64,000 bases of DNA, taken from contig NZ_CP046654.1 of the NCBI RefSeq assembly GCF_009759685.1, positions 3,534,001-3,598,000 of the forward strand. The letters are read 5' to 3'. A model generated the notes under the pieces. That model did no database searches and was not told the DNA's origin. It worked only from the letters and a program-made list of their open reading frames with translations. The first letter of the stretch is position 1, and each line of letters starts with the position of its first letter. Shown piece after piece: positions 1-64,000 of the stretch. This DNA is from Acinetobacter baumannii. GTDB taxonomy: Bacteria > Pseudomonadota > Gammaproteobacteria > Pseudomonadales > Moraxellaceae. The position numbers were made by a program, and so were the translations under genes.

Positions 1-90
1 TGCATCCCACAGCCATCCTAAATGATGATATTTGGCTTCTTGAAAATTTAACATATAGTCAATTTGATCAACATTAAACTTATTAATCAT
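1..90 (-). CDS. Partial small ORF downstream of the CDI immunity gene (cut by window edge)
   Basis: Only the first 30 codons are in the window; reading starts MINKFNVDQIDYML and is still open at the edge. Its ATG shares one base with the TAA stop of the preceding immunity-type gene (TAATG), which suggests translational coupling. Position after a cdiA-immunity pair suggests another small immunity or accessory CDI gene, but too little is visible to assign a family. Confidence 0.5.
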   Translation of the reverse strand, partial: MINKFNVDQIDYMLNFQEAKYHHLGWLWDA

Positions 91-509
91 TATGCCCACT
101 CTAAATGTTTTTCACCATTTTTAAGTGTATAGACCCAGACAGGTCTTAATGGACAAAAATCTTTATCATAAACAACAAGCCAAGTTCCGACATCAACAAC
201 ACCTAATTCCTCCGCATGTCGTTCTGATTGAGGGAATGATAGTTTGAACCATTCCAATTGCTCAGAGATAGGCATGTCATATAAAATTTCATCATTTTCG
301 CTTTTAGCAAGTAATAAATCACCATTTTTCATTAACTTTTCTAAAATATAGAAAAATATTGTTTTTTTTAAATCAAAGTTATTGTCCACAATTTCATAAA
401 ATTCTAAATCATTACCTAATCGACTAATTGATAGCCAAATACCATCTAATGCCTGAAACTTAGGCGATTTCATTAATTCATTAAAATGTTTATCAATTAA
501 ATTAAACAT
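90..509 (-). CDS. cdiI: Probable CDI immunity protein (CdiI-like)
   Basis: A 139-residue soluble, acidic protein without signal peptide or membrane segment, starting 11 bases after the cdiA stop. In the CDI systems of the E. coli type, the small gene directly after cdiA encodes the cytosolic immunity protein that binds and neutralises the toxic C-terminal domain of its own CdiA. The role is inferred from position, size and the AT-rich composition it shares with the cdiA 3' end. I do not recognise conserved residues that would place it in a named immunity family with certainty; a DUF596-type assignment is only a guess. It overlaps the next small ORF by one base. Confidence 0.65.
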   Translation of the reverse strand: MFNLIDKHFNELMKSPKFQALDGIWLSISRLGNDLEFYEIVDNNFDLKKTIFFYILEKLMKNGDLLLAKSENDEILYDMPISEQLEWFKLSFPQSERHAEELGVVDVGTWLVVYDKDFCPLRPVWVYTLKNGEKHLEWA

Positions 510-520
510 TATCTACTCCA

Positions 521-3500
521 TTATCTAAACTTAATTTCTATTTTTTCTTTAGGAGATAACCCTAACGAATTATTAATACCTGGATTACCCTGAATATCAA
601 TTGTCCATCTAGCTCTAGTCTGACTTGCTGAGCTTGAAACACTTCGTAAGCGGATTTGTTGCCCATTACCCAAAGTTGCCACATAAATTTGTTTATCACC
701 ATTACCTACCGCTTTAAGAGGAACCGTACCAGCTAATTGCTGCGCATACTCTTTAATATTATTAGATGTTAATTTTTGGCTATCCAATATAACAGTTGTC
801 TGACTATTTACAGGATTGTAGCCTTTTTTAATGTCTAACCCTGCAATTGTTAACGTATTTCTTGAGTTGGTCTTTGTAAAAAGCTCTGCAATTTCTTTTT
901 CAGGGGCAATATACGTCACACGTTTAATAACTTTTTTGCCACCTTCTGAAACTATTCCTAGACCTTTACTGGTTAAATTTCCAAGAATGGCACGCTCAAC
1001 ATAAGCCGTACCTTTTTCAATAGCTAATTGCTCTAAAGATTTTTTACCATCAACAACATCTTGTACATCTCTATAAATTTGGTAAGCACTATAAGCTCTA
1101 TCTGCAATCATTACTGCAGCAATTAATGGCACCCAAAAAGCATTATTAGTAACAGCTGTTTCTGAGGCTTGCTGTGCAATAGCAGTATCATATCCTGTTG
1201 CTGCCGCTATCGTAACAGCCATTGCATTACTAATATTAGTTATTAATTTTTGATCACTAGAATATTGTTTCATATATTCTGCAACACTTTCACCAACAGC
1301 AGCACCAATTGCACCAGCGATACATTCACCACCTCCTATCGCAGCCCCAGTACAACCTGCTGTAGCATGAGCAACTTGGCTTAAAATATTTTTCATTAAT
1401 CCATCAGAAATAATTTCTTTATTCAAATGAATCTGATTCGCCATCGTTCCTTGAATAGCTGTCCCCAATGACTGATAAAGTAAATCCTCTAAACCATCTG
1501 AGAAGCTTTCTCCTGTAATAGTTGAATTTATTCCTGTCCTGATTGTTGTTTCAATAATTGCCGTTGCTGTTTTTGCTGCGAGATTCATTAATACGTCAGG
1601 TGTATTACCCAAGGCTTTCAAAGATTGCATTGTGGCTGTACCACCAACTTTATCTAACAATCCAGCTGTCACCACGGCTGTTGCTAAATTCCTAACTGTA
1701 TCTTTAGAACCCAAATCTTTTAGCGTCTGTGTAACATTTCCCTGATTATTTACTAAGCCGATAGAGGCTTGAGTTGCTATAGAAGTTAAAGCCGCATTAA
1801 CCATTATTCCTGTGGTGGTATAAGTCGTTACTCCTGCTGCTGTAGTAGTTGCTAAAGTCATTCCACCAAATGTTGTAATTGTTCCTCCTCCAGCTGCAGC
1901 TACAGTAGTTGTCCCCACTGCTGCTGTGGTCGTTCCTGCACCAGCTGCGGCAGTAGTCCCAATCAATGCTGTTCCTGCTCCATAAGTTAAAACGGCAACA
2001 ATAATTGCAATAATTGCTGCACCAGCACCTGTTAAACCTTGTGATTTATAATCCCAATCTTTTTGGGTTAATAAAACTGTTTGCCAATCAACATCTTTTC
2101 GGTTAACTAATTCTTTAAGATATGCATTTCCTGGCTGATTAGCCAGTTTTAGAATTTCATCCCGCAACTCAACTTTATTAGCGTCTTTTTCACTGATTGG
2201 AACTTGCACACTCAAACCACCAGCGGCTTTAAAGGTAGGTAAAACTGGCCCATTAAAACTTGGTAGCTGAGCAGTTTCAGTAATTGAGCCTTTATCTTGC
2301 ATTGACTGCCAGACTACAGAATTCTTTTCTTTTTTAACTAGGTCAGTAATAGATGTTTTCGCGGCAATGAGATCTAACTTACCACCAGCTTCGATAGTTG
2401 CGTCTTTTAAATATTCAAACTCGGTTCCAACAAGTCGGGTATCAAATCCTGATTTAGTACCAATGTAATCTGCCTTTAAGATTGCAGGTAATTCAGTAAC
2501 CTGCGTACGAGTTGCATTAGTTTTAGAAGTATTGTATTTAATTCCAGCAAACGATGATTTTTTTGTAATATCTACATTACTATCAGAACTCTCTTCGACT
2601 GTATAAAAGTTAAGATTCCCCCCAGAATTAATCGTAATTTTTCCACCATCAGCAGTAAAGCGCCCAGAATAAATATCAATATTATTATCTGGATTTTTAG
2701 CATCTACAGATGGATCTAGTTTTTTCGTTTCAATAAAAATATTTTTTCCAGAAATATCAACTGAAGCTGCATTAGTATCATTACTCTCAGCTACAGTCGT
2801 AATATATTTTTTCTTTAAACCACCCCAAGATTTTTTCTTTTCAGTAGTTATTGTACGGTCATAACTTTGTTCAACTGCGGCATCAAATAAAATACTTTTA
2901 TTTGATTCTATTTTTACGTCACTATTTTTTGATGTAATACCTGTGGCTTGTAAGACTAGATTATCATCTTTAGTTTTACCTACAGTTCTTATGTTAACCC
3001 CTTTATCACCATTAATAATGGTAGGGCTAACTAATGTTCGCATACTATAATTATCGTCATTTTCATTTCCTTTATCATAGAAATCTGTATGACCATCAAT
3101 AATAATACTTGTATTTAATATTCTTGGCTGTGAATTAGTCTCTGTAGTGGTTGTAGATTTATACTGTTCGGCTAAAACACCACTTGCTTCTAAATTTACC
3201 TGCCCCGTTTGAGCAGAAATATTTCCTCCACTAATAGATAGTCCTTTAGCAGATGTAATATTTATATTTCCTGATTTTGAAGTTAATTTAGTTTCAGTAT
3301 GCTCTGAACCATTTATACTATTTTTAAAAAAACTTATGTTAGCTTCCACATCCTTAATAATTACTTTAAGTTTGTTAGATGGACCATTTATTTCTGGATA
3401 TTTTTCCTCTAAATTATTTTGCATTATTGTTATTTCATCCAATAACTTTTGGCCTACTCCTTTAGTAAAAGGAAGTTTCATCATTTGTTCAATTTTTTTT

Positions 3501-6500
3501 CTTTTCTCAAGAATACTATCTAATTCTGACTTATAATCATTATATCTGGCTTTATTTATTAACTCAGACTCTTCTTTAATTAAACTATTATTTAAATCTT
3601 TCAACTCATCATTAAGTTCTTTCGTATATTTTAGACTAACAACTTCTTTAAGACTATTTTTTATCCCATCAATCAGCACTTCATCTTTACTTGAAACGAT
3701 CTTAATATCTTTTTGCGCGGTTAATTGTGAACCTTGAATATCAACTTTAGCACCCTCTAAATTGATACCACCATTTGCTGTATCCAACTTAACAACTTGT
3801 TCTGATCCATTCCCCGCAGTACCGCCATAGCCTTTTAAAGTCAAAGTGCCTGTTTTAGAAACAAGTTCAATATCACCTACCGCCTTTAAGCTATAAACTT
3901 TTGGGTCAATCGTTAAGTTAGAATTTGTTTGAATAGTTAGGTCACCATTTAAACTATTTAACTTTGTATCATTCTTAAGTAAATCACTTCCGACCGCATT
4001 TAAGTTCAATCCAGTCTGACCTAGAATAAAACCACCCGCTTCTAATAGAACAGCTCCGCCGGTTAAATTTGTATTTTGTAATACTTGGTTTCCTGTAGCC
4101 GTTACAGAGGTGACACCCTTAGATGTTAAGTTTGTTACTTTATTCGCAATCCATTTGGTCGCTGGCGTATACTCAGCATTGCTATAAACCGTACGGCCAG
4201 AGCTTACTGCCAGATGCTGGTCTGAAGTAGCATTCACGCCCTGTAAAGTCAGTAAATCTTTTGCATAGAGTTCAGTATTACCTTTTGACGTTAATACGCT
4301 ATCGATAATTGTACTCATGCCTGCTCTACTATTGATCGCAAGTTTACCAACCGTAGAGCCTAGATCTGTATTTTGGATTTTAATATCGGATTTGCTATTT
4401 TCTATCGAAACAGTTTGTCCTTTTAAAACATTATTTACCGTTTTAAATCGGCCCGTATCCCCAGTAACAACTACATCATTATTAGCTTTTAAATTTATTC
4501 CATTATTACTCGAAACTAATATATCGCCCTGACTTGCATTAACTTGTACCGATTGCAAGTTAACGGTGCCATCACCAATCGAGCCAAGTGTTACCCCTTT
4601 TAAGCCACTAATAACCGTCTGATCAGTTGTTAATTCATCTTTATCAGCTGAAGGCATCGCCTTGCTTGTCTGGGTCGAGTTTAAATTTATATTTTTATTC
4701 GCGAGTATAGAAATCTTTCCAGCCGAAGATGTGGCCTTTAAGCTATTTGCAGTAACTCCACCAGCAAGTGCGGTTAGATTAATATCACCTTGAGCCTTGA
4801 GTGCCTGACTTAAAACAAGATCAGCAATTTCAGAACTCACATCAATATTCTTTTGTGAGGTCAATGCACTATTGAGTGCTATTTGATTGGCATGTAGTTG
4901 AATACTATCTTTATTCGAGATTTCTTTTGCCGTAACGGTTAAATTATTGGCTGCATCAAGCTGAACCATGCCTGTAATAAGGGGAAGTGCCTTGTCAGCA
5001 TTGTTCCAGACCAGATCACGTCCACTGTAGGCTTTAATGTTTTTAACTCTTGTTGCAGCGTTTTCAAGTGAAAATCCAAGATTCTTTAGGTTTAAATCTC
5101 CTGAACTATAAAGGTTAAGATCTTTACCCGCATAAATCGTTCCGCCTTGAAGATCAATCAGGTTTTGGGTATTAGCTGAATTTGCTTGTAGATTGATTGA
5201 ACCTAAAGATGCCTGTATATGGTTCTCAGTAAGTGATAACTTACCATTACTTAAAACATTTAAATCTTTGGCAGCAATCAGTTTTGCGCCTTTGGCTGCA
5301 ACCAAGTCTTTTTGTACCTGTATGCTTGCTGTACCACGGTTACTGGTGATGCCTGCGTTAGCTGCCAGATTGATGTTCGCTGCATCAACATATACATCCC
5401 CGCTCTGCGCATCATTAAAAATTCGACTATTAGCTGCTAAATTTAAATTACCTTTAGTATTGATCATTAAAGGAGAGGAAGCCAAGCTACCGTTATTAAT
5501 AATAATTTCTTTAGCATTTACATTCAGGTTATTACCTGAATCGATATTTAACATGCTATTACTATTAATACTACCTGATGAGTTGATATCGGCAGCTGCA
5601 CCCGTACCCGTTGTTTGTATGTTCACTAAACCTTGAGTTTTACTGTTCGAACTGATTGTACCACTGTGTTCAATCTTTCCGGCACTGGTAATTACCAGAT
5701 TGTTTACTGCTTGAATAGTCCCAGCGTTAGTCACACCTAAACCTTTTTCAGTTCCCATCAAATAAATGTTGTTGGCATACATCCCACCCAGTGCTTTAAC
5801 ATCCACAGCCAATGTTGGTGCTGTTCCAGTACCTGTTTTAGCTGTAACATCCTGTAAATCTGCACTGACATTATTTGCCCCGGCAATCACCTGAATATCA
5901 TTTTTAGCACGTAGCTCAGCACTAAGCTCTAATGCACGCGCATAGAGATCCACATAATTTGCATCGTTATTATTTCCACCCAAACCAAATTTAGAATTAG
6001 GGTTTGCTGAGACCGTAATTTTTCCTTGGTCAACCGTAAACTGCTTGATACTGCCATCAGCATTTAACTGAGGTTTACCTGTGGTGAAAATTGCCTTGTT
6101 GGCATTAATAAAGCCACCACCTTTAATACTAATACCAGACGGGTTGGCAATAATCACATCAGCCATTTGCCCTGCAACTTCCAAGTTCCCCTCAAAGCGT
6201 GAAGCGGCTGATGAATTTACTTCATTTAAAATAACTCGTGCTTCACCTGTAGCTAAAAATGGGTTCGCTGCAACGTTTCCTACTGTTTTTGTCGTAGCAC
6301 CCTGACGGCTGTTATTGAGTACTGCACCTTCAGCCAACACATCAAACTGTTTATAAATATTATGGGATATCCCATTTTTTGGAGTTTGAATATTAACGAC
6401 AGGAACGACTGTACCTGCTGAGTTCTTTCCAGCACCAATAACTGCTCTATTCGCAGCATTTGCGGCACTGTCCGCTACAATACCCGCATACACAGGTGCT

Positions 6501-6706
6501 AAAGGCATCCACAGGCTAATACTGGCAACCAATGCTTTCACTTGCCAGAGTTGATGAAATGCCTGAGATTCAGTTTTATCAATATTGCTCTGGGTACTTA
6601 CTTCACTTTGACCAGAAGTCTTGGTTTGGCTTCGTACATTTTCGGCCACCGCCACAAACATTTGACGTGCTTTGCTATAAATAATGCGATAACTATTCTT
6701 GTTCAT
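521..6706 (-). CDS. cdiA: CdiA-type contact-dependent inhibition toxin / filamentous haemagglutinin (TpsA exoprotein)
   Basis: A 2061-residue two-partner secretion exoprotein. The N-terminus has an extended signal peptide region (residues 1-27, starting MNKNSYRIIYSKARQMFVAV) and a hydrophobic signal near 58-75. A TPS haemagglutination domain follows at about 85-300, with the motif IIANPSGI. The long middle consists of haemagglutinin-like beta-helix repeats rich in 'LNAxGDI' type units. A Gly/Ala/Thr-rich hydrophobic pretoxin region lies around 1555-1720. The motif ETAVTNN ends near residue 1852, in the place usually held by VENN in CDI proteins. The last ~207 residues begin with a hydrophobic stretch and end in a compact basic domain containing ARWTIDI. 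That domain is probably the toxin, but I do not recognise its activity. CdiB lies 24 bases upstream and the immunity gene directly downstream. Confidence 0.9.
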   Translation of the reverse strand: MNKNSYRIIYSKARQMFVAVAENVRSQTKTSGQSEVSTQSNIDKTESQAFHQLWQVKALVASISLWMPLAPVYAGIVADSAANAANRAVIGAGKNSAGTVVPVVNIQTPKNGISHNIYKQFDVLAEGAVLNNSRQGATTKTVGNVAANPFLATGEARVILNEVNSSAASRFEGNLEVAGQMADVIIANPSGISIKGGGFINANKAIFTTGKPQLNADGSIKQFTVDQGKITVSANPNSKFGLGGNNNDANYVDLYARALELSAELRAKNDIQVIAGANNVSADLQDVTAKTGTGTAPTLAVDVKALGGMYANNIYLMGTEKGLGVTNAGTIQAVNNLVITSAGKIEHSGTISSNSKTQGLVNIQTTGTGAAADINSSGSINSNSMLNIDSGNNLNVNAKEIIINNGSLASSPLMINTKGNLNLAANSRIFNDAQSGDVYVDAANINLAANAGITSNRGTASIQVQKDLVAAKGAKLIAAKDLNVLSNGKLSLTENHIQASLGSINLQANSANTQNLIDLQGGTIYAGKDLNLYSSGDLNLKNLGFSLENAATRVKNIKAYSGRDLVWNNADKALPLITGMVQLDAANNLTVTAKEISNKDSIQLHANQIALNSALTSQKNIDVSSEIADLVLSQALKAQGDINLTALAGGVTANSLKATSSAGKISILANKNINLNSTQTSKAMPSADKDELTTDQTVISGLKGVTLGSIGDGTVNLQSVQVNASQGDILVSSNNGINLKANNDVVVTGDTGRFKTVNNVLKGQTVSIENSKSDIKIQNTDLGSTVGKLAINSRAGMSTIIDSVLTSKGNTELYAKDLLTLQGVNATSDQHLAVSSGRTVYSNAEYTPATKWIANKVTNLTSKGVTSVTATGNQVLQNTNLTGGAVLLEAGGFILGQTGLNLNAVGSDLLKNDTKLNSLNGDLTIQTNSNLTIDPKVYSLKAVGDIELVSKTGTLTLKGYGGTAGNGSEQVVKLDTANGGINLEGAKVDIQGSQLTAQKDIKIVSSKDEVLIDGIKNSLKEVVSLKYTKELNDELKDLNNSLIKEESELINKARYNDYKSELDSILEKRKKIEQMMKLPFTKGVGQKLLDEITIMQNNLEEKYPEINGPSNKLKVIIKDVEANISFFKNSINGSEHTETKLTSKSGNINITSAKGLSISGGNISAQTGQVNLEASGVLAEQYKSTTTTETNSQPRILNTSIIIDGHTDFYDKGNENDDNYSMRTLVSPTIINGDKGVNIRTVGKTKDDNLVLQATGITSKNSDVKIESNKSILFDAAVEQSYDRTITTEKKKSWGGLKKKYITTVAESNDTNAASVDISGKNIFIETKKLDPSVDAKNPDNNIDIYSGRFTADGGKITINSGGNLNFYTVEESSDSNVDITKKSSFAGIKYNTSKTNATRTQVTELPAILKADYIGTKSGFDTRLVGTEFEYLKDATIEAGGKLDLIAAKTSITDLVKKEKNSVVWQSMQDKGSITETAQLPSFNGPVLPTFKAAGGLSVQVPISEKDANKVELRDEILKLANQPGNAYLKELVNRKDVDWQTVLLTQKDWDYKSQGLTGAGAAIIAIIVAVLTYGAGTALIGTTAAAGAGTTTAAVGTTTVAAAGGGTITTFGGMTLATTTAAGVTTYTTTGIMVNAALTSIATQASIGLVNNQGNVTQTLKDLGSKDTVRNLATAVVTAGLLDKVGGTATMQSLKALGNTPDVLMNLAAKTATAIIETTIRTGINSTITGESFSDGLEDLLYQSLGTAIQGTMANQIHLNKEIISDGLMKNILSQVAHATAGCTGAAIGGGECIAGAIGAAVGESVAEYMKQYSSDQKLITNISNAMAVTIAAATGYDTAIAQQASETAVTNNAFWVPLIAAVMIADRAYSAYQIYRDVQDVVDGKKSLEQLAIEKGTAYVERAILGNLTSKGLGIVSEGGKKVIKRVTYIAPEKEIAELFTKTNSRNTLTIAGLDIKKGYNPVNSQTTVILDSQKLTSNNIKEYAQQLAGTVPLKAVGNGDKQIYVATLGNGQQIRLRSVSSSASQTRARWTIDIQGNPGINNSLGLSPKEKIEIKFR

Positions 6707-6730
6707 GAATTAAGTCTTTTCTAAAGTAAA

Positions 6731-8473
6731 TTAATAAGAGAGATTGATACTAAAACCGGTAATCCAGTCTTTTTTTATGCTGTCAGGTGCAATCAGCCCG
6801 CGACCTGTAAAGGCATCCAGATAAAAACTATTTTGATAGGTGCGCAGACCTAAAACACTCCCGAGTAAATAACGCTGACCCGGTATGCTATTGCGGCCAT
6901 TTACCCAGCCCTGATCAACTGCCATGTAAAACTGGGTATTTGGAATTGGTGCATTCAAGCTGATTTCTTGCTGTAGATACTGGCCGTTATCTCCTGAAAG
7001 CATGAGTTCACCATCGAAGCCACGCACGCTATAGCGCCCACCAATATAAAAGCGGTCATTGGGTACTAAAATTTTAGGTGCATATTGCCCACGCCAGTTA
7101 AGTCGGTACTGGGCAGGTTTATCGAGCAAAAGAAATGGGGTGATATAACGCAGATCTGCACTCCAAAGCGGAGCACGGGAGTAACCTTCAACAGGAAGAT
7201 GGTTTCCGTAAACATCGGTAATATTTTCTTCTGGTGCAGTTCGGGCACCCACCCCCATCCCACGACGGTAATCGATGCTGCCGTCTAATACCGCATTTCC
7301 TAAATATTGACGGTGTTGAACGCCTAAATTCCAGCCTGAGGTTCTTCGGTGTAAAACATTAATTTCAATATCGTCAATAAAACTTTGGCTTTCTTTATGA
7401 TAAAGCTTTCCATACACGCTGGTTTTATGTTGCCCACTACGGCTAATCACACGAGATAAATTTAGGTTGGCTTGCTGACTGTTGCCATGGTAAAGCAGTG
7501 GACCATTCCCTCCTAAGACTGTTTGCTTATATTGATAGTCATTGTAGCTAAAACCTAAATCATAATAACCAACAGGCAACTGATAACTAATGAAATAACT
7601 TCGGTTTAAATCTTCATGAAAGTTATCTAATGAGTGACTCACGTTTAACGATAAAATATCATTTAAATGAAACGGGTTATTGATACCTATCCCAATATTC
7701 CCCATATAGGTACCAGTGTCCTGATTACCCGAATCATCTACACTTAAATTGAAATTAACTTTTTGTAGTGCTTGAAGTTTGAGTATTAAATCGCTATAGC
7801 CCGTTAATTCTTTATCTTGAGCAGTTGCGGGAGTAATTTGCATATCTACCGCATAGACACGTTTTAGATTTTCCAGCCCCTGATCGAGCCTTTTTAGGTT
7901 CACAATGTCGCCAGCTTTAAATGGCAACCCAGTCTTAAGCTGTAATGAGGAAATTTTTCCTTCTTGTATAACAATCTTATTTAAGCGTCCGATTTGTATA
8001 CTCAGGTTTAGATTCCCCTGACTTAAGTCTTGCGGACTCACGACAATTTGACTGGTAATAAAACCTTTTTTTAAAAGTTCGTTTTGGGCATAGTTCACAA
8101 TGTTATGCAAACTTTGGGTACCAATACATTTACCCAGAATATCCTGTGGGTGTTTTTTTATGGCCTTAATCACAAAGTTAAATTGCTTTAAGTCAGATTC
8201 CGACTGACCAATTAAAGGGATAAGACTAATTTCTTTAACCGTTACGCATGGGCTTTCTTCAACAACCAGATGCTTAAAGTCCTGTAATGGCTTGGTGTTT
8301 TGATAATGAGTTTGCTGAGCAAGCTGGTCTTGTAATTGTTGGTTAAGCTCTTTTAAACGCTGATCTTGCAATACCTGACTGGGTAAAGAGACATCTTCAA
8401 TCGCATAAACATATTGATGAAAACCCGCAAAAAAAATAATAGAAGAAGTTATAAAGTTCTTAGTTAACATCAC
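6731..8473 (-). CDS. cdiB: CdiB, outer-membrane two-partner secretion transporter (FhaC/ShlB family)
   Basis: A 580-residue TpsB protein that exports and anchors CdiA. A signal peptide covers about residues 1-25 (ends VYA). An N-terminal helix/linker rich in Gln is followed by POTRA-type domains (about 75-230) and a C-terminal 16-strand beta barrel. The conserved substrate-interaction motif YSVRGFDGE occurs near residue 482. The protein ends in an aromatic residue (NLSY), as outer-membrane barrels do. It is the first gene of the cdiB-cdiA-immunity unit and precedes cdiA by only 24 bases, so co-transcription is likely. The 236 bases upstream are very AT-rich and presumably hold the promoter, but I cannot pick a clear -35/-10 pair. 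Confidence 0.92.
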   Translation of the reverse strand: MMLTKNFITSSIIFFAGFHQYVYAIEDVSLPSQVLQDQRLKELNQQLQDQLAQQTHYQNTKPLQDFKHLVVEESPCVTVKEISLIPLIGQSESDLKQFNFVIKAIKKHPQDILGKCIGTQSLHNIVNYAQNELLKKGFITSQIVVSPQDLSQGNLNLSIQIGRLNKIVIQEGKISSLQLKTGLPFKAGDIVNLKRLDQGLENLKRVYAVDMQITPATAQDKELTGYSDLILKLQALQKVNFNLSVDDSGNQDTGTYMGNIGIGINNPFHLNDILSLNVSHSLDNFHEDLNRSYFISYQLPVGYYDLGFSYNDYQYKQTVLGGNGPLLYHGNSQQANLNLSRVISRSGQHKTSVYGKLYHKESQSFIDDIEINVLHRRTSGWNLGVQHRQYLGNAVLDGSIDYRRGMGVGARTAPEENITDVYGNHLPVEGYSRAPLWSADLRYITPFLLLDKPAQYRLNWRGQYAPKILVPNDRFYIGGRYSVRGFDGELMLSGDNGQYLQQEISLNAPIPNTQFYMAVDQGWVNGRNSIPGQRYLLGSVLGLRTYQNSFYLDAFTGRGLIAPDSIKKDWITGFSINLSY

Positions 8474-8709
8474 ATATACAGAATTGTACGTATAAGAACT
8501 TTATTTTACACAAAAAAACATATTATTCAATTTTTCTCTATGTTTATGTAATATGAAATTCCTAGTAATTATTAATATTTATACTGTTTGAGCCTATTTT
8601 AAGTGTGTATTAGGAATGATTTTGCTAACTTATGAACAAATTTGGTAAAGAAACTTCGTCTTCAATTATTCCACATAATAACTTAATAATTTAGATGAAA
8701 ATCAAATAA

Positions 8710-9258
8710 TTAAATTTTTAAAAACCTCTCCACCACCACATCCCTCTCTTCCAAACTCTTTGAGCTTAAAATCTGGAACATCAAGCCATCAATTAGGTTT
8801 AAAACCAAATTGGCATTGGGTTTTAATGCATGGGTCTCTAAACTAAAAATGAGGTCAAAAATCTCATGAAGTAGCCATTTTCTATACTCAACCGCCATAC
8901 GGTAAGCGCTCACATACATATGTTTAATTTCAAAAAAGGCTTTAAGCAAAAGGTAATACAGGCTATTAAACTTAACATGTAAGTTTATAATTTCTTTGAG
9001 TTTGTACTTTGAAGTGCGGTAACGACTTGAGTAAATAATGGCAAGTACTTCTTCTTTCAGCAGGCTTTTTTGAAAAGCGATGCACATTTCAATTAACCGT
9101 TCTTTTGAGTGAAAGTAATTATAAAAAGTCGCCTTGGTTATTTTGGCTTCTTTAATAATTAGGTCTACGCCCGTCGTGTGAAAACCGTAAGTAACAAATA
9201 GACGTATGGCAGTATGAATAACCTGTAATTTTTTGGAAGAAGTTTTTAAATTTTGCAT
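8710..9258 (-). CDS. TetR/AcrR-family transcriptional regulator
   Basis: A 182-residue regulator with an N-terminal TetR helix-turn-helix (about residues 10-56; TTGVDLIIKEAKITKATFYN then YFHSKERL) and an all-helical ligand-binding remainder. The target is not evident. It lies between the CDI operon and the C4-like RNA, and no metabolic gene is adjacent on the same strand. The start is the ATG followed by QNLKTSSKKLQ. It could act on cdiB, whose promoter is 237 bases downstream of its stop, but nothing in the sequence proves this. Confidence 0.85.
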   Translation of the reverse strand: MQNLKTSSKKLQVIHTAIRLFVTYGFHTTGVDLIIKEAKITKATFYNYFHSKERLIEMCIAFQKSLLKEEVLAIIYSSRYRTSKYKLKEIINLHVKFNSLYYLLLKAFFEIKHMYVSAYRMAVEYRKWLLHEIFDLIFSLETHALKPNANLVLNLIDGLMFQILSSKSLEERDVVVERFLKI

Positions 9259-9306
9259 AGTTTTACCGTTATAAATTCTTGTTGTTTCTAAAAGAGATTA
9301 AAAAGC

Positions 9307-9338
9307 CTGTGCCTTTTCTGGGAGAAAAAAAGGCACAG
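9307..9338 (-). terminator. Rho-independent terminator-like hairpin (minus strand)
   Basis: Perfect 11-bp stem (CTGTGCCTTTT paired with AAAAGGCACAG) with a 10-base loop. On the minus strand it is followed by a T-run (GCTTTTTAAT). It would end a leftward transcript coming from the C4-like RNA region, before the TetR gene. Confidence 0.55.
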
Positions 9339-9494
9339 CAAAGCCGTAAAGACTGTGCTTGGCACATCTCAAGTTTTATTGTTGCTAAGTTTTGGTCGTG
9401 ACGATTTAAAGCCTGAAAAGCCTATAGGCAATCAAGCTTCTTTAAAGTGTTTTAAGTTGTGTCGAGATAGATTTTGACAGTGACTGCCAATAAT

Positions 9495-9745
9495 TTATGA
9501 ATGTGCATAGCCAACTCCTTCTTTTGGGAGTTCTGCCGAAACATTATAAATTATGGTGGCAGAACGGAAGCGGGTTGACGGACTGGTTTCAACTCCAGCA
9601 CACTCGAAAGTGTCCCACTCCCGTCCTACCGCTACGGGAGGGAACGAGGTGTGCACACAAGACTCTTCCTCAGAAGAAATAATCCTGATGTGGTTGAAAT
9701 AGCGGTCCGTCAAAACCGACTGGCAATGTAGGCCAGCCCGCAAAT
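9495..9745 (-). ncRNA. Structured RNA region resembling phage C4-like antisense RNA (Acinetobacter group I sRNA type)
   Basis: The segment has several clear stems. GTTCTGCC (9530s) pairs with GGCAGAAC about 25 bases later. A long-range pair joins 9573-9592 (GTTGACGGAC...TTTCAAC) with 9691-9713 in inverted order. CTCCCGT/ACGGGAG and CTGGC/GGCCAG form further hairpins. This architecture and the wording of the sequence match my memory of the C4-related RNAs that are repeated in Acinetobacter genomes and derived from P1/P7-type phage immunity regions. The minus strand is preferred because a terminator lies downstream in that direction (9307-9338). An 82-codon minus-strand ORF and a 61-codon plus-strand ORF overlap it and are probably by-products, although the minus ORF could be an ash-like phage peptide. 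Confidence 0.55.
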
Positions 9746-9942
9746 GGTAATCTTCAATATTTGAGCTGTCAATGTGAAATTGGCTAGAAATTATTTAATT
9801 AATTATTGTTTTTCATTTAATTACATAATTAAGGAAAACCTTAAATATTGGCTTAACAATTTGCTTTTATAACAGCACTCTAACGCTTTCTTTTTATTAT
9901 GACTGCGCTTGCTCGGCCATAAATATTTTAAATTTTGAGACT

Positions 9943-9970
9943 AAAAAAGGAGGTATTAGCCTCCTCTTTT
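9943..9970 (-). terminator. Terminator of the BASS transporter gene
   Basis: Hairpin GGAGG-TATTAG-CCTCC (stem extended by A/T pairs) followed on the minus strand by TTTTTT. It sits about 50 bases downstream of the transporter stop. Confidence 0.7.
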
Positions 9971-10021
9971 AATTCAAACTCTCAACATCTGGTGGTAATT
10001 AAATACCTTTATCTGCCAGTA

Positions 10022-10924
10022 TTACTGAAGATTCTTTGAGTACGTTTTAGTTGATATTTGTACGATCTCTTTCTTTTCTAGACGATTTAACAATGTGCCA
10101 AATATTGCAGCAACAATGTACATAAATAATGAATAAACTGCTGCTGGCATAGCGGCCATACTGCTTGCCATTACTGTAAAAGCAATGGTCATGGCTAAGG
10201 TACTGTTATGAATTCCAATTTCAAACGCGCAAGCTTTTGCCTGAAAGCTATTTACACCCAATAATCGTGGAACAAAATAGCCAACCATTAAACTACATAC
10301 GCAAAACAGCAAAGTTGCCAATCCAATTTGTCCAATATATGTCATCAGATTTTGGTAATCTCGCGCAACTGCTAATATGATGATCGATACGAGAAAAAAG
10401 ATAGCAAAGATACGCACAGGTTTATTGAGCTTTTCAGCCGTATGCGGCGCAAAATGACGGACTAACATCCCGATCCCAACGGGCACTAAAATAATAAGAA
10501 AAACTTGTATGATTTTAGAGAATTGCAAACCTACATTTTGTCCATTTTCCATAAAGTGTTGTATTGCAAAATTCACAATTAACGGAAGTGTAAAAGCAGC
10601 AATGACCGAATTTATAGCCGTTAAAGTAATATTTAAAGCGATATCTCCTTTATAGAGATAACTAAATAAATTAGCTGTTGGCCCGCCTGGTGACGCAGAA
10701 AGGAGCATTAATCCAACAGCAAGCATGGGTGGTAAAGCAAGAACCTTACAAATAATAAATGCAATACCGACTAAAATAACCAGTTGGCAAAATAATGCGA
10801 TAAAGACGGCTTTTGGGTGTTGTCGCACGCGTTTAAAGTCATTTATGGTCAACTCCAGACCCAAACCAGCCATAATAATTGCAAGTGCAATTGGTAAAAA
10901 TACGGTAATTAATCCTGAACCCAT
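10022..10924 (-). CDS. Bile acid:sodium symporter (BASS/SBF) family transporter
   Basis: A 300-residue inner-membrane protein with about nine to ten hydrophobic segments. It has SBF-family signatures such as LLSASPGGPTANLFSYLYKG (residues 77-96), followed by the ALNITLTAIN helix, and a second inverted-repeat half with FEIGIHNSTLAMTIAF. BASS proteins carry organic acids (bile acids, pantoate, keto acids, sulfonates) with sodium. Here it ends a leftward block of acyl-CoA catabolic genes, so it may import or export the organic acid handled by those enzymes; the substrate is unknown. The start is the ATG 74 bases after the stop of the ligase gene. Confidence 0.85.
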   Translation of the reverse strand: MGSGLITVFLPIALAIIMAGLGLELTINDFKRVRQHPKAVFIALFCQLVILVGIAFIICKVLALPPMLAVGLMLLSASPGGPTANLFSYLYKGDIALNITLTAINSVIAAFTLPLIVNFAIQHFMENGQNVGLQFSKIIQVFLIILVPVGIGMLVRHFAPHTAEKLNKPVRIFAIFFLVSIIILAVARDYQNLMTYIGQIGLATLLFCVCSLMVGYFVPRLLGVNSFQAKACAFEIGIHNSTLAMTIAFTVMASSMAAMPAAVYSLFMYIVAAIFGTLLNRLEKKEIVQISTKTYSKNLQ

Positions 10925-10998
10925 AATCTCATTCCTTTTTTCATTTATTTATAGAGCTTCTAGCCCCATACACTTATGTTTTTAATTAAAAGTTCTTA

Positions 10999-12639
10999 TT
11001 AAACTTTTAGTTCTTTTCTTAAAATTTTACCCACATTCGACTTGGGTAATTCATTGATAAATTGAATATAGCGTGGTTGTTTGTAGCCAGTCAGGTTTTC
11101 TTTTGCATAGATTTGGATTTCTTCAACCGATAAAGAGTCATCTTTTTTGACAATAAAGGCTTTCGGCACCTCACCCGATTTTTCATCTGCAATGCCAACC
11201 ACGGCGACTTCTAAAATTTTTGGATGTTGGGCTAAAACTTCTTCAATTTCGTTCGGAAAAACATTAAAGCCTGAAACTAAAATCATGTCTTTTTTACGGT
11301 CAATAATTTTGGTGTAGCCTTTTTCATTCATAAAGCCAATATCACCCGTTCTAAAGAAACCATCAGCAGTCATGACCGCTTTCGTTTCTTCAGGTAAATT
11401 CCAATAACCTTTCATGACCTGCGGGCCACGAATTGCAATTTCACCAGTTTCACCGGGCGCTAATTGGTGACCTTCATCATCCAAAATTGCAATATCCGTG
11501 CTCGGTACAGGAATACCGATCGTACCACTAAAAGTATTAGAGATTGGCGGGTTAAAGGTCGCCACAGGAGAAGTTTCTGATAAGCCATACCCTTCACGGA
11601 TAATACGTCCTGTCAGTTTTTCCCATCCATCGGCAGTGGATTTCAAAATTGCCATACCGCCGCCCGTGGTAATTTCTAAACGGCTATGGTCCAACTTATT
11701 AAAGGCTTCATGATTAATCAGTGCATTAAATAATGTATTTACAGCAGGAAAAACCGTGGGACGATATTTTTCAAAACAATGCACGAGAGCATCTAAATCA
11801 CGCGGGTTTGGAACTAAAACAGTGGCATAACCTTTATTCATTGCACTGTGTAATAAACAGACAGTAAAACCAAAAATATGATAAAGCGGTAAGGCACAGA
11901 TCGCTATTTCATCTTCAAAAGCATCTCGGTCACCAAAGTAGCTTTTGAAAACCACATTATTTTGTAATAAGTTGGCAACAATATTTTTATGGGTTAATTC
12001 TGCGCCCTTGGATACACCTGTTGTTCCGCCGGTATATTGTAAAAGCGCAGTGTCCTCAAGAATAAGCTTAGGACGTATATAGTCTTGGGCATTTGTCTTC
12101 AATAAGATTTGCTTAAAAGCGTATTTTTTAGAATCTAAGGTGTCTAATTCAGTAGGTTGGTCAACTAACATTTCAGTCATGGTAGTGGTAATAATTTGTT
12201 CAACCGACACTTGTTCTTTGACAGCATCATAAACAGGTAAAAACTGTTCTAATATAAATAAGACTTTTGCGCCTGCATCATTTAATTGATGCTTTAACTC
12301 GCGTGCTGTATAGAGGGGGTTAATATTGACCAGAATATAACCTGCACGAATGACGGCAAGTGAAATAATTGGGTACTGAATAATATTGGGCATCATCACG
12401 GCAACACGTGTACCTTTTTCTAGCCCTAAACTTTGCAAGAATGTTGCTACTTTTCGACTATATAAATCGATTTCAGCATAAGAAAAAGATTGATCTGCAA
12501 ATATAAAAGCCTTTCTTTGCTGGAACTTATTAAAACTGTTGTCCCATAAATCGAGAAGTGAAGTTTGTTCATCCGGCAATGTAATGGTGCTTTCTATATT
12601 CCATTGCTTATATTCGTCTAACCAGATCTGTTTTGTCAT
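10999..12639 (-). CDS. AMP-forming acyl-CoA synthetase (FadD-like)
   Basis: A 546-residue member of the ANL superfamily. The P-loop motif YTGGTTGVSKGAELTH is near residue 200, the A5 motif GYGLSETSP near 352, the A7/A8 block FFRTGDIGFMNEKGY and DRKKDMILVSGFNVFPNEIE near 430-460, and the catalytic lysine region PKSNVGKILRKEL at the C-terminus. It activates a carboxylic acid to acyl-AMP and then acyl-CoA. Length and motif spacing fit long/medium-chain fatty acyl-CoA ligases. With the FadL-like channel upstream and acyl-CoA dehydrogenase and MaoC hydratase further upstream, it would start a beta-oxidation-type pathway. Chain length or ring specificity cannot be read from sequence. Confidence 0.9.
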   Translation of the reverse strand: MTKQIWLDEYKQWNIESTITLPDEQTSLLDLWDNSFNKFQQRKAFIFADQSFSYAEIDLYSRKVATFLQSLGLEKGTRVAVMMPNIIQYPIISLAVIRAGYILVNINPLYTARELKHQLNDAGAKVLFILEQFLPVYDAVKEQVSVEQIITTTMTEMLVDQPTELDTLDSKKYAFKQILLKTNAQDYIRPKLILEDTALLQYTGGTTGVSKGAELTHKNIVANLLQNNVVFKSYFGDRDAFEDEIAICALPLYHIFGFTVCLLHSAMNKGYATVLVPNPRDLDALVHCFEKYRPTVFPAVNTLFNALINHEAFNKLDHSRLEITTGGGMAILKSTADGWEKLTGRIIREGYGLSETSPVATFNPPISNTFSGTIGIPVPSTDIAILDDEGHQLAPGETGEIAIRGPQVMKGYWNLPEETKAVMTADGFFRTGDIGFMNEKGYTKIIDRKKDMILVSGFNVFPNEIEEVLAQHPKILEVAVVGIADEKSGEVPKAFIVKKDDSLSVEEIQIYAKENLTGYKQPRYIQFINELPKSNVGKILRKELKV

Positions 12640-12776
12640 CTTATTGTCCTTTTATGAGAGGGAGAAATGGAACTGTTCCTACTCCACTTTTTATATTTTC
12701 TTTAATCTCTTAATCTGCTTACTCTCGTGCAGAATTAAACTGTTTATATAACTAAGCGATCCATCAAATAGTTGAA

Positions 12777-14150
12777 TTAAAATTTATAACCAATTTTCAA
12801 ACCGTAACCGATTGAATAGTTATTTTTATATTCACCAACATAATATTCACTGCCTGCTTGAGCACCAAGCTGTCCTTTGGCATCACCGAGCCATAGATAC
12901 TTCATTCCACCTGAAATAAAGTATTTTGAAGTTGGACTATATTGCGCACCAAGACCAACACTGTAATAACCTTTAGCTGGCCCACCTGTGGACACCCGCT
13001 CACCTGCTCCCGAGTCCCAGCCTACAGAAACTGAACCTGACCATTTATCGCTAAGGCGTTGTCCAATTCCAAGATTGGCAGACCATTGATCATCATAATA
13101 ACGAACCAGATTAAAACCATTTGGACGACTTGGCATTGATAGAACTCCAACAACTTCTGAGATTTCACCGAAACGATACGGTTTAAACTCAAAATCATTC
13201 CAGTGAACCCAACGCACGTTACCGAACAATAAAGTACCTTTGCGTAATCCGGTCTGAAATTCCAAATTCACTGACTCTGGCGCTCTAAACTTAGTTGAGC
13301 CTGATGTGCCTGCTTCAGGTAAACCCGCAACAATACGATTGAGTGCCTCCTTCCGCGATTCAGTGAGTTGTCCTATAGAAACCATATACGCCAAATGCTG
13401 ATCAAGAAAATCACGGCCTTGCTGCGTACTCAACATATCAACCAGTGGCGCATTTTCATTAGCAGTCACTTCATGCATAATTTCTGAACGATAGGTCAAT
13501 GAGGCTTTAATGGCTTTTTCGGGAATTTGATAACCAAATCCTGCCAGCCATCCCCAATCTCCAACTTCTTTGGCATTAAAGTCATAGCCATTATATAAAC
13601 TGAAAACTTGACCTCTTAAATTGACGTTACTTTTAAATGTCTGATAAACAGGACCTGCATAAAAATTCCAGTTTTTATCCGGTTGATAACCGAATATCAG
13701 ACTAAAATTTTGCATAACAAAATTCGATTTGGTGTTCCCTGTTACGGCTTCTCCACCAGTCTTTTGGGCAAGTGTTGCTGAATCAATGCCCGGTACTAAA
13801 ATCGTATCACTCGGCTTAGCAACAAAGCTGTTATTTCCGTAATATTCAGAGTCGGAAGTAAATGGCTGATCGTAAAGAAAACCAAATGAAAACTGAGGTG
13901 CTAACTGTAATTTCAAGGCTGCACTGGGACGATAATCAGAGTTTGCAATATCAGAAATACTATTACGTGTTGGGTTTGTACCCGCTTCTTGTCCTTCTAA
14001 TGAAGTGTCTGAAACAGATAAACTTGCCTCAAAATAATTACCAGGTTGTAGAAATGCAGAAATTGATTGTCCTGTTCGATCAAATGCTGCTGCATAGAGT
14101 GGGCTCGTACAAAATGAAGCCATGACCATGACTAATGTTTTCTTTTTCAT
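12777..14150 (-). CDS. FadL/OmpP1/TodX-type outer-membrane hydrophobic-compound channel
   Basis: A 457-residue protein with signal peptide (residues 1-20, ending LYAAA). The mature start AFDRTGQSISAFLQPGNYFE is typical of the FadL hatch region. A beta barrel follows and ends in GLKIGYKF with terminal Phe. FadL-family channels let long-chain fatty acids or aromatic hydrocarbons cross the outer membrane by lateral diffusion. Its place between an acyl-CoA dehydrogenase and an acyl-CoA ligase fits uptake of the substrate of this block. Confidence 0.88.
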   Translation of the reverse strand: MKKKTLVMVMASFCTSPLYAAAFDRTGQSISAFLQPGNYFEASLSVSDTSLEGQEAGTNPTRNSISDIANSDYRPSAALKLQLAPQFSFGFLYDQPFTSDSEYYGNNSFVAKPSDTILVPGIDSATLAQKTGGEAVTGNTKSNFVMQNFSLIFGYQPDKNWNFYAGPVYQTFKSNVNLRGQVFSLYNGYDFNAKEVGDWGWLAGFGYQIPEKAIKASLTYRSEIMHEVTANENAPLVDMLSTQQGRDFLDQHLAYMVSIGQLTESRKEALNRIVAGLPEAGTSGSTKFRAPESVNLEFQTGLRKGTLLFGNVRWVHWNDFEFKPYRFGEISEVVGVLSMPSRPNGFNLVRYYDDQWSANLGIGQRLSDKWSGSVSVGWDSGAGERVSTGGPAKGYYSVGLGAQYSPTSKYFISGGMKYLWLGDAKGQLGAQAGSEYYVGEYKNNYSIGYGLKIGYKF

Positions 14151-14307
14151 CTTTTAATCCGTCCTAGATTTTTATTTTTACTTATTAGGGCGCTCTTTAC
14201 TGAACGCCTGATGTTTGTTTTTACATAGTGATTCTTATTAGGTATTTTCTATAAAATCAGGTTGTTCTCCTTTTCTGTCAAACGGCGCGGTTAAGGAATG
14301 GTTCTTA

Positions 14308-16131
14308 CTAGAACCATTCTTCTGACATATTGAGTGGAGTCGTCTCTACCGGATCAAGTACCGCTAACCAACTTATAATTTTCGGCATTTCCCAGCCAAA
14401 GAAATAATCACACGCTGCAAGCTTCCCATACAGAAAATCAGGATCTGTTGAGTTCGGCATGAGTTTATGAATGACTACCGCTTGATCAAGCCATAACCAC
14501 CCCACTACAAGATGCCCAAAAGCTTCCAGATAATTGGCGGCATTTGCCAGTTGAAGTTCTACATCGGTTAATGCATGCAATTTCTCTGTTACATTTCGGA
14601 TGAGTTGCCACTTTTGGTCTAATTGATCTGCATGATCTTTTAAAGAAGGCTCAGCTTTGGCTTGTGCGATCGTATTCATGATTTTTTCATGTAATAGCTT
14701 CATCGACAGCCCCTGATTAAGACGAGTTTTTCGCCCTAATAAATCGAGTGCCTGAATGCCAAATGTTCCTTCATGAATCGGGTTAAGTCGATTGTCCCGA
14801 TAAAACTGTTCAACATTATATTCACGGGTATAACCGTAGCCGCCATGAACTTGAATAGCTAAATCATTTGCCACAAGTCCCCATTCAGAAGACCAGCTTT
14901 TCACTACTGGTGTTAATAGATCAAGTAATTGATGGGCTTGATTGCTTTGCTCGGCATCTTCAAGGGAGTGAATATCATCGGTTAATCGGGCTGCATATAG
15001 GCACAGTGCTAATGCGCCTGAGACATATGCTTTTTGCGCCAAGAGCATACGGCGTACATCTGCATGTTGAATGAGCGGGATTTGTGGGGAACTTGGATTG
15101 CGTTCACTACGAGAGCGACCTTGTACTCGTGTTTTTGCATAATCTAAAGCATGAAGATAACCTGTATATCCTAATGCTGCTGCCCCAAGTCCAACCGAAA
15201 TTCGGGCTTCATTCATCATATGGAACATATAGGCCAGCCCTTTACCAGCTTCGCCGACTAGTTCACCAATTGCGCCTGCTTCTCCTTCGGGTGTGAAACG
15301 ACCTTCCCCAAAATTCAGCACACAATTCACTGTTCCCCGATAACCCATCTTGTGGTTAATTCCAGCTAATACCACATCATTGCGTTCACTTGGCTGTCCA
15401 TTTTCATCGAGTAATTTGCGCGGTACGGTAAACAGAGAAATGCCTTGCACACCTGCTGGTAATTGTCCATTTTCATCTGGAATTTTTGCCAAAACCAAAT
15501 GAACAATATTGTCAGAGATATCGTGCTCGCCACCTGAAATCCACATTTTGTTTCCAAACAAACGATAACGACCATCTTTTGTTTTAATCGCACGTGTACG
15601 AATATCAGCCAGACTTGAACCTGCTTGCGGCTCCGATAAACACATCGTTCCGAAACATTTGCCTTCTATCATGGCGTTGACATAGGGTTTAACTTTTTCA
15701 GGTTCACCATGAGCCATTAATAAATTTGCATTACCAATGGTTAAAAAGGCATAGCCCGCTGTTCCTGAATTGGCACCGAGTAGATATGCCATACCTGCAC
15801 GCTCAATGGTATTGGGTAAGTTCATTCCATTCCAATCTGACGGAAACGCTGCACTCATCAAACCTGCATCAGCAAAGGCCTTAAGTGCGACCCCGACTTC
15901 AGGATTAACAGTTACACGTTCACCATCAAAAACAGGTTCGTTACTGTCATTTTTTTTATTATGAGGAGCAAATAAATCGGTTGCCAAAGCCTCGTAAACG
16001 TTTAAAACAGATGTATATTCAAAACGGTCCTGTCCTGCAAAAGTATCGCGTTGGCTGAGTTCTTCGACTTTTAGCCAGTCGAATAGCAAAAAATCGACAT
16101 CACGGCGAGAGAGAATTAATTCATTGCTCAT
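14308..16131 (-). CDS. Acyl-CoA dehydrogenase, long (~600 aa) type
   Basis: A 607-residue FAD flavoenzyme of the DmdC/FadE-like long ACAD group. Core ACAD signatures include CLSEPQAGSSLADIRTRA (about 165-185), GNKMWISGGEHD, and the catalytic-loop motif IHEGTFGIQALDL near residue 450, whose Glu is the likely base. A helical C-terminal extension follows, as in the 600-residue members. It introduces the alpha,beta double bond in an acyl-CoA. The stop of this gene is about 160 bases before the FadL-like gene; the MaoC hydratase ends only 9 bases upstream, so the two are probably co-translated as successive pathway steps. Confidence 0.9.
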   Translation of the reverse strand: MSNELILSRRDVDFLLFDWLKVEELSQRDTFAGQDRFEYTSVLNVYEALATDLFAPHNKKNDSNEPVFDGERVTVNPEVGVALKAFADAGLMSAAFPSDWNGMNLPNTIERAGMAYLLGANSGTAGYAFLTIGNANLLMAHGEPEKVKPYVNAMIEGKCFGTMCLSEPQAGSSLADIRTRAIKTKDGRYRLFGNKMWISGGEHDISDNIVHLVLAKIPDENGQLPAGVQGISLFTVPRKLLDENGQPSERNDVVLAGINHKMGYRGTVNCVLNFGEGRFTPEGEAGAIGELVGEAGKGLAYMFHMMNEARISVGLGAAALGYTGYLHALDYAKTRVQGRSRSERNPSSPQIPLIQHADVRRMLLAQKAYVSGALALCLYAARLTDDIHSLEDAEQSNQAHQLLDLLTPVVKSWSSEWGLVANDLAIQVHGGYGYTREYNVEQFYRDNRLNPIHEGTFGIQALDLLGRKTRLNQGLSMKLLHEKIMNTIAQAKAEPSLKDHADQLDQKWQLIRNVTEKLHALTDVELQLANAANYLEAFGHLVVGWLWLDQAVVIHKLMPNSTDPDFLYGKLAACDYFFGWEMPKIISWLAVLDPVETTPLNMSEEWF

Positions 16132-16140
16132 GGTTTATTC

Positions 16141-16602
16141 CTATACATTTACAAGTGTAAGCCACTCGGCCACAAGTGCCGGTTTTGCCTGATCTTCGAT
16201 TTCAATCGTGACTTCCATGATCAACTGATAACTTCCCTCATTTTTTTGGGAAACATTTTTTAAGTGAAAATTTCCACGCACCCGCTTACCGCTATATACA
16301 GGACTAATAAAACGCAAATTATTGATGCCATAATTCACGCCAGATTTCTGCCCCTGTACAGTCGGCAAGACTTGAGCGGCCATCGCTGAAAGTAAAGAGA
16401 GTGTTAAAAAACCGTGGGCAATCGTGCCACCAAAAGGTGTCTGGCGAGCAGCTTCTTCATCCACGTGAATAAATTGATGATCTTGTGTGACATCCGCAAA
16501 GGTGTTAATCATGCTTTGATCAATGGTCATCCATTGCGAGCTACCTAATGCTTGACCTTGCAACTCAACCAGTTGGTCGATGCTTAATGTATTTTTTGTC
16601 AA
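16141..16602 (-). CDS. MaoC-like (R)-specific enoyl-CoA hydratase
   Basis: A 153-residue hot-dog-fold protein with the hydratase-2 signature: FADVTQDHQFIHVDEEAA (about 30-48) followed by TPFGGTIAHGFLTLSL. It carries the catalytic Asp and His of R-hydratases. It would hydrate the enoyl-CoA produced by the dehydrogenase downstream to a (3R)-hydroxyacyl-CoA. The neighbouring SDR, two bases upstream, resembles the (3R)-hydroxyacyl-CoA dehydrogenase half of peroxisomal multifunctional enzyme 2. The pair therefore looks like an R-stereochemistry version of beta-oxidation. Confidence 0.88.
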   Translation of the reverse strand: MTKNTLSIDQLVELQGQALGSSQWMTIDQSMINTFADVTQDHQFIHVDEEAARQTPFGGTIAHGFLTLSLLSAMAAQVLPTVQGQKSGVNYGINNLRFISPVYSGKRVRGNFHLKNVSQKNEGSYQLIMEVTIEIEDQAKPALVAEWLTLVNV

Positions 16603-16604
16603 AA

Positions 16605-17516
16605 TTACTCTCCTGCCATTAATGAAGCTTTTTTCAGCTCAAGCTCACCCTGAGCGCCTCCTCTGACAGGCACAAACTCATCTGTTCGGTCTGAAACATC
16701 AGCTAAACGTTGTGCTAAAACATGCGGAACTTGTTCATCCGTACCTAAATAAATTCCTTGCGTAAGGGTAATGTGGGCAGCTTCAAAACTACCTGCGCCA
16801 GCACAAAGAATCATACGGGTAGGTGCATCTTCGCTAACCAAAGTCGCGATTGCAGGACTGACCGCACTTGGAGCAAGAGCTTTAAGGGCTTCTTCGGGTA
16901 ATAATCCTTCAAGCATACGAGTTGCAGCTGTTGGTGCTAAACAATTCACCCGAACATTAGATTTTTCACCCTCTAAAGCCAGTGTCTGCATGAGTCCAAC
17001 CAATGCCATTTTTGCAGCACTGTAGTTGGACTGCCCAAAGTTGCCATATAGACCAGATGATGAAGTCGTCATAACAATACGACCATATTTTTGCTCGCGC
17101 ATGATATCCCATACCGCTTTTGTGCAATTTACTGCCCCCATTAAGTGGACATCAATCACGGTACGAAAGTCATCTAGTGACATTTTGCTAAAAGTTTTAT
17201 CTCGAAGAATTCCAGCGTTATTAATTAAAATATCTACACGTCCCCAACGGGCAATGGTTTCATCTACCATCTGTTGAACTTGTTCAATATCAGTGACTGA
17301 AGCACCATTTGCCATCGCCTCACCACCAGCCGCAATAATTTCATCCACGACTTTTTGGGCCGCCATGGTTGAGCCACCTTTTCCGTTTACATCGCTACCA
17401 AGATCATTCACGACCACTTTTGCACCCAAACGAGCCAGTAACAATGCATGTTCCCGCCCTAGACCTGCGCCTGCACCTGTAACAATAGCCACTCGATTGC
17501 TTAAATTAATTGTCAT
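16605..17516 (-). CDS. SDR dehydrogenase, MFE-2-like (3R)-hydroxyacyl-CoA dehydrogenase
   Basis: A 303-residue short-chain dehydrogenase. The nucleotide motif GAGAGLGREHALLLARLGA (residues 15-33), NNAG and the catalytic pair YSAAK are all present. The insert VVNDLGSDVNGKGGS after strand beta-2 and the C-terminal extension past the usual 250 residues are typical of the hydroxyacyl-CoA dehydrogenase domain of multifunctional enzyme type 2. Likely reaction: NAD-dependent oxidation of (3R)-hydroxyacyl-CoA. The stop is 2 bases before the MaoC gene start, a strong sign of coupling. Confidence 0.85.
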   Translation of the reverse strand: MTINLSNRVAIVTGAGAGLGREHALLLARLGAKVVVNDLGSDVNGKGGSTMAAQKVVDEIIAAGGEAMANGASVTDIEQVQQMVDETIARWGRVDILINNAGILRDKTFSKMSLDDFRTVIDVHLMGAVNCTKAVWDIMREQKYGRIVMTTSSSGLYGNFGQSNYSAAKMALVGLMQTLALEGEKSNVRVNCLAPTAATRMLEGLLPEEALKALAPSAVSPAIATLVSEDAPTRMILCAGAGSFEAAHITLTQGIYLGTDEQVPHVLAQRLADVSDRTDEFVPVRGGAQGELELKKASLMAGE

Positions 17517-17560
17517 GATTTTTTCCTAAACATATGAATAAGATGTATTTAATAAATGTT

Positions 17561-18316
17561 TTAATAAGCTGTCACGCCGCCATCAATTGCAATGGCTTGA
17601 CCTGTGAGATATGAGTTTTCTTTGGCACACATCATCAGCATCATTGCCACCACTTCGCTTGGATGGCCAAGACGCTTCATTGGCGAGGCTTGCCCTAAAA
17701 AGTCTTGTTTCTCTTTGAGTTCACTGTCGACCACCATCGGGGTGGTTGTATAAAATGGACAAATTGCATTAACTCGAATGCCTTTATTTGCATATTCAAC
17801 CGCTGCTGTTTTGGTTAATCCCACCACAGCATGCTTTGCCGCAGCATAGGCAGCCAATTTGGGAGCAGCGCCTAAACCTGCAACAGAAGCAACATTCAGA
17901 ATAATGCCCCCACCTTGTTGCAACATCTGACGAATTTGATGCTTCATTCCAAAGAACACACCTTTGGCATTGACGGCAAAACTCAAATCCAGATCTGCTT
18001 CATCGGTATCAATAAAGCTTTTCATAGGCGGACTCATACCTGCATTATTGATCCCGACATCGACTCTACCAAACTGAGTAACTGCACTTTGCACCAAAGC
18101 CTGTACATCTGCTTCACAGCTGACATCACACACTTGCGCAACCACTTCCACTCCTGCTTGGCGTAGCGGTTCAACTACGGTATTTAACCCTTCAATATTC
18201 AAGTCACCCAACACTAATTTTGCACCATACTTTGCCAGTTGCTCTGCCAGCAATGCACCAAATCCACTCGCCGCACCTGTGATTAAGACCACTTGACCTG
18301 AATAATGTTCGTACAT
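17561..18316 (-). CDS. SDR family oxidoreductase
   Basis: A 251-residue classical SDR with GAASGFGALLAEQLAKYGA (cofactor site), NNAGMSPP, catalytic Tyr/Lys in YAAAKHAVVG and a C-terminal AIAIDGGVTAY. The Asp ending the second strand (LVLGDLNIEG) favours NAD over NADP. The substrate is probably a hydroxy- or keto-acyl intermediate, but the sequence does not define it. It is 44 bases upstream of the MFE-2-like SDR and 12 bases after the next SDR, within one leftward unit. Confidence 0.85.
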   Translation of the reverse strand: MYEHYSGQVVLITGAASGFGALLAEQLAKYGAKLVLGDLNIEGLNTVVEPLRQAGVEVVAQVCDVSCEADVQALVQSAVTQFGRVDVGINNAGMSPPMKSFIDTDEADLDLSFAVNAKGVFFGMKHQIRQMLQQGGGIILNVASVAGLGAAPKLAAYAAAKHAVVGLTKTAAVEYANKGIRVNAICPFYTTTPMVVDSELKEKQDFLGQASPMKRLGHPSEVVAMMLMMCAKENSYLTGQAIAIDGGVTAY

Positions 18317-18328
18317 TGCTATTCCTCC

Positions 18329-19093
18329 CTAAATAGTTAAACCGCCATCAACCACAATACATTCACCATTGGTGTAACTCGCAGCATCGGACACTAGATA
18401 CAATACGGTACCTGCCATTTCACGTGGTTCTGCGTGACGGCGTAATGGAATTGTGTCCATCCAACTTTTATAAATATCTTCATTTTCAAATAGTGCCGAA
18501 GCAAATTTGGTCTTGGTAAGACCCGGCAATAAAGCATTCACTCGAATGCCCAATGGTCCACATTCTTTTGCAAAGGCTTTGGTCATATTCACCACCGCAG
18601 CTTTGGTAATAGAATAAATACCTTGTCGATCTCCGGGTTGCAGGGCATTTACAGATGCGGTATTAACAATTGCACCGCCACCCTGTTCTTTCATTAATTT
18701 ACCTGCCTCAACAGACATGAAGAAATATCCACGAATGTTGACTTCAACCGTTTTGTTGTAGGCCCCAATATCTGTATCGAGAATATGACCAAAATAAGGG
18801 TTGGCAGCCGCATTATTGACTAAAATATCTAAACGACCGTGTTCTTTACGAATATATTCAAAAATTGCTGCAATATCTTCGAGTTTACCTACATGACAAG
18901 CGGCTGCCTCCGCTTTACCATTTGCTGCAATAATTTCATTAGCAACGCGTTGGCAATCTTCAATCTTGCGACTAGATACAATTACATGTGCGCCTTGTTC
19001 TGCTAAAAGTTTGGCAATTTCCTCACCAATACCACGGCTTGCACCTGTAACTAAGGCTATTTTTCCAGTCAAATCAAATAAATGTGTTGCCAT
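18329..19093 (-). CDS. SDR family oxidoreductase (first gene of the leftward acyl-CoA block)
   Basis: A 254-residue classical SDR: GASRGIGEEIAKLLAEQGA, then IVSSRKIEDC (Ser-Arg after strand 2, a pattern common in NADP-preferring members), NNAAANPYFGH, catalytic YSITKAAVVN and C-terminal CIVVDGGLTI. It is the promoter-proximal gene of the block and is divergent from the LysR gene, with 178 bases between them. It may act on the entry alcohol or ketone, or on a hydroxyacyl-CoA. The family is clear, the substrate is not. Confidence 0.85.
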   Translation of the reverse strand: MATHLFDLTGKIALVTGASRGIGEEIAKLLAEQGAHVIVSSRKIEDCQRVANEIIAANGKAEAAACHVGKLEDIAAIFEYIRKEHGRLDILVNNAAANPYFGHILDTDIGAYNKTVEVNIRGYFFMSVEAGKLMKEQGGGAIVNTASVNALQPGDRQGIYSITKAAVVNMTKAFAKECGPLGIRVNALLPGLTKTKFASALFENEDIYKSWMDTIPLRRHAEPREMAGTVLYLVSDAASYTNGECIVVDGGLTI

Positions 19094-19271
19094 ATCATTT
19101 CCTTATGTTCATAGGTTTTATAAAAATTAGTTGTAATCAATGCTTCTAAATGTGGTTACCACAAGCGCTACATTCAAAATTCACGGTTTTAATCACTCTA
19201 TTTCTTACGCTATTTCCTGACCATATCTAACTTGTTACAATGAATAAAATGAATTGTTTGAATAACAAACT

Positions 19272-20207
19272 ATGAATGAAATGAATAATAATATTGTCTC
19301 TCTTGCTCGTATTGACCTGAATTTATTTCGTGTATTTGTGGCAATTTATAAAGAAAAAAATCTAACACGGGCCAGTGAACAACTTTATCTAAGTCAACCT
19401 GCTGTTAGCCATGCTTTGGCACGTTTACGTGATCATTTTAATGATCCATTATTTATTCGAGATGGACACGGTGTTGTTCCATCACCTTTAGCCAAACGTT
19501 TATGGCCTAAAATTGAACAGTCATTACAACTTATACATCAAGCAATTCAGAGCACACATGACTTTGTGCCAGCACGAGATTTAAAGCATCTCACAATTGC
19601 TATGAATGATGAGTATGAAGGAATTTTTTTACCCTCTATTATTCAGCACTTGACTCAATTTAATCCTAATTTGCAGTTAAATAGCGTACGCATTGATCGT
19701 AAAAACTTAAGACATGAGCTTTCTACGGGGAAAATTGATTTTGCGATTGATGTTCAACATTCAGTTGAAGATAGCATTGGTTATGAATGCCTTACTAAAG
19801 ATCAATTTGTAGTAATAAGTCGCAAGCAGCATCCCTTATTATCAAAGACAAACTTAACTAAAGAAATTTATTTAGAAGCTAAGCACATTACGGTGTCCTC
19901 TCGTCCCACAGGTCGTGTCTTTGAAGATTTTTTCTTATCTAAACAAGGTATCAAAAGAACGATTAGTTTCCGCTGCCAACAATATGAAACGGCAATCCGA
20001 TTAATTACACAAATGGACCATTTACTCACAATTCCTCAATGTCAAATTGCTCATTTTAAAGATACTTACCCTCAAATTAAGGTGCATCCGCTACCCATTG
20101 ATATAGCTGGATATCAGATGAATTTATATTGGGATCAGCAAAAGTCCCATGAACACCAAATCGTATGGTGTAAGAGCCAAATATTGCAGCTTATGAATAG
20201 TTTATAA
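19272..20207 (+). CDS. LysR-family transcriptional regulator
   Basis: A 311-residue LTTR. A winged HTH occupies residues 12-72 (LNLFRVFVAIYKEKNLTRAS, then LYLSQPAVSHALARLRDHF) and a periplasmic-binding-fold effector domain follows. The wording of the HTH and 'DPLFIRDGHGVVPSP' is close to NodD/LeuO/PnbR-type LTTRs. It is divergent from the SDR-led acyl-CoA block, the usual arrangement for an LTTR that activates the neighbouring operon in response to a pathway intermediate. Starts at codon 1 or at Met4 are both possible. Confidence 0.88.
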   Translation: MNEMNNNIVSLARIDLNLFRVFVAIYKEKNLTRASEQLYLSQPAVSHALARLRDHFNDPLFIRDGHGVVPSPLAKRLWPKIEQSLQLIHQAIQSTHDFVPARDLKHLTIAMNDEYEGIFLPSIIQHLTQFNPNLQLNSVRIDRKNLRHELSTGKIDFAIDVQHSVEDSIGYECLTKDQFVVISRKQHPLLSKTNLTKEIYLEAKHITVSSRPTGRVFEDFFLSKQGIKRTISFRCQQYETAIRLITQMDHLLTIPQCQIAHFKDTYPQIKVHPLPIDIAGYQMNLYWDQQKSHEHQIVWCKSQILQLMNSL

Positions 20208-20268
20208 AATAGTAAATTTATGACAGTAAAATTCTATTATGCTTGCGCTGCTCATATTTTTATGTATG

Positions 20269-20286
20269 ATTGAGTAATCACTCAAT
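20269..20286. promoter_or_regulatory. Palindromic operator in front of the TetR gene
   Basis: ATTGAGT-AATC-ACTCAAT, with perfect 7-bp arms, centred 24 bases upstream of the TetR start codon. Its core TGAGT-N4-ACTCA recurs in front of the MBL gene at 20920-20933, so it is a likely autoregulatory TetR site. Confidence 0.65.
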
Positions 20287-20300
20287 TAATATTTTTGTAT

Positions 20301-20870
20301 ATGGCTCGTCCTCGAAGTGAAGATAAACGTAATGCAATTTTAAGTGCTGCTATCGAAACATTGGCAGAGCTTGGCGAGCGTGCGTCTACCTCAAAAATTG
20401 CCAAAGTTGCTGGCGTAGCAGAAGGTACTTTATTTACCTACTTTAGTAATAAAGAAGAGCTGCTTAACCAGTTATATCTTTCGCTAAAAGCTGAGTTACG
20501 TCAGGTCATGATGCATGGTTACCCGACTAACGCTGACTTGCAAACACAAATGTCGCACATTTGGCAAAGCTATTTGGACTGGAGTTTAGAAGCTCCTCTT
20601 AAACGTAAAGTGATGGCGCAGCTTTCCACCTCGGAACAAATTACCGAGCAAAGTAAACAAATTGGTATGCAAACCTTTTGTGACCTGACTCAAAACATTC
20701 AAGAATGTATTAATGACGGCAAGTTAAAAGATTACCCGCCGTTATTTATTGCTTCAATTTTAGGTGCGCTTGCCGAAGTTACACTTAATTTTATTGCCCA
20801 AGACCCTTCTCAAACCGAGCGTTATCGCAAATCTGGTTTTGAAGCGTTTTGGCATGCAGTTTCAATATAG
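20301..20870 (+). CDS. TetR/AcrR-family regulator
   Basis: A 189-residue regulator. The ATG at 20301 (MARPRSEDKRNAILSAA) is preferred over an in-frame TTG two codons earlier. TetR HTH at about residues 10-55: STSKIAKVAGVAEGTLFTYF then SNKEELLNQL. A ligand-binding helical domain follows. A palindrome of core TGAGT-N4-ACTCA lies both in front of this gene and between its terminator and the MBL-fold gene, so it very likely represses itself and the MBL gene. Confidence 0.88.
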   Translation: MARPRSEDKRNAILSAAIETLAELGERASTSKIAKVAGVAEGTLFTYFSNKEELLNQLYLSLKAELRQVMMHGYPTNADLQTQMSHIWQSYLDWSLEAPLKRKVMAQLSTSEQITEQSKQIGMQTFCDLTQNIQECINDGKLKDYPPLFIASILGALAEVTLNFIAQDPSQTERYRKSGFEAFWHAVSI

Positions 20871-20872
20871 AT

Positions 20873-20905
20873 AAAAGATAAGGATGCACGGCATCCTTAT
20901 CTTTT
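20873..20905 (+). terminator. Perfect 15-bp hairpin terminator after the TetR gene
   Basis: AAAAGATAAGGATGC pairs with GCATCCTTATCTTTT around an ACG loop, directly after the TetR stop. Symmetry and the flanking A/T tracts make it able to stop transcription in both directions. Confidence 0.8.
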
Positions 20906-20919
20906 AATGAATTAATGAG

Positions 20920-20933
20920 TGAGTAAATACTCA
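20920..20933. promoter_or_regulatory. Second TetR-type operator, in front of the MBL-fold gene
   Basis: TGAGTAAATACTCA: 6-bp arms around AA. It has the same TGAGT-N4-ACTCA core as the site in front of the TetR gene and lies 78 bases upstream of the MBL gene. Confidence 0.65.
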
Positions 20934-21010
20934 TTTAAATAAATCAAAATAAGCACTTAGTTCAAGTTCTTATTTGCACATTAGGTTTGTTCCAATAAGG
21001 AAAAAATAAG

Positions 21011-22030
21011 ATGACTATTTCAAATACAACAGACTTGCCTGCTCCCTTAATGCCATCTCAGCAACACAATGGCAAATTTAGAAATACACGTCCAAACCAA
21101 CACAAGCCTTCTTTTGGCAAAACGCTTCAACTCATGTGGAAGTTTTTATTTAACAAACCCAAAGGCACTGTTCCAAACAAAGCAATTCCTGTTTTAAGTT
21201 TGTCGAAAGAACAATTATTAAGTGCGCCTGACCGGTCTCTATTTCGTTTGGGCCACTCAACTATTTTATTAAAACTGCAAAATGAGTTTTGGTTAACCGA
21301 CCCTGTTTTTTCGGAGCGTGCCTCACCTTTTCAATGGATTGGTCCAAAACGTTTTCACCAACCACCGATTAGCATTGCAAACTTACCACCCATTAAAGGC
21401 GTGATTTTGTCGCATAATCACTACGACCATCTAGACTACCATGCGGTCATGCAGCTTAACGATAAAGTTGAGCATTTCTTAACACCACTTGGTGTAGGCG
21501 ACACCCTTATTAAATGGGGAATTCCAGCAGAGAAGGTTCAGCAGCTCGACTGGTGGGACACTACACATGTAGATGGACTCGAACTGGTGGCTACCCCTGC
21601 CCATCATTTTTCAGGCCGTGGAATGGGTGATAGCAATGCGACGCTTTGGGCGTCGTGGGTGATTATTGATAATGACTTACGTGTATTTTTTAGCGGTGAC
21701 ACGGGATATTTTGACGGTTTTAAAGAGATTGGGCATCGTTACGGTCCTTTCGATCTGACCATGTTAGAAACTGGTGCTTACGACCCCGAATGGCCCGATG
21801 TTCATATGCAACCAGAGCAAACTTTACAAGCACATATCGACTTAAAAGGACGTCATTTGTTGCCTATCCATAACGGTACTTTCGACTTGGCGCTTCATGC
21901 TTGGGATGACCCATTTGAACGTATCGTCGCTTTGGCTCAACAAAATAATTTAGCGATTAGCACACCGCAAATGGGTGAATTATTGAACTTAGAGGAACCA
22001 AATATTGAAAATTATTGGTGGCGTTCGTAA
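21011..22030 (+). CDS. MBL-fold metallohydrolase, NAPE-PLD / UlaG-like
   Basis: A 339-residue metallo-beta-lactamase-fold protein. Metal ligands are visible in LSHNHYDHLD (about 134-143), in HHFSGRGMGD (about 198), in the Asp of FFSGDTGYFDGF (about 231) and in LPIHNGTFDLALH (about 281). The 60-residue N-terminal part and the motif 'FRLGHSTILLK' match the N-acyl-phosphatidylethanolamine phospholipase D-like branch of the fold. The substrate may be a phospholipid or another phosphodiester or lactone; I cannot choose. It starts 9 bases after AAGG. It is preceded by a terminator and a TetR-type palindrome, which points to its own repressible promoter. Confidence 0.85.
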   Translation: MTISNTTDLPAPLMPSQQHNGKFRNTRPNQHKPSFGKTLQLMWKFLFNKPKGTVPNKAIPVLSLSKEQLLSAPDRSLFRLGHSTILLKLQNEFWLTDPVFSERASPFQWIGPKRFHQPPISIANLPPIKGVILSHNHYDHLDYHAVMQLNDKVEHFLTPLGVGDTLIKWGIPAEKVQQLDWWDTTHVDGLELVATPAHHFSGRGMGDSNATLWASWVIIDNDLRVFFSGDTGYFDGFKEIGHRYGPFDLTMLETGAYDPEWPDVHMQPEQTLQAHIDLKGRHLLPIHNGTFDLALHAWDDPFERIVALAQQNNLAISTPQMGELLNLEEPNIENYWWRS

Positions 22031-22136
22031 GTTTTCCGATAATTTTTTAAATTATTTATCCTATTAAATTTCAATTTAAAGGTATTTAAATTCAGTTATA
22101 TACCCTACACATCTAGCCTCAATACCACTTCCAAAT

Positions 22137-22165
22137 AAAACTAGGACAAACTTTGTCTTAGTTTT
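22137..22165 (+). terminator. Terminator of the MBL-fold gene
   Basis: Imperfect hairpin (one mismatch) AAAACTAGGACAAA / TTTGTCTTAGTTTT followed by TATTATT, about 107 bases after the MBL stop. Confidence 0.55.
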
Positions 22166-22172
22166 ATTATTG

Positions 22173-22209
22173 ACTATAAACACAGACTACATTAGTCTGT
22201 GTTTATAGT
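22173..22209. promoter_or_regulatory. Perfect 17-bp inverted repeat in front of the Rrf2 gene
   Basis: ACTATAAACACAGACTA and its exact complement TAGTCTGTGTTTATAGT flank a CAT loop, ending 19 bases before the Rrf2 start codon. It is too close to the start and lacks a T-run, so it looks less like a terminator than like an operator or a 5'-leader hairpin. An Rrf2 dimer binding here would autoregulate. Confidence 0.6.
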
Positions 22210-22228
22210 TGATCAATTATGAAATTAA

Positions 22229-22777
22229 ATGGCTTATATCACTAGTAGCGTCGAGTATGCGATTCACTGTCTTCTTTTCCTTGTGAACAATGAAGATAAA
22301 CCTTTGAGTAGTAAGGATCTTGCTGAATTACAAGGAGTCTCTCCGAGTTTTATGGCCAAGATTTTTCCTAAACTTGAAAAGGCAGGTCTGGTTGTTGCTC
22401 AAGAAGGTGTTCGCGGCGGCTATTTACTGGCTCGATCTGCTCACGAAATCAGCTTTTTAGATATCGTGAATGCAATCGAAGGTGAAAAACCGCTTTTTGA
22501 GTGCCAAGAAGTGCGTGGTAAATGTGCAGTCTTTAACAATGCCCCACCAGATTGGGCAACCAGTGGTGTGTGTGCCGTACATGCTGTCATGCTACAAGCC
22601 GAAAAAGCTATGCGAGACGCATTAGGTGCTCATACACTTGGCGATATTGCAGACCGTTTTGGCCGTTATGCCCCCGACGTATTTTTTAGTGATGTAAATG
22701 GTTGGATCAACGAGCGCATTGAAGGAAGAACAGCAAAAATGCGGAAAAGTAAAATATCGCGGGATACTCCCGACTAA
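22229..22777 (+). CDS. Rrf2-family transcriptional regulator with three cysteines
   Basis: A 182-residue Rrf2 protein. The winged HTH covers about residues 1-70 (SSKDLAELQGVSPSFMAKIF, then VRGGYLLAR). Cysteines at 92, 99 and 115 (FECQEVRGKC ... SGVC) occupy the region that holds the iron-sulfur cluster in IscR, NsrR and RsrR, so redox or nitric-oxide sensing is plausible. The C-terminus is about 30 residues longer than in NsrR and basic. A perfect inverted repeat lies in front of it. The next gene encodes an NDH-2-like flavoprotein, the probable target. Confidence 0.85.
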   Translation: MAYITSSVEYAIHCLLFLVNNEDKPLSSKDLAELQGVSPSFMAKIFPKLEKAGLVVAQEGVRGGYLLARSAHEISFLDIVNAIEGEKPLFECQEVRGKCAVFNNAPPDWATSGVCAVHAVMLQAEKAMRDALGAHTLGDIADRFGRYAPDVFFSDVNGWINERIEGRTAKMRKSKISRDTPD

Positions 22778-22839
22778 TGAGCTAATAAGCCTCAAATACT
22801 AAAGTAAAACATCCCTAATCCGTTTTAAACGCCTTCTCA

Positions 22840-22917
22840 GATTTTTTCGGACAATCAGAGAATGGATTCGCTCACCCTAAATTTTATGATGAGCTGGAAC
22901 GTGTTGTCCGAAAAATC
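22840..22917. promoter_or_regulatory. Widely spaced inverted repeat upstream of the NDH-2-like gene
   Basis: GATTTTTTCGGACAA (22840-22854) and TTGTCCGAAAAATC (22904-22917) are inverted copies differing by one A, separated by 49 bases. The second copy lies 19 bases before the flavoprotein start. This may be a pair of regulator sites or a long stem closing a leader structure. Confidence 0.45.
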
Positions 22918-22935
22918 GATCAAAAGGATAATCCA

Positions 22936-24141
22936 ATGAGTAAGCGTATTATTATTGCTGGTTCTGGCTTTGCAGGTTTATGGGCTGCACTCGCTGCACA
23001 AAGAGCAATCCATTTAGCATCACAAGAACAAAACATTGAAGTGATGATGGTTTCCCCTAGTCCAAATGTCGGGATTCGTCCTCGTCTTTATGAGGCCGTG
23101 CTTGAAAACATGAACCCTGATATTTCAGAGTTATTAACCGTGGTTGGGGTTAAATTTCTGGCAGGTTGGGTAAATAAAATTGACTCAAACCAACAGACCA
23201 TCGAAGTTGCAACCACCGATGGCAACAAGCAAAACTTAAGCTATGACCGTTTTATTCTGGCAACCGGAAGTACCACTTTTATGCCACCTATACCAGGTCT
23301 AAAAGAATATGGATTTAGCGTAAATACATTAGAAGATGCTGGAAAACTAGATCATCATCTTAAAAACTTAGCCACTAAACCTGCAAATGCAGCTCGTAAT
23401 ACTGTAGTCGTTGCTGGTGGTGGTCTTACTGGGTTAGAAACCGTGACCGAAATGCCTGAACGTTTGCGTAGCATTTTAGGTGAAACTGATGTCCGTGTGG
23501 TTTTGGTTGACTCCTCAACAGAAATTGGTGCAGCAATGGGCGACCAAGCTGCTAGTGTTATTCGAGAAGCCCTTAGCGAACTCGGTGTTGAAGGTAAAGC
23601 TGGGCTAAGAGTTACTGCGCTAGATGCCACTGGCGTAACGCTTTCTAACGGCGAAAAAATTGAAACAGAGACCGTGATCTGGACTGCCGGTATGCGGGCT
23701 AATCCACTTGCCTCTCAAATTGCTGGTGAAAAAGATAATTTAGGTCGTTTGATTGGGGATACTTATTTACATGCACCTGAAGCAAAAAACATTTTTGTGA
23801 CTGGTGACACTGTAAAAGTTCCAACCGATGATTTAGGCAATTTTAATGTGATGTCGTGCCAGCATGCTATGAGCTTAGGCCGTGTGGCGGGTTATAACGC
23901 TGCGGCAGAATTGGTTGATTTACCACTTCATCCATACAGCCAACCGAAGTATGTGACGTGTGTTGACTTGGGTCCTTGGGGTGCACTTTATACCGAAGGT
24001 TGGGATCGACAAGTTCAATTTGTGCGTGAAGAAGCGAAAAAAATTAAACAGGAAATTAATACTGTTTGGATTTATCCACCAGTTGCTGACCGTGAAGCAG
24101 TTTTTGCAATAGCAAACCCTGATTTTGTGATTGTTCCTTAA
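22936..24141 (+). CDS. NAD(P)/FAD-dependent oxidoreductase, type II NADH dehydrogenase-like
   Basis: A 401-residue two-dinucleotide-binding flavoprotein. The FAD motif IIIAGSGFAGLWAA is at residues 5-18, the NAD(P) motif VVVAGGGLTGLETV near 157-170, and the FAD-contacting NIFVTGDTVKVP near 287. Family members oxidise NADH with quinone or other acceptors at the membrane face without pumping protons. It has no obvious C-terminal membrane-anchoring helix, so it may instead be a soluble oxidoreductase of the same fold. The upstream Rrf2 gene suggests redox-responsive control. AAGGAT precedes the ATG at a suitable distance. Confidence 0.85.
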   Translation: MSKRIIIAGSGFAGLWAALAAQRAIHLASQEQNIEVMMVSPSPNVGIRPRLYEAVLENMNPDISELLTVVGVKFLAGWVNKIDSNQQTIEVATTDGNKQNLSYDRFILATGSTTFMPPIPGLKEYGFSVNTLEDAGKLDHHLKNLATKPANAARNTVVVAGGGLTGLETVTEMPERLRSILGETDVRVVLVDSSTEIGAAMGDQAASVIREALSELGVEGKAGLRVTALDATGVTLSNGEKIETETVIWTAGMRANPLASQIAGEKDNLGRLIGDTYLHAPEAKNIFVTGDTVKVPTDDLGNFNVMSCQHAMSLGRVAGYNAAAELVDLPLHPYSQPKYVTCVDLGPWGALYTEGWDRQVQFVREEAKKIKQEINTVWIYPPVADREAVFAIANPDFVIVP

Positions 24142-24173
24142 GCTTAATTTTTTTGATCAATCCATTTATTTAA

Positions 24174-24217
24174 AAACCCTAAAAGTAAGACCATCGTTGG
24201 TTCTACTTTTAGGGTTT
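24174..24217. terminator. Bidirectional terminator between convergent genes
   Basis: Perfect 14-bp stem AAACCCTAAAAGTA / TACTTTTAGGGTTT with a 16-base loop, placed between the NDH-2-like gene and the DJ-1 gene that face each other. Confidence 0.7.
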
Positions 24218-24234
24218 ATATTTGAATTATTAAA

Positions 24235-24927
24235 TTATGACTTTTCTAGCTCTTCTATTATCGCTAAAGCCGTCTTCTTAGCTGAAAACGGGTTTTGACC
24301 AGTAATCAAGTTGCCATCTTGAACGACATACGGCGCAAAAGGAATAAAAGCCTTTTCATAACGAGCGCCATATTCTTTCGCTAACTCTTCGGCATTATAT
24401 GGCACTTTTTTTGCCACCCCTGCCAAAACTTCTTCACTCCATGCAAAGCCTGTTAACTTTTTGCCTTTTATAAGTCTTTCGCCATTGGAAAGTCTGACAT
24501 TGAGCAAGCCACAATAGCCATGACAAACACTCGAAACAATACCGCCTTTTTCATAAATATTTTTGGTGATTTCTTGCAGTTCAGGGTTATCTAGAAAATC
24601 CCACATCACACCATGACCACCCGTATAGTAGATCACGTCATAATCTTGCCAATTAATGTCGGAAGGCTTAAAAGTATTTTCCAGCAGCGTAATAAAAGCT
24701 TGATCTTTTTCTCGGTCTTTAACAGATTTATCTGCCACTAAAGGCACAAGCGATTTAGGTTCAATCGGAGTTTTTCCACCATTTGGACTCACAATATCTT
24801 GTATATAGCCTTGCTTTTCAAACTCATCATAAGCATGGGTGAGCTCCCCTAACCACAGCCCTGTTGGTTCATCGACATTCTTATAGCTTGAAACATTGGT
24901 CACGACATGTAATATGCGTTTAGACAT
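24235..24927 (-). CDS. DJ-1/PfpI superfamily protein, Hsp31-like (cytosolic)
   Basis: A 230-residue protein of the DJ-1/ThiJ/PfpI fold. The likely catalytic triad is Glu28 (GLWLGELTH), Cys135 and His136 (SSVCHGYCG), and the motif YTGGHGVMWDF is present. This numbering matches the Hsp31/glyoxalase III branch, which converts methylglyoxal to lactate and acts in protein repair or stress defence. It has no signal peptide. It is transcribed from promoter 25037-25067, one of five matched MerR-type promoters, divergent from the merR-type gene. A second, secreted paralogue lies 650 bases away. Confidence 0.88.
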   Translation of the reverse strand: MSKRILHVVTNVSSYKNVDEPTGLWLGELTHAYDEFEKQGYIQDIVSPNGGKTPIEPKSLVPLVADKSVKDREKDQAFITLLENTFKPSDINWQDYDVIYYTGGHGVMWDFLDNPELQEITKNIYEKGGIVSSVCHGYCGLLNVRLSNGERLIKGKKLTGFAWSEEVLAGVAKKVPYNAEELAKEYGARYEKAFIPFAPYVVQDGNLITGQNPFSAKKTALAIIEELEKS

Positions 24928-25036
24928 TTTCTCACCTCATTCTTCATATTTATAATTCTATCTTTTATCTATCAAAACATAGAAAGCTGTTACTGAAAGT
25001 GTGCGCTTAGTAAAGTTATGAACTTGCTTTTACATT

Positions 25037-25067
25037 ACTATAAGTCTAAAGTTAACTTTAATGTCAA
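25037..25067 (-). promoter_or_regulatory. MerR-type promoter with 19-bp spacer (DJ-1 gene / merR intergenic)
   Basis: On the minus strand: -35 TTGACA (25062-25067), 19-bp spacer holding the dyad TTAAAGTTAACTTTA, -10 TATAGT (25037-25042). The over-long spacer with a central dyad is the hallmark of promoters activated by MerR proteins. It reads toward the DJ-1 gene; bound MerR would also cover its own gene's start region. Confidence 0.8.
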
Positions 25068-25081
25068 TAGAGTATGTGGCT

Positions 25082-25498
25082 ATGAATATTAGCGAGTTAT
25101 CAAAACTAAGTGGTTTAAGTACCCCTACAATTCGTTATTATGAGCAAATCAAACTCTTGCCTAAAGCAAAAAGGAAATCGAATGGCTACCGTGAATATAC
25201 TGATAATGATTTGAAACAACTTTCTTTAATTCAGCAAGCCCAGCAAGTTGGCTTTTCTTTAGCAGAAATTAAATCATTTTTACCGTCAAAGGTAACTACT
25301 TGGAACCATGACGCACTCATCCAAACACTTGAATCTAAAATTCAGGAAATAGAGCTTTTAGAACAAAAGCTAAAAGTCAGTAAGCAAAACTTACGTACTA
25401 TGGTTGAAGCAATTAATAACAAACCCGATGAAATTACCTGTGAAGAAAATGCCGAACGTCTCATGAATCTCTATTACGATAAATCAAAAACTCCGTAA
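25082..25498 (+). CDS. MerR-family transcriptional regulator
   Basis: A 138-residue MerR protein counted from the ATG at 25082 (MNISELSKLSGLSTPTIRYY). An in-frame ATG seven codons upstream is less likely because MerR proteins normally begin just before the HTH and because that ATG abuts the divergent -35 element. Winged HTH residues 1-70, then a long dimerisation helix (75-112). Cys120 is the only cysteine. That argues against chelation of a metal by a Cys pair as in CueR/ZntR and allows electrophile or thiol-modification sensing as in NmlR/AdhR, which is an inference. The regulon is probably the five promoters around it. Confidence 0.88.
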   Translation: MNISELSKLSGLSTPTIRYYEQIKLLPKAKRKSNGYREYTDNDLKQLSLIQQAQQVGFSLAEIKSFLPSKVTTWNHDALIQTLESKIQEIELLEQKLKVSKQNLRTMVEAINNKPDEITCEENAERLMNLYYDKSKTP

Positions 25499-25513
25499 TT
25501 CCTTAAAGGTATA

Positions 25514-25544
25514 TTGACCTTAAAGTGTGCTTTAAACATACGAT
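25514..25544 (+). promoter_or_regulatory. MerR-type promoter with 19-bp spacer (periplasmic DJ-1 gene)
   Basis: -35 TTGACC (25514-25519), 19-bp spacer containing TTAAAGTGTGCTTTAA, -10 TACGAT (25539-25544); the gene starts 30 bases downstream. Confidence 0.8.
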
Positions 25545-25573
25545 TGATTACAGGTGATAAATGAGGACCTGTC

Positions 25574-26380
25574 ATGTTTAAAGTGTGGAACTTTCAACGT
25601 TGTTTAAGCATTATTTTTGCCATTCTTTTATCTACAAATGCGGTTTATGCCGCAGGTTCAGATAAAGCTCAAAGCCCTGCAAAAATAAATGGAAAAATTT
25701 TAGTCGTCATGACTAATCACTCGGCTTACCCTTCTCGTTCGGATAAAACAGGGCTGTGGTTGACTGAACTCATCCATTTTTATGATGTTGCATCAGCTGC
25801 TGGCTATGAAATGGATTTTGTAAGTCCTTTAGGCAGTCAAGTGCCGTTAGATGAGCGTAGTTTAAAGTCTATTTACTTAGACAAATCCGCTCGTCAGCGT
25901 TTAGCTGACCCAGCATTTATGCAGAAGTTGAAAACGACATTGGCTCCGAACACGATTAATCCTACCCAGTACAAAGCCATTTACTATACGGGTGGACACG
26001 GTACCATGTGGGATTTCCCAAACAATAAAGCTTTGCAAAACATTAGCGAACAGATCTATCGCCAAGGTGGGGTTGTTTCAGCGGTCTGTCATGGCGTAGG
26101 TGGTTTATTACCTCTACAGAATGAAAATGGTAAACCACTAATTGCGGGTAGAACTGTTACTGGTTTCGCAAATATCGAAGAAACTTTATCTGGTATTAAG
26201 TCTCAAGTTCCTTTTTCTTTACAGAATGAACTCATTGAACGTGGAGCAAACTACAAACAAGCATTTATTCCATTTACCTCGTATGTGGTTTCAGACGACA
26301 GAATTATTACTGGACAAAACCCACAGTCGAGTAAAGAAATTGCAGAAGCAGTCGTTAAGCGTTTAAGTAGCATTCAATAA
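25574..26380 (+). CDS. DJ-1/PfpI superfamily protein with signal peptide (periplasmic Hsp31-like)
   Basis: A 268-residue DJ-1-fold protein. Residues 1-26 form a signal peptide (hydrophobic LSIIFAILLSTNAVYA, cleavage after VYA), so it acts in the periplasm. The triad Glu65 (GLWLTELIH), Cys172 and His173 (SAVCHGVGG) and the motif YTGGHGTMWDF are conserved with the cytosolic paralogue. The pair may detoxify glyoxals in two compartments. It has its own MerR-type promoter 30 bases upstream. The start is preceded by GAGGACCTGTC; ATG 25574 is the only start that keeps the signal peptide. Confidence 0.87.
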   Translation: MFKVWNFQRCLSIIFAILLSTNAVYAAGSDKAQSPAKINGKILVVMTNHSAYPSRSDKTGLWLTELIHFYDVASAAGYEMDFVSPLGSQVPLDERSLKSIYLDKSARQRLADPAFMQKLKTTLAPNTINPTQYKAIYYTGGHGTMWDFPNNKALQNISEQIYRQGGVVSAVCHGVGGLLPLQNENGKPLIAGRTVTGFANIEETLSGIKSQVPFSLQNELIERGANYKQAFIPFTSYVVSDDRIITGQNPQSSKEIAEAVVKRLSSIQ

Positions 26381-26401
26381 ATTGATAAAATATTCATATT
26401 A

Positions 26402-26438
26402 AAAAGCCAATTACAGATTAACTCTCTAATTGGCTTTT
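26402..26438. terminator. Bidirectional terminator between convergent genes
   Basis: Perfect 12-bp stem AAAAGCCAATTA / TAATTGGCTTTT, loop 13 bases, T-rich on both outer sides. Confidence 0.75.
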
Positions 26439-26441
26439 CTT

Positions 26442-27509
26442 TTAAGTAATAACCAGTGGACCTGAACCCGGCAGCTCAGTCACTAGCTTATAACCCATCA
26501 GTTTTGCAGGTGTATATGTACCACCTTTAACGGTATTTTTGAGTAAATAATTCACTACAGTCAGTGAACCGTTTACCGTGAGACTATAAGCGTTTTCCGT
26601 TTGGATACGGGCGGTTTTTATTTCTCCACGCGCGTTTCTTACTTCACCCCAAACATAGGTAGGTACTTTCGCGCGAAGTTCCTCATTTGGTCCCACAACC
26701 GTTTTTTCAATACGCGACTTAATAAACTTCTGCACAGCATTAATTTTTAATACTGGGCGTAAATAGTTCATCATTTTGGCGCCCATAATCATTTTGGGAA
26801 ATGCGGGTACAAATACTTCAATATTTGGAATACCTGTTGTATAGAAAGCTGTAGATACATCTCCCCATGGAACGCTCATAGCACTTTTTTTACCATCACC
26901 AAAATCAATGGTCCGGACATAATGTGCTAATGGAACAGTGGTAATTTTTCCGTTTTTACGAATTTTGCCATCTTCGGCCATACCTTCTGTACTTGTTTTT
27001 GCAGTACCCGGTGAAAGCCCTGTTTTTGAATCAAAACCAAGCGCCAAATAGGTCGCATCTGGCAGTGCTTCTTTGAGCGCAGCGGCAACGCAATCTGTCG
27101 GAATCACATCAAAACCAACACCTGGACAAAGCACAACATAGGCTTTTTCGGCTTGGCTGTTAAGTGACTGTGCCAATTCAAATACGGCGATTTCGCCCGT
27201 AATATCTAGATAGTGAGCACCTGCCTTTATACAAGCTTCCATCATGGGTTTCGATGTCGCGGAAAATGGCCCTGCACAGTGCATGACCAGTTTAAAGCCT
27301 TGGAGTTGTTTACTTACCGCATCCACGTTATCTAGCCCAAAAGCCTTATAACCAAGCCCCAACTCTTGAGCAAGTGCTTCAACCTTAGCTCTGTTACGAC
27401 CAGCCAAAGTTGGTTTTAGACCTAGGCGTACAGCTTCACGAGCGATTAACTCGCCCGTGTAACCATTTGCTCCATAAATTATCCAGTTTGAATCATTCGG
27501 ATTTGTCAT
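26442..27509 (-). CDS. Saccharopine dehydrogenase-like NAD(P)-binding reductase (trans-acting enoyl reductase type)
   Basis: A 355-residue protein counted from ATG 27509 (MTNPNDSNWIIYGANGYTGE); an in-frame GTG at 27521 is possible. The Rossmann motif GANGYTGELIAREAVRLG lies near the N-terminus, followed by LAGRNRAKVEALA, as in the saccharopine-dehydrogenase-like family that includes trans-acting enoyl reductases and eukaryotic SCCPDH. The lysine pathway is unlikely. It follows the OYE-like gene in one transcription unit, so it may reduce or rearrange the same class of carbonyl or enoyl compound. The exact substrate is unknown. Confidence 0.75.
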   Translation of the reverse strand: MTNPNDSNWIIYGANGYTGELIAREAVRLGLKPTLAGRNRAKVEALAQELGLGYKAFGLDNVDAVSKQLQGFKLVMHCAGPFSATSKPMMEACIKAGAHYLDITGEIAVFELAQSLNSQAEKAYVVLCPGVGFDVIPTDCVAAALKEALPDATYLALGFDSKTGLSPGTAKTSTEGMAEDGKIRKNGKITTVPLAHYVRTIDFGDGKKSAMSVPWGDVSTAFYTTGIPNIEVFVPAFPKMIMGAKMMNYLRPVLKINAVQKFIKSRIEKTVVGPNEELRAKVPTYVWGEVRNARGEIKTARIQTENAYSLTVNGSLTVVNYLLKNTVKGGTYTPAKLMGYKLVTELPGSGPLVIT

Positions 27510-27524
27510 AACACAACTCACTTA

Positions 27525-28763
27525 TTAAGAAGCAAATGAATAGTCACGCATGCCTTTTTTGTATTGGCGAGTACGGCATGACATAGCTGATTGTTGCAAA
27601 ATTAAAGCCCAAGCTGGTGAAACATTTGGTTTTGTTTTTTTACCTGCGCTTAAATTACGTAACTGGAATTTGACCACAGCCATATTGGCAAGTGAAGCAA
27701 GTGTTTTGTTCTTCCAGGTAATTGGTTTTAACTCAGGAGTAAGATTCTGGCCTTGTTTCCAAGCATTTGGCAAATTAGGTTCAATTGCTAAAGCTGTGGC
27801 AATACCGACCATATCTACACCACTTTCAACCACTTGCTCTGCCACTTGTTTACGGCGTATGCCACCTGTCACCATAACAGGCATTTTGGCAACTTTACGA
27901 ATTTCTTGTGCAAATTCTAAAAAGTAACCTTCACGAGCAAGTGTTCGGCCATCGCGCGCTTGACCTTGCATTGCAGGCGCTTCATAGCTACCGCCTGAAA
28001 GTTCAACCAAATCAACTGCATGTTCATTTAGCATTTTAACCACTTGTTGGGCATCTTCAGCGCTAAACCCACCACGTTGGAAATCGGCTGAATTTAGTTT
28101 CACTGCAACAGTAAACTGAGGCGAAACCACTTTACGAACGGCTTCCACAATCTCAATTAAAATGCGAGCGCGGTTTTCTAAAGAACCACCCCATTGATCT
28201 TGGCGTTTATTACTCAGTGGAGAAAGAAACTGGCTTAATAAATAACCATGCGCTGCATGAATTTCTACACCTGTAAATCCTGCTTTTTCACCTAAACGCG
28301 CCGTGTTTGCAAAACGCTGAATCACCTCTGCAATCATAGATTCAGTCATTTCAATTGGTGTATTAAAGCGATTTGACATTTTGCCAAGATCAAGTGAAAT
28401 AGCCGATGGTGCCCACGTCTGCTGACCAAGATTAGCTTGCATCTGGCGACCCGGATGGTTAATTTGAAGCCACATCTGAGCGCCTTTTGAGCGCCCAATT
28501 TGTGCCCATTTTTTAAAAGTATCTAGATGCTTTTCATCTTCAAGCACTACGCCGCCCGGTCCAGTCATCGCTCGGCGGTCTACCATTACATTTCCGGTAA
28601 TAATTAAACCTACGCCACCATTTGCCCAAGCCTGATATAAACGCATTAATTCTTCTGATGGTGCATGGTTTAAATCAGCCATGTTTTCTTCCATTGCTGC
28701 TTTAGCAATACGGTTAGGAACATATGAGCCATTTGGGAATACTAATTTTTCGAACACTTTCAT
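27525..28763 (-). CDS. NADH:flavin oxidoreductase, Old Yellow Enzyme-like
   Basis: A 412-residue FMN TIM-barrel protein. The N-terminus LVFPNGSYVPNRIAKAAMEE replaces the typical PNRIVMAPM of OYE enzymes. It contains EIHAAHGYLLSQFLSPLSNKR, WGGSLENRARI and VTGGIRRKQ phosphate-binding segments. Such proteins reduce activated C=C bonds of enals and enones. The C-terminal FeS/second flavin domain of 2,4-dienoyl-CoA reductases is absent, so it is a single-domain reductase with a ~50-residue tail. It is transcribed from a MerR-type promoter at 28791-28821 and forms an operon with the saccharopine-dehydrogenase-like gene. Confidence 0.88.
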   Translation of the reverse strand: MKVFEKLVFPNGSYVPNRIAKAAMEENMADLNHAPSEELMRLYQAWANGGVGLIITGNVMVDRRAMTGPGGVVLEDEKHLDTFKKWAQIGRSKGAQMWLQINHPGRQMQANLGQQTWAPSAISLDLGKMSNRFNTPIEMTESMIAEVIQRFANTARLGEKAGFTGVEIHAAHGYLLSQFLSPLSNKRQDQWGGSLENRARILIEIVEAVRKVVSPQFTVAVKLNSADFQRGGFSAEDAQQVVKMLNEHAVDLVELSGGSYEAPAMQGQARDGRTLAREGYFLEFAQEIRKVAKMPVMVTGGIRRKQVAEQVVESGVDMVGIATALAIEPNLPNAWKQGQNLTPELKPITWKNKTLASLANMAVVKFQLRNLSAGKKTKPNVSPAWALILQQSAMSCRTRQYKKGMRDYSFAS

Positions 28764-28790
28764 TGGAATGACCTCATTCAGTATGGCTTT

Positions 28791-28821
28791 ACTTTAAGGT
28801 TAAAGCTAACTTTAATGTCAA
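28791..28821 (-). promoter_or_regulatory. MerR-type promoter with 19-bp spacer (OYE-like operon)
   Basis: Minus strand: -35 TTGACA (28816-28821), 19-bp spacer with TTAAAGTTAGCTTTAA, -10 TAAAGT (28791-28796). The start codon lies 28 bases downstream. Confidence 0.8.
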
Positions 28822-28873
28822 TACCCTTTATTATTCCTCTCTTTATTACTTTTAATTTCATTGGGTTATAAAT

Positions 28874-28902
28874 AAAAAAGAGGCACTTAACGCCTCTTTT
28901 TT
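28874..28902 (-). terminator. Terminator of the alpha/beta-hydrolase gene
   Basis: Perfect 11-bp stem AAAAAAGAGGC / GCCTCTTTTTT with loop ACTTAAC; U-run on the minus strand, 20 bases after the stop. Confidence 0.85.
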
Positions 28903-28921
28903 AAAGTTTGAATGTTTTTAA

Positions 28922-29752
28922 TTATTCACGTATAAAGGCCAATAAATCAGCATTAATCACTTCATGGTTTACAGTTAACATGCCGTGAGAAAAACCTGGA
29001 TAGATTTTGAGTTGGCTATTTTGAAGTAATTCAGCAGATTTTACGCCAGAAGTTTTATACGGCACGATCTGGTCGTCGTCACCATGCAACACCAAAACAG
29101 GAACCGTGATTTTCTTTAAATCTTCGGTGAAGTCAGTTTGTGAGAATGCCACGATACCATCGTAATGTGCTTTTGCACTACCCGTCATACCCTGACGCCA
29201 CCAGTTCGAAATGATACCTTCAGATGGTTTCGCATCAGGACGGTTAAAACCATAGAATGGACCAGATGGCAGGTCACGGAAAAATTGCGCACGGTTTGTG
29301 AGTACTTGATTTTGAAGGTCATCAAAAACTTCTTTTGGTAAACCTTCAGGATTATTTTCAGTTTGAACCATTAGTGGGGGTACTGCACTGACAAGGACTG
29401 CTTTTGCAACGTTTTCCTGACCATGACGTGCAATATAGCGGACTACCTCGCCACCACCAGTTGAGTGTCCAATATGAATTGCATTTTTAATGTTCAGATG
29501 TTTAACCACTTCTGCAACGTCATCTGCATAGTGGTCCATATCATGACCATCCCACACTTGACTTGAGCGCCCGTGCCCACGTCTGTCATGAGCAACTACG
29601 CGGAAACCTTCTTTAAGGAAAAAAAGCAATTGTGTGTCCCAATCATCTGAACTTAAAGGCCAACCGTGATGAAAAAATAAAACTTGGGCATCGCGTGGCC
29701 CCCAGTCTTTATAGAAAATGTCTACGCCATCTTTTGTGGTTACATATCCCAT
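28922..29752 (-). CDS. Alpha/beta hydrolase, non-haem chloroperoxidase-like esterase
   Basis: A 276-residue alpha/beta-hydrolase. Oxyanion segment FFHHGWPLSSDDWD (27-39), nucleophile Ser97 in GHSTGGGEVVRY, acidic residue in LHGDDDQIVP and His in FSHGMLTVNHE form the triad. This motif set is that of the 275-residue cofactor-free haloperoxidase/perhydrolase and aryl-esterase group. No signal peptide, so cytosolic. It has its own MerR-type promoter 57 bases upstream and is divergent from the acetoacetate-decarboxylase-like gene, 329 bases away. The natural substrate is unknown. Confidence 0.87.
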   Translation of the reverse strand: MGYVTTKDGVDIFYKDWGPRDAQVLFFHHGWPLSSDDWDTQLLFFLKEGFRVVAHDRRGHGRSSQVWDGHDMDHYADDVAEVVKHLNIKNAIHIGHSTGGGEVVRYIARHGQENVAKAVLVSAVPPLMVQTENNPEGLPKEVFDDLQNQVLTNRAQFFRDLPSGPFYGFNRPDAKPSEGIISNWWRQGMTGSAKAHYDGIVAFSQTDFTEDLKKITVPVLVLHGDDDQIVPYKTSGVKSAELLQNSQLKIYPGFSHGMLTVNHEVINADLLAFIRE

Positions 29753-29808
29753 CTTTGTACTCCTGCTGAAAATCTGCTTCTAGATTCGTTATAAAGGTAT
29801 GAATATTT

Positions 29809-29839
29809 ATCGTAAGATTAAAGTTAGCTTTAAGGTCAA
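29809..29839 (-). promoter_or_regulatory. MerR-type promoter with 19-bp spacer (alpha/beta-hydrolase gene)
   Basis: Minus strand: -35 TTGACC (29834-29839), 19-bp spacer with TTAAAGCTAACTTTAA, -10 TACGAT (29809-29814). The rest of the 329-base gap up to 30081 is AT-rich; beyond this and the promoter at 29971 I see nothing in it. Confidence 0.8.
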
Positions 29840-29970
29840 TAGTCTCAATCTTATTGTTAAAATAAAATTTATATGAAGACTCTACTGTACTCTGTATCTT
29901 TTTAATATTTAATTGTTTTTTATTTTATTTCTTTTAAATGTCAAAGACTTTACAGCTAGAAATTAAAGTC

Positions 29971-30001
29971 TTGACTTTAAAGTGAACTTTAACCTTATAG
30001 T
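29971..30001 (+). promoter_or_regulatory. MerR-type promoter with 19-bp spacer (acetoacetate-decarboxylase-like gene)
   Basis: -35 TTGACT (29971-29976), 19-bp spacer with TTAAAGTGAACTTTAA, -10 TATAGT (29996-30001), about 80 bases before the start codon. Confidence 0.8.
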
Positions 30002-30081
30002 GCCGACATTGGCTATAAATTAACACGTCTTGATAAAGACAACGGTAGCTACGCGGTCAATTAATGTAAAGGTGAACTCCA

Positions 30082-30978
30082 ATGAATATAAAACAACAAT
30101 TTACTGAGGTTGAATTTGGACAACAAAAAATCAAAGTACCCAAAGGTGGTTATTATGACCGTTTTAGAATGAATCCCGATTTAGATGAAGTCGCTCAAGA
30201 CCCTGCTGCTGGCAATATCGACTTTTTCCGTCATATTCCTAAAAAATTAGTTGAATCAAGAGTTGGACCTGTTTGGGCACCGAACTTTTATTATCGTAGT
30301 GCAAATGTTCAGCTATTAATGCTTGCTCCCATTCAACATATTAAGGCAAAACTTCCTGATGCTTTAACGCCCTTACAACCATTTCCGGGTTATGGATTGG
30401 TCGCAGTTACGTTCTTTAGCTATTCGGTTTGTGACAATGACCCGTATAACGAGGTGTCGATTGCGATTGTTGTACGCAAACCCAAGGCTCGTGGGCCACA
30501 TATCGTAGAGTTAATGAAATCGATGCGTCAACGCCACTTTCATGCACATGTTTTAGCTTTACCTGTCGATACTGAAATCGCCCGAGTACGGGGTGTATAT
30601 GGTTACCAGTTACCAAAATGGTTAACAAAAATTGATATCGGTATTAGTTCAAAAGAGGTTCAAGCCAAAATTTTCGATGTTAATGGAAAATTAGATTTAA
30701 GTTTAAAAACTGCTGTTCCTACTTTAAAACGTGTCAATTCTGAAACACATATTAATAAAGCAACCATGCTACATATTGTTGACGGGAAATGGCACCAAAC
30801 AGACGTTCAATCAAACGTTCTTTCTTTTGCGCAAAAACTTTTTCCAAAGAATATTCAACTCGAGAAAGATGAGGGGCCTTTGACAAAGCTGCTAAATGAA
30901 CTTGGCGCTTCAAAAATTCTCCGCTTAGATGTTATCGAAGATGCTCAAGTCGTGCTTAATTTGCCTACTCCGTTATAA
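30082..30978 (+). CDS. Acetoacetate decarboxylase-like (ADC superfamily) protein
   Basis: A 298-residue protein of the acetoacetate-decarboxylase fold. It shows the typical order: an N-terminal APNFYYRSANVQLLMLAP segment, PGYGLVAVTFFSYSVCDND, EVSIAIVVRKP, and RVRGVYGYQLPKWLTKIDIG, where the Lys of the PKW segment lies where ADC has its Schiff-base lysine region. Many ADC-superfamily members are not decarboxylases but aldolase-dehydratases or lyases, so the reaction is open. The start follows AAGGTGAACTCC. The gene has its own MerR-type promoter and ends at a strong terminator. Confidence 0.8.
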   Translation: MNIKQQFTEVEFGQQKIKVPKGGYYDRFRMNPDLDEVAQDPAAGNIDFFRHIPKKLVESRVGPVWAPNFYYRSANVQLLMLAPIQHIKAKLPDALTPLQPFPGYGLVAVTFFSYSVCDNDPYNEVSIAIVVRKPKARGPHIVELMKSMRQRHFHAHVLALPVDTEIARVRGVYGYQLPKWLTKIDIGISSKEVQAKIFDVNGKLDLSLKTAVPTLKRVNSETHINKATMLHIVDGKWHQTDVQSNVLSFAQKLFPKNIQLEKDEGPLTKLLNELGASKILRLDVIEDAQVVLNLPTPL

Positions 30979-30996
30979 ATTTATTCTTCGAGATAT

Positions 30997-31025
30997 AAAA
31001 AGAGACCAACTCGTGGTCTCTTTTT
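30997..31025. terminator. Bidirectional terminator between convergent genes
   Basis: Perfect 12-bp stem AAAAAGAGACCA / TGGTCTCTTTTT, loop ACTCG, between the ADC-like gene and the dioxovalerate dehydrogenase gene. Confidence 0.85.
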
Positions 31026-31029
31026 ATTT

Positions 31030-32604
31030 TTAGATCGCGTTTCTAGTCATCTCACCATTAACCAGTCTTAAAATCTGCAACGGGTTGCTATCTTTTAAAG
31101 CCTCTGGCAATAAACTTTGCGGATAGTTCTGGTAACACACAGGGCGCAAGTAACGGTCAATGGCCAAGGTTCCAACTGAAGTACCTCGTGCATCTGAAGT
31201 TGCCGGGTATGGCCCGCCGTGCACCATCGCATCACAGACCTCAACACCTGTTGGGTAGCCATTTATAAGTAATCTACCGGCTTTTTCTTCTAATACAGGA
31301 ACCACATCTGCAAACTCGGTTAAGTCAGCTTCATCGGCAATTAAAGTCGCAGTCAGTTGCCCATTCATACTTTGTAAGGCCTGAATGAGTTGGGCTTTAT
31401 CTTCAACTTCAATGATGACTGTGGTTGGCCCAAAGATTTCTTCTTGTAAAAGCTGGTCACCTGCCAGCAATAATTCAACATCAGCTTTAAACAGTTGTGG
31501 CTGAGCCTGATTACCTTGTTGAGTTTGACCTGCCAAATGCTTGATGCCTTGATGCTGGGTTAAGTGCTCAAGACCAGCGGTATAACTTTTTAAGGTGCCA
31601 GCATTGAGCATAGTCTGCGCAGGCTTAGCCCCCATAATTTCAGTCAGGTTGCTAATGAGCTGACTAAATTCAGCTGATTTAATTCCCAAAATCAAACCCG
31701 GATTAGTACAGAACTGACCACAGCCTAAAACCACTGAATCAGCCAAGTCCTGTGCAATTTTTTCACCACGGTTTTTTAAGGCTTCTGGCAACATCAACAT
31801 CGGGTTAATACTGCTCATTTCAGCAAACACAGGAATCGGTTGTGGACGGGCTGCGGCCATATCACATAAAGCACGACCACCACGTAATGAACCTGTAAAA
31901 CCCACAGCCTGAATTAAAGGATGCTTCACTAAAGGCTCGCCCACACCATTACCGTAGATCATGTTAAATACACCTTTTGGCATATTTGATTTTTCTACGG
32001 CACGCTCAATTGCCTGAGCTACAAAATCTGCTGTCGCCATATGCCCACTATGGGCTTTTACTACCACCGAACATCCAGCCGCCAGTGCCGAAGCAGTGTC
32101 TCCACCCGCAGTTGAGAATGCTAAAGGAAAGTTACTTGCCCCAAAGACTGCCACAGGGCCAACACCGATTTTAATCTGACGCAAGTCTGGGCGAGGTAAA
32201 GGCTGGCGCTCAGGCAAAGCGGTATCAATACGGGCACCTAAAAAATCACCACGGCGCAGCACTTTGGCAAATAAACGCATTTGCCCACTGGTCCGGGCAC
32301 GTTCACCTTGTAAGCGTGCAAGTGGCAAAGCGGTTTCTTGTGAGACGATTTCAAGAAAATCTGTACCCAAAGCATCGAGCTCATCGGCAATATTTTCTAA
32401 AAAAACAGCACGCTGTTCAGGTGTGGTATGGCGGTAAGTCTTAAACGCTTGACTGGCGGCTTCACAAGCCTGATTAATCTCTTGCTCGGTTGCATGATGA
32501 AACTCATAAGGCAAAGCTTCACCAGTCGTAGCATGAATACTTTTTAATAAGGTTGTACCTTGTGCGCTGCGTGAACCGCCAATAAAGTTGTGTCCAATGA
32601 CCAT
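31030..32604 (-). CDS. 2,5-dioxovalerate (alpha-ketoglutarate semialdehyde) dehydrogenase
   Basis: A 524-residue aldehyde dehydrogenase of the KGSADH branch, close to enzymes of pentonate and hexarate catabolism. The N-terminus GHNFIGGSRSAQG and the catalytic cysteine in LGCGQFCTNPGL near residue 300 are typical, as is FGASNFPLAFSTAGGDTASA in place of the usual PWNFP. It oxidises 2,5-dioxopentanoate to 2-oxoglutarate with NAD(P). It is 11 bases downstream of the FAH-type dehydratase, which would supply the substrate, completing a Weimberg-type route with the dehydratase at 35099. Confidence 0.9.
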   Translation of the reverse strand: MVIGHNFIGGSRSAQGTTLLKSIHATTGEALPYEFHHATEQEINQACEAASQAFKTYRHTTPEQRAVFLENIADELDALGTDFLEIVSQETALPLARLQGERARTSGQMRLFAKVLRRGDFLGARIDTALPERQPLPRPDLRQIKIGVGPVAVFGASNFPLAFSTAGGDTASALAAGCSVVVKAHSGHMATADFVAQAIERAVEKSNMPKGVFNMIYGNGVGEPLVKHPLIQAVGFTGSLRGGRALCDMAAARPQPIPVFAEMSSINPMLMLPEALKNRGEKIAQDLADSVVLGCGQFCTNPGLILGIKSAEFSQLISNLTEIMGAKPAQTMLNAGTLKSYTAGLEHLTQHQGIKHLAGQTQQGNQAQPQLFKADVELLLAGDQLLQEEIFGPTTVIIEVEDKAQLIQALQSMNGQLTATLIADEADLTEFADVVPVLEEKAGRLLINGYPTGVEVCDAMVHGGPYPATSDARGTSVGTLAIDRYLRPVCYQNYPQSLLPEALKDSNPLQILRLVNGEMTRNAI

Positions 32605-32615
32605 TTTTATATTCC

Positions 32616-33614
32616 TTAGAGAGTAATAACTGAACCAATCGGTAGCTCTGGTTGTGTATGAGCAAGTTTGTTTTTGAGTGGATGTCCGAACTCTTTCATT
32701 TCTATTTCAAACTCATCATTAACTTGCGCTTGAATACCATCGGCAAAAGATAGAGTCGCTGTACCGAAATAATGGATATGAACATCCCCTGCTTTTAAAA
32801 ATTGTTGATACTTAAAGTGGTGATATTCCAGATTTGCCAAGCTATGACACATATTGTCTTCACCCGACAAAAACTCTTTTTCCCAAATGATTTGTCCATT
32901 ACGGCGCAAGCGGCTGGTTCCCACTAAATGTTTTGGTAACTCGCCTGTCCGTAAAGCTGGACCAAAACTGCAAAAACGCAATTTTGAATGGGCCAGATAT
33001 AAATAGTTACGGCGCTCCATCACGTGATCAGAATATTCATTGCCCAGCGCAAACCCGATTCGGTAAGGCTTTAGGTCTTCTCCAATAACATAGAGTCCTG
33101 CGATTTCAGGTTCTTCGCCGCCGTCTTCGGCAAATGGAGGTAAAGGCAACTCTGCTCCCGGTCTCACCACAATTGAACCATCGCCTTTATAAAACCATTC
33201 TGGCTGTGCCCCGATCTGGCCTTCTGGTGGACGACCCTTTTGTAGTCCCCACTGAAATATTCGCATGGTGTCGGTCACTGAGCTGTCATCGCTTAAATTT
33301 TGCTGATGCATTTTGTCGCGTGCAGATGCAGAACCTAAATGAGTTAAACCTGTACCGGAAACTAAACAGTGCGTTGGATCTGGATGGTCTAAAGGCGGCA
33401 GTACCTTTAAATCTGCTAATAAAGATGAATAATCATAAGTCTCCGCTTCAAACCCTAGCGCCTCAACTTGTTGCTCCAACGAAACTTTATTGCGGATTGC
33501 CAAAAGTGCTAAATCACGAACCGATTGAATATTTTTAACCGGATATGCCATGTTGCCTTCTACTTTGGCAACAGCACGTTGATTTACACGATTTTCAAAT
33601 TGAATAATTTGCAT
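32616..33614 (-). CDS. Fumarylacetoacetase-family 2-keto-3-deoxy-pentonate dehydratase (AraD1 type)
   Basis: A 332-residue FAH-superfamily protein of the AraD1/GguC group. It has the motif DSSVTDTMRIFQWGLQKGRP and the metal-binding carboxylates in DGGEEPEIAGLYVIGED, with FALGNEYSDHVMERRNYLYL following. AraD1 dehydrates L-2-keto-3-deoxyarabonate (or the D-form) to 2,5-dioxopentanoate. Its neighbours, an IlvD/Edd dehydratase, a KGSADH and an MFS sugar-acid transporter, make this the second dehydration step of a pentonate pathway. Confidence 0.87.
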   Translation of the reverse strand: MQIIQFENRVNQRAVAKVEGNMAYPVKNIQSVRDLALLAIRNKVSLEQQVEALGFEAETYDYSSLLADLKVLPPLDHPDPTHCLVSGTGLTHLGSASARDKMHQQNLSDDSSVTDTMRIFQWGLQKGRPPEGQIGAQPEWFYKGDGSIVVRPGAELPLPPFAEDGGEEPEIAGLYVIGEDLKPYRIGFALGNEYSDHVMERRNYLYLAHSKLRFCSFGPALRTGELPKHLVGTSRLRRNGQIIWEKEFLSGEDNMCHSLANLEYHHFKYQQFLKAGDVHIHYFGTATLSFADGIQAQVNDEFEIEMKEFGHPLKNKLAHTQPELPIGSVITL

Positions 33615-33624
33615 GTTTTATTCC

Positions 33625-34941
33625 TTACAAAGGCTTTTGAATATTCACTGTTTGTGTTTTTTGACGTTCGAGCTTGGCATAGACGATGTAAGTCAAAATC
33701 AGGCCAAAAAGCATAACGATAGATAAGAAATACAAACCAGCAGCCATATTTCCTGTGTATTCTTTTAAAAGTCCGATGCCAAATGGCCCGACATAGCCAC
33801 CTAAATTTCCGACAGAATTAATTAAAGCAATGCCAGCCGCTGCACTTGCGCCTGTTAAGAAACGGCCCGGTAATGTCCAAAACACAGCAGTTGATGAAAA
33901 TAGGCAGAACGCAACCACGGCCAAAGCAGCTAATTGCATGGCTGGAGAATTTAGCCAACCACTCAAAAACATTGCGCAAGCGCCTAGGGCGTAGAGAAAA
34001 CTTAAATGTCCATAGCGGTCATTTAAACGGTCAGTACTACGTGGAATGATTAATAATCCAATAATTCCAAAAATATAGGGAATGCTAGATAAGAACCCAA
34101 TTTGAATATCACTACCTCCGCCAAATTGCTTAATAATGGTAGGAAGCCAGAGATTTAAACCATAAATACTTAAAGTTACCGGTAAGTAGTAAAGTGCTAA
34201 TAAAAGTACGCGTTTGTCTTTTAAAGCATGTAGTGGATTGGCATGTCGGGTTTGGTCATATTCGGCTTCATCTTTAACGAGTTCATTTTTAAGCCATTGT
34301 TTTTGTTCAATGCTTAACCATTTCACTTTTTCAATGTTATCGGGCAGCCACAAAAATGTAGGTAAAGCCAATAAAACTGCGGGCAAGCCAACTGCAACAA
34401 ACAACCATTGCCAGCCGTGTAAATTTGCAATGCCATCCATTCCAAGTAATAGACCAGCTAAAGGCCCTGCAATCATCATGGCAATCGGTTGTGAAAGCAC
34501 AAACATTCCCATGATTTTTCCGCGATGCCGCACCGGATACCACTGCGTAATTAGGTATAAAACACCAGGGAAAAAACCCGCCTCTGCTACACCGAGTAAA
34601 AACCGTAAGAGATAAAAACTTTTAGGGCCTTGAATAAGCGCCATGGCCATGGTGATGAGGCCCCATGTTAATAAAATGCGGGTAAACCATTTACGAGCAC
34701 CAAATTTGTCTAAAAGCAAATTACTTGGAACTTCAAAAAGAAAATATCCAATAAAAAATAAGCCAGCTCCTAGACCATAGGCAGCATCACCAATTCCTAC
34801 ATCGGCCCCCATATGCAAATGAGCGAACCCGACAGCGGCCCGATCAATGTATGCCACCAGATATAGTATGACTAATGCAGGTATCAGCTTAAACGTGACC
34901 GTCCGTATTACATCCTTTTCGAAATCCATCTTCGACTCCAT
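33625..34941 (-). CDS. MFS transporter, anion:cation symporter family (sugar-acid uptake)
   Basis: A 438-residue MFS protein with 12 predicted membrane segments. The first-loop motif YIDRAAVGFAH and the block FEVPSNLLLDKFGARKWFTR are diagnostic of the ACS family (glucarate, galactonate, tartrate and phthalate carriers). A cytosolic loop follows TM6 (LPDNIEKVKWLSIEQKQWL). It is probably the uptake carrier for the aldonate used by this block. The first of two nearby starts (MESKMDF) is used. The gene is divergent from the dehydratase gene; two identical 13-mer operator-like sites separate them. Confidence 0.87.
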   Translation of the reverse strand: MESKMDFEKDVIRTVTFKLIPALVILYLVAYIDRAAVGFAHLHMGADVGIGDAAYGLGAGLFFIGYFLFEVPSNLLLDKFGARKWFTRILLTWGLITMAMALIQGPKSFYLLRFLLGVAEAGFFPGVLYLITQWYPVRHRGKIMGMFVLSQPIAMMIAGPLAGLLLGMDGIANLHGWQWLFVAVGLPAVLLALPTFLWLPDNIEKVKWLSIEQKQWLKNELVKDEAEYDQTRHANPLHALKDKRVLLLALYYLPVTLSIYGLNLWLPTIIKQFGGGSDIQIGFLSSIPYIFGIIGLLIIPRSTDRLNDRYGHLSFLYALGACAMFLSGWLNSPAMQLAALAVVAFCLFSSTAVFWTLPGRFLTGASAAAGIALINSVGNLGGYVGPFGIGLLKEYTGNMAAGLYFLSIVMLFGLILTYIVYAKLERQKTQTVNIQKPL

Positions 34942-34998
34942 TTCCTATTATTTACTTATAGAGCATCTTGCTCGTAAATTATCCTTTCAATTTAAAAT

Positions 34999-35011
34999 AT
35001 AGTAATACTAT
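34999..35011. promoter_or_regulatory. GntR-type operator, copy 1
   Basis: ATAGTAATACTAT, a palindrome around a central base, 58 bases before the MFS start. An identical 13-mer lies 73 bases to the right. Confidence 0.7.
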
Positions 35012-35071
35012 TTAAATTTCAAACCTTTTAAAAATAAAATTTATGGTGTATTTTTAAATTAATTAATTCTA

Positions 35072-35084
35072 ATAGTAATACTAT
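35072..35084. promoter_or_regulatory. GntR-type operator, copy 2
   Basis: ATAGTAATACTAT again, 15 bases before the dehydratase start, a position where binding would block initiation. Short palindromes with AT-rich flanks suit a FadR/GntR dimer, such as the one encoded at 36916. Confidence 0.7.
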
Positions 35085-35098
35085 ATAGGGAAATTTGT

Positions 35099-36832
35099 AT
35101 GAATAATGAACAAGTTCTTCGTTCGGCTGCCTGGTTTGGTACAACGGATAAAAATGGCTTTATGTATCGTAGCTGGATGAAGAACCAAGGAATTCCAGAT
35201 CATGAGTTTCAAGGCAAGCCTATCATTGGGATTTGTAATACGTGGTCTGAACTCACCCCATGTAATGCGCATTTTCGAAAAATTGCCGAACACGTAAAAA
35301 AAGGGATTTTAGAAGCGGGCGGCTACCCTGTTGAGTTTCCTGTATTTTCAAATGGTGAGTCGAATTTACGTCCTACCGCCATGTTTACCCGTAACTTAGC
35401 CAGTATGGATGTCGAAGAAGCGATTCGTGGTAACCCTATTGACGGTGTGGTGTTACTGACAGGTTGTGATAAAACCACCCCTGCATTATTAATGGGAGCT
35501 GCAAGCTGTGATATTCCAGCCATTGTAGTGACTGGTGGACCAATGCTGAATGGTAAACACAAAGGTAAAGACATTGGTGCAGGTACCATCGTTTGGCAAA
35601 TGCATGAAGAGTTAAAAGCAGGCAAAATTGATTTAAATGAATTTCTATCTGCCGAGTCTGGTATGTCACGCTCGGCTGGTACATGTAACACCATGGGCAC
35701 TGCTTCTACAATGGCCTGTATGGCTGAAGCCCTAGGCACTTCCTTACCCCACAATGCGGCCATTCCAGCGGTAGATTCTCGACGTTATGTGTTGGCTCAT
35801 CTTTCTGGTATGCGTATTGTTGATATGGTTCATGAAGATTTACGCCTTTCTAAAATTTTAACCAAAGAAGCTTTCGAAAATGCCATTAAAGTCAATGCAG
35901 CTATTGGTGGTTCAACCAATGCCGTGATTCACCTAAAAGCAATTGCCGGACGTATTGGGGTTGATTTACAACTTGATGACTGGAACCGTGTTGGCCGCGG
36001 CATGCCAACCATTGTCGACTTACAGCCTTCGGGTCGTTTTTTAATGGAAGAGTTCTATTATAGCGGCGGCTTGCCAGCCGTGATTCGTCGCATGGGTGAA
36101 GCCAATCTCTTACCACATCCTCAAGCTTTAACCGTAAACGGTCAAACCATTTGGGAAAACTGCCAACAATCACCTATTTATAACGATGAAGTGATTCGAA
36201 AAATAGATAACCCAATTCGACAAGATGGCGGTATGTGTATTTTGCGCGGAAATTTAGCGCCTAAAGGTGCGGTGCTTAAACCATCTGCTGCCACACCGGA
36301 GTTGATGAAACACCGTGGTCGTGCAGTCGTATTTGAAAACTTCGATGATTATAAAGCCCGCATTAATGACCCAGATCTAGATGTCGATGAAACTTGTATT
36401 CTTGTGATGAAAAATGCTGGCCCTAAAGGCTATCCGGGCATGGCCGAGGTTGGAAATATGGGCCTACCACCAAAAATTTTAGCCAAAGGCATTACCGACA
36501 TGGTTCGTATTTCCGACGCACGTATGAGTGGAACAGCGTATGGCACTGTCGTTTTACATGTTGCCCCTGAAGCTATGGCAGGTGGGCCTTTGGCCGTAGT
36601 TCAAAATGGTGACTTTATCGAACTTGATGCCTATGCTGGAAAACTTCACCTAGAAGTGAGTGATGAAGAACTTAAGCAACGTCTTGAAAATTTAGCACCA
36701 CCAGCTCCACCAAGTTTTATTGGCGGTTACCGTAAGCTCTATGTAGAACATGTTTTACAAGCCGATGAGGGTTGTGATTTTGATTTCTTGGTCGGTTGCC
36801 GCGGCTCAGAAGTCCCACGTCATTCTCATTAA
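35099..36832 (+). CDS. IlvD/Edd-family sugar-acid dehydratase (L-arabinonate / pentonate type)
   Basis: A 577-residue iron-sulfur dehydratase. Cluster cysteines are visible at Cys55 region (GICNTWSELTPCNAHF, 44-59), Cys123 (LTGCDKTTPA) and about Cys196 (SAGTCNTMGTASTMAC). The length and the GICNTWSELTPCN wording favour the aldonate dehydratases (arabonate, xylonate, galactonate) over dihydroxyacid dehydratase IlvD. It converts an aldonate to the 2-keto-3-deoxy acid, the first step of the pathway completed by the AraD1-type and KGSADH enzymes across the intergenic region. Which pentonate is used cannot be read from sequence. Confidence 0.87.
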   Translation: MNNEQVLRSAAWFGTTDKNGFMYRSWMKNQGIPDHEFQGKPIIGICNTWSELTPCNAHFRKIAEHVKKGILEAGGYPVEFPVFSNGESNLRPTAMFTRNLASMDVEEAIRGNPIDGVVLLTGCDKTTPALLMGAASCDIPAIVVTGGPMLNGKHKGKDIGAGTIVWQMHEELKAGKIDLNEFLSAESGMSRSAGTCNTMGTASTMACMAEALGTSLPHNAAIPAVDSRRYVLAHLSGMRIVDMVHEDLRLSKILTKEAFENAIKVNAAIGGSTNAVIHLKAIAGRIGVDLQLDDWNRVGRGMPTIVDLQPSGRFLMEEFYYSGGLPAVIRRMGEANLLPHPQALTVNGQTIWENCQQSPIYNDEVIRKIDNPIRQDGGMCILRGNLAPKGAVLKPSAATPELMKHRGRAVVFENFDDYKARINDPDLDVDETCILVMKNAGPKGYPGMAEVGNMGLPPKILAKGITDMVRISDARMSGTAYGTVVLHVAPEAMAGGPLAVVQNGDFIELDAYAGKLHLEVSDEELKQRLENLAPPAPPSFIGGYRKLYVEHVLQADEGCDFDFLVGCRGSEVPRHSH

Positions 36833-36849
36833 TATTTATTCTTGAAAAA

Positions 36850-36877
36850 GATGATCTTGTTAAAACACAAGGTCATC
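36850..36877 (+). terminator. Hairpin between dehydratase and GntR gene
   Basis: GATGATCTTGT / ACAAGGTCATC (one mismatch) with a 6-base loop, just after the dehydratase stop. There is no T-run, so it is an attenuator or processing hairpin rather than a strong terminator. Confidence 0.45.
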
Positions 36878-36915
36878 TATACCATAGGATATTCAACATG
36901 TCGTAATAGTGAAAT

Positions 36916-37632
36916 ATGAGTAAAGCTGACTATAAAAATCCTATTCCAAGCAAAAGCCAACATGCGTTAATTGTTCAACAATTGGGATTAAAAATTGTTT
37001 CTGGAGAAATTTCAGAAAATGAAAAGCTCCCAAGTGAAGTAGATTTATGTGAGGAATATAAAGTCAGCCGCCCGGTCTTTCGCGAAGCAATCCGTGTTTT
37101 AAACGCTAAAGGCTTAACTTACTCAAGACCCAAAATCGGAACGGTGGTTAGACCTAAAGACGAATGGCATTTACTCGACCCAGATGTACTGTTTTGGCTA
37201 ATTCAAACGACGCCTGAACATGAGTTTTTTAAAACACTTTCTACTGTACGACGAGTTTTAGAACCGGAGTTAGCTTATATTGCGGCAAGTACAGCAAATG
37301 AAGAGGATATTGAGCGTATTAAGCAAGCCTATGAAGGCATGGAAAAGGCAACAACAGTTGAAGAGTTTATAGAACCCGATATTCAGTTTCACTTAGCAAT
37401 TGCCAAAGCAACGCATAATGACTTGCTGGCTTATATGTCAAAAATGCTGGTTTTACCTTTGCAGCAATCGATTCAAGTCACCAGTCTACGCCCAAATTTA
37501 CAAGGTCATTCATTACCAAGACATAAAGCGATTTTAACAGCAATTGAAAATAAAGATCCGCTCTCTGCTCGCCATGCTTCACTGGTTCAGCTAGACGATA
37601 CTAAAATGGCTTATGATTTAATTAAAAAATAA
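36916..37632 (+). CDS. FadR/GntR-family (FCD) transcriptional regulator
   Basis: A 238-residue GntR protein. N-terminal winged HTH (residues 10-80: KLPSEVDLCEEYKVSRPVFR then EAIRVLNAKGLT) and C-terminal FCD domain with likely metal-binding Asp/His residues (EPDIQFHLAIAKATHN, LPRHKAIL). FCD-type GntR proteins usually repress sugar-acid operons and are released by a pathway intermediate. The twin ATAGTAATACTAT sites between the MFS and dehydratase genes are its probable targets. Confidence 0.88.
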   Translation: MSKADYKNPIPSKSQHALIVQQLGLKIVSGEISENEKLPSEVDLCEEYKVSRPVFREAIRVLNAKGLTYSRPKIGTVVRPKDEWHLLDPDVLFWLIQTTPEHEFFKTLSTVRRVLEPELAYIAASTANEEDIERIKQAYEGMEKATTVEEFIEPDIQFHLAIAKATHNDLLAYMSKMLVLPLQQSIQVTSLRPNLQGHSLPRHKAILTAIENKDPLSARHASLVQLDDTKMAYDLIKK

Positions 37633-37649
37633 TTTTCTCTATGTATTAG

Positions 37650-37690
37650 AAAAAGCCTGCTGACTCCAAATTAAAGTGATCAGGCTTTTT
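37650..37690. terminator. Bidirectional terminator between GntR and TorF genes
   Basis: AAAAAGCCTG / CAGGCTTTTT, 10-bp perfect stem with a 21-base loop, between convergent genes. Confidence 0.75.
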
Positions 37691-37699
37691 ATGTATAAA

Positions 37700-38494
37700 T
37701 TAGAACACCTTTTTTACAGCTACTGTAAAGGTCGAATCAATCGGATTTGAAATTGGTGCATCTGATTCACCATTACTATAATTTCTATAGTATCCGTCTT
37801 TGTCCCATGCTTTGGTATAAGCTAACCCTGTAGTCCAGCCATCACCTAAATCTTTAATAAGTTCGACTTTCATATCCTGAAAATTAGCTTCTGAGAAGTT
37901 TTTAATTCTTTCATAGCCATAGTGGGCACCAAAAGTCCAACTTTCATTGATCGGCTGTGTAAAGTTGAGGTCTAAATAGGTTGTTCCTCGTGAACGTTTA
38001 CCTTCCGGTCCACCCATCGTATTTGAGTTATAACCTGCGTAATCTGGGGTATAAGTAATAAAATATTTGAGACTTAAAGGACCATAGCCAATTTGAGGCA
38101 CAATTTCGCCATAGTTATAGCTTGTACTCCCCGTTTCAGCCGTACTTTTTGCACCTGGGTAATAATAATAAAAAACAGACATTCCAATTGAGAATTTATC
38201 GATGGTTTTTAAATAACCTGCATAAAAGTCCCATTCAACTGAAGCATCACGGAGATAGTTAGAACTTACATTGGATGCCCAAGTACCCACAAATAGCCCA
38301 TTCGGATTTGCATAGTCGAAACCAATTTGTAGTGCAGGCTTACCCCAAGTTTGTTGAAAACCACGCGAAATATATTGACTTGCAAAAGTCACATTCGCAC
38401 TATACGGAGAAATTTGTTCTTGTTCATTTAATTGTTCAGCATGTACAACACCTGTAGACATAATGAGAGAAGCTACACCTAAAATTTTTCTCAT
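37700..38494 (-). CDS. TorF-family outer-membrane porin-like protein
   Basis: A 264-residue barrel with signal peptide (residues 1-19, ending VHA). The start of the mature part, SANVTFASQYISRGFQQTWGKPALQ, is the signature of the TorF ('putative porin') family, and the chain ends in VAVKKVF with terminal Phe. Function of the family is not established; a role in small-molecule uptake is assumed. It may serve the adjoining pentonate block, but it has its own orientation and terminator. Confidence 0.82.
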   Translation of the reverse strand: MRKILGVASLIMSTGVVHAEQLNEQEQISPYSANVTFASQYISRGFQQTWGKPALQIGFDYANPNGLFVGTWASNVSSNYLRDASVEWDFYAGYLKTIDKFSIGMSVFYYYYPGAKSTAETGSTSYNYGEIVPQIGYGPLSLKYFITYTPDYAGYNSNTMGGPEGKRSRGTTYLDLNFTQPINESWTFGAHYGYERIKNFSEANFQDMKVELIKDLGDGWTTGLAYTKAWDKDGYYRNYSNGESDAPISNPIDSTFTVAVKKVF

Positions 38495-38575
38495 TTAATA
38501 ATTCCTTTTACATATTACCTATAGGTTTAAAGTTTTAAAATAACATGATAATTCAATTTAAAGCGTATTAAAAAT

Positions 38576-39530
<955 letters not shown>

Positions 39531-39590
39531 TATTTTAGGCTATTACATTCTTCTATGGTATGTAAACAAGTTTGAAATAGTTGAAACTTC

Positions 39591-40697
39591 ATGTATAGAA
39601 CCATAGAAACCATACTTGTGGATATTCCAACTATCCGTCCTCACCAGTTGTCTGTGACTACCATGCGTACTCAGACTTTGGTGCTCGTTAAAATTACGAC
39701 CACGGATGGTATTGTCGGTTGGGGTGAAGCGACCACCATTGGTGGACTGAACTATGGTGAAGAAAGTCCTGAAAGTGTCAAAGCCAATATTGATACTTAC
39801 TTTGCACCATTACTCGCATCAGTTAAAGATTTAAATGTGGCTCAAACACTAAAACTGATTCGTAAGAATATTAATGGTAACCGTTTTGCGAAATGTGCCA
39901 TTCAGACCGCTCTACTTGATATTCAGGCAAAACGTTTAAGCGTGCCATTAAGTGAAGTTTTAGGTGGCCGTTTGCGTGATAGTTTACCTGTACTTTGGAC
40001 GCTCGCGTCTGGTGACACAGAAAAAGATATTGCTGAAGCTCGAAAAATGATTGAGTTGAAACGTCATAACACGTTCAAACTCAAAATCGGCTCACGCCCT
40101 TTGCAACACGATGTTGATCATGTGATTGCAATTAAAAAAGCATTAGGTGCTGATGTTAGTGTACGTGTAGATGTAAACCGTGCATGGTCAGAACTTGAGT
40201 GTATTCATGGTATTCAACAGCTCCAAGATGGTGGAATCGATTTAATCGAACAGCCATGTGCCATTCAAAATACCGAAGCACTTGCTCGCCTCACCCAACG
40301 TTTTGATGTAGCCATTATGGCTGATGAGGCTTTAACTGGACCTGACAGCGCATACCGTATTGCAAAAAATCACGGTGCAGATGTATTTGCCGTAAAAATT
40401 GAACAATCTGGTGGCCTGATCGAAGCATGTGAAGTTGGCAAAATTGCTGGTTTGGCTGGTATCGACCTATATGGCGGCACTATGCTTGAAGGTCCTGTAG
40501 GAAGTATTGCATCGGCCCATGTATTTGCAACTTTTGAAACGTTAGCATTCGGCACAGAATTATTTGGTCCGTTATTACTTACCGAAGAAATTTTAAAAGA
40601 GCCGCTACGTTACGAAAACTTTGAATTGCATTTGCCGACAGCTCCGGGCCTAGGCATTGAAATTGATGAAGATAAGATTGAGAAATTACGTCGTTAA
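39591..40697 (+). CDS. catB: Muconate cycloisomerase
   Basis: A 368-residue enolase-superfamily enzyme that turns cis,cis-muconate into (+)-muconolactone. Catalytic Lys pair in FKLKIGSRP (about 160-166), metal-binding Asp in VRVDVNRAW, Glu in DLIEQPC and Asp in MADEALTG are visible in order, with the later Lys in FAVKIEQSGG. First gene of the catBCAIJFD run, divergent from catM with the CatM operator between them. Confidence 0.95.
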   Translation: MYRTIETILVDIPTIRPHQLSVTTMRTQTLVLVKITTTDGIVGWGEATTIGGLNYGEESPESVKANIDTYFAPLLASVKDLNVAQTLKLIRKNINGNRFAKCAIQTALLDIQAKRLSVPLSEVLGGRLRDSLPVLWTLASGDTEKDIAEARKMIELKRHNTFKLKIGSRPLQHDVDHVIAIKKALGADVSVRVDVNRAWSELECIHGIQQLQDGGIDLIEQPCAIQNTEALARLTQRFDVAIMADEALTGPDSAYRIAKNHGADVFAVKIEQSGGLIEACEVGKIAGLAGIDLYGGTMLEGPVGSIASAHVFATFETLAFGTELFGPLLLTEEILKEPLRYENFELHLPTAPGLGIEIDEDKIEKLRR

Positions 40698-40720
40698 GGC
40701 AACAGGATAAGGAGTTTCCC

Positions 40721-41011
40721 ATGTTATTTCATGTACGTATGGATGTGCATATTCCACTTGATATGCCAGCCGACAAAGCAAATGAAATTAAGGCCGTTGA
40801 AAAGGCTTATTCGCAAGACTTACAACGCCAAGGTAAATGGCGTCATATCTGGCGAATTACAGGTCAGTACTCGAACATCAGTATTTTTGATGTAGAGAGC
40901 AATGAAGAATTGCACAACATTTTACAAGGTTTACCTCTCTATCCATATATGAACATTGAAGTGATGGCACTTAACCGTCATCCATCTTCTGTCCGTGATG
41001 ATGATTCGTAA
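40721..41011 (+). CDS. catC: Muconolactone delta-isomerase
   Basis: A 96-residue protein of exactly family length (MLFHVRMDVHIPLDMPADKA). It isomerises muconolactone to 3-oxoadipate enol-lactone as a decamer. Strong ribosome site AAGGAG before the ATG, 24 bases after catB. The end of the protein (NRHPSSVRDDDS) is normal, so it is intact. Confidence 0.95.
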   Translation: MLFHVRMDVHIPLDMPADKANEIKAVEKAYSQDLQRQGKWRHIWRITGQYSNISIFDVESNEELHNILQGLPLYPYMNIEVMALNRHPSSVRDDDS

Positions 41012-41171
41012 ATAGAAAGAATTTTTTAAATGCGATCTCTGAAGTCCATTTAAAAACCAAGCAGATTATTCAGAAGGTAACAAGGAACGTGGCGGCAATT
41101 ATTCGCTAGCAAAACAAAATGCCCGCAGCGCTGCCACCCAAAACCGTATTGCATACTTAAGGAGTTTTAGT

Positions 41172-42092
41172 ATGAACCGTCAACAAATTGATGCGCTTGT
41201 AAAACAAATGAATGTCGACACTGCAAAAGGCGAAGTTGATGCACGTGTTCAACAAATTGTAGTGCGCCTTCTTGGGGATTTATTTCAAGCCATCGAAGAT
41301 TTAGACATCCAACCTTCTGAAGTTTGGAAAGGTTTGGAATATTTTACCGATGCAGGTCAAGCAAATGAACTTGGTCTTTTGGCAGCAGGCTTAGGTCTTG
41401 AACATTACCTTGACTTACGTGCAGATGAAGCAGATGCCAAAGCTGGTATTACAGGCGGTACACCTCGTACCATCGAAGGTCCACTTTATGTTGCTGGCGC
41501 ACCTGAATCAGTTGGCTTTGCACGTATGGATGACGGAACTGAGACTGGCAAAATCGATACCTTAATTATTGAAGGTACGGTAACCGACACTGATGGCAAT
41601 ATTATTGAAAATGCCAAAGTTGAAGTATGGCATGCCAACAGTTTAGGTAACTATTCATTCTTTGATAAGTCACAATCTGACTTTAACTTACGCCGTACCA
41701 TTTTCACTGATGCAGATGGTAAATATGTAGCGTTAACCACTATGCCAGTTGGTTATGGATGCCCTCCTGAAGGTACAACACAGGCTCTTCTTAACAAGTT
41801 AGGCCGTCATGGTAACCGTCCATCTCACGTTCACTACTTCGTTTCTGCACCGGGTTACCGCAAGCTGACTACTCAATTCAACATTGAGGGTGATGAGTAC
41901 TTATGGGATGACTTTGCCTTCGCTACTCGTGACGGTTTAGTGGCAACAGCAGTAGATGTAACAGACCCTGCTGAAATTCAACGCCGTGGTTTAGATCACG
42001 CTTTCAAACACATCACATTTAACATTGAACTGGTTAAAGAAGCCGCTGCTGCTCCTTCAACTGAAGTTGAACGCCGTCGCGCTAGTGCTTAA
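41172..42092 (+). CDS. catA: Catechol 1,2-dioxygenase
   Basis: A 306-residue intradiol dioxygenase. Fe(III) ligands are visible: Tyr in LGNYSFF, Tyr in GYGCPPEG, and two His in GNRPSHVHYFV. The N-terminal helical dimerisation domain binds lipid in relatives. It cleaves catechol to cis,cis-muconate. AAGGAG lies 11 bases before the ATG. The 160-base gap to catC contains an open frame leading in-frame into this ATG (from 41049), so an N-terminal extension cannot be ruled out, but the ribosome site supports the ATG used here. Confidence 0.95.
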   Translation: MNRQQIDALVKQMNVDTAKGEVDARVQQIVVRLLGDLFQAIEDLDIQPSEVWKGLEYFTDAGQANELGLLAAGLGLEHYLDLRADEADAKAGITGGTPRTIEGPLYVAGAPESVGFARMDDGTETGKIDTLIIEGTVTDTDGNIIENAKVEVWHANSLGNYSFFDKSQSDFNLRRTIFTDADGKYVALTTMPVGYGCPPEGTTQALLNKLGRHGNRPSHVHYFVSAPGYRKLTTQFNIEGDEYLWDDFAFATRDGLVATAVDVTDPAEIQRRGLDHAFKHITFNIELVKEAAAAPSTEVERRRASA

Positions 42093-42103
42093 TTGAAAAT
42101 GTA

Positions 42104-42133
42104 TGTGAGTTAAAAGTTCGCTTTTGACTCACA
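42104..42133 (+). terminator. Hairpin after catA
   Basis: TGTGAGT-n-AAAAG / CTTTT-n-ACTCACA stem with a short loop, 11 bases after the catA stop, followed by AAAATTT. It could partly separate catBCA from catIJFD transcription. Confidence 0.5.
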
Positions 42134-42148
42134 AAATTTACTCCATTT

Positions 42149-42192
42149 ATTACTACCATTAAGAATTTCAATAAATTTTTAGCGGTAGTAAT
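42149..42192. promoter_or_regulatory. Inverted repeat in front of catI
   Basis: ATTACTACC (42149-42157) and GGTAGTAAT (42184-42192), a perfect 9-bp inverted pair spaced by 26 bases, 34 bases before the catI start. It is not the CatM motif; its role is unknown. Confidence 0.4.
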
Positions 42193-42226
42193 ACATCACG
42201 TTACCTCATGCTCTAAGGTTTCTCAC

Positions 42227-42898
42227 ATGATTGACAAAAGTAAGTCCTCACTAAGCGAGGTTTTATCGCAAATTAAAGATGGTGCAACCATTCTGATTGG
42301 TGGTTTTGGTACCGCAGGACAACCCGCTGAACTCATTGACGGTCTGATTGATCTTGGCGTTAAGGACCTGACCATTGTGAGCAACAATGCCGGTAATGGG
42401 GATTATGGTCTGGCTAAACTGCTCAAAGCCGGTTCTATTAAAAAAGTGATTTGCTCTTTCCCACGTCAGTCGGACTCTTATGTGTTTGATGAACTGTACC
42501 GTGCCGGAAAGGTTGAACTTGAACTGGTACCGCAAGGCAATCTGGCGTGCCGTATTCAGGCAGCAGGTATGGGCCTTGGGGCGGTGTTTACCCCAACGGG
42601 CTTTGGAACACTTTTGGCCGAAGGCAAAGAAACCCGTCATATTGATGGTAAAGATTACGTGCTTGAGTATCCGATCAAGGCTGACTTTGCCCTGATTAAA
42701 GCCTATAAGGGCGACCGCTGGGGCAATCTGGTTTACCGTAAATCTGCACGTAACTTTGGCCCGATCATGGCCATGGCTGCTGATGTCACCATTGCTCAGG
42801 TCTCTGAAGTGGTTGAACTGGGTGGATTAGACCCGGAACACATCATTACCCCAGGTATCTTTGTACAGCATGTTGTACAAGTACAGCCCGCACAGTAA
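42227..42898 (+). CDS. catI: 3-oxoadipate CoA-transferase subunit A
   Basis: A 223-residue class I CoA-transferase alpha subunit with the CoA signature ILIGGFGTAGQPAELIDGL (20-39) and SNNAGNG. With CatJ it transfers CoA from succinyl-CoA to 3-oxoadipate. catI/catJ and pcaI/pcaJ are near-identical in Acinetobacter; position after catA makes this the cat copy. It is 18 bases before catJ. Confidence 0.93.
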   Translation: MIDKSKSSLSEVLSQIKDGATILIGGFGTAGQPAELIDGLIDLGVKDLTIVSNNAGNGDYGLAKLLKAGSIKKVICSFPRQSDSYVFDELYRAGKVELELVPQGNLACRIQAAGMGLGAVFTPTGFGTLLAEGKETRHIDGKDYVLEYPIKADFALIKAYKGDRWGNLVYRKSARNFGPIMAMAADVTIAQVSEVVELGGLDPEHIITPGIFVQHVVQVQPAQ

Positions 42899-42916
42899 GC
42901 AATAAGGAGAAATAAC

Positions 42917-43570
42917 ATGAGCTACCAGAAACTCAGCCGTGACCAGATTGCAAAGCGTGTGGCACAAGATATTCCCGATGGCGCCTATGTGAACTTGGGT
43001 ATTGGCTTACCGACCAAGATTGCCAGCTACTTACCTGCTGACAAAGATGTCTTCCTACATTCTGAAAATGGCCTGTTGGCTTTTGGCCCTCCGCCAGCGG
43101 CAGGTGAAGAAGACCCTGAACTGATTAATGCGGGTAAAGAGTTTGTGACCATGCTTGAAGGCGGCAGCTTTTTCCACCATGGCGATTCATTTGCCATGAT
43201 GCGTGGTGGTCATCTTGATATTGCGGTGCTTGGTGCATTTCAGGTTGCAGCCAATGGTGACTTGGCCAACTGGCACACGGGTGCACCGAATGCGATTCCT
43301 GCCGTAGGTGGTGCGATGGATTTGGCGGTTGGTGCCAAGAAAGTATTTATCACTACAGACCATGTGACCAAACAAGGTGAGCCGAAGATTGTGGCTGAGC
43401 TGACCTATCCGGTAACGGGTAAACACTGTGTTGACCGTATTTACACTGACCTGTGTGTAATTGATGTGACCAAAGATGGTTTAAAGGTGATTGAGAAAGT
43501 TGAAGGTCTTAGCTTTGATGAGTTACAGGCTTTAACCGGTGCAACTTTGATTGATGCGACTCAAGGGTAA
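42917..43570 (+). CDS. catJ: 3-oxoadipate CoA-transferase subunit B
   Basis: A 217-residue beta subunit. The catalytic Glu is in HSENGLLAFGPPP (about 49-60) and GIGLPTKIA is present near the N-terminus. AAGGAG precedes the ATG. After its stop comes a 419-base non-coding gap with an inverted-repeat element before catF. Confidence 0.93.
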   Translation: MSYQKLSRDQIAKRVAQDIPDGAYVNLGIGLPTKIASYLPADKDVFLHSENGLLAFGPPPAAGEEDPELINAGKEFVTMLEGGSFFHHGDSFAMMRGGHLDIAVLGAFQVAANGDLANWHTGAPNAIPAVGGAMDLAVGAKKVFITTDHVTKQGEPKIVAELTYPVTGKHCVDRIYTDLCVIDVTKDGLKVIEKVEGLSFDELQALTGATLIDATQG

Positions 43571-43616
43571 GATTTACACAACAAACACCTATTACACAGC
43601 ATTCACTATCGTGACA

Positions 43617-43930
43617 GGCGACATGGATGTCGCCCGTTGGACAGGGAGGCATGGAAGCCTCCTCTGTTCAACAAAGGTTTTTGTTACTTTTGACCTTTCA
43701 AAAGTAAGGTATCGCTTATACAACAGACCTATGGATATCACAATAAATTACAGCTGTGATGTTATTCGTTGATATGAAAATTTATAAAGCATCACAACGG
43801 AGTCTTATCTGTTTAAGACAGGTACCACCAGCTAATTCGTGTCACTTTTTTAAAAAAGTAACCAAAAACCTTTGTTACTCAGACACAACCTCCCTGTTGT
43901 GCTGAGCAACAAGGCGACATCCATGTCGCC
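43617..43930. repeat. 314-bp MITE-like inverted-repeat element between catJ and catF
   Basis: The outer ends are near-palindromic 18-mers GGCGACATGGATGTCGCC (43617-43634) and GGCGACATCCATGTCGCC (43913-43930), inverted with respect to each other. Inside, further inverted pairs follow in the same order: ACAGGGAGG with CCTCCCTGT, and AACAAAGGTTTTTGTTACTTTT with AAGTAACCAAAAACCTTTGTT. No ORF of note lies inside. The whole can fold into one long stem. This looks like a miniature inverted-repeat or palindromic repeat family member that inserted within the cat operon; I see no clear target-site duplication. Confidence 0.7.
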
Positions 43931-43989
43931 ACTGCGAAATACTTACGGAGAATGGCTAAAAAGGCCTGAAGTAAAGGACAAAAGTTAGA

Positions 43990-45204
43990 ATGAAAAACGC
44001 TTATATCATCGATGCCATCCGTACTCCATTCGGCCGTTATGCCGGTGGCCTTGCACCTGTCCGTGCCGATGACCTTGGCGCTGTGCCGATTAAAGCACTC
44101 ATGCAGCGTAACCCAAATGTAGATTGGGAACAGGTCGATGATGTGATCTACGGCTGTGCCAACCAAGCCGGTGAAGATAACCGTAACGTCGGCCGTATGT
44201 CAGCACTACTTGCTGGTTTGCCGTATCAGGTACCGGCAACCACCATTAACCGTTTGTGTGGTTCTTCACTTGATGCCATTGCCATTGCTGCCCGTGCCAT
44301 TAAAGCCGGCGAAGCGAACTTGGTGATTGCTGGTGGTGTGGAAAGTATGAGCCGTGCGCCCTATGTGATGGGTAAGTCTGACAGTGCTTTTGGCCGTAGC
44401 CAGAAGATTGAAGACACCACCATGGGCTGGCGTTTCATTAACCCTAAACTTAAAGAATTGTATGGTGTAGACACCATGCCCCAGACTGCCGAAAACGTCG
44501 CTGAACAGTTCAACGTGAATCGTGCAGATCAGGACCAGTTTGCCTTGGTGAGCCAACAACGCACCGCAAGCGCGCAAGCTAAAGGCTTTTTTTCTAAAGA
44601 AATCGTGGCAGTTGAAATCCCTCAGCGTAAGGGTGATGCTGTTGTGATTGATACCGATGAGCATCCACGTGCATCGACTACGCTTGAAGGCTTAAGCAAA
44701 CTTAAACCTGTTGTGAAAGCAGATGGCACAGTCACTGCGGGGAATGCTTCAGGCATTAATGATGGTGCAGCGGCTCTACTGATTGCTTCTGATGATGCAG
44801 TTCAGGCTTACAACCTAAAACCGCGTGCCAAGATCATTGCTTCAACAGCTGTAGGTGTAGAACCACGCATTATGGGCTTTGCTCCAGCGCCAGCCATTAA
44901 AAAATTACTTAAACAAGCCAACCTGACTTTAGATCAGATGGATGTGATTGAGCTCAATGAAGCCTTTGCTGCACAAGCTTTGGCAGTGACCCGTGACTTA
45001 GGCTTACCAGACAACTCTGACAAGGTAAATCCAAATGGTGGTGCCATTGCTTTAGGCCATCCGCTTGGTGCATCAGGTGCACGCCTTGTGACGACAGCTT
45101 TAAACCAGCTTGAAGAAACAGGTGGTCGTTATGCCTTATGTTCAATGTGTATTGGTGTGGGTCAAGGCATCGCATTGATTATTGAACGTGTTCAAGCACT
45201 TTAA
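43990..45204 (+). CDS. catF: 3-oxoadipyl-CoA thiolase
   Basis: A 404-residue thiolase. The acyl-enzyme cysteine is in [11 protein letters not shown] (about Cys90), the conserved His in [14 protein letters not shown] and the second Cys in [24 protein letters not shown] and the length fit the PcaF/CatF group, which splits 3-oxoadipyl-CoA into succinyl-CoA and acetyl-CoA. Separated from catJ by the inverted-repeat element; TTACGGAGAAT lies upstream but the immediate ribosome site is weak (AAAGGACAAAAGTTAGA). Confidence 0.94.
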
Positions 45205-45214
45205 GGAGAAAGAA

Positions 45215-45994
45215 ATGCCATCTTTTCAATCTGCCGATGCACAAATTAACTATCAAACCTTTGGTGAGCCATCTTCCCCTGCTCTGGTGTTTTCCAACTC
45301 TTTGGGCACCAATTATGGTATGTGGCAAAAACAGTTTAATGAGCTAAAAGATCAATTTTTTGTGATCTGCTATGACACTCGTGGTCACGGTTCATCATCT
45401 ACGCCTAACGGCCCATACACTGTAGAGCAATTAGGTGAAGATGTAGTCCGTTTACTGGATCATCTGAATATTAGTAAAGCTGCTTTTTGTGGTATTTCAA
45501 TGGGTGGTTTAACAGGTCAATGGCTTGCGATTCACTACCCTAACCGTTTTAGTCATGTCATTGTGGCAAATACTGCTGCTAAAATTGGACAAGAACAAGC
45601 ATGGCTTGACCGTGCAAAATTAGTACGTGAGCAAGGTTTAAAGCCAATCGCAGCCACAGCAGCTTCGCGATGGTTTACAGATCCCTTTATCCAAAGTCAT
45701 CCTTCTATTGTCAACAACCTGTGTAACGACTTAAGTGCTGGCAGCGCAATGGGTTATGCCAATTGTTGTGAGGCTTTGGCTAAAGCGGATGTCCGTGAGC
45801 AGTTAAAAGACATCAAAATTCCAGTATTAGTGATTGCTGGAACCCAAGACCCTGTAACAACCGTTGCAGATAGTCAATTTATGCAGCAGCGCATTCCACA
45901 ATCACATCTTGAAGAAATAGATGCCTCTCATATTTCTAATGTCGAGCAACCCGAAGCTTTTAATAAAATCTTAAAAGATTTTTTATTGGGCTAA
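45215..45994 (+). CDS. catD: 3-oxoadipate enol-lactonase
   Basis: A 259-residue alpha/beta hydrolase counted from ATG 45215 (MPSFQSADAQINYQTF), chosen because AAGGAG lies just before it; the longer reading overlaps catF. Nucleophile Ser in FCGISMGGLTG, Asp in AGTQDPVT and His in DASHISNVEQP form the triad. It hydrolyses 3-oxoadipate enol-lactone, here the last gene of the cat run. Confidence 0.94.
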   Translation: MPSFQSADAQINYQTFGEPSSPALVFSNSLGTNYGMWQKQFNELKDQFFVICYDTRGHGSSSTPNGPYTVEQLGEDVVRLLDHLNISKAAFCGISMGGLTGQWLAIHYPNRFSHVIVANTAAKIGQEQAWLDRAKLVREQGLKPIAATAASRWFTDPFIQSHPSIVNNLCNDLSAGSAMGYANCCEALAKADVREQLKDIKIPVLVIAGTQDPVTTVADSQFMQQRIPQSHLEEIDASHISNVEQPEAFNKILKDFLLG

Positions 45995-46023
45995 ATTCGT
46001 CTTCTATAAAATTATTCATTTCA

Positions 46024-46049
46024 AAAAAAGGCCTATAACGGCCTTTTTT
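46024..46049 (+). terminator. Terminator of the cat operon
   Basis: Perfect 10-bp stem AAAAAAGGCC / GGCCTTTTTT, loop TATAAC, 30 bases after the catD stop. Confidence 0.88.
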
Positions 46050-46221
46050 GTTAACTCACAATAAAAATCGAAAATAACTTGTTCGAGAAGGTATAAATAT
46101 ATACCTCAAATGTAATGGAAAATTACATGGATAAATAACAGTATTTTAAATTAATGAACAGGGCTTGTTCATTCGTGACGTGAATCTAAGAAGATTCTTA
46201 AATCGTTCACTTCTATTCATA

Positions 46222-48718
46222 ATGAAAGTAAGGATATCTAAATTGAATATATTTATGCTGAACTCTCGGCCTCACCCTACACGCCCTTTAATTAAATATG
46301 GAACATTACTTTTAGGTGCGCTTTTAGCGGGTTGTAATTCCTCATCAAGTTTAGACCCCACACCGACGCAAAAGCAGATCACAATTAAGCGCGATAAATT
46401 CGGTACACCACATGTATATGCAAATAATACCTATGGACTTTTCTACGGTTATGGCTATTCGGTAGCGACCGATCGATTATTCCAGATGGAAATGTCGAAA
46501 CGTACAGGACAAGGTACAGTGGCCGATGTGCTCGGTCCCGACTATCTTCAATATGATATTGCAACACATAGCCGTTTTGACCCAGAAAATATTAAGCAAC
46601 AACTCGCCGCGCTCTCACCAGAAGACCGAGCAATTTTTGAAGGTTATGCCGCAGGTTTTAATAAGCGCGTTAAAGAGGTTTTAGCAGATCCAGCTCTTAT
46701 GCCTAAAGAGTTCACAGATCATGGTTTTAAACCATCAACATGGCAACCAGAAGATATTGCTATGGTTTGGGTGGGTTTAATTTTAAATCGCTTCTTTTCA
46801 GCAAGTTCGGAAGTATCAAATTTAGATTTACTCACGCAATTGCAAAAAGAAAAAGGTCAAGAAGAAGGCCTTAAAGTCTATCAACAATTACGTTGGCTAG
46901 ATGACCCAAGTGCCCCAACTATTATTCAATCTGCACAAAAACCACAGCTTATAGCGCATCAACAGCAAATACTTAAAGACATTAGCCCTATTTCAAACAA
47001 AGCAGCCAAAACCTATTTAGCTCAAGCTCGCATTGCTTTAGGCAAAAGTGTGATAGACGGTGTACCTACCGCCAGTAATGCATGGGTCTTAAAAGGTGAT
47101 AAGACCATTGAAGGCCAAGCAGTTTTATATAATGGCCCACAGCAAGGATGGTATACACCTGCAATTACTTACAGTATTGGTTTACATGGGGCTGGCTATA
47201 ATTTGACAGGTATAACTCCAGTTGGCTTGCCTGCAATTTTATTTGGAACTAATGGCAAAATCGCATGGGGTTCGACGGTAGGTTCACTCGATACTAACGA
47301 TGTTTATCAACTCACCCTAAATCCAAGTAATTCAAAAGAATATTTATATAAAGGGATTTATATTCCATTTGAACACAAGCAAGTAAAAATAAAAGTTAAG
47401 AATCAGGCCGACCATGTTTTTAGATGTTTATAAGAGTAAACAAGGCTTTGTAAGTACATGGGATGAAAATAACCATACGGCATATGCACAAAAACGTAGC
47501 TGGGAAGGTGTAGAAATTGAAACCTTATTAGGATGGGCAAATGCAGCCAAAGCCTCAAATTGGGATGAGTTTCTTGCTCAAGCCAAACGTGTCGCGGCCT
47601 CTATCACTTGGTTCTATGCCGATACTAAAGATAATATTGGTGTGGCTGCTTTAGGCCGTTTACCTATTCGCCCTGAAAACCAGCATATTCAGCTTCCAGC
47701 TAAAGGTGATGGTTCAATGGAGTGGCAAGGTTTTTATGACTTCTCACACAACCCTAAAGAATACAATCCGCAAAAAGGTTATGTCACAAGCTGGAATAAC
47801 AAAGCCTATGCAGGTTTACGCTCAGATTCGTCAAACTTTTCTTATGTAGATCGGGTGAATGAACTAATTGAACCTTTAGAAAGTCAAGCAAAACTGAGTC
47901 AGCAAGAAATTTGGGAAATTAATAAAACGGCTGCATGGTCTGATTTAAATGCGCGTTATTTTGTTCCTTATATGGTCAAAGCTGCACAAAGTCCTAAGGC
48001 AACACCGTTAGCTAAAAAAGTCGCTCCCTTACTTGCCAGTTGGGATCTTAGATTACGCCCTGATAGCGAGGCGAAATATTATCAAGGTGCAGCACCAGCA
48101 ATTACGCGTACATGGCTTAATCAAATGATTGAACTGGTACTCAAACCAAACCTTTCAGAAAATATTTATAAGCGTTATACCGATACGCTTTATCCGGTAA
48201 ATAATGATCCGCGTAGTGCACAGCCAGCGAGTGCATCGAAATTAATCTGGAATGCCCTGCAAGGAAAACAGGCAAGCGTTCCTCAGAATGTTGATTTCTT
48301 AAAAGGACAAACAGCAGATGAAGTCGTATTAAAAGCTTTAGAAAATGCGCTGACTGAACTTTCAAATCAATATCACTCTACCGACCCGAACGACTGGAAA
48401 ATTCCGGTGGCAACCATGGGTTTTTCCAGCAAAAATTCGGTAGGCATTCCTTGGGCTGATCCATCACATGAACAACACCTTAGTACTTATGGAAATACAG
48501 GAAGTGCTACTTTTAGAGTGGTCTTAAATCCAAATCAAGTCACCATGTGTTCGATTTTGGCCCCAGGACAAAGTGGTTTTATCAATCAAAATGGAAAACC
48601 TGATGCCCACTTTGCAGATCAGCTCTCTTTATTTGAAAGTTATAAATGTAAAGATGATGCGGTGAGTCAAAAAGAAATCGACCAATCAACTCAACAAAGC
48701 ATCACTTTAAACTACTAA
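46222..48718 (+). pseudogene. Penicillin acylase-family amidohydrolase, frameshifted
   Basis: Two reading frames together spell one Ntn-hydrolase of the penicillin acylase family (about 830 residues). The first part has a lipoprotein signal (LLLGALLAGCNSS), an alpha-chain and the beta-chain N-terminus SNAWVLKGD with the nucleophile Ser. It ends prematurely at 47433 after NQADHVFRCL. The second part resumes in the +1 frame (LDVYKSKQGFVSTWDENN, from about 47417) and runs to 48718. Removing one T from the T5 run at 47417-47421 restores ...QADHVLDVYKSKQG, the expected continuity. So either a recent 1-base insertion inactivated the gene, or it is a sequencing error. The family hydrolyses acyl amides (penicillin G, phenylacetyl amides, acyl-homoserine lactones). 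The start is uncertain: ATG 46222, TTG 46243 or ATG 46255. Confidence 0.85.
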
Positions 48719-48749
48719 CTTTTTAGCCCAATTTTTATGTTAAAAGACT

Positions 48750-48780
48750 GAGGTTTGTTATTTATAAAATGACAAACCTC
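48750..48780. terminator. Bidirectional terminator
   Basis: GAGGTTTGT / ACAAACCTC perfect 9-bp stem with a 13-base loop, between the convergent penicillin acylase and aldehyde dehydrogenase genes. Confidence 0.7.
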
Positions 48781-48789
48781 TTTATTAGT

Positions 48790-50277
48790 TTAATACTGAA
48801 TCATCACCGATTTTAATTCGGTGTAATCTTCGATAAATGCATCTGAAAACTCTCTGCCAATTCCTGAAGCTTTCACCCCACCAAATGGCACTGATGGGTC
48901 TAAGAACGTATGCATATTGACCCACAAGGTACCTGCTTCAATTTTAGGAATTAAACGCAAAGCTTTAGACAAATCATTTGTCCAAATACTTGCGGTTAAA
49001 CCAAAGCGTGACTGATTCATCAGTTGAATGAGCTCTTCATCAGTTTCGAATGGCATTACACCAACCACTGGACCAAAAGTTTCTTCTGAAAATAAAGGAT
49101 CATCCGTATTTTTAAAGGAAATTAAAGTCGGTTGTACAAAATATCCGGTCTGATCTAAAGCCTCACCTCCAGCAATAATCTGGTTGTTGGCTTTAGCCAT
49201 ATCTAAATAATGTTTCACTTTATGAAAGTGTGGCTGGTTAGAAAGTGGACCAAACATACTTCCTTCATCCATAGCTGATCCAATTTTAAACTGCAAAAGT
49301 GCTTTCGAGAGCTTCTCGACTAGTTCATCATGTTTTGTATGGTGTACAAAAAAACGCTCTGGGGATGCACAAACTTGACCTTGATGCACAAAAGTTGCTT
49401 GCAATAAAGTCGGTAAAATCTCATCAATATTTGCATCTGCCAAAACAGCTATGGCATTTTTACCACCCAGCTCCAGACTTACCCGAGTTAAATCACTGCT
49501 CATCGCAAGTTTACCGATGGCAATACCTGTTGGTACTGAACCCGTAAACGAGACTTTCTTAACCAGTGGTGACTCAATTAAATATTGCCCTGTCTCCCCC
49601 TTACCCGTAACCACATTAATTACACCCGCTGGAATACCTGCCTCAATTGCAAGTTCAGCTAAACGTAATAAAGATAAGCTGGCAAACTCACTTGGTTTAA
49701 GCACAATGGTACAGCCAGTTGTTAAAGCTGAGCCAATTTTCCAAACGCCAATCATGAGTGAAAAATTCCAAGGCACAATCCCTGCGACTACACCTACTGG
49801 TTGCCTTAAAGTAAAAGCCGTATATTTTTCACCTTGCATAGAAGGAATAGAGGGTTGCATGGTTTGACCATTAATTTTGGTTGCCCACCCTGCAAAATAT
49901 CTTAAGAAAATAACGGATTGTGCAACTTCAAGATGGCGGGAAATATTAATGAGTTTTCCGGTAGACAACGTCTCGAGCTGTGCAAGTTCTTCACCATGTT
50001 GTTCAATTAAATCTGCCAACTTATTTAGTTTAACGCCACGTTCATACGGTGTAGTTTCAGCCCAAGCATTTTGAAAAGCATGTTCAGCACTTTTGACGGC
50101 GCTTTCGACATCGTGTTGACTACCAATACTAATTTGAGCAACCACTTGTTCAGTAGATGGATTCACTATATCCACTTTATCTAAAAGCTCGGCAACAACT
50201 AACTTTCCATCAATAAAATGTCCATGTTGACGTGCCATAAATTGCTGTACGCTTTGTAAAATCTTAACTTCACTCAT
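48790..50277 (-). CDS. feaB: Phenylacetaldehyde-type aldehyde dehydrogenase
   Basis: A 495-residue NAD-dependent aldehyde dehydrogenase. VVAGIVPWNFSLMIGVWKIG, the Glu in SLELGGKN and the catalytic Cys in HQGQVCASPERFF (about 300) are intact. The family also includes betaine-aldehyde dehydrogenases. The assignment to FeaB rests on the neighbouring copper amine oxidase and AraC regulator, the fea/tyn arrangement. It would oxidise phenylacetaldehyde, 4-hydroxyphenylacetaldehyde or indole-3-acetaldehyde to the acid. Confidence 0.85.
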   Translation of the reverse strand: MSEVKILQSVQQFMARQHGHFIDGKLVVAELLDKVDIVNPSTEQVVAQISIGSQHDVESAVKSAEHAFQNAWAETTPYERGVKLNKLADLIEQHGEELAQLETLSTGKLINISRHLEVAQSVIFLRYFAGWATKINGQTMQPSIPSMQGEKYTAFTLRQPVGVVAGIVPWNFSLMIGVWKIGSALTTGCTIVLKPSEFASLSLLRLAELAIEAGIPAGVINVVTGKGETGQYLIESPLVKKVSFTGSVPTGIAIGKLAMSSDLTRVSLELGGKNAIAVLADANIDEILPTLLQATFVHQGQVCASPERFFVHHTKHDELVEKLSKALLQFKIGSAMDEGSMFGPLSNQPHFHKVKHYLDMAKANNQIIAGGEALDQTGYFVQPTLISFKNTDDPLFSEETFGPVVGVMPFETDEELIQLMNQSRFGLTASIWTNDLSKALRLIPKIEAGTLWVNMHTFLDPSVPFGGVKASGIGREFSDAFIEDYTELKSVMIQY

Positions 50278-50311
50278 TTTTTATTTCTCTCAATTCATTT
50301 AAAAGGATTTA

Positions 50312-51589
50312 TTAATAGATGTATTGCAAAATTAACTGCGCATAGACATTGGTTTTGTCATCGTAGTTTTGAGTACCGCCACTATGGATATCGTGTTTTG
50401 GTTTATAAAGCCCCACCAAAGGAATCACGTTGAATTTTTTATTAACTGACCAGACCGAAAACACATCCAGCTCATGTCCATCTACATTAGTTAAAGACTT
50501 ATTTACTGTTTTGAACTTATAGGCTAAAGCACCCAACATAAAATTTTCTTTCAAGTTCATCATGTAAGAAACTTGATGAATATTTGCATTTTTATTGAAT
50601 GGTCCAGCATAGTTTCCCGCAACTTCACCCTGAAACCATGTACCAAAGCCGACCGTATTTCCATAAAACATAGGGTCGTATTGGTCTGAAAAATGACTAA
50701 AACGGTAGCCTAATGAAGGCGTATATTTTGAAGATAAAAAGTTATAGTTCAGCGCTAAGTAGCCAGCATTTTCTTGGCCATCTTTTTTATCTTGAACTAC
50801 AAACTCAGTTTTAACTTGCAGTTCTGGTAAAGGTTGATAATTCAAACGTAAAGCATAATTTTTAAGATCTTCGCGCCCTGAAACGTGTTCAGCATCTTCA
50901 AGGTCTAATACATTTAAATAGGTAAACCCAACGCCCTTATCTTTAAGCTGATACATCAGATCAGTCACAAAGAGTTCTGGGTAAAATTGTGCTTTGTTAT
51001 TTGATTTTAAATAAGCCAGCTTTAGTGTTGTATTCTCTTGCGGTTTATATTGAAGCAAACTTGTAAAATCAAAGCTTCGACGAGCTGCCAGATAATATGC
51101 GCCACCCCGATCTAGTGTGCCATCCGCAGGCGCTTTACCGAGGTTTAACGCATCACCCGCAATAAAGAACCCATCACCAATCATGATATTTTGTCGACCG
51201 ATACTTAAATCATAGGTCGTTAACTCATCTTTGTTTGTACCGTCTTTAAAACCAATGACCCATTCATTTATATCTGTTTTGCGTTCTTTACCATTACTAT
51301 TTTGGCCTGCATCACCATCACCAAATGTTGCCGAACTAATACCGCTCAAGCTTGCATAGAGATGATTGTTTTTAAAGGTGTATTGTCCTTTCGCTCCATA
51401 TTTAAGATGGCCTTCTTGCCAATTGATTCTTTCATCATGTAGGTTTTCGCCGTTATAGCTTTTACCACTACTAAAAGCTCCAAAAGTTGCTTCAAATGTT
51501 GGCTTAATTTCTAGCTCACTAGCATGCACAGTTGAAAAAAATGAGACAAAGAAAGTCCCTCTCATAACCTGAGAAAATAAATTTTTCAT
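50312..51589 (-). CDS. Outer-membrane beta-barrel protein (porin-like) in the amine-oxidase operon
   Basis: A 425-residue protein with signal peptide (ends VHA, about residue 23) and amphipathic beta strands throughout, ending LILQYIY with an aromatic residue. The start of the mature part (SELEIKPTFEATFGAFSSG) and the segment KDELTTYDLSIGRQNIMIGDGFFIAG resemble the alginate-export/OprD-like group of substrate-specific channels. It lies between feaB (35 bases) and tynA (83 bases) on the same strand, so it is probably the outer-membrane entry for the amine. The specific family is not certain. Confidence 0.75.
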   Translation of the reverse strand: MKNLFSQVMRGTFFVSFFSTVHASELEIKPTFEATFGAFSSGKSYNGENLHDERINWQEGHLKYGAKGQYTFKNNHLYASLSGISSATFGDGDAGQNSNGKERKTDINEWVIGFKDGTNKDELTTYDLSIGRQNIMIGDGFFIAGDALNLGKAPADGTLDRGGAYYLAARRSFDFTSLLQYKPQENTTLKLAYLKSNNKAQFYPELFVTDLMYQLKDKGVGFTYLNVLDLEDAEHVSGREDLKNYALRLNYQPLPELQVKTEFVVQDKKDGQENAGYLALNYNFLSSKYTPSLGYRFSHFSDQYDPMFYGNTVGFGTWFQGEVAGNYAGPFNKNANIHQVSYMMNLKENFMLGALAYKFKTVNKSLTNVDGHELDVFSVWSVNKKFNVIPLVGLYKPKHDIHSGGTQNYDDKTNVYAQLILQYIY

Positions 51590-51631
51590 TGAGAAATTCC
51601 TTTTTGCGAACGGCCTAACCGTGCTCAGATA

Positions 51632-51653
51632 TGGGTAACCTATTCGTTACCCA
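51632..51653 (-). promoter_or_regulatory. Intercistronic hairpin between tynA and the porin gene
   Basis: TGGGTAAC / GTTACCCA, perfect 8-bp stem with loop CTATTC and no T-run. It may adjust mRNA stability or the ratio of the two products. Confidence 0.4.
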
Positions 51654-51672
51654 CCCTAGATCATGCACCCGT

Positions 51673-53997
51673 TTAGTGATGGTCGTGCTGCGTGTTTTGC
51701 TCTTCTTCACCCAAGTTTAAAGTCGGGGTGTTGTCAAAGAAGTTCCAAGGTTTGATGAGTGTATTCACCCACTCTGTCGGCATGATTGGCCACTCTTCAG
51801 CACGTGCCACATGGGTTGTGCCTGTTGTCATCCACACCACAAGGTCTTTATTTTCAATATTTTCATTGTTGCCAATGAATTGTCCTAACCCTGTATCATG
51901 AGTTGAACGGTTTGAATATTTCCCTTCAGGGTAGCGTTCGTCTGGATTGTACTGAGTCACCCAAATTTGTTTATCCATAAAGTTCAAACGTTTAAATAAC
52001 CATTCATCTTTAGAAAAATTGGCTCCTTTCGCCACAGGGTGTGTTCCACCTGCAAAAGGAATGAGTTGATAAGAAACCGGATTACCTAATTTATTTTCCT
52101 TGTTGAAATTCGTGAGTAAACGAATAGTGGATGGATCAAATTTTTCAGCTGCATTTTGCTCATTCGTAATGACTTTACTATCGATTTGCATTGAGCTTGT
52201 ACGAACACCACCTTTGTCATTGGCTTTCACCACAGGGTCCATATGCATAAAGCTGTTGTTTTCCCCATCTACATCCATATCTAAGCGGAAGTTATAGATG
52301 TGCTGATGCGTTGTACCCACAATATTATGGTCAATTAAAGTTCCATATTTGGTGTCTTCTTTAGCGGTACTGTCATGCATAGTGCGTGATTTAACACCTT
52401 TAACCGCCTCAATACCCGTTGCACCCGCATTAATTCCAATTACACCATTTTGGGCAAATACCCAGTCAAACATATAATCGTAGTTTCCAACCGTACTAAT
52501 CCAGCGGATGACAAGTTCACGGCGGGCTTCACTGGCATCCTGATTGCCAAAAATTTCGTGATGTTTATATTCAGGTCCTGCATAACGTTCAAATACAGCA
52601 ATGGCATTTGGAATTACTTGTGGCTGGCCTTTGTAGTCTGCAATCACGGCATCAAGTAAAACTGCATTGTCGGGTGCATCTGTTCCCGAAAGAATAGATG
52701 AGGTAAGTGTTCCCATACCATATTCGCCAGAGTCCAAATAAGATTTGAAGTACCAACCGATATCAGGGTCACCATATGGAACTACCATTCCACCTAAGTT
52801 ACCTTCATACATGACTTTACGCTTCACACCTTTATCTTTATAGGTCACTGTTGAAAGCTGTAAGCCAACACGAGAATCTAACGCCACATGCAAACACCAG
52901 TTGCCCCAATGTATGGTTTGACCGGTAATGCTAAAGTTCTTACCCTCAGGTTCAGTAATATTGAGTGGTTTTAACTTACTTGCTACGGGCTTATTCGACA
53001 TATAAGGTCGATTTGCCATCGGCACAGGAATGATCGCACCTTCTTCAATCTTGATAATTTTTTCTTTATCTAAATCGACTACAGCAACTAAATTTTCAAT
53101 TGGATGCGCCCAGTAGTTACCATCCCCAACATCGAGGTAAGCAACGACTTTTAATATATTGAGTTGTTTATCCAGACCATCTTTACCGCCAAAATATCCA
53201 ACAGTTAGCGGAGTAGCGATCACTTTCTTCACATCGGTAATACCGCGTTTGCGTAACGCATCTTGATATTCTTTACTCGTCTCAATTACGCGCTGTACGG
53301 CTTCAAAATTATCAAGCAAAACCATACCGTGAGTATCTTTAAGTACATTCCATTTTGTGACTTGTTGAGTATTAAGATTAACTTCACCTTCAATCGCTTG
53401 ATTGCCCTTTAATAAAATAAATGAGGCAATACGATCTTCTTTAAAATCTTTATGATTAATAAAGTAATCCCATACTTTGGCTTTTTCAGGTTCTTTAAGC
53501 TTTAACTCGGCAAAACGCATATTTTTATAAGCGTATTTCGAGCGGTTAATCACATCAAATGTCTTTTTGATTTCGTCAGAATTTAAGCTATTGAGCGGGT
53601 GAAAGGTATTTTCAATTTTGAAAGTTTGATCTAACCCCGACTGGAAGACTTCGTTAAAAAAATCTTTTCCAATAACAGGCTTACCCTCTTTGATTAATAA
53701 CGGGACACTGAGTTTTAAAGGTTTGCCATTCACTAAAACCTGATTTGAGTTTGGCTTGGCTCTCACCACTATAGAGCCTTTGGTAATTGTATAGGTATTG
53801 GTAAAGTCATCTTTAACAACTTTAGCACCTTGCTCACTCATGTTCTGATAAAGTGAGACCATGTCGGCCTTTCCACCATGAGCAAACGCTTGAGTATTGA
53901 GTCCCCAAAAGCTTGCAGCGATTGATAGGTTAAGTGCCAGTATTTTTTGTATGTCATTCAATAATCGTTGTTTACGCATGGGTTTCATCCTTTTCAT
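51673..53997 (-). CDS. tynA: Primary-amine oxidase (copper/TPQ, periplasmic)
   Basis: A 774-residue copper amine oxidase, close in length to E. coli TynA (757). A signal peptide (residues 1-39, ending TQAFA) sends it to the periplasm. N-terminal copper-amine-oxidase-type domain (KLSVPLLIKEGKPVIGKDFF), then the catalytic domain with the TPQ precursor Tyr in VGNYDYMFDW (about 504) and two copper His in GTTHQHIYNFRLD (about 562), the third in HVARAEEWPIMPTEWV region. It oxidises phenylethylamine, tyramine or tryptamine to the aldehyde, ammonia and peroxide. FeaB follows downstream. Confidence 0.93.
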   Translation of the reverse strand: MKRMKPMRKQRLLNDIQKILALNLSIAASFWGLNTQAFAHGGKADMVSLYQNMSEQGAKVVKDDFTNTYTITKGSIVVRAKPNSNQVLVNGKPLKLSVPLLIKEGKPVIGKDFFNEVFQSGLDQTFKIENTFHPLNSLNSDEIKKTFDVINRSKYAYKNMRFAELKLKEPEKAKVWDYFINHKDFKEDRIASFILLKGNQAIEGEVNLNTQQVTKWNVLKDTHGMVLLDNFEAVQRVIETSKEYQDALRKRGITDVKKVIATPLTVGYFGGKDGLDKQLNILKVVAYLDVGDGNYWAHPIENLVAVVDLDKEKIIKIEEGAIIPVPMANRPYMSNKPVASKLKPLNITEPEGKNFSITGQTIHWGNWCLHVALDSRVGLQLSTVTYKDKGVKRKVMYEGNLGGMVVPYGDPDIGWYFKSYLDSGEYGMGTLTSSILSGTDAPDNAVLLDAVIADYKGQPQVIPNAIAVFERYAGPEYKHHEIFGNQDASEARRELVIRWISTVGNYDYMFDWVFAQNGVIGINAGATGIEAVKGVKSRTMHDSTAKEDTKYGTLIDHNIVGTTHQHIYNFRLDMDVDGENNSFMHMDPVVKANDKGGVRTSSMQIDSKVITNEQNAAEKFDPSTIRLLTNFNKENKLGNPVSYQLIPFAGGTHPVAKGANFSKDEWLFKRLNFMDKQIWVTQYNPDERYPEGKYSNRSTHDTGLGQFIGNNENIENKDLVVWMTTGTTHVARAEEWPIMPTEWVNTLIKPWNFFDNTPTLNLGEEEQNTQHDHH

Positions 53998-54143
53998 CTA
54001 TCCCTGAACTATCTGAATCAGACAGTTAAAATGCACTTTCCTGTGAGTGAAATTCATTAGACTAACTTAATAGTTCTATGGTTATTAAGCTTATCTAACC
54101 TGCTCTAATGAATTTAATTTCAACACAGTTACATAGGGCTAGC

Positions 54144-54180
54144 TTGTTCAAGAATGACGTCGGATTTGTCTAAAAATGAC
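54144..54180. promoter_or_regulatory. Direct-repeat activator sites upstream of tynA (probable FeaR sites)
   Basis: Plus-strand TTGTTCAAGAATGAC (54144-54158) and TTGTCTAAAAATGAC (54166-54180) are direct repeats with a 22-bp period (two helix turns), 147-183 bases upstream of the tynA start. Tandem 15-mers in this spacing are typical of AraC-family activators. Confidence 0.65.
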
Positions 54181-54197
54181 ATTAAAAGAAGAAATAT

Positions 54198-55112
54198 TTA
54201 AACCGACATACCCTCTCTAAACTCTTTAGGAGAGATACCATAGGTCTTTTTAAAGATCTTTGAAAAATGAGCACCGTCCCAGAAACCCCACTTCAAGGCA
54301 ATTTGGGTAATTGAACTCTGTTTGTTCTTTTTATCAAGTAAATCCGCTTTGACTTTTTCTAGACGCTTAAGCTGTATATATTTGTTAATAGATAAATTTT
54401 CTTGAAGGAACAAACGGTAGAGATGTCGTAGTGATACCCCAATATGCTCTGCAATTAATTTAGGTGTTAAATCTGGTTTTGCTAAGTTCTCTATAATAAA
54501 ACGCTCGGCTTTTTCCATCAGGTTATTGGAGCTATGAACATTTTTATAATTGATTGTGGGTTTGATTAAAGCAATCAGCGCATCTTCAAAAGCATTACCA
54601 TCTTCCGTTGCATACCAAAGTTTGATGTTTTCAGCAGACATATTTTTCAAAATATTCTTGAGTAAAAAACCACTCATATTTTGCGTAATCAGTTTTCCAA
54701 AATATTCGGTACTAATATTTTCTTTAAGTAACTTTTCACGCGACAGGTGTACGGAAATCTGACTTACCAAACCTTGCGGATACATTGAAATTGTTTCGAC
54801 CGGGTCCACCAACACAATATCGCCTTCATTTAGGCTTAAGGTTTCATTCTTATACTCGAGCAGCATTTTTCCCGAATACTGTAAAATCAAAAAACAAAAA
54901 CGATTATTTACTCGATCAATTTCATCGGCTTTTCGGACAATTTTATTGGCATTATTTTTAATAAAAGCAATTTCGGTATCACCCAATAAAAAGCACTGAA
55001 CTTCACCAATGAATAAATTACGGGTTCCATCAAAATCGGTTTCAAAATTGCCGCACACATTTTTAATATGGTGCGTCCATGTGAGTAATGCATCACTTAC
55101 ATATTGGTTCAT
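54198..55112 (-). CDS. feaR: AraC-family transcriptional activator of aromatic amine catabolism
   Basis: A 304-residue AraC/XylS regulator. An N-terminal cupin-like effector domain precedes two HTH motifs at the C-terminus (LTPKLIAEHIGVSLRHLYRL and SITQIALKWGFWDGAHFSKI, then FKKTYGISPKEFREG). The length and 'FGDTEIAFIKN...VRKADEIDR' region fit the FeaR group. It is upstream of tynA on the same strand, with the direct-repeat sites between them. In E. coli FeaR activates tynA and feaB. Confidence 0.85.
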   Translation of the reverse strand: MNQYVSDALLTWTHHIKNVCGNFETDFDGTRNLFIGEVQCFLLGDTEIAFIKNNANKIVRKADEIDRVNNRFCFLILQYSGKMLLEYKNETLSLNEGDIVLVDPVETISMYPQGLVSQISVHLSREKLLKENISTEYFGKLITQNMSGFLLKNILKNMSAENIKLWYATEDGNAFEDALIALIKPTINYKNVHSSNNLMEKAERFIIENLAKPDLTPKLIAEHIGVSLRHLYRLFLQENLSINKYIQLKRLEKVKADLLDKKNKQSSITQIALKWGFWDGAHFSKIFKKTYGISPKEFREGMSV

Positions 55113-55268
55113 CCCTTACCTCTCTATACATGTGCCACCGCTCAAAATTTTGTGTTTGTGGTGCACTGTCTTGGCATATTTGCAATCATGTTTTATTGAT
55201 AAACAAATTGTGTGCCAAAAATTCCTTATCCGTGGAATTGTTTTGATGATAGTCAGCTAGATGTAAAA

Positions 55269-55299
55269 AAGCTGATAAATCAATTCAATTTATCAGCTT
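55269..55299 (-). terminator. Terminator of the iac operon
   Basis: Perfect 12-bp stem AAGCTGATAAAT / ATTTATCAGCTT followed by TTTTTT on the minus strand, 9 bases after the iacG stop. Confidence 0.85.
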
Positions 55300-55307
55300 A
55301 ATGGGGC

Positions 55308-56279
<972 letters not shown>

Positions 56280-56309
56280 TCACTTACATCCATATAAATC
56301 GCGAGAGCA

Positions 56310-57263
56310 TTAGATATCTAAAACTAGTCTCGGTGTTTTAGAGCGCGAACAGCACACCAATATTTGTTCATTGCTGGCTTTTTCTTCATCAGTAAAATAA
56401 ACATCTCGATGATCAGGTTCACCTTCAATCACATCGCACATGCAGGTTCCACATACGCCTTGCTCGCAAGACATTTCAATCTCGATGCCTTCTTTAGCCA
56501 AAGCCTGCAAAATGGTTTCGCCAGCTTCGACCATAATGATTTTTCCGCTACGCTCAGCCACCACTTCAAATGAATCTCCCGATGTGTCGGTTTCGACTTG
56601 GAAATACTCTTTGTGGATTTGCTGCTCAGGAAAATCGTGAGTCGTGGCGAGGTTAATCACCCAATCCATGAAACCGACTGGACCACAGGTATAAATATGA
56701 CTTTCAGAATCAATATCTTTAATGGCAGATTCAAAAAATGCTCTGTGGCTTGCGCCTTCGGATTTAAAATGGAAAGTTGTGTATTGTGCTAACACACCAT
56801 TTTTAATTTCATCAACAAAAGCACATTTTTCAGGGCTAGCACCACAGTAGTGAAGCTCAAATGATGCACCTTCATGTGCAAGTTGATATGCCATCGTAAT
56901 TAACGGCGTAATCCCGATTCCACCGCCAATCAATACACTGTGCTTGGCTTTTAAAAGTGGAAATAAATTTTTTGGCTCACTGACCTGAATTTGCATCCCA
57001 TCTTTAATTTCATCAAATGCAGAAATCGAGCCACCACGTGATTCAGGGTCACGTAAGATTCCAAGGCGAAACTTTCCTTCGTCATTTGGATTTTGGCAAA
57101 GCGAATATTGGCGCACCATACCATTCGGTAAGTGCACATCAATATGTGCACCGGGTTCAACCTTTGGTAATGCAGCAGAAGTTGCAGATTCAAACTCCAT
57201 AACTGCAATATTTCCACCTTCCACATGGCGATTTTTAACGACAACATCATAAAGTGTAGTCAT
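56310..57263 (-). CDS. iacF: Ferredoxin reductase of the Rieske oxygenase system (IacF)
   Basis: A 317-residue phthalate-dioxygenase-reductase type protein: flavin domain (RQYSLCQNPNDEGKFRLGI), NAD domain (VLIGGGIGITPLITMAYQL, IYTCGPVGFMDWVI) and a C-terminal plant-type [2Fe-2S] ferredoxin (CEQGVCGTCMCD ... LVCCS). It passes electrons from NADH to the IacC/IacD oxygenase. 45 bases separate it from iacG. Confidence 0.92.
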   Translation of the reverse strand: MTTLYDVVVKNRHVEGGNIAVMEFESATSAALPKVEPGAHIDVHLPNGMVRQYSLCQNPNDEGKFRLGILRDPESRGGSISAFDEIKDGMQIQVSEPKNLFPLLKAKHSVLIGGGIGITPLITMAYQLAHEGASFELHYCGASPEKCAFVDEIKNGVLAQYTTFHFKSEGASHRAFFESAIKDIDSESHIYTCGPVGFMDWVINLATTHDFPEQQIHKEYFQVETDTSGDSFEVVAERSGKIIMVEAGETILQALAKEGIEIEMSCEQGVCGTCMCDVIEGEPDHRDVYFTDEEKASNEQILVCCSRSKTPRLVLDI

Positions 57264-57297
57264 GATTTAACTCCCTTTTCATGCCTAAGCTTGTGGC

Positions 57298-58035
57298 TTA
57301 GCGCATGAATAAACCACCGTTAATATCCCATGTTGCACCAGTCACAAAACTCGCATTTGGACTCGCAAGCAACCCACAAGTTTCAGCAATAAAATGCATA
57401 CTTCCTAAGGCTTTAACCGGAATATTCTGGATGAACTGTTCCATTTTTTCGTCTGGCACCACACTATGAACGATCGGTGACTCCATCGGTCCCGGTGCAA
57501 TCGCATTGACCGTAACACCTTTTGCCGCAAACTCTTTGGCAAAAATTTTGGTTAACGTCACAATGGCCCCTTTGGTTGCCGCGTAGTGTGCACCCGTTGC
57601 AGTACCGCCGTTTTGTCCCGCTAAAGACGCCATATTAATGATGCGTCCATAACCTTTATTCGCCATATATTGGCCAATAATTTGACAAGCTTGAAAGGTG
57701 CCGCGTTGGTTAACTTGGGTTACCCAATCAAAATCGGCTGCGGTAATTTCTAATACAGGTGTTGCTTTGGTGACGGTGGCATTGTTAATCAACACATCAA
57801 GTTTAGAAAATTTCTCTTCAATCCATTGCACCGCTGCATGAAAATCTGCCTCAACCGAAATATCCAGCTTTAAAGGAAACATATTTTGGGCATACTGACT
57901 TTGTGCCTTAGCATTTTCGGCTTTTTCAAGCGTACTTGCCGACAAAATCACTTGATGGCCTTGGCTCGCAAAATATTCAGCAATGACATTACCGAGTCCA
58001 GAAGCAGCACCTGTCACTAAAACAACCTGTTTCAT
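57298..58035 (-). CDS. iacE: Short-chain dehydrogenase of indole-3-acetate catabolism (IacE)
   Basis: A 245-residue SDR counted from ATG 58035 (MKQVVLVTGAASGLGNVIAE). The longer reading overlaps iacD and lacks a ribosome site, while AGGAGCGGTAAC precedes 58035. GAASGLG cofactor motif, NNAT, catalytic YAATKGAIVT and a C-terminal TWDINGGLFMR. Known role of IacE: helps process the hydroxylated indole-acetate intermediate. Confidence 0.9.
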   Translation of the reverse strand: MKQVVLVTGAASGLGNVIAEYFASQGHQVILSASTLEKAENAKAQSQYAQNMFPLKLDISVEADFHAAVQWIEEKFSKLDVLINNATVTKATPVLEITAADFDWVTQVNQRGTFQACQIIGQYMANKGYGRIINMASLAGQNGGTATGAHYAATKGAIVTLTKIFAKEFAAKGVTVNAIAPGPMESPIVHSVVPDEKMEQFIQNIPVKALGSMHFIAETCGLLASPNASFVTGATWDINGGLFMR

Positions 58036-58045
58036 GTTACCGCTC

Positions 58046-58531
58046 CTAAAGAATGTAGCTAATACCAGCCAAGGTATCGGTTGAGTTAACCAAGTTAATG
58101 ATTTTACGGTTAATCTTAAAACCAGTATCAGCATCACGAGTTAGATGGTATGTAATATCGGCCGTGTAATGCTTGAGGTTTTCTTTACGGAATTCACGTA
58201 AATTTTGAGCACAACGTAAAACGATTTCATCATCTTGATCTTGAATCACTCGTACTCGCGAAATACTGCGTACCGTATTCGCCTTTGGTGCTGTAGAAAT
58301 TGCCTCACCATTTTCAAGACGCTCTACCCGTAACTTACGCATATGATTATCGTCATAGGCATAATTTAAGTTGTTTTCGTAGTCTGTGAGATTCGGGTCA
58401 ATCGGAATGATATAAATGCCCTTTTCATTCCATAAATTGAGCCATTCACGGTATTCACTGTGGTCTAACATATCTGCTTCAGCCCAGATGAAAGCAGTGA
58501 CTTCATTTAATAATTGCAGATTCATATTCAT
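58046..58531 (-). CDS. iacD: Rieske oxygenase small (beta) subunit (IacD)
   Basis: A 161-residue ring-hydroxylating dioxygenase beta subunit (EVTAFIWAEADMLDHSEYRE WLNLW near the start, DNHMRKLRVERLENG). It forms the alpha-beta hexamer with IacC and is structural. Starts 10 bases after the iacC stop with GGAGAG in front. Confidence 0.92.
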   Translation of the reverse strand: MNMNLQLLNEVTAFIWAEADMLDHSEYREWLNLWNEKGIYIIPIDPNLTDYENNLNYAYDDNHMRKLRVERLENGEAISTAPKANTVRSISRVRVIQDQDDEIVLRCAQNLREFRKENLKHYTADITYHLTRDADTGFKINRKIINLVNSTDTLAGISYIL

Positions 58532-58541
58532 TGCTCTCTCC

Positions 58542-59852
58542 TTAAGCTGTCATCATCTTTTTCCACTGCTGATATGCTGCACGCATACCTGTTTCAGCAC
58601 TGACATCACTTTTTAAGCCATCTTCAGTTTTAACTTCACCCGGTAAACCGCGGTTGAGCATGATCCATAAGTCATTACCGGCATTGGCACCATGTTGTAC
58701 GCGTTCCCAAGCCTCGGAGTCATCTGGCGTACCAAAACCAAATGGGCCTTGGAAATGTTCATGTAAACGTAAGCGATATTGATTGGCAATTTGTGGACCG
58801 CCGTCCATCGTAATCACCGAGTGATGAATTTCTGTTTCAGCAACTGAAATTGGCTGTAACACACGGAAGAACGCCATTGAGCATGCAATATTCGGAAATA
58901 AATTTAAGTTAAAGCCAGAACCACCAACTGCTCGAACAATACGGCGTACTTCTAACTCTTCATGCCCTTCGTCACGCAAAGCTTGAGCCAAGTCTTCGAA
59001 ACGCTCTTGAATTGGTCGCTCCATTAAGTCTTCTTCTAAATCGACCAGTTCAGGAATCATCACCATGACACTGTGACCGTTTCCTAAGTCTTCAACAAAG
59101 CCCGGCTGGTTTTCGAAGTTAAAGAGTTCTTCGGTTTTTTCATCGACAGAACTTAAGAATGACTTGTGTACCAACGGGAAGTGATATGCATCGGTGGTAT
59201 TTTCAAGCTGGATTTTCCAGTTACCCGGGAAACGGAAACGGTGTTCACCCAACACTTTAATTGGATAACCCGCGCCTTGTTTCATAAACAGATCAATCCA
59301 TTTTTTTGCTGGCCCAAGGAACTCTTCAAGCGGTTGAATGTCTTCTTTAAATGAAGCGAAGATCATGCCGTTATATTCTTCTACCCGTAGACTCACCAGC
59401 GGTAATTCTGACTTATCTAAACAATCGCCGTAACTTTCCGGAGATGGCACGCCACGTAAACTGCCATCAAGTGCATAACTCCAACCGTGATATGGGCATA
59501 CAAAACTGTTAGTTTTTCCTTTTTTATGTTCACATACGGTTGCTGCACGGTGACGGCAACGGTTTAAAAGTACATGGACTTTCTTTTTACGGTCACGCAC
59601 CACTACAACAGGCTGTTTACCGATATTAATGGTTTTATAGCTTCCGCCTTCTGGAATTTCGCTGGCATGCGCAACCCACACCCAAGTGCTATAAAAGATT
59701 TTTTCCATCTCTTCATCAAAAATGCGTTCATCTTTATAAAGAGAGGTATGGGCACGGTCACTTTTAACTAAAGCATCATAATCAATGCCAATGTTATGCG
59801 TTGGGATAATACTGTTCATATCAATAGTCCTTTTAAATATGTCCTGGGTCAT
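58542..59852 (-). CDS. iacC: Rieske oxygenase large (alpha) subunit (IacC)
   Basis: A 436-residue oxygenase. The Rieske cluster is CRHRAATVCEHKK ... CPYHGW (Cys99, His101, Cys119, His122), and the mononuclear-iron motif is DAYHFPLVH (about 220-228). The ATG at 59852 overlaps the iacI stop by four bases (ATGA). A second ATG at 59819 (MNSIIPTHNIG) has a better ribosome site (AAAAGGAC) and may be the real start, giving 425 residues. It acts with IacD and IacF late in the conversion of indole-3-acetate to catechol. Confidence 0.92.
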   Translation of the reverse strand: MTQDIFKRTIDMNSIIPTHNIGIDYDALVKSDRAHTSLYKDERIFDEEMEKIFYSTWVWVAHASEIPEGGSYKTINIGKQPVVVVRDRKKKVHVLLNRCRHRAATVCEHKKGKTNSFVCPYHGWSYALDGSLRGVPSPESYGDCLDKSELPLVSLRVEEYNGMIFASFKEDIQPLEEFLGPAKKWIDLFMKQGAGYPIKVLGEHRFRFPGNWKIQLENTTDAYHFPLVHKSFLSSVDEKTEELFNFENQPGFVEDLGNGHSVMVMIPELVDLEEDLMERPIQERFEDLAQALRDEGHEELEVRRIVRAVGGSGFNLNLFPNIACSMAFFRVLQPISVAETEIHHSVITMDGGPQIANQYRLRLHEHFQGPFGFGTPDDSEAWERVQHGANAGNDLWIMLNRGLPGEVKTEDGLKSDVSAETGMRAAYQQWKKMMTA

Positions 59853-60376
59853 TCCTGGGAAGGTACCGGCAACTCGGCTTCACTGTGCCAATGCGATACC
59901 GGACGACTGAAAATATTCTGTGTTTGGAAATGTTTAATTTTCCATGTTCCATCTGCTTGCTTCTGAAACTTCACCTTGAGCTTTGCTGCATTTAGATGAC
60001 TACGGCCATCTTGAAAAGTTGAAGTTTGCAACATCAGCCATGAAGCATTTGCATCATTTTGATTTACATAAATTTGTTCTGAATTTACAAAGTGTGCATT
60101 CATGACAAAGTGAGATTCTTTTTGTGTATAGCGTTTGAACATGTCGTAAATCGACTGCCAAGAATCATAACGGCCAAAAGATTTGGCATATTTCTCACCA
60201 ATACCTTCCCAAATACAGTCTTGATCAAAAAGATTCATCAACTCATAAAGATCTGTATTTGCATTGAGCTCGTCGCAGATTTCCATATAACGGTTTATGC
60301 AGTTACGAATGGCATTGTGTGCTTCCAACTGTTCTAGCCGTTCTATAATTTCTGCAATATTCACTTTGTCAGTCAT
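59849..60376 (-). CDS. iacI: SnoaL/NTF2-like protein of indole-3-acetate catabolism (IacI)
   Basis: A 175-residue protein with the NTF2-like fold (IERLEQLEAHNAIRNCINRYMEI, then LMNLFDQDCIWEG, ...ADGTWKIKHFQTQNIF). The position between iacB and iacC matches iacI. Proteins of this group can be cofactor-independent hydrolases or dehydratases; its step in the pathway is not clear from sequence. Stop overlaps the iacC start. Confidence 0.88.
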   Translation of the reverse strand: MTDKVNIAEIIERLEQLEAHNAIRNCINRYMEICDELNANTDLYELMNLFDQDCIWEGIGEKYAKSFGRYDSWQSIYDMFKRYTQKESHFVMNAHFVNSEQIYVNQNDANASWLMLQTSTFQDGRSHLNAAKLKVKFQKQADGTWKIKHFQTQNIFSRPVSHWHSEAELPVPSQE

Positions 60377-60386
60377 TGCGGTCGCC

Positions 60387-60746
60387 TTAACGTTGAATAA
60401 TCAATTCACGCCCAACACGAGCTTCAACTTTGCAATATTTCCAAAGTTTGTATGGCCCTTCACCCACCACGGTCGTTCTAAATAAGTTACAAGCTGCATG
60501 TACTGTCTCAATATCCGGAACATCTGCAAGCAAATAAGTGGTCCAAGGCCAGCCCGTACTTGCACCCACCATGCTTTGGTCATCATCAAGATTCCCAAAA
60601 ACATGCACACCAGGTAGGTCATGAATGCCATTCCACATTTCACCAAATGCTGCCCAAACCGCTTTTGCTTCAGCAGGTTCTGCATCAAAAAAGTTCTGGT
60701 TAATACCCATGCAAAACAACACGCGTAATGGTTTTTTAGCTTCCAT
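60387..60746 (-). CDS. iacB: Small conserved protein of indole-3-acetate catabolism (IacB)
   Basis: A 119-residue protein (MEAKKPLRVLFCMGINQNFF) with the compact alpha/beta pattern of dimeric ferredoxin-like (EthD/ABM) proteins: VLFCMG strand, PGVHVFGNLDDD, ADVPDIETVHAAC. Position between iacA and iacI, and the length, match iacB. Its biochemical role is unsettled in the literature I know. A 116-codon ORF in another frame overlaps it and is a shadow. Confidence 0.88.
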   Translation of the reverse strand: MEAKKPLRVLFCMGINQNFFDAEPAEAKAVWAAFGEMWNGIHDLPGVHVFGNLDDDQSMVGASTGWPWTTYLLADVPDIETVHAACNLFRTTVVGEGPYKLWKYCKVEARVGRELIIQR

Positions 60747-60774
60747 CTCAATATTCCTTTTTTAAAATTTAAAC

Positions 60775-61944
60775 TTATAGATAACCTGGGGCTGGCTTTA
60801 ACCCGAAACTGACTAAACCTGCATTTTGTAAAGTTGCATCACCCATAAAGGCATGCTGGGTCACCACGTTGGTATCATTTACAAAACGGCTAAATGGATT
60901 GTTGGTATAAATCGCTGTCATACCCGCAAGCATTTGCATTTTTCGGGTCACTTTGGCGCAAACGCGAGCTGCATGTGTACATGCCAGACGCATATCACTA
61001 ATCTGTTCAGCAGTTGCTTCACGACCAGCAATAATTTCATTCCAGACAATATCCATGGTTTGATAAAACCAAGACTTTGCCGCCTGAAACTCTGCATCAG
61101 CTTGAGCAAACTCATATTGAGTCACTGGTCGGTTTGCAATTTCTGACCCACCTGTAATAGATGCTTTACCTGGTGCTAATTTTTCAAATTCTTCTAATGC
61201 GGCAGCTGCAACCCCAATACCCACCACGGTTAATACTTGAGTCGCTAAAGACAGTGATGGATATTTAAAAAATGGCTCGCTAAGTTTTGAAGGTTCGCCA
61301 CGTACAAAGGTCCATTTCTTTTCGACCAATACATCTTCAACCACCAAATCATGACTTCCGGTACCTTTTAGGCCAACAGTGTCCCATGTCATTTCAATTT
61401 TGGCTTTGTTGGCAGGCATCACGGCCATACGTGGTAAACCTTGCATTTCATTATTTTTAAGGGGTGAAATTCCCACACCAACAATGTCAGCGCCCATACA
61501 GCCGCTTGAAAATTTCCAACGTCCGCGCACCACCACACCTTCATCGGTAATTTCGGCAGGCTGAGGTGGGAAAATACCTCCGGCAAATACGACATCTGGC
61601 CCGTTTTGGTATAACTCTTTCAGCGTTTCTTCCGGCAAACTTCCTAAATACGCAGGACTCATACCGAAACTTGCTACCCAACCCACTGAACCATCAGCTT
61701 TAGATAAAGTCTCGATCAACTCACAAAATTGCCGTGGTGACCATTCTTCACCACCAAAACGTTTAGGCACCAAAGCACGGTAAACACCAATTTTTTTAAG
61801 TTTTTCGATAATGTCTTGGCTTACATAGGCCTGATTATCAAACTCACCTGCACAGGCACGCTCACGAATTTCTTGGCACAAAGCATCTAAGTCAACTGCT
61901 TTGTCTTGAGCAGCAAACTCCATTTTAGACAACTTATTCATCAT
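60775..61944 (-). CDS. iacA: Indole-3-acetate monooxygenase (IacA; acyl-CoA dehydrogenase-fold flavin hydroxylase)
   Basis: A 389-residue protein of the acyl-CoA-dehydrogenase-like group D flavin monooxygenases (HpaH C2 relatives): VPKRFGGEEWSPRQFCELIE, GSVGWVASFGMSPAYLG, GRWKFSSGCMGADIVGVG, MTWDTVGLKGTGSHDLVVED and a C-terminal QHAFMGDATLQNAG. It needs reduced FMN, from IacG in the same operon, and hydroxylates indole-3-acetate at C2 as the first step. Second gene of the iacHABICDEFG order, 15 bases after iacH. Confidence 0.92.
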   Translation of the reverse strand: MMNKLSKMEFAAQDKAVDLDALCQEIRERACAGEFDNQAYVSQDIIEKLKKIGVYRALVPKRFGGEEWSPRQFCELIETLSKADGSVGWVASFGMSPAYLGSLPEETLKELYQNGPDVVFAGGIFPPQPAEITDEGVVVRGRWKFSSGCMGADIVGVGISPLKNNEMQGLPRMAVMPANKAKIEMTWDTVGLKGTGSHDLVVEDVLVEKKWTFVRGEPSKLSEPFFKYPSLSLATQVLTVVGIGVAAAALEEFEKLAPGKASITGGSEIANRPVTQYEFAQADAEFQAAKSWFYQTMDIVWNEIIAGREATAEQISDMRLACTHAARVCAKVTRKMQMLAGMTAIYTNNPFSRFVNDTNVVTQHAFMGDATLQNAGLVSFGLKPAPGYL

Positions 61945-61959
61945 CTAACTCCTTGTAAT

Positions 61960-63069
61960 TTATTGCATTGCATCAACACAAAATTTAGCTATTGCACATA
62001 ATTGCTCATCTTTTTGATGCTTTGATACGAACTGTAAGCCCACAGGCAAGCCTTCACTGGTTTCAAGTGGCACTGAAATAGCTGGATGTCCTGATAAATT
62101 AAATGGTCGAACTAAACCGGTTAGGTTCAAAAAAGCGACTGTGTTTTCAGCTTCAGAAACTTTTGGTGGAATTTGTGGAAGTGTCGGTAGAACCAATGCA
62201 TCATATTTTTCTAATAAAGCATCGAGTTCTTGGGTCAACTGCGCTTTCACAACTTCTGCTTGCTTTACTTGCTCTAAAGTGGTGTGGGCTGCTTTTAATA
62301 AACGATTATTTACATCAGAACCAATTAAGCCTGTTTGAGTTAACTCACCAAAAGCTTGCCAGTTTTCATAGTTAATAATCTGCATGCCTGCATCATAAGC
62401 TGCTTCAAAATGTTCAACTTTTTCTAAAACGGTCTCTAAATTCGCTTTTTGAAGTGCTTGATAAATACAGTTCCAAACAACCTCATCTGCTTTGACATTG
62501 AGCAGCGCAAGTTTTGGTGTACGAGTGCATTCAGCCGGCTTAAAAGTTGGATCAATAATTTGCATAGCTTTTTCAATCATCTCGACTGAATTTGCAAAAG
62601 GACCAACGCAATCTAAAGAACTTGACGGCGGGTATACGCCTTCGCGACTTACCCGACCAAAAGTCGGTTTTAAACCAAAAACTCCGCAGCACGCAGCGGG
62701 CATACGGATAGAGCCACCCGTGTCAGTGCCTAGAGTAAAGTCAGCTTGTTTAGCTGCAACTGCTGCGGCTGAACCACTTGAAGAGCCACCCGGAATAAGT
62801 TCAGGATATTTAGGGTTAATAGGTGTACCAAAAGCATGGTTAATGCCCGTAATTCCAAAAGCCAATTCGTGCAAATTTGTCTTGCCAATAATTTCGCAAT
62901 CAGCTTTTAAGATGTTTTTAACCACCTCTGCATCATCATGTGCGGGTTCAACTTCTAATAAAGCTCTACTGCCAGCAATGGTTTTTAGACCTTGAATATC
63001 TATAGTGTCCTTCACCATCACCTTAATTTTGCCGCTTCCTTTTTGCACACTTTGGCTAATAATATTCAT
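61960..63069 (-). CDS. iacH: Amidase (amidase-signature family, IacH)
   Basis: A 369-residue amidase-signature enzyme. Lys20 (IKVMVKDTID), the Ser-rich signature GGSSSGSAAAVAAKQADF (about 92-109) and TDTGGSIRMPAACCGVFG give the Ser-Ser-Lys triad. It is shorter than typical amidases (~460) but this is usual for IacH. It could hydrolyse indole-3-acetamide or an amide intermediate. First gene of the leftward operon, divergent from iacR. Confidence 0.9.
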   Translation of the reverse strand: MNIISQSVQKGSGKIKVMVKDTIDIQGLKTIAGSRALLEVEPAHDDAEVVKNILKADCEIIGKTNLHELAFGITGINHAFGTPINPKYPELIPGGSSSGSAAAVAAKQADFTLGTDTGGSIRMPAACCGVFGLKPTFGRVSREGVYPPSSSLDCVGPFANSVEMIEKAMQIIDPTFKPAECTRTPKLALLNVKADEVVWNCIYQALQKANLETVLEKVEHFEAAYDAGMQIINYENWQAFGELTQTGLIGSDVNNRLLKAAHTTLEQVKQAEVVKAQLTQELDALLEKYDALVLPTLPQIPPKVSEAENTVAFLNLTGLVRPFNLSGHPAISVPLETSEGLPVGLQFVSKHQKDEQLCAIAKFCVDAMQ

Positions 63070-63102
63070 TCACTTTTCCATGTATTTTTATCCATTAATT
63101 AA

Positions 63103-63131
63103 AATATCAGAAAATTTAATGGAATTGTCAA
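63103..63131 (-). promoter_or_regulatory. Probable iacH promoter
   Basis: Minus strand: -35 TTGACA (63126-63131), 17-bp spacer, -10 GATATT (63103-63108), 34 bases before the iacH start. AT-rich inverted half-sites (ATTAA / TTAAT) overlap the -10 and may be IacR contacts. Confidence 0.55.
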
Positions 63132-63218
63132 GTAATTTTTCTAATGTGCGTTCAAGGAAATATGCAAAATTTTGTTTATAATAGAATTACCCTTTTTTTA
63201 CTAAGTTATTGCTTAGCT

Positions 63219-63686
63219 ATGCTTGATCATTTAGAACAATTTCTTCCCAATAAAGAACCGTCGAGTATTCAAAACTTCCCCTTTTTCTGGATTTCCCAAG
63301 TTAATGGTAAATATTCACAACTTATTGAAAAATCTATAAAGAAACTTGGCATTGATAATACTCGCCGCAAAATTATTTTAAGTACCAATGCGCTTGGGGA
63401 AGCCAGTATCACTGACATTGCCAATCTTTCTACTTTAAAACTCACAACAGCAACAAAGGCTGTATATCGATTGGTAGAAGATGGCATTGTGGAAGTCTAC
63501 TCTTCCACCACTGATGAACGGATTTCGATGGTGAAATTAACGGCCAAAGGTGTTGAGCTTGTTGAGCAGATTAACCAAATTAGTGTGGTTACCTTAGCGG
63601 GGATCCTCAATGCTTTTTCAGAAGATGAACTGCATAATCTAAATCATCAGTTAAAAAAGTTATTTGATCTCATGCCATCAAGTTAA
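63219..63686 (+). CDS. iacR: MarR-family regulator of the iac operon (IacR)
   Basis: A 155-residue MarR protein counted from ATG 63219 (MLDHLEQFLPNKEPSS). An upstream in-frame ATG at 63144 would add 25 hydrophobic, unlikely residues and would lie inside the intergenic promoter region. Winged HTH: EASITDIANLSTLKLTTATK then RLVEDGIVEVYSSTTDERIS. MarR-type IacR represses the iac genes until indole-3-acetate binds; the divergent arrangement supports this. Confidence 0.88.
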   Translation: MLDHLEQFLPNKEPSSIQNFPFFWISQVNGKYSQLIEKSIKKLGIDNTRRKIILSTNALGEASITDIANLSTLKLTTATKAVYRLVEDGIVEVYSSTTDERISMVKLTAKGVELVEQINQISVVTLAGILNAFSEDELHNLNHQLKKLFDLMPSS

Positions 63687-63720
63687 TTATTTCCATCGAC
63701 ATTAAATTAACTGGGCTCTA

Positions 63721-63753
63721 GAGCAGTTAAAGCTAGTCTTTCTTTAGCTGCTC
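63721..63753 (+). terminator. Hairpin after iacR
   Basis: GAGCAGTTAAAG / CTTTAGCTGCTC, 12-bp stem with one mismatch, loop 9 bases, 35 bases after the iacR stop. The T-run is poor, so termination would be weak. The rest of 63687-63852 holds nothing I can name. Confidence 0.5.
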
Positions 63754-63852
63754 ACTATAAAAAATCTGCCACAAATAGTAAAATTTATTAAATTCAAATA
63801 TTTATAATAATTAAACCCTCCTAATAGCTCACTTAACATACTTTTTAGGTAT

Positions 63853-64000
63853 CTAAACATACTCAACAAGTAATGGAATTTTACATATAAAAAGAAAATA
63901 ATAATTCAATAATCTAGTCAGCATTACTATTTCTGTTTGTGTTAAGTCACCTTCTTCAAGGCCCCTTACCAAACCAAATTCAATCATTTCTAGCCGTTTC
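63853..64000 (-). CDS. 3' end of a minus-strand gene cut by the window edge
   Basis: Open on the minus strand from the edge to a TAG at 63853-63855, 48 codons with coding-like residues (KRLEMIEFGLVRGLEEGDLT). The last ~20 residues (NYYFLFICKIPLLVEYV) are hydrophobic and look less typical of a coding end, so the reading frame may be degenerate. No family is recognisable. Confidence 0.35.
   Translation of the reverse strand, partial: KRLEMIEFGLVRGLEEGDLTQTEIVMLTRLLNYYFLFICKIPLLVEYV

Follow-up and report, generated by a model that had tools for sequence, protein, structure and literature searches.

A MerR-family regulator and five matched promoters appear to form a compact regulon with a putative role in carbonyl-electrophile defence in Acinetobacter baumannii

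A 64,000-nucleotide stretch of the Acinetobacter baumannii genome (the window) carries a MerR-family gene and five promoters that share one core, TTGAC-N-TTAAAG-N4-CTTTA, followed by TANNNT after a 19-bp spacer (5/5). We consider it likely, with a probability of roughly 0.7, that these constitute a five-promoter regulon under MerR-type activation, in which a carbonyl electrophile would signal through Cys120 of the regulator and the regulon products would clear such carbonyls. The promoters and genes are the following.

24235..24927, minus strand: Hsp31/glyoxalase-III-type DJ-1 protein without a signal-like N-terminus (PF01965, 1.5e-16; PDB 4p5p, 1u9c, 4lru)
25037..25067, minus strand: promoter of the signal-less DJ-1, between the divergent DJ-1 and merR genes (TTGACA-19-TATAGT)
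25082..25498, plus strand: MerR-family regulator, 138 aa, with Cys120 as sole Cys and Trp74-x-His76 (Pfam, AF2 and PDB matches)
25514..25544, plus strand: promoter of the second DJ-1 (TTGACC-19-TACGAT)
25574..26380, plus strand: second DJ-1 protein, with a signal-like hydrophobic N-terminus (PF01965, 4e-11; PDB 4p5p, 2.8e-51)
26442..27521, minus strand: saccharopine-dehydrogenase NADP-binding-domain protein, second gene of the OYE operon (PF03435, 1.7e-13)
27525..28763, minus strand: OYE-type NADH:flavin oxidoreductase, 412 aa (PF00724, 3.3e-58; PDB 7fev, 2.4e-74, YqjM and relatives)
28791..28821, minus strand: promoter of the OYE-type operon (TTGACA-19-TAAAGT)
28922..29752, minus strand: alpha/beta hydrolase of the esterase/non-heme haloperoxidase group (PDB 1zoi esterase, 3e-149; 4dgq non-heme chloroperoxidase, 3.2e-143)
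29809..29839, minus strand: promoter of the alpha/beta hydrolase (TTGACC-19-TACGAT)
29971..30001, plus strand: promoter of the ADC-fold gene (TTGACT-19-TATAGT)
30082..30978, plus strand: acetoacetate-decarboxylase (ADC)-fold protein with Lys179 (AF2 and PDB matches)

The five promoters are confined to one locus

The original prediction had placed five promoters with a -35, a dyad and a -10 at 19 bp in front of two DJ-1 genes, an OYE operon, an alpha/beta hydrolase gene and an ADC-like gene; all five exact copies were found at those coordinates and on those strands, the layout held in each, and every site is directed at the gene named for it. Searching the window with TTGACNTTAAAGNNNNCTTTA and allowing up to three mismatches gave 11 matches, five of them exact; shuffled windows averaged 1.8 (sd 1.2), and 0/100 shuffles reached 11. 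The genome-wide pattern search that had been proposed with the prediction returned exactly five exact copies of the core in 3.99 Mb, all at this locus. Core matches with two mismatches do occur elsewhere in the genome, and at up to three mismatches the total of 166 is near that of the reversed control (145). When the -10 was included, five sites were found at zero mismatches, none at one or two, and nine at three, the same number as for the reversed pattern with its -10 at three mismatches; the search for extra weak sites across this genome therefore yielded only control-level numbers.

Among the targets, the saccharopine-dehydrogenase-like ORF as listed starts 3 bp past the OYE ORF; its listed start is a GTG, with an ATG four codons downstream. 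The predicted compartment split of the DJ-1 pair agrees with one of the two having a hydrophobic, signal-like N-terminus, as do 31/31 first ORFs of the signal-bearing DJ-1 type, called by hydropathy alone and not by a signal-peptide program. The second DJ-1 is probably exported. The ADC-fold protein scores 22.6 bits against PF06314, under the 29.8 gathering cut-off. Its AF2 model (pLDDT 75, pTM 0.77) has 23 PDB matches at E<=0.001, all to ADC or ADC-like entries; those to 3bgt, MppR, a Streptomyces aldolase-dehydratase and Swit_4259 have E values of 1e-7 to 2e-9 and represent a moderate, structural likeness (TM on query 0.42-0.54). Lys179 is invariant (23/23) and is a candidate Schiff-base lysine.

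Sites and regulator are inherited together

Orthologues of the MerR protein are present in 42/149 Acinetobacter genomes, a patchy spread. The exact promoter occurs in 42/42 MerR-positive vs. 1/107 MerR-negative genomes (Fisher 2e-36, kinship ignored), and the reversed-pattern control in 0/149. A dyad inside a 19-20-bp spacer between -35 and -10, a feature of MerR-type activators, is seen in 5/5 promoters of the window and in the 42 MerR-positive loci, where 121/121 core dyads have TANNNT at exactly 19 bp. Across the genus, the genes found behind the sites include those for DJ-1/Hsp31-type and OYE-type proteins, alpha/beta hydrolases and ADC-fold proteins. The sole MerR-negative genome with a site (G065) has it before an SDR gene, and SDRs 59-60% identical to that one sit under sites in the MerR-positive genomes G268 and G363. 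Site exclusivity, the 42/42 co-occurrence and the 121/121 spacing together give very good support to the idea of one MerR with five matched promoters in a compact regulon. OYE orthologues are found in 41/149 genomes, every one MerR-positive, and co-inheritance cannot separate MerR and OYE as the partner of the sites. In one genome (G005), the OYE gene and its site lie on a different contig from MerR; the OYE and MerR genes are both near contig ends, and this case was not counted as unlinked.

The module recurs outside the genus

Similar associations extend well beyond Acinetobacter. In an order-level sample of 244 genomes, sites with at most one mismatch are present in 13/13 MerR-positive vs. 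8/231 MerR-negative genomes (p 2e-16); in three of these eight the site lies at an OYE gene whose divergent MerR is more distant, and the other five have no OYE at the site. A class-level sample of 274 genomes gave 2/2 vs. 0/272. Distant relatives, too, have a site where merR and OYE genes diverge. Three genomes of other families carry a second site remote from MerR, either on a separate contig, before an ADC-fold/DJ-1 pair (G427), or on the MerR contig but at a distance of 1-2 Mb, where it precedes an alpha/beta hydrolase gene (G381) or an ADC-fold gene (G354), which supports action of MerR in trans. Neighbours of MerR outside the genus include OYE, DJ-1, ADC-fold, alpha/beta hydrolase and 'coniferyl aldehyde dehydrogenase' genes. 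Other Pseudomonadales have parts of the enzyme set beside a similar regulator and similar sites, and so do plasmid loci of Burkholderiales and Hyphomicrobiales, of Rhodobacterales, with OYE alone, and of Enterobacterales, with just the hydrolase and SDR. Given this recurrence, the combination of enzyme set, regulator and site is, judged from sequence, a widespread module and not a local oddity, and the earlier view that it matches no known pathway needs revising, since parts of the set recur with regulator and sites across orders. The locus of a Pseudoalteromonas relative (L245) has neither the targets nor the site. Among the best 80 of a genome scan were 57 relatives with 30-48% identity (L103-L159). 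Nine proteins of the window were used to screen these: two have a weak target homologue (OYE at 27%, hydrolase at 22% identity) and one a homologue of the flanking aldehyde dehydrogenase. This scarcity suggests that most of the 57 belong to other MerR groups.

The same comparisons bear on the question of whether the regulon could be catabolic, degrading a defined plant or soil compound such as an aromatic aldehyde, enone or lactone, with MerR sensing that compound or an intermediate rather than damage. The gene set would also fit a breakdown pathway, the distribution in the genus is patchy (42/149), a 'coniferyl aldehyde dehydrogenase' is annotated in 5/10 examined plasmid loci of relatives, and in one Acinetobacter locus (L068) an aldehyde dehydrogenase under a site is nearest to benzaldehyde dehydrogenase, albeit below that cut-off. 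However, gene content shifts whereas regulator, site and OYE mostly persist, known DJ-1 proteins are protective and not catabolic, and a survey confined to first ORFs, behind 195 sites, turned up neither transporters nor ring-cleavage genes. On balance, we regard a catabolic role as unlikely, while giving it some weight.

The regulator has a single, conserved cysteine

The regulator has the helix-turn-helix and dimerisation helix of its family (Pfam MerR_1, PF13411, 5e-20; PF09278, 7.7e-11), and its AF2 model (mean pLDDT 86) has CueR and CadR as best PDB matches. Relatives begin at MNIS, which makes an alternative start at ATG 25061 (145 aa) the less likely one; in the 138-aa form from 25082 the single cysteine that had been predicted is indeed Cys120. 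That this is the only MerR gene is correct for the window but not for the genome, where nine places, this gene among them, match the CueR profile at E <= 1e-12. The Cys120 column is Cys in 42/42 Acinetobacter orthologues, being the sole Cys in 41 of them (the other has a second Cys at the C-terminal end), and in 29/29 relatives outside the genus, six of which carry a second Cys; the Trp and His of the Trp-x-His motif are kept in 23/29 and 27/29. The column is Cys also in 5/5 paralogues of the same genome that were aligned (five of the eight other places), so the position alone is no mark of electrophile sensing.

Could the protein then belong to the NmlR/AdhR clade proper, which responds to formaldehyde and thiol stress? 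The style of regulon is alike, with B. subtilis AdhR controlling adhA, yraC and yraA according to the available part of PMC4776306, and three of the outside relatives (L229, L233, L236) have as second Cys a Cys52, the NmlR/AdhR position, so that the groups may share descent. Membership is nevertheless very unlikely, and we set it aside: the Cys52/54 described in the accessible text of PMC4776306 as absolutely conserved in the clade is replaced by Gln52 in 42/42 orthologues, no adhC-type gene turned up in the first-ORF survey of the 195 sites, and the score with the NmlR profile (NCBIfam NF041849) is 57.8 bits, below its cut-off of 175, although this is a narrow model, with 0/14 control genomes above cut-off. 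The CueR profile scores higher, at 86.8 bits, and CueR and CadR are the closest solved relatives, so a metal sensor of CueR/CadR type, with Cys and His coordinating the metal, has also to be weighed. This score, too, is below the cut-off (147.4), which another MerR of the genome passes (160.9 bits); 41/42 orthologues have one Cys and not paired loop Cys, and no metal exporter, chaperone or oxidase was seen among the same first ORFs. Metal sensing was therefore discarded as highly improbable. Lastly, sites without a MerR at the cut-off used, in G065 and 8/231 genomes of the order sample, might point to another regulator binding the five sites with MerR as a passenger, but this is hardly credible against the 42/42 co-occurrence, 121/121 sites placed like MerR operators and the distant relatives in which the site separates divergent merR and OYE genes.

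Proposed mechanism and significance

For the electrophile-responsive regulon that we favour, analogy with the MerR family suggests that the protein would bind the dyad in the over-long 19-bp spacer at all five promoters and keep RNA polymerase unproductive there until, upon sensing its signal, it untwists the DNA and activates all of them. From the chemistry of the target enzymes and the Cys, we infer a reactive carbonyl electrophile (enal, enone, quinone or oxo-aldehyde) as the most likely signal. It would act by modifying Cys120, a residue of the C-terminal effector-loop region, probably with help from the Trp-x-His with which the dimerisation helix begins. The products, i.e. a cytoplasmic and a probably exported DJ-1, an OYE-type reductase with its NADP-binding partner, an alpha/beta hydrolase and an ADC-fold protein, would go on to remove such carbonyls by reduction, hydrolysis or other means.

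More tentatively, and at slightly less than even odds, a MerR subfamily with an effector-loop Cys and usually Trp-x-His, spread over Gamma-, Beta- and Alphaproteobacteria, may be a metal-free thiol-alkylation sensor at the metal-loop position, commanding a conserved two-compartment carbonyl-clearing set (OYE, Hsp31-type DJ-1, ADC-fold, esterase and NADP-dependent partners). If so, the exported DJ-1, together with ADC-fold paralogues that are also exported, would intercept the toxicant while it is still in the periplasm, and relatives with both Cys52 and Cys120 (3/29 outside the genus) could bridge NmlR-type and Cys120 sensing. Natural substrates are disputed for the DJ-1/Hsp31 proteins, OYE reductases and orphan ADC-fold proteins of bacteria, all of which are known in vitro. 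A common regulator and operator provide a genetic handle, as the inducer should reveal the chemical class that all these enzymes face. The recurrence of switch, DNA site and enzymes in other bacteria makes a poorly understood stress role testable, in a species group of medical weight, and the MerR family could gain a one-cysteine signalling mode.

Comparison with known systems

We did not find this regulon described in the literature searched, mostly without subscription papers, which is weak evidence of novelty. P. aeruginosa PA2718 is a possible relative. It was left unused here, as the available part of PMC13086498 reports 2480 ChIP peaks and gives no inducer. By sequence and fold the regulator is closest to CueR, CadR and ZntR, with which it has the 19-bp spacer in common; the dyad centre, counted by hand, lies 8 bp past the -35, as it may in the MerR subfamily according to the accessible portion of PMC5045206. 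Unlike those proteins, it has no paired loop Cys, and no metal-handling targets were seen. SoxR is also a redox-type MerR protein with Cys in the C-terminal loop, but has four Cys for [2Fe-2S], as stated in the part of PMC9909328 available. The regulator described here has one. E. coli NemR-NemA likewise places an OYE-type reductase under an electrophile-sensing regulator, but NemR is a TetR-family repressor, different from the MerR activator proposed here. In B. subtilis, YraA is of DJ-1/PfpI type, and the AdhR operator is reportedly CTTAAAG-N4-CTTTAAG. AdhR (YraB) of this organism and NmlR of Haemophilus and Neisseria are, as far as the available text of PMC4776306 goes, likewise MerR proteins for carbonyl stress with few targets. 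The present regulator differs in having Gln52 and a lone C-terminal Cys, with no adhC or estD seen, and its targets in comprising OYE, ADC-fold, alpha/beta hydrolase and a second, signal-bearing DJ-1. It may therefore represent an AdhR/NmlR-like system working without the Cys52/54 of that clade.

Five matched promoters in one gene cluster

The chromosome carrying the window (at 3534001-3598000) is 3,980,848 bp long, and seven genes lie within 24235-30978 of the window, in this order:

DJ-1 protein, minus strand
merR (25082-25498), plus strand
DJ-1 protein with a signal-like N-terminus, plus strand
saccharopine-dehydrogenase-like protein, behind the old yellow enzyme (OYE)-type gene, minus strand
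OYE-type reductase, minus strand
alpha/beta hydrolase, minus strand
acetoacetate decarboxylase (ADC)-fold protein, plus strand

The genes other than merR form five transcription units, each with one MerR-type site at its start (25037-25067, 28791-28821 and 29809-29839 on the minus strand; 25514-25544 and 29971-30001 on the plus strand). The five matched promoters with 19-bp spacers described in the original prediction were recovered in full: TTGACNTTAAAGNNNNCTTTA has five exact copies in the window, each with TANNNT at a 19-bp spacer. The genome-wide search it had proposed gave the same picture, with five exact copies of the core pattern in the whole genome, all inside the cluster. With the -10 included there are five matches at zero mismatches, none at one or two, and nine at three, the last being the number also obtained with the reversed pattern; the regulon detectable by this pattern in this genome therefore consists of five promoters only. 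Recent duplication seems unlikely for the sites, because the genes under them are mutually unrelated, except for the two DJ-1 proteins, and their flanks are dissimilar by eye.

Elsewhere in this genome, outside the window, TTGACGGTACAGACGGCTTTA (G000:C1:526586-528316) recurs every 570 bp, with four copies listed. Such recurrence is typical of a long tandem repeat, possibly that of a large repetitive surface protein.

Regulator, site and targets are inherited together in Acinetobacter

The MerR has orthologues (56-100% identity) in 42 of 149 Acinetobacter genomes, and beyond these no match exceeds 45% identity. The exact full promoter pattern occurs in 43 of the 149, namely all 42 with the regulator plus G065, and the reversed control pattern in 0 of 149 (Fisher p = 2e-36 for co-occurrence of site and MerR, uncorrected for kinship among the genomes). 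OYE orthologues, at a cut-off of E <= 1e-140, were found in 41 genomes, every one among those 42; G016 has the MerR and lacks the OYE, and the OYE copy of G104 (G104:C1:492176-493408) contains one in-frame stop (TAA). The core dyad by itself, searched for in the window and the 41 remaining orthologous loci, has 121 exact copies, and TANNNT follows at a spacer of exactly 19 in 121/121. Two spacer positions ahead of the -10 are also strongly conserved, with C in 118 and T in 106 of the 121 copies.

A target survey of 46 loci (the 42 MerR loci and four further site-bearing fragments) took in 195 sites (up to two mismatches, TA at the -10). The ORF next after each site, the only one counted for operons, was matched to the window genes. 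This ORF encodes an ADC-fold protein at 48 sites, OYE at 40, the first (plain) DJ-1 type at 32, the alpha/beta hydrolase at 32, the second, signal-bearing DJ-1 type at 31, a saccharopine-dehydrogenase-like protein of a more distant type (22-27% identical) at five, and MerR at one. Four of the six other sites have no ORF of at least 100 aa within 350 bp, and one precedes an aldehyde dehydrogenase whose nearest profile is benzaldehyde dehydrogenase, with a score under the cut-off of that profile. The last precedes a short-chain dehydrogenase (SDR) gene (L190:7873-8820) in G065, the genome with a site and no MerR orthologue; SDRs 58-60% identical to it occur both under sites, in G268 as well as G363, and near MerR relatives, in Pantoea (L251) and Agrobacterium (L248).

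A plain and a predicted exported form seem to exist of both the DJ-1 and the ADC-fold proteins, as judged solely by maximal 12-residue hydropathy within the first 45 residues. All 31 proteins of the second DJ-1 type score at least 1.8 on this measure, and none of the 32 of the first type exceeds 1.39. By an identity/length rule, 23 ADC-fold ORFs have an N-terminal extension (hydropathy at least 1.53) and 25 do not, although two of the 25, both of them truncated L039 reads, do carry the signal (2.73). A second ADC-fold paralogue, which has a signal-like N-terminus and its own site, is found in many Acinetobacter species (L053:9811-10848, L052, L055 and others); the cluster in the window has the plain gene only, the signal-bearing paralogue being absent from it.

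Relatives outside Acinetobacter

A search profile built from the window MerR and 15 orthologues (A1) finds relatives in the family and order. Seventeen such loci were taken, 15 of which (L227-L241) form a closer group. In 13 of these 15 there is an OYE with 64-79% identity, the exceptions being L232, where the OYE match is only 33%, and L227, which has none; in the more distant pair, an OYE (52%) is present in L242 and absent from L243. Across an order sample of 244 genomes (MerR called at E <= 1e-22, sites at up to one mismatch), the site is present in 13/13 genomes with the MerR and 8/231 without, and the reversed control in 1/244. Of these eight genomes with a site and no MerR at the cut-off, G263, G309 and G310 have it ahead of an OYE gene from which a more distant MerR diverges, G412, G452 and G471 have it near another MerR type, and G305 and G454 show no homologue of the nine window proteins there. 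In a class sample of 274 genomes, MerR and exact site occur together only in G000 and G634, the latter with its site ahead of an OYE (54%) from which a MerR (37%) diverges.

Site and regulator can also be far apart, which supports action in trans. Three genomes of another family (f21) have the MerR adjoining OYE and a second site elsewhere: on a different contig, ahead of an ADC-fold/DJ-1 pair (G427), or on the same contig, 1.1 Mb off and about 200-300 bp upstream of an alpha/beta hydrolase (G381), or 1.8 Mb off and about 200-300 bp upstream of an ADC-fold gene (G354), on the same strand in both cases. G005, where both pieces lie near contig ends, was not counted for site/MerR linkage.

Nineteen records of a plasmid collection carry a MerR relative, and ten were examined. 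In nine (Paraburkholderia, Caballeronia, Roseateles, Agrobacterium, Paracoccus, Ideonella, Pantoea, Burkholderia and Shinella) the MerR is adjoined by at least one of ADC-fold, OYE, DJ-1, alpha/beta hydrolase, saccharopine-dehydrogenase-like, SDR/epimerase and coniferyl-aldehyde-dehydrogenase genes; the tenth, from Pseudoalteromonas, has none of these beside its MerR. By raw pattern count, sites with up to three mismatches lie in the same nine loci, in DNA of 50-71% G+C, and TANNNT stands at 19 bp in 15 of the 16 plasmid sites listed.

Several side observations concern other MerR genes. Sites with 19-bp spacers lie near another MerR type in G412, G452 and G471 (L284, L285, L301-L303), one of those in G471 also being ahead of an ORF that by eye resembles a peroxiredoxin; given these sites, the operator may be common to a neighbouring MerR group as well. 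Three plasmid loci (L244, L246 and L252, from Paraburkholderia, Caballeronia and Burkholderia) have two different MerR genes close together around an ADC-fold gene, and each of the two has Cys in the 120 column. Filed among the plasmids there is also a 3.97-Mb record under the name Acinetobacter baumannii, NZ_CP064203.1, whose MerR is only 90.6% identical to that of the window, less than those of A. lactucae or A. nosocomialis.

A lone cysteine in the regulator

The single cysteine, Cys120, noted in the original prediction holds across the genus: 41 of 42 orthologues have one Cys and one has two, and the Cys120, Trp74 and His76 columns are each invariant (42/42). Outside the genus, Cys120 is kept in 29/29 relatives, the His in 27/29 and the Trp in 23/29, with no further Cys in 23/29 and a second one in 6/29. 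In L229, L233 and L236 the second Cys is at position 52, by number the NmlR/AdhR position, which is Gln in the window MerR and all 41 other orthologues; on their residues, these three may be intermediate between two modes of sensing. Relatives with a second Cys make the lone Cys a weaker mark outside the genus and do not weaken the regulon itself. In an AF2 model (pLDDT 86), Cys120 begins the last helix, right after the loop behind the long dimerisation helix. In CueR both metal ligands sit in that loop, according to PMC9909328, and in an alignment with the genome's own CueR Cys120 pairs with a loop Cys, a gap leaving it uncertain which of the two.

Enzymes, proposed mechanism and comparison with known systems

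Both DJ-1 proteins match Hsp31/glutathione-independent glyoxalase III structures, the OYE protein matches OYE-type reductases (best 7fev), and for the alpha/beta hydrolase the matches are an esterase and non-heme chloroperoxidases. By sequence the ADC-fold protein has no meaningful match in the PDB (only Cas9 at E 0.01-0.1); its model matches ADC, MppR, a Streptomyces aldolase-dehydratase and Swit_4259. For two of these the PDB entry titles name complexes of pyruvate Schiff-base and condensation type. These enzymes act on aldehydes in general. Because the target enzyme families together appear to act on reactive carbonyls, we favour an electrophile signal.

By analogy, a resting MerR dimer on the dyad would hold the mis-phased promoter silent, and signal binding or Cys modification would twist the DNA and bring the -35 and -10 into line, a course of events established for the MerR family (PMC9909328). 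Autoregulation of merR is also probable, given that one site lies in the interval between merR and the DJ-1 gene.

The system is best seen as a MerR-controlled regulon, probably for carbonyl/thiol stress, of which no published account was found among the papers listed by the literature searches, a set that mostly excluded subscription papers. It resembles AdhR/NmlR in its way of working, but the invariant Cys52/54 of that clade is absent from the window MerR, which misses the clade's curated score by far. A Cys at the 120 place occurs in metal-sensing paralogues too, from which the window MerR differs by having no partner Cys. The regulon differs from the known kind in its sensor layout and in its different, widely recurring enzyme set.
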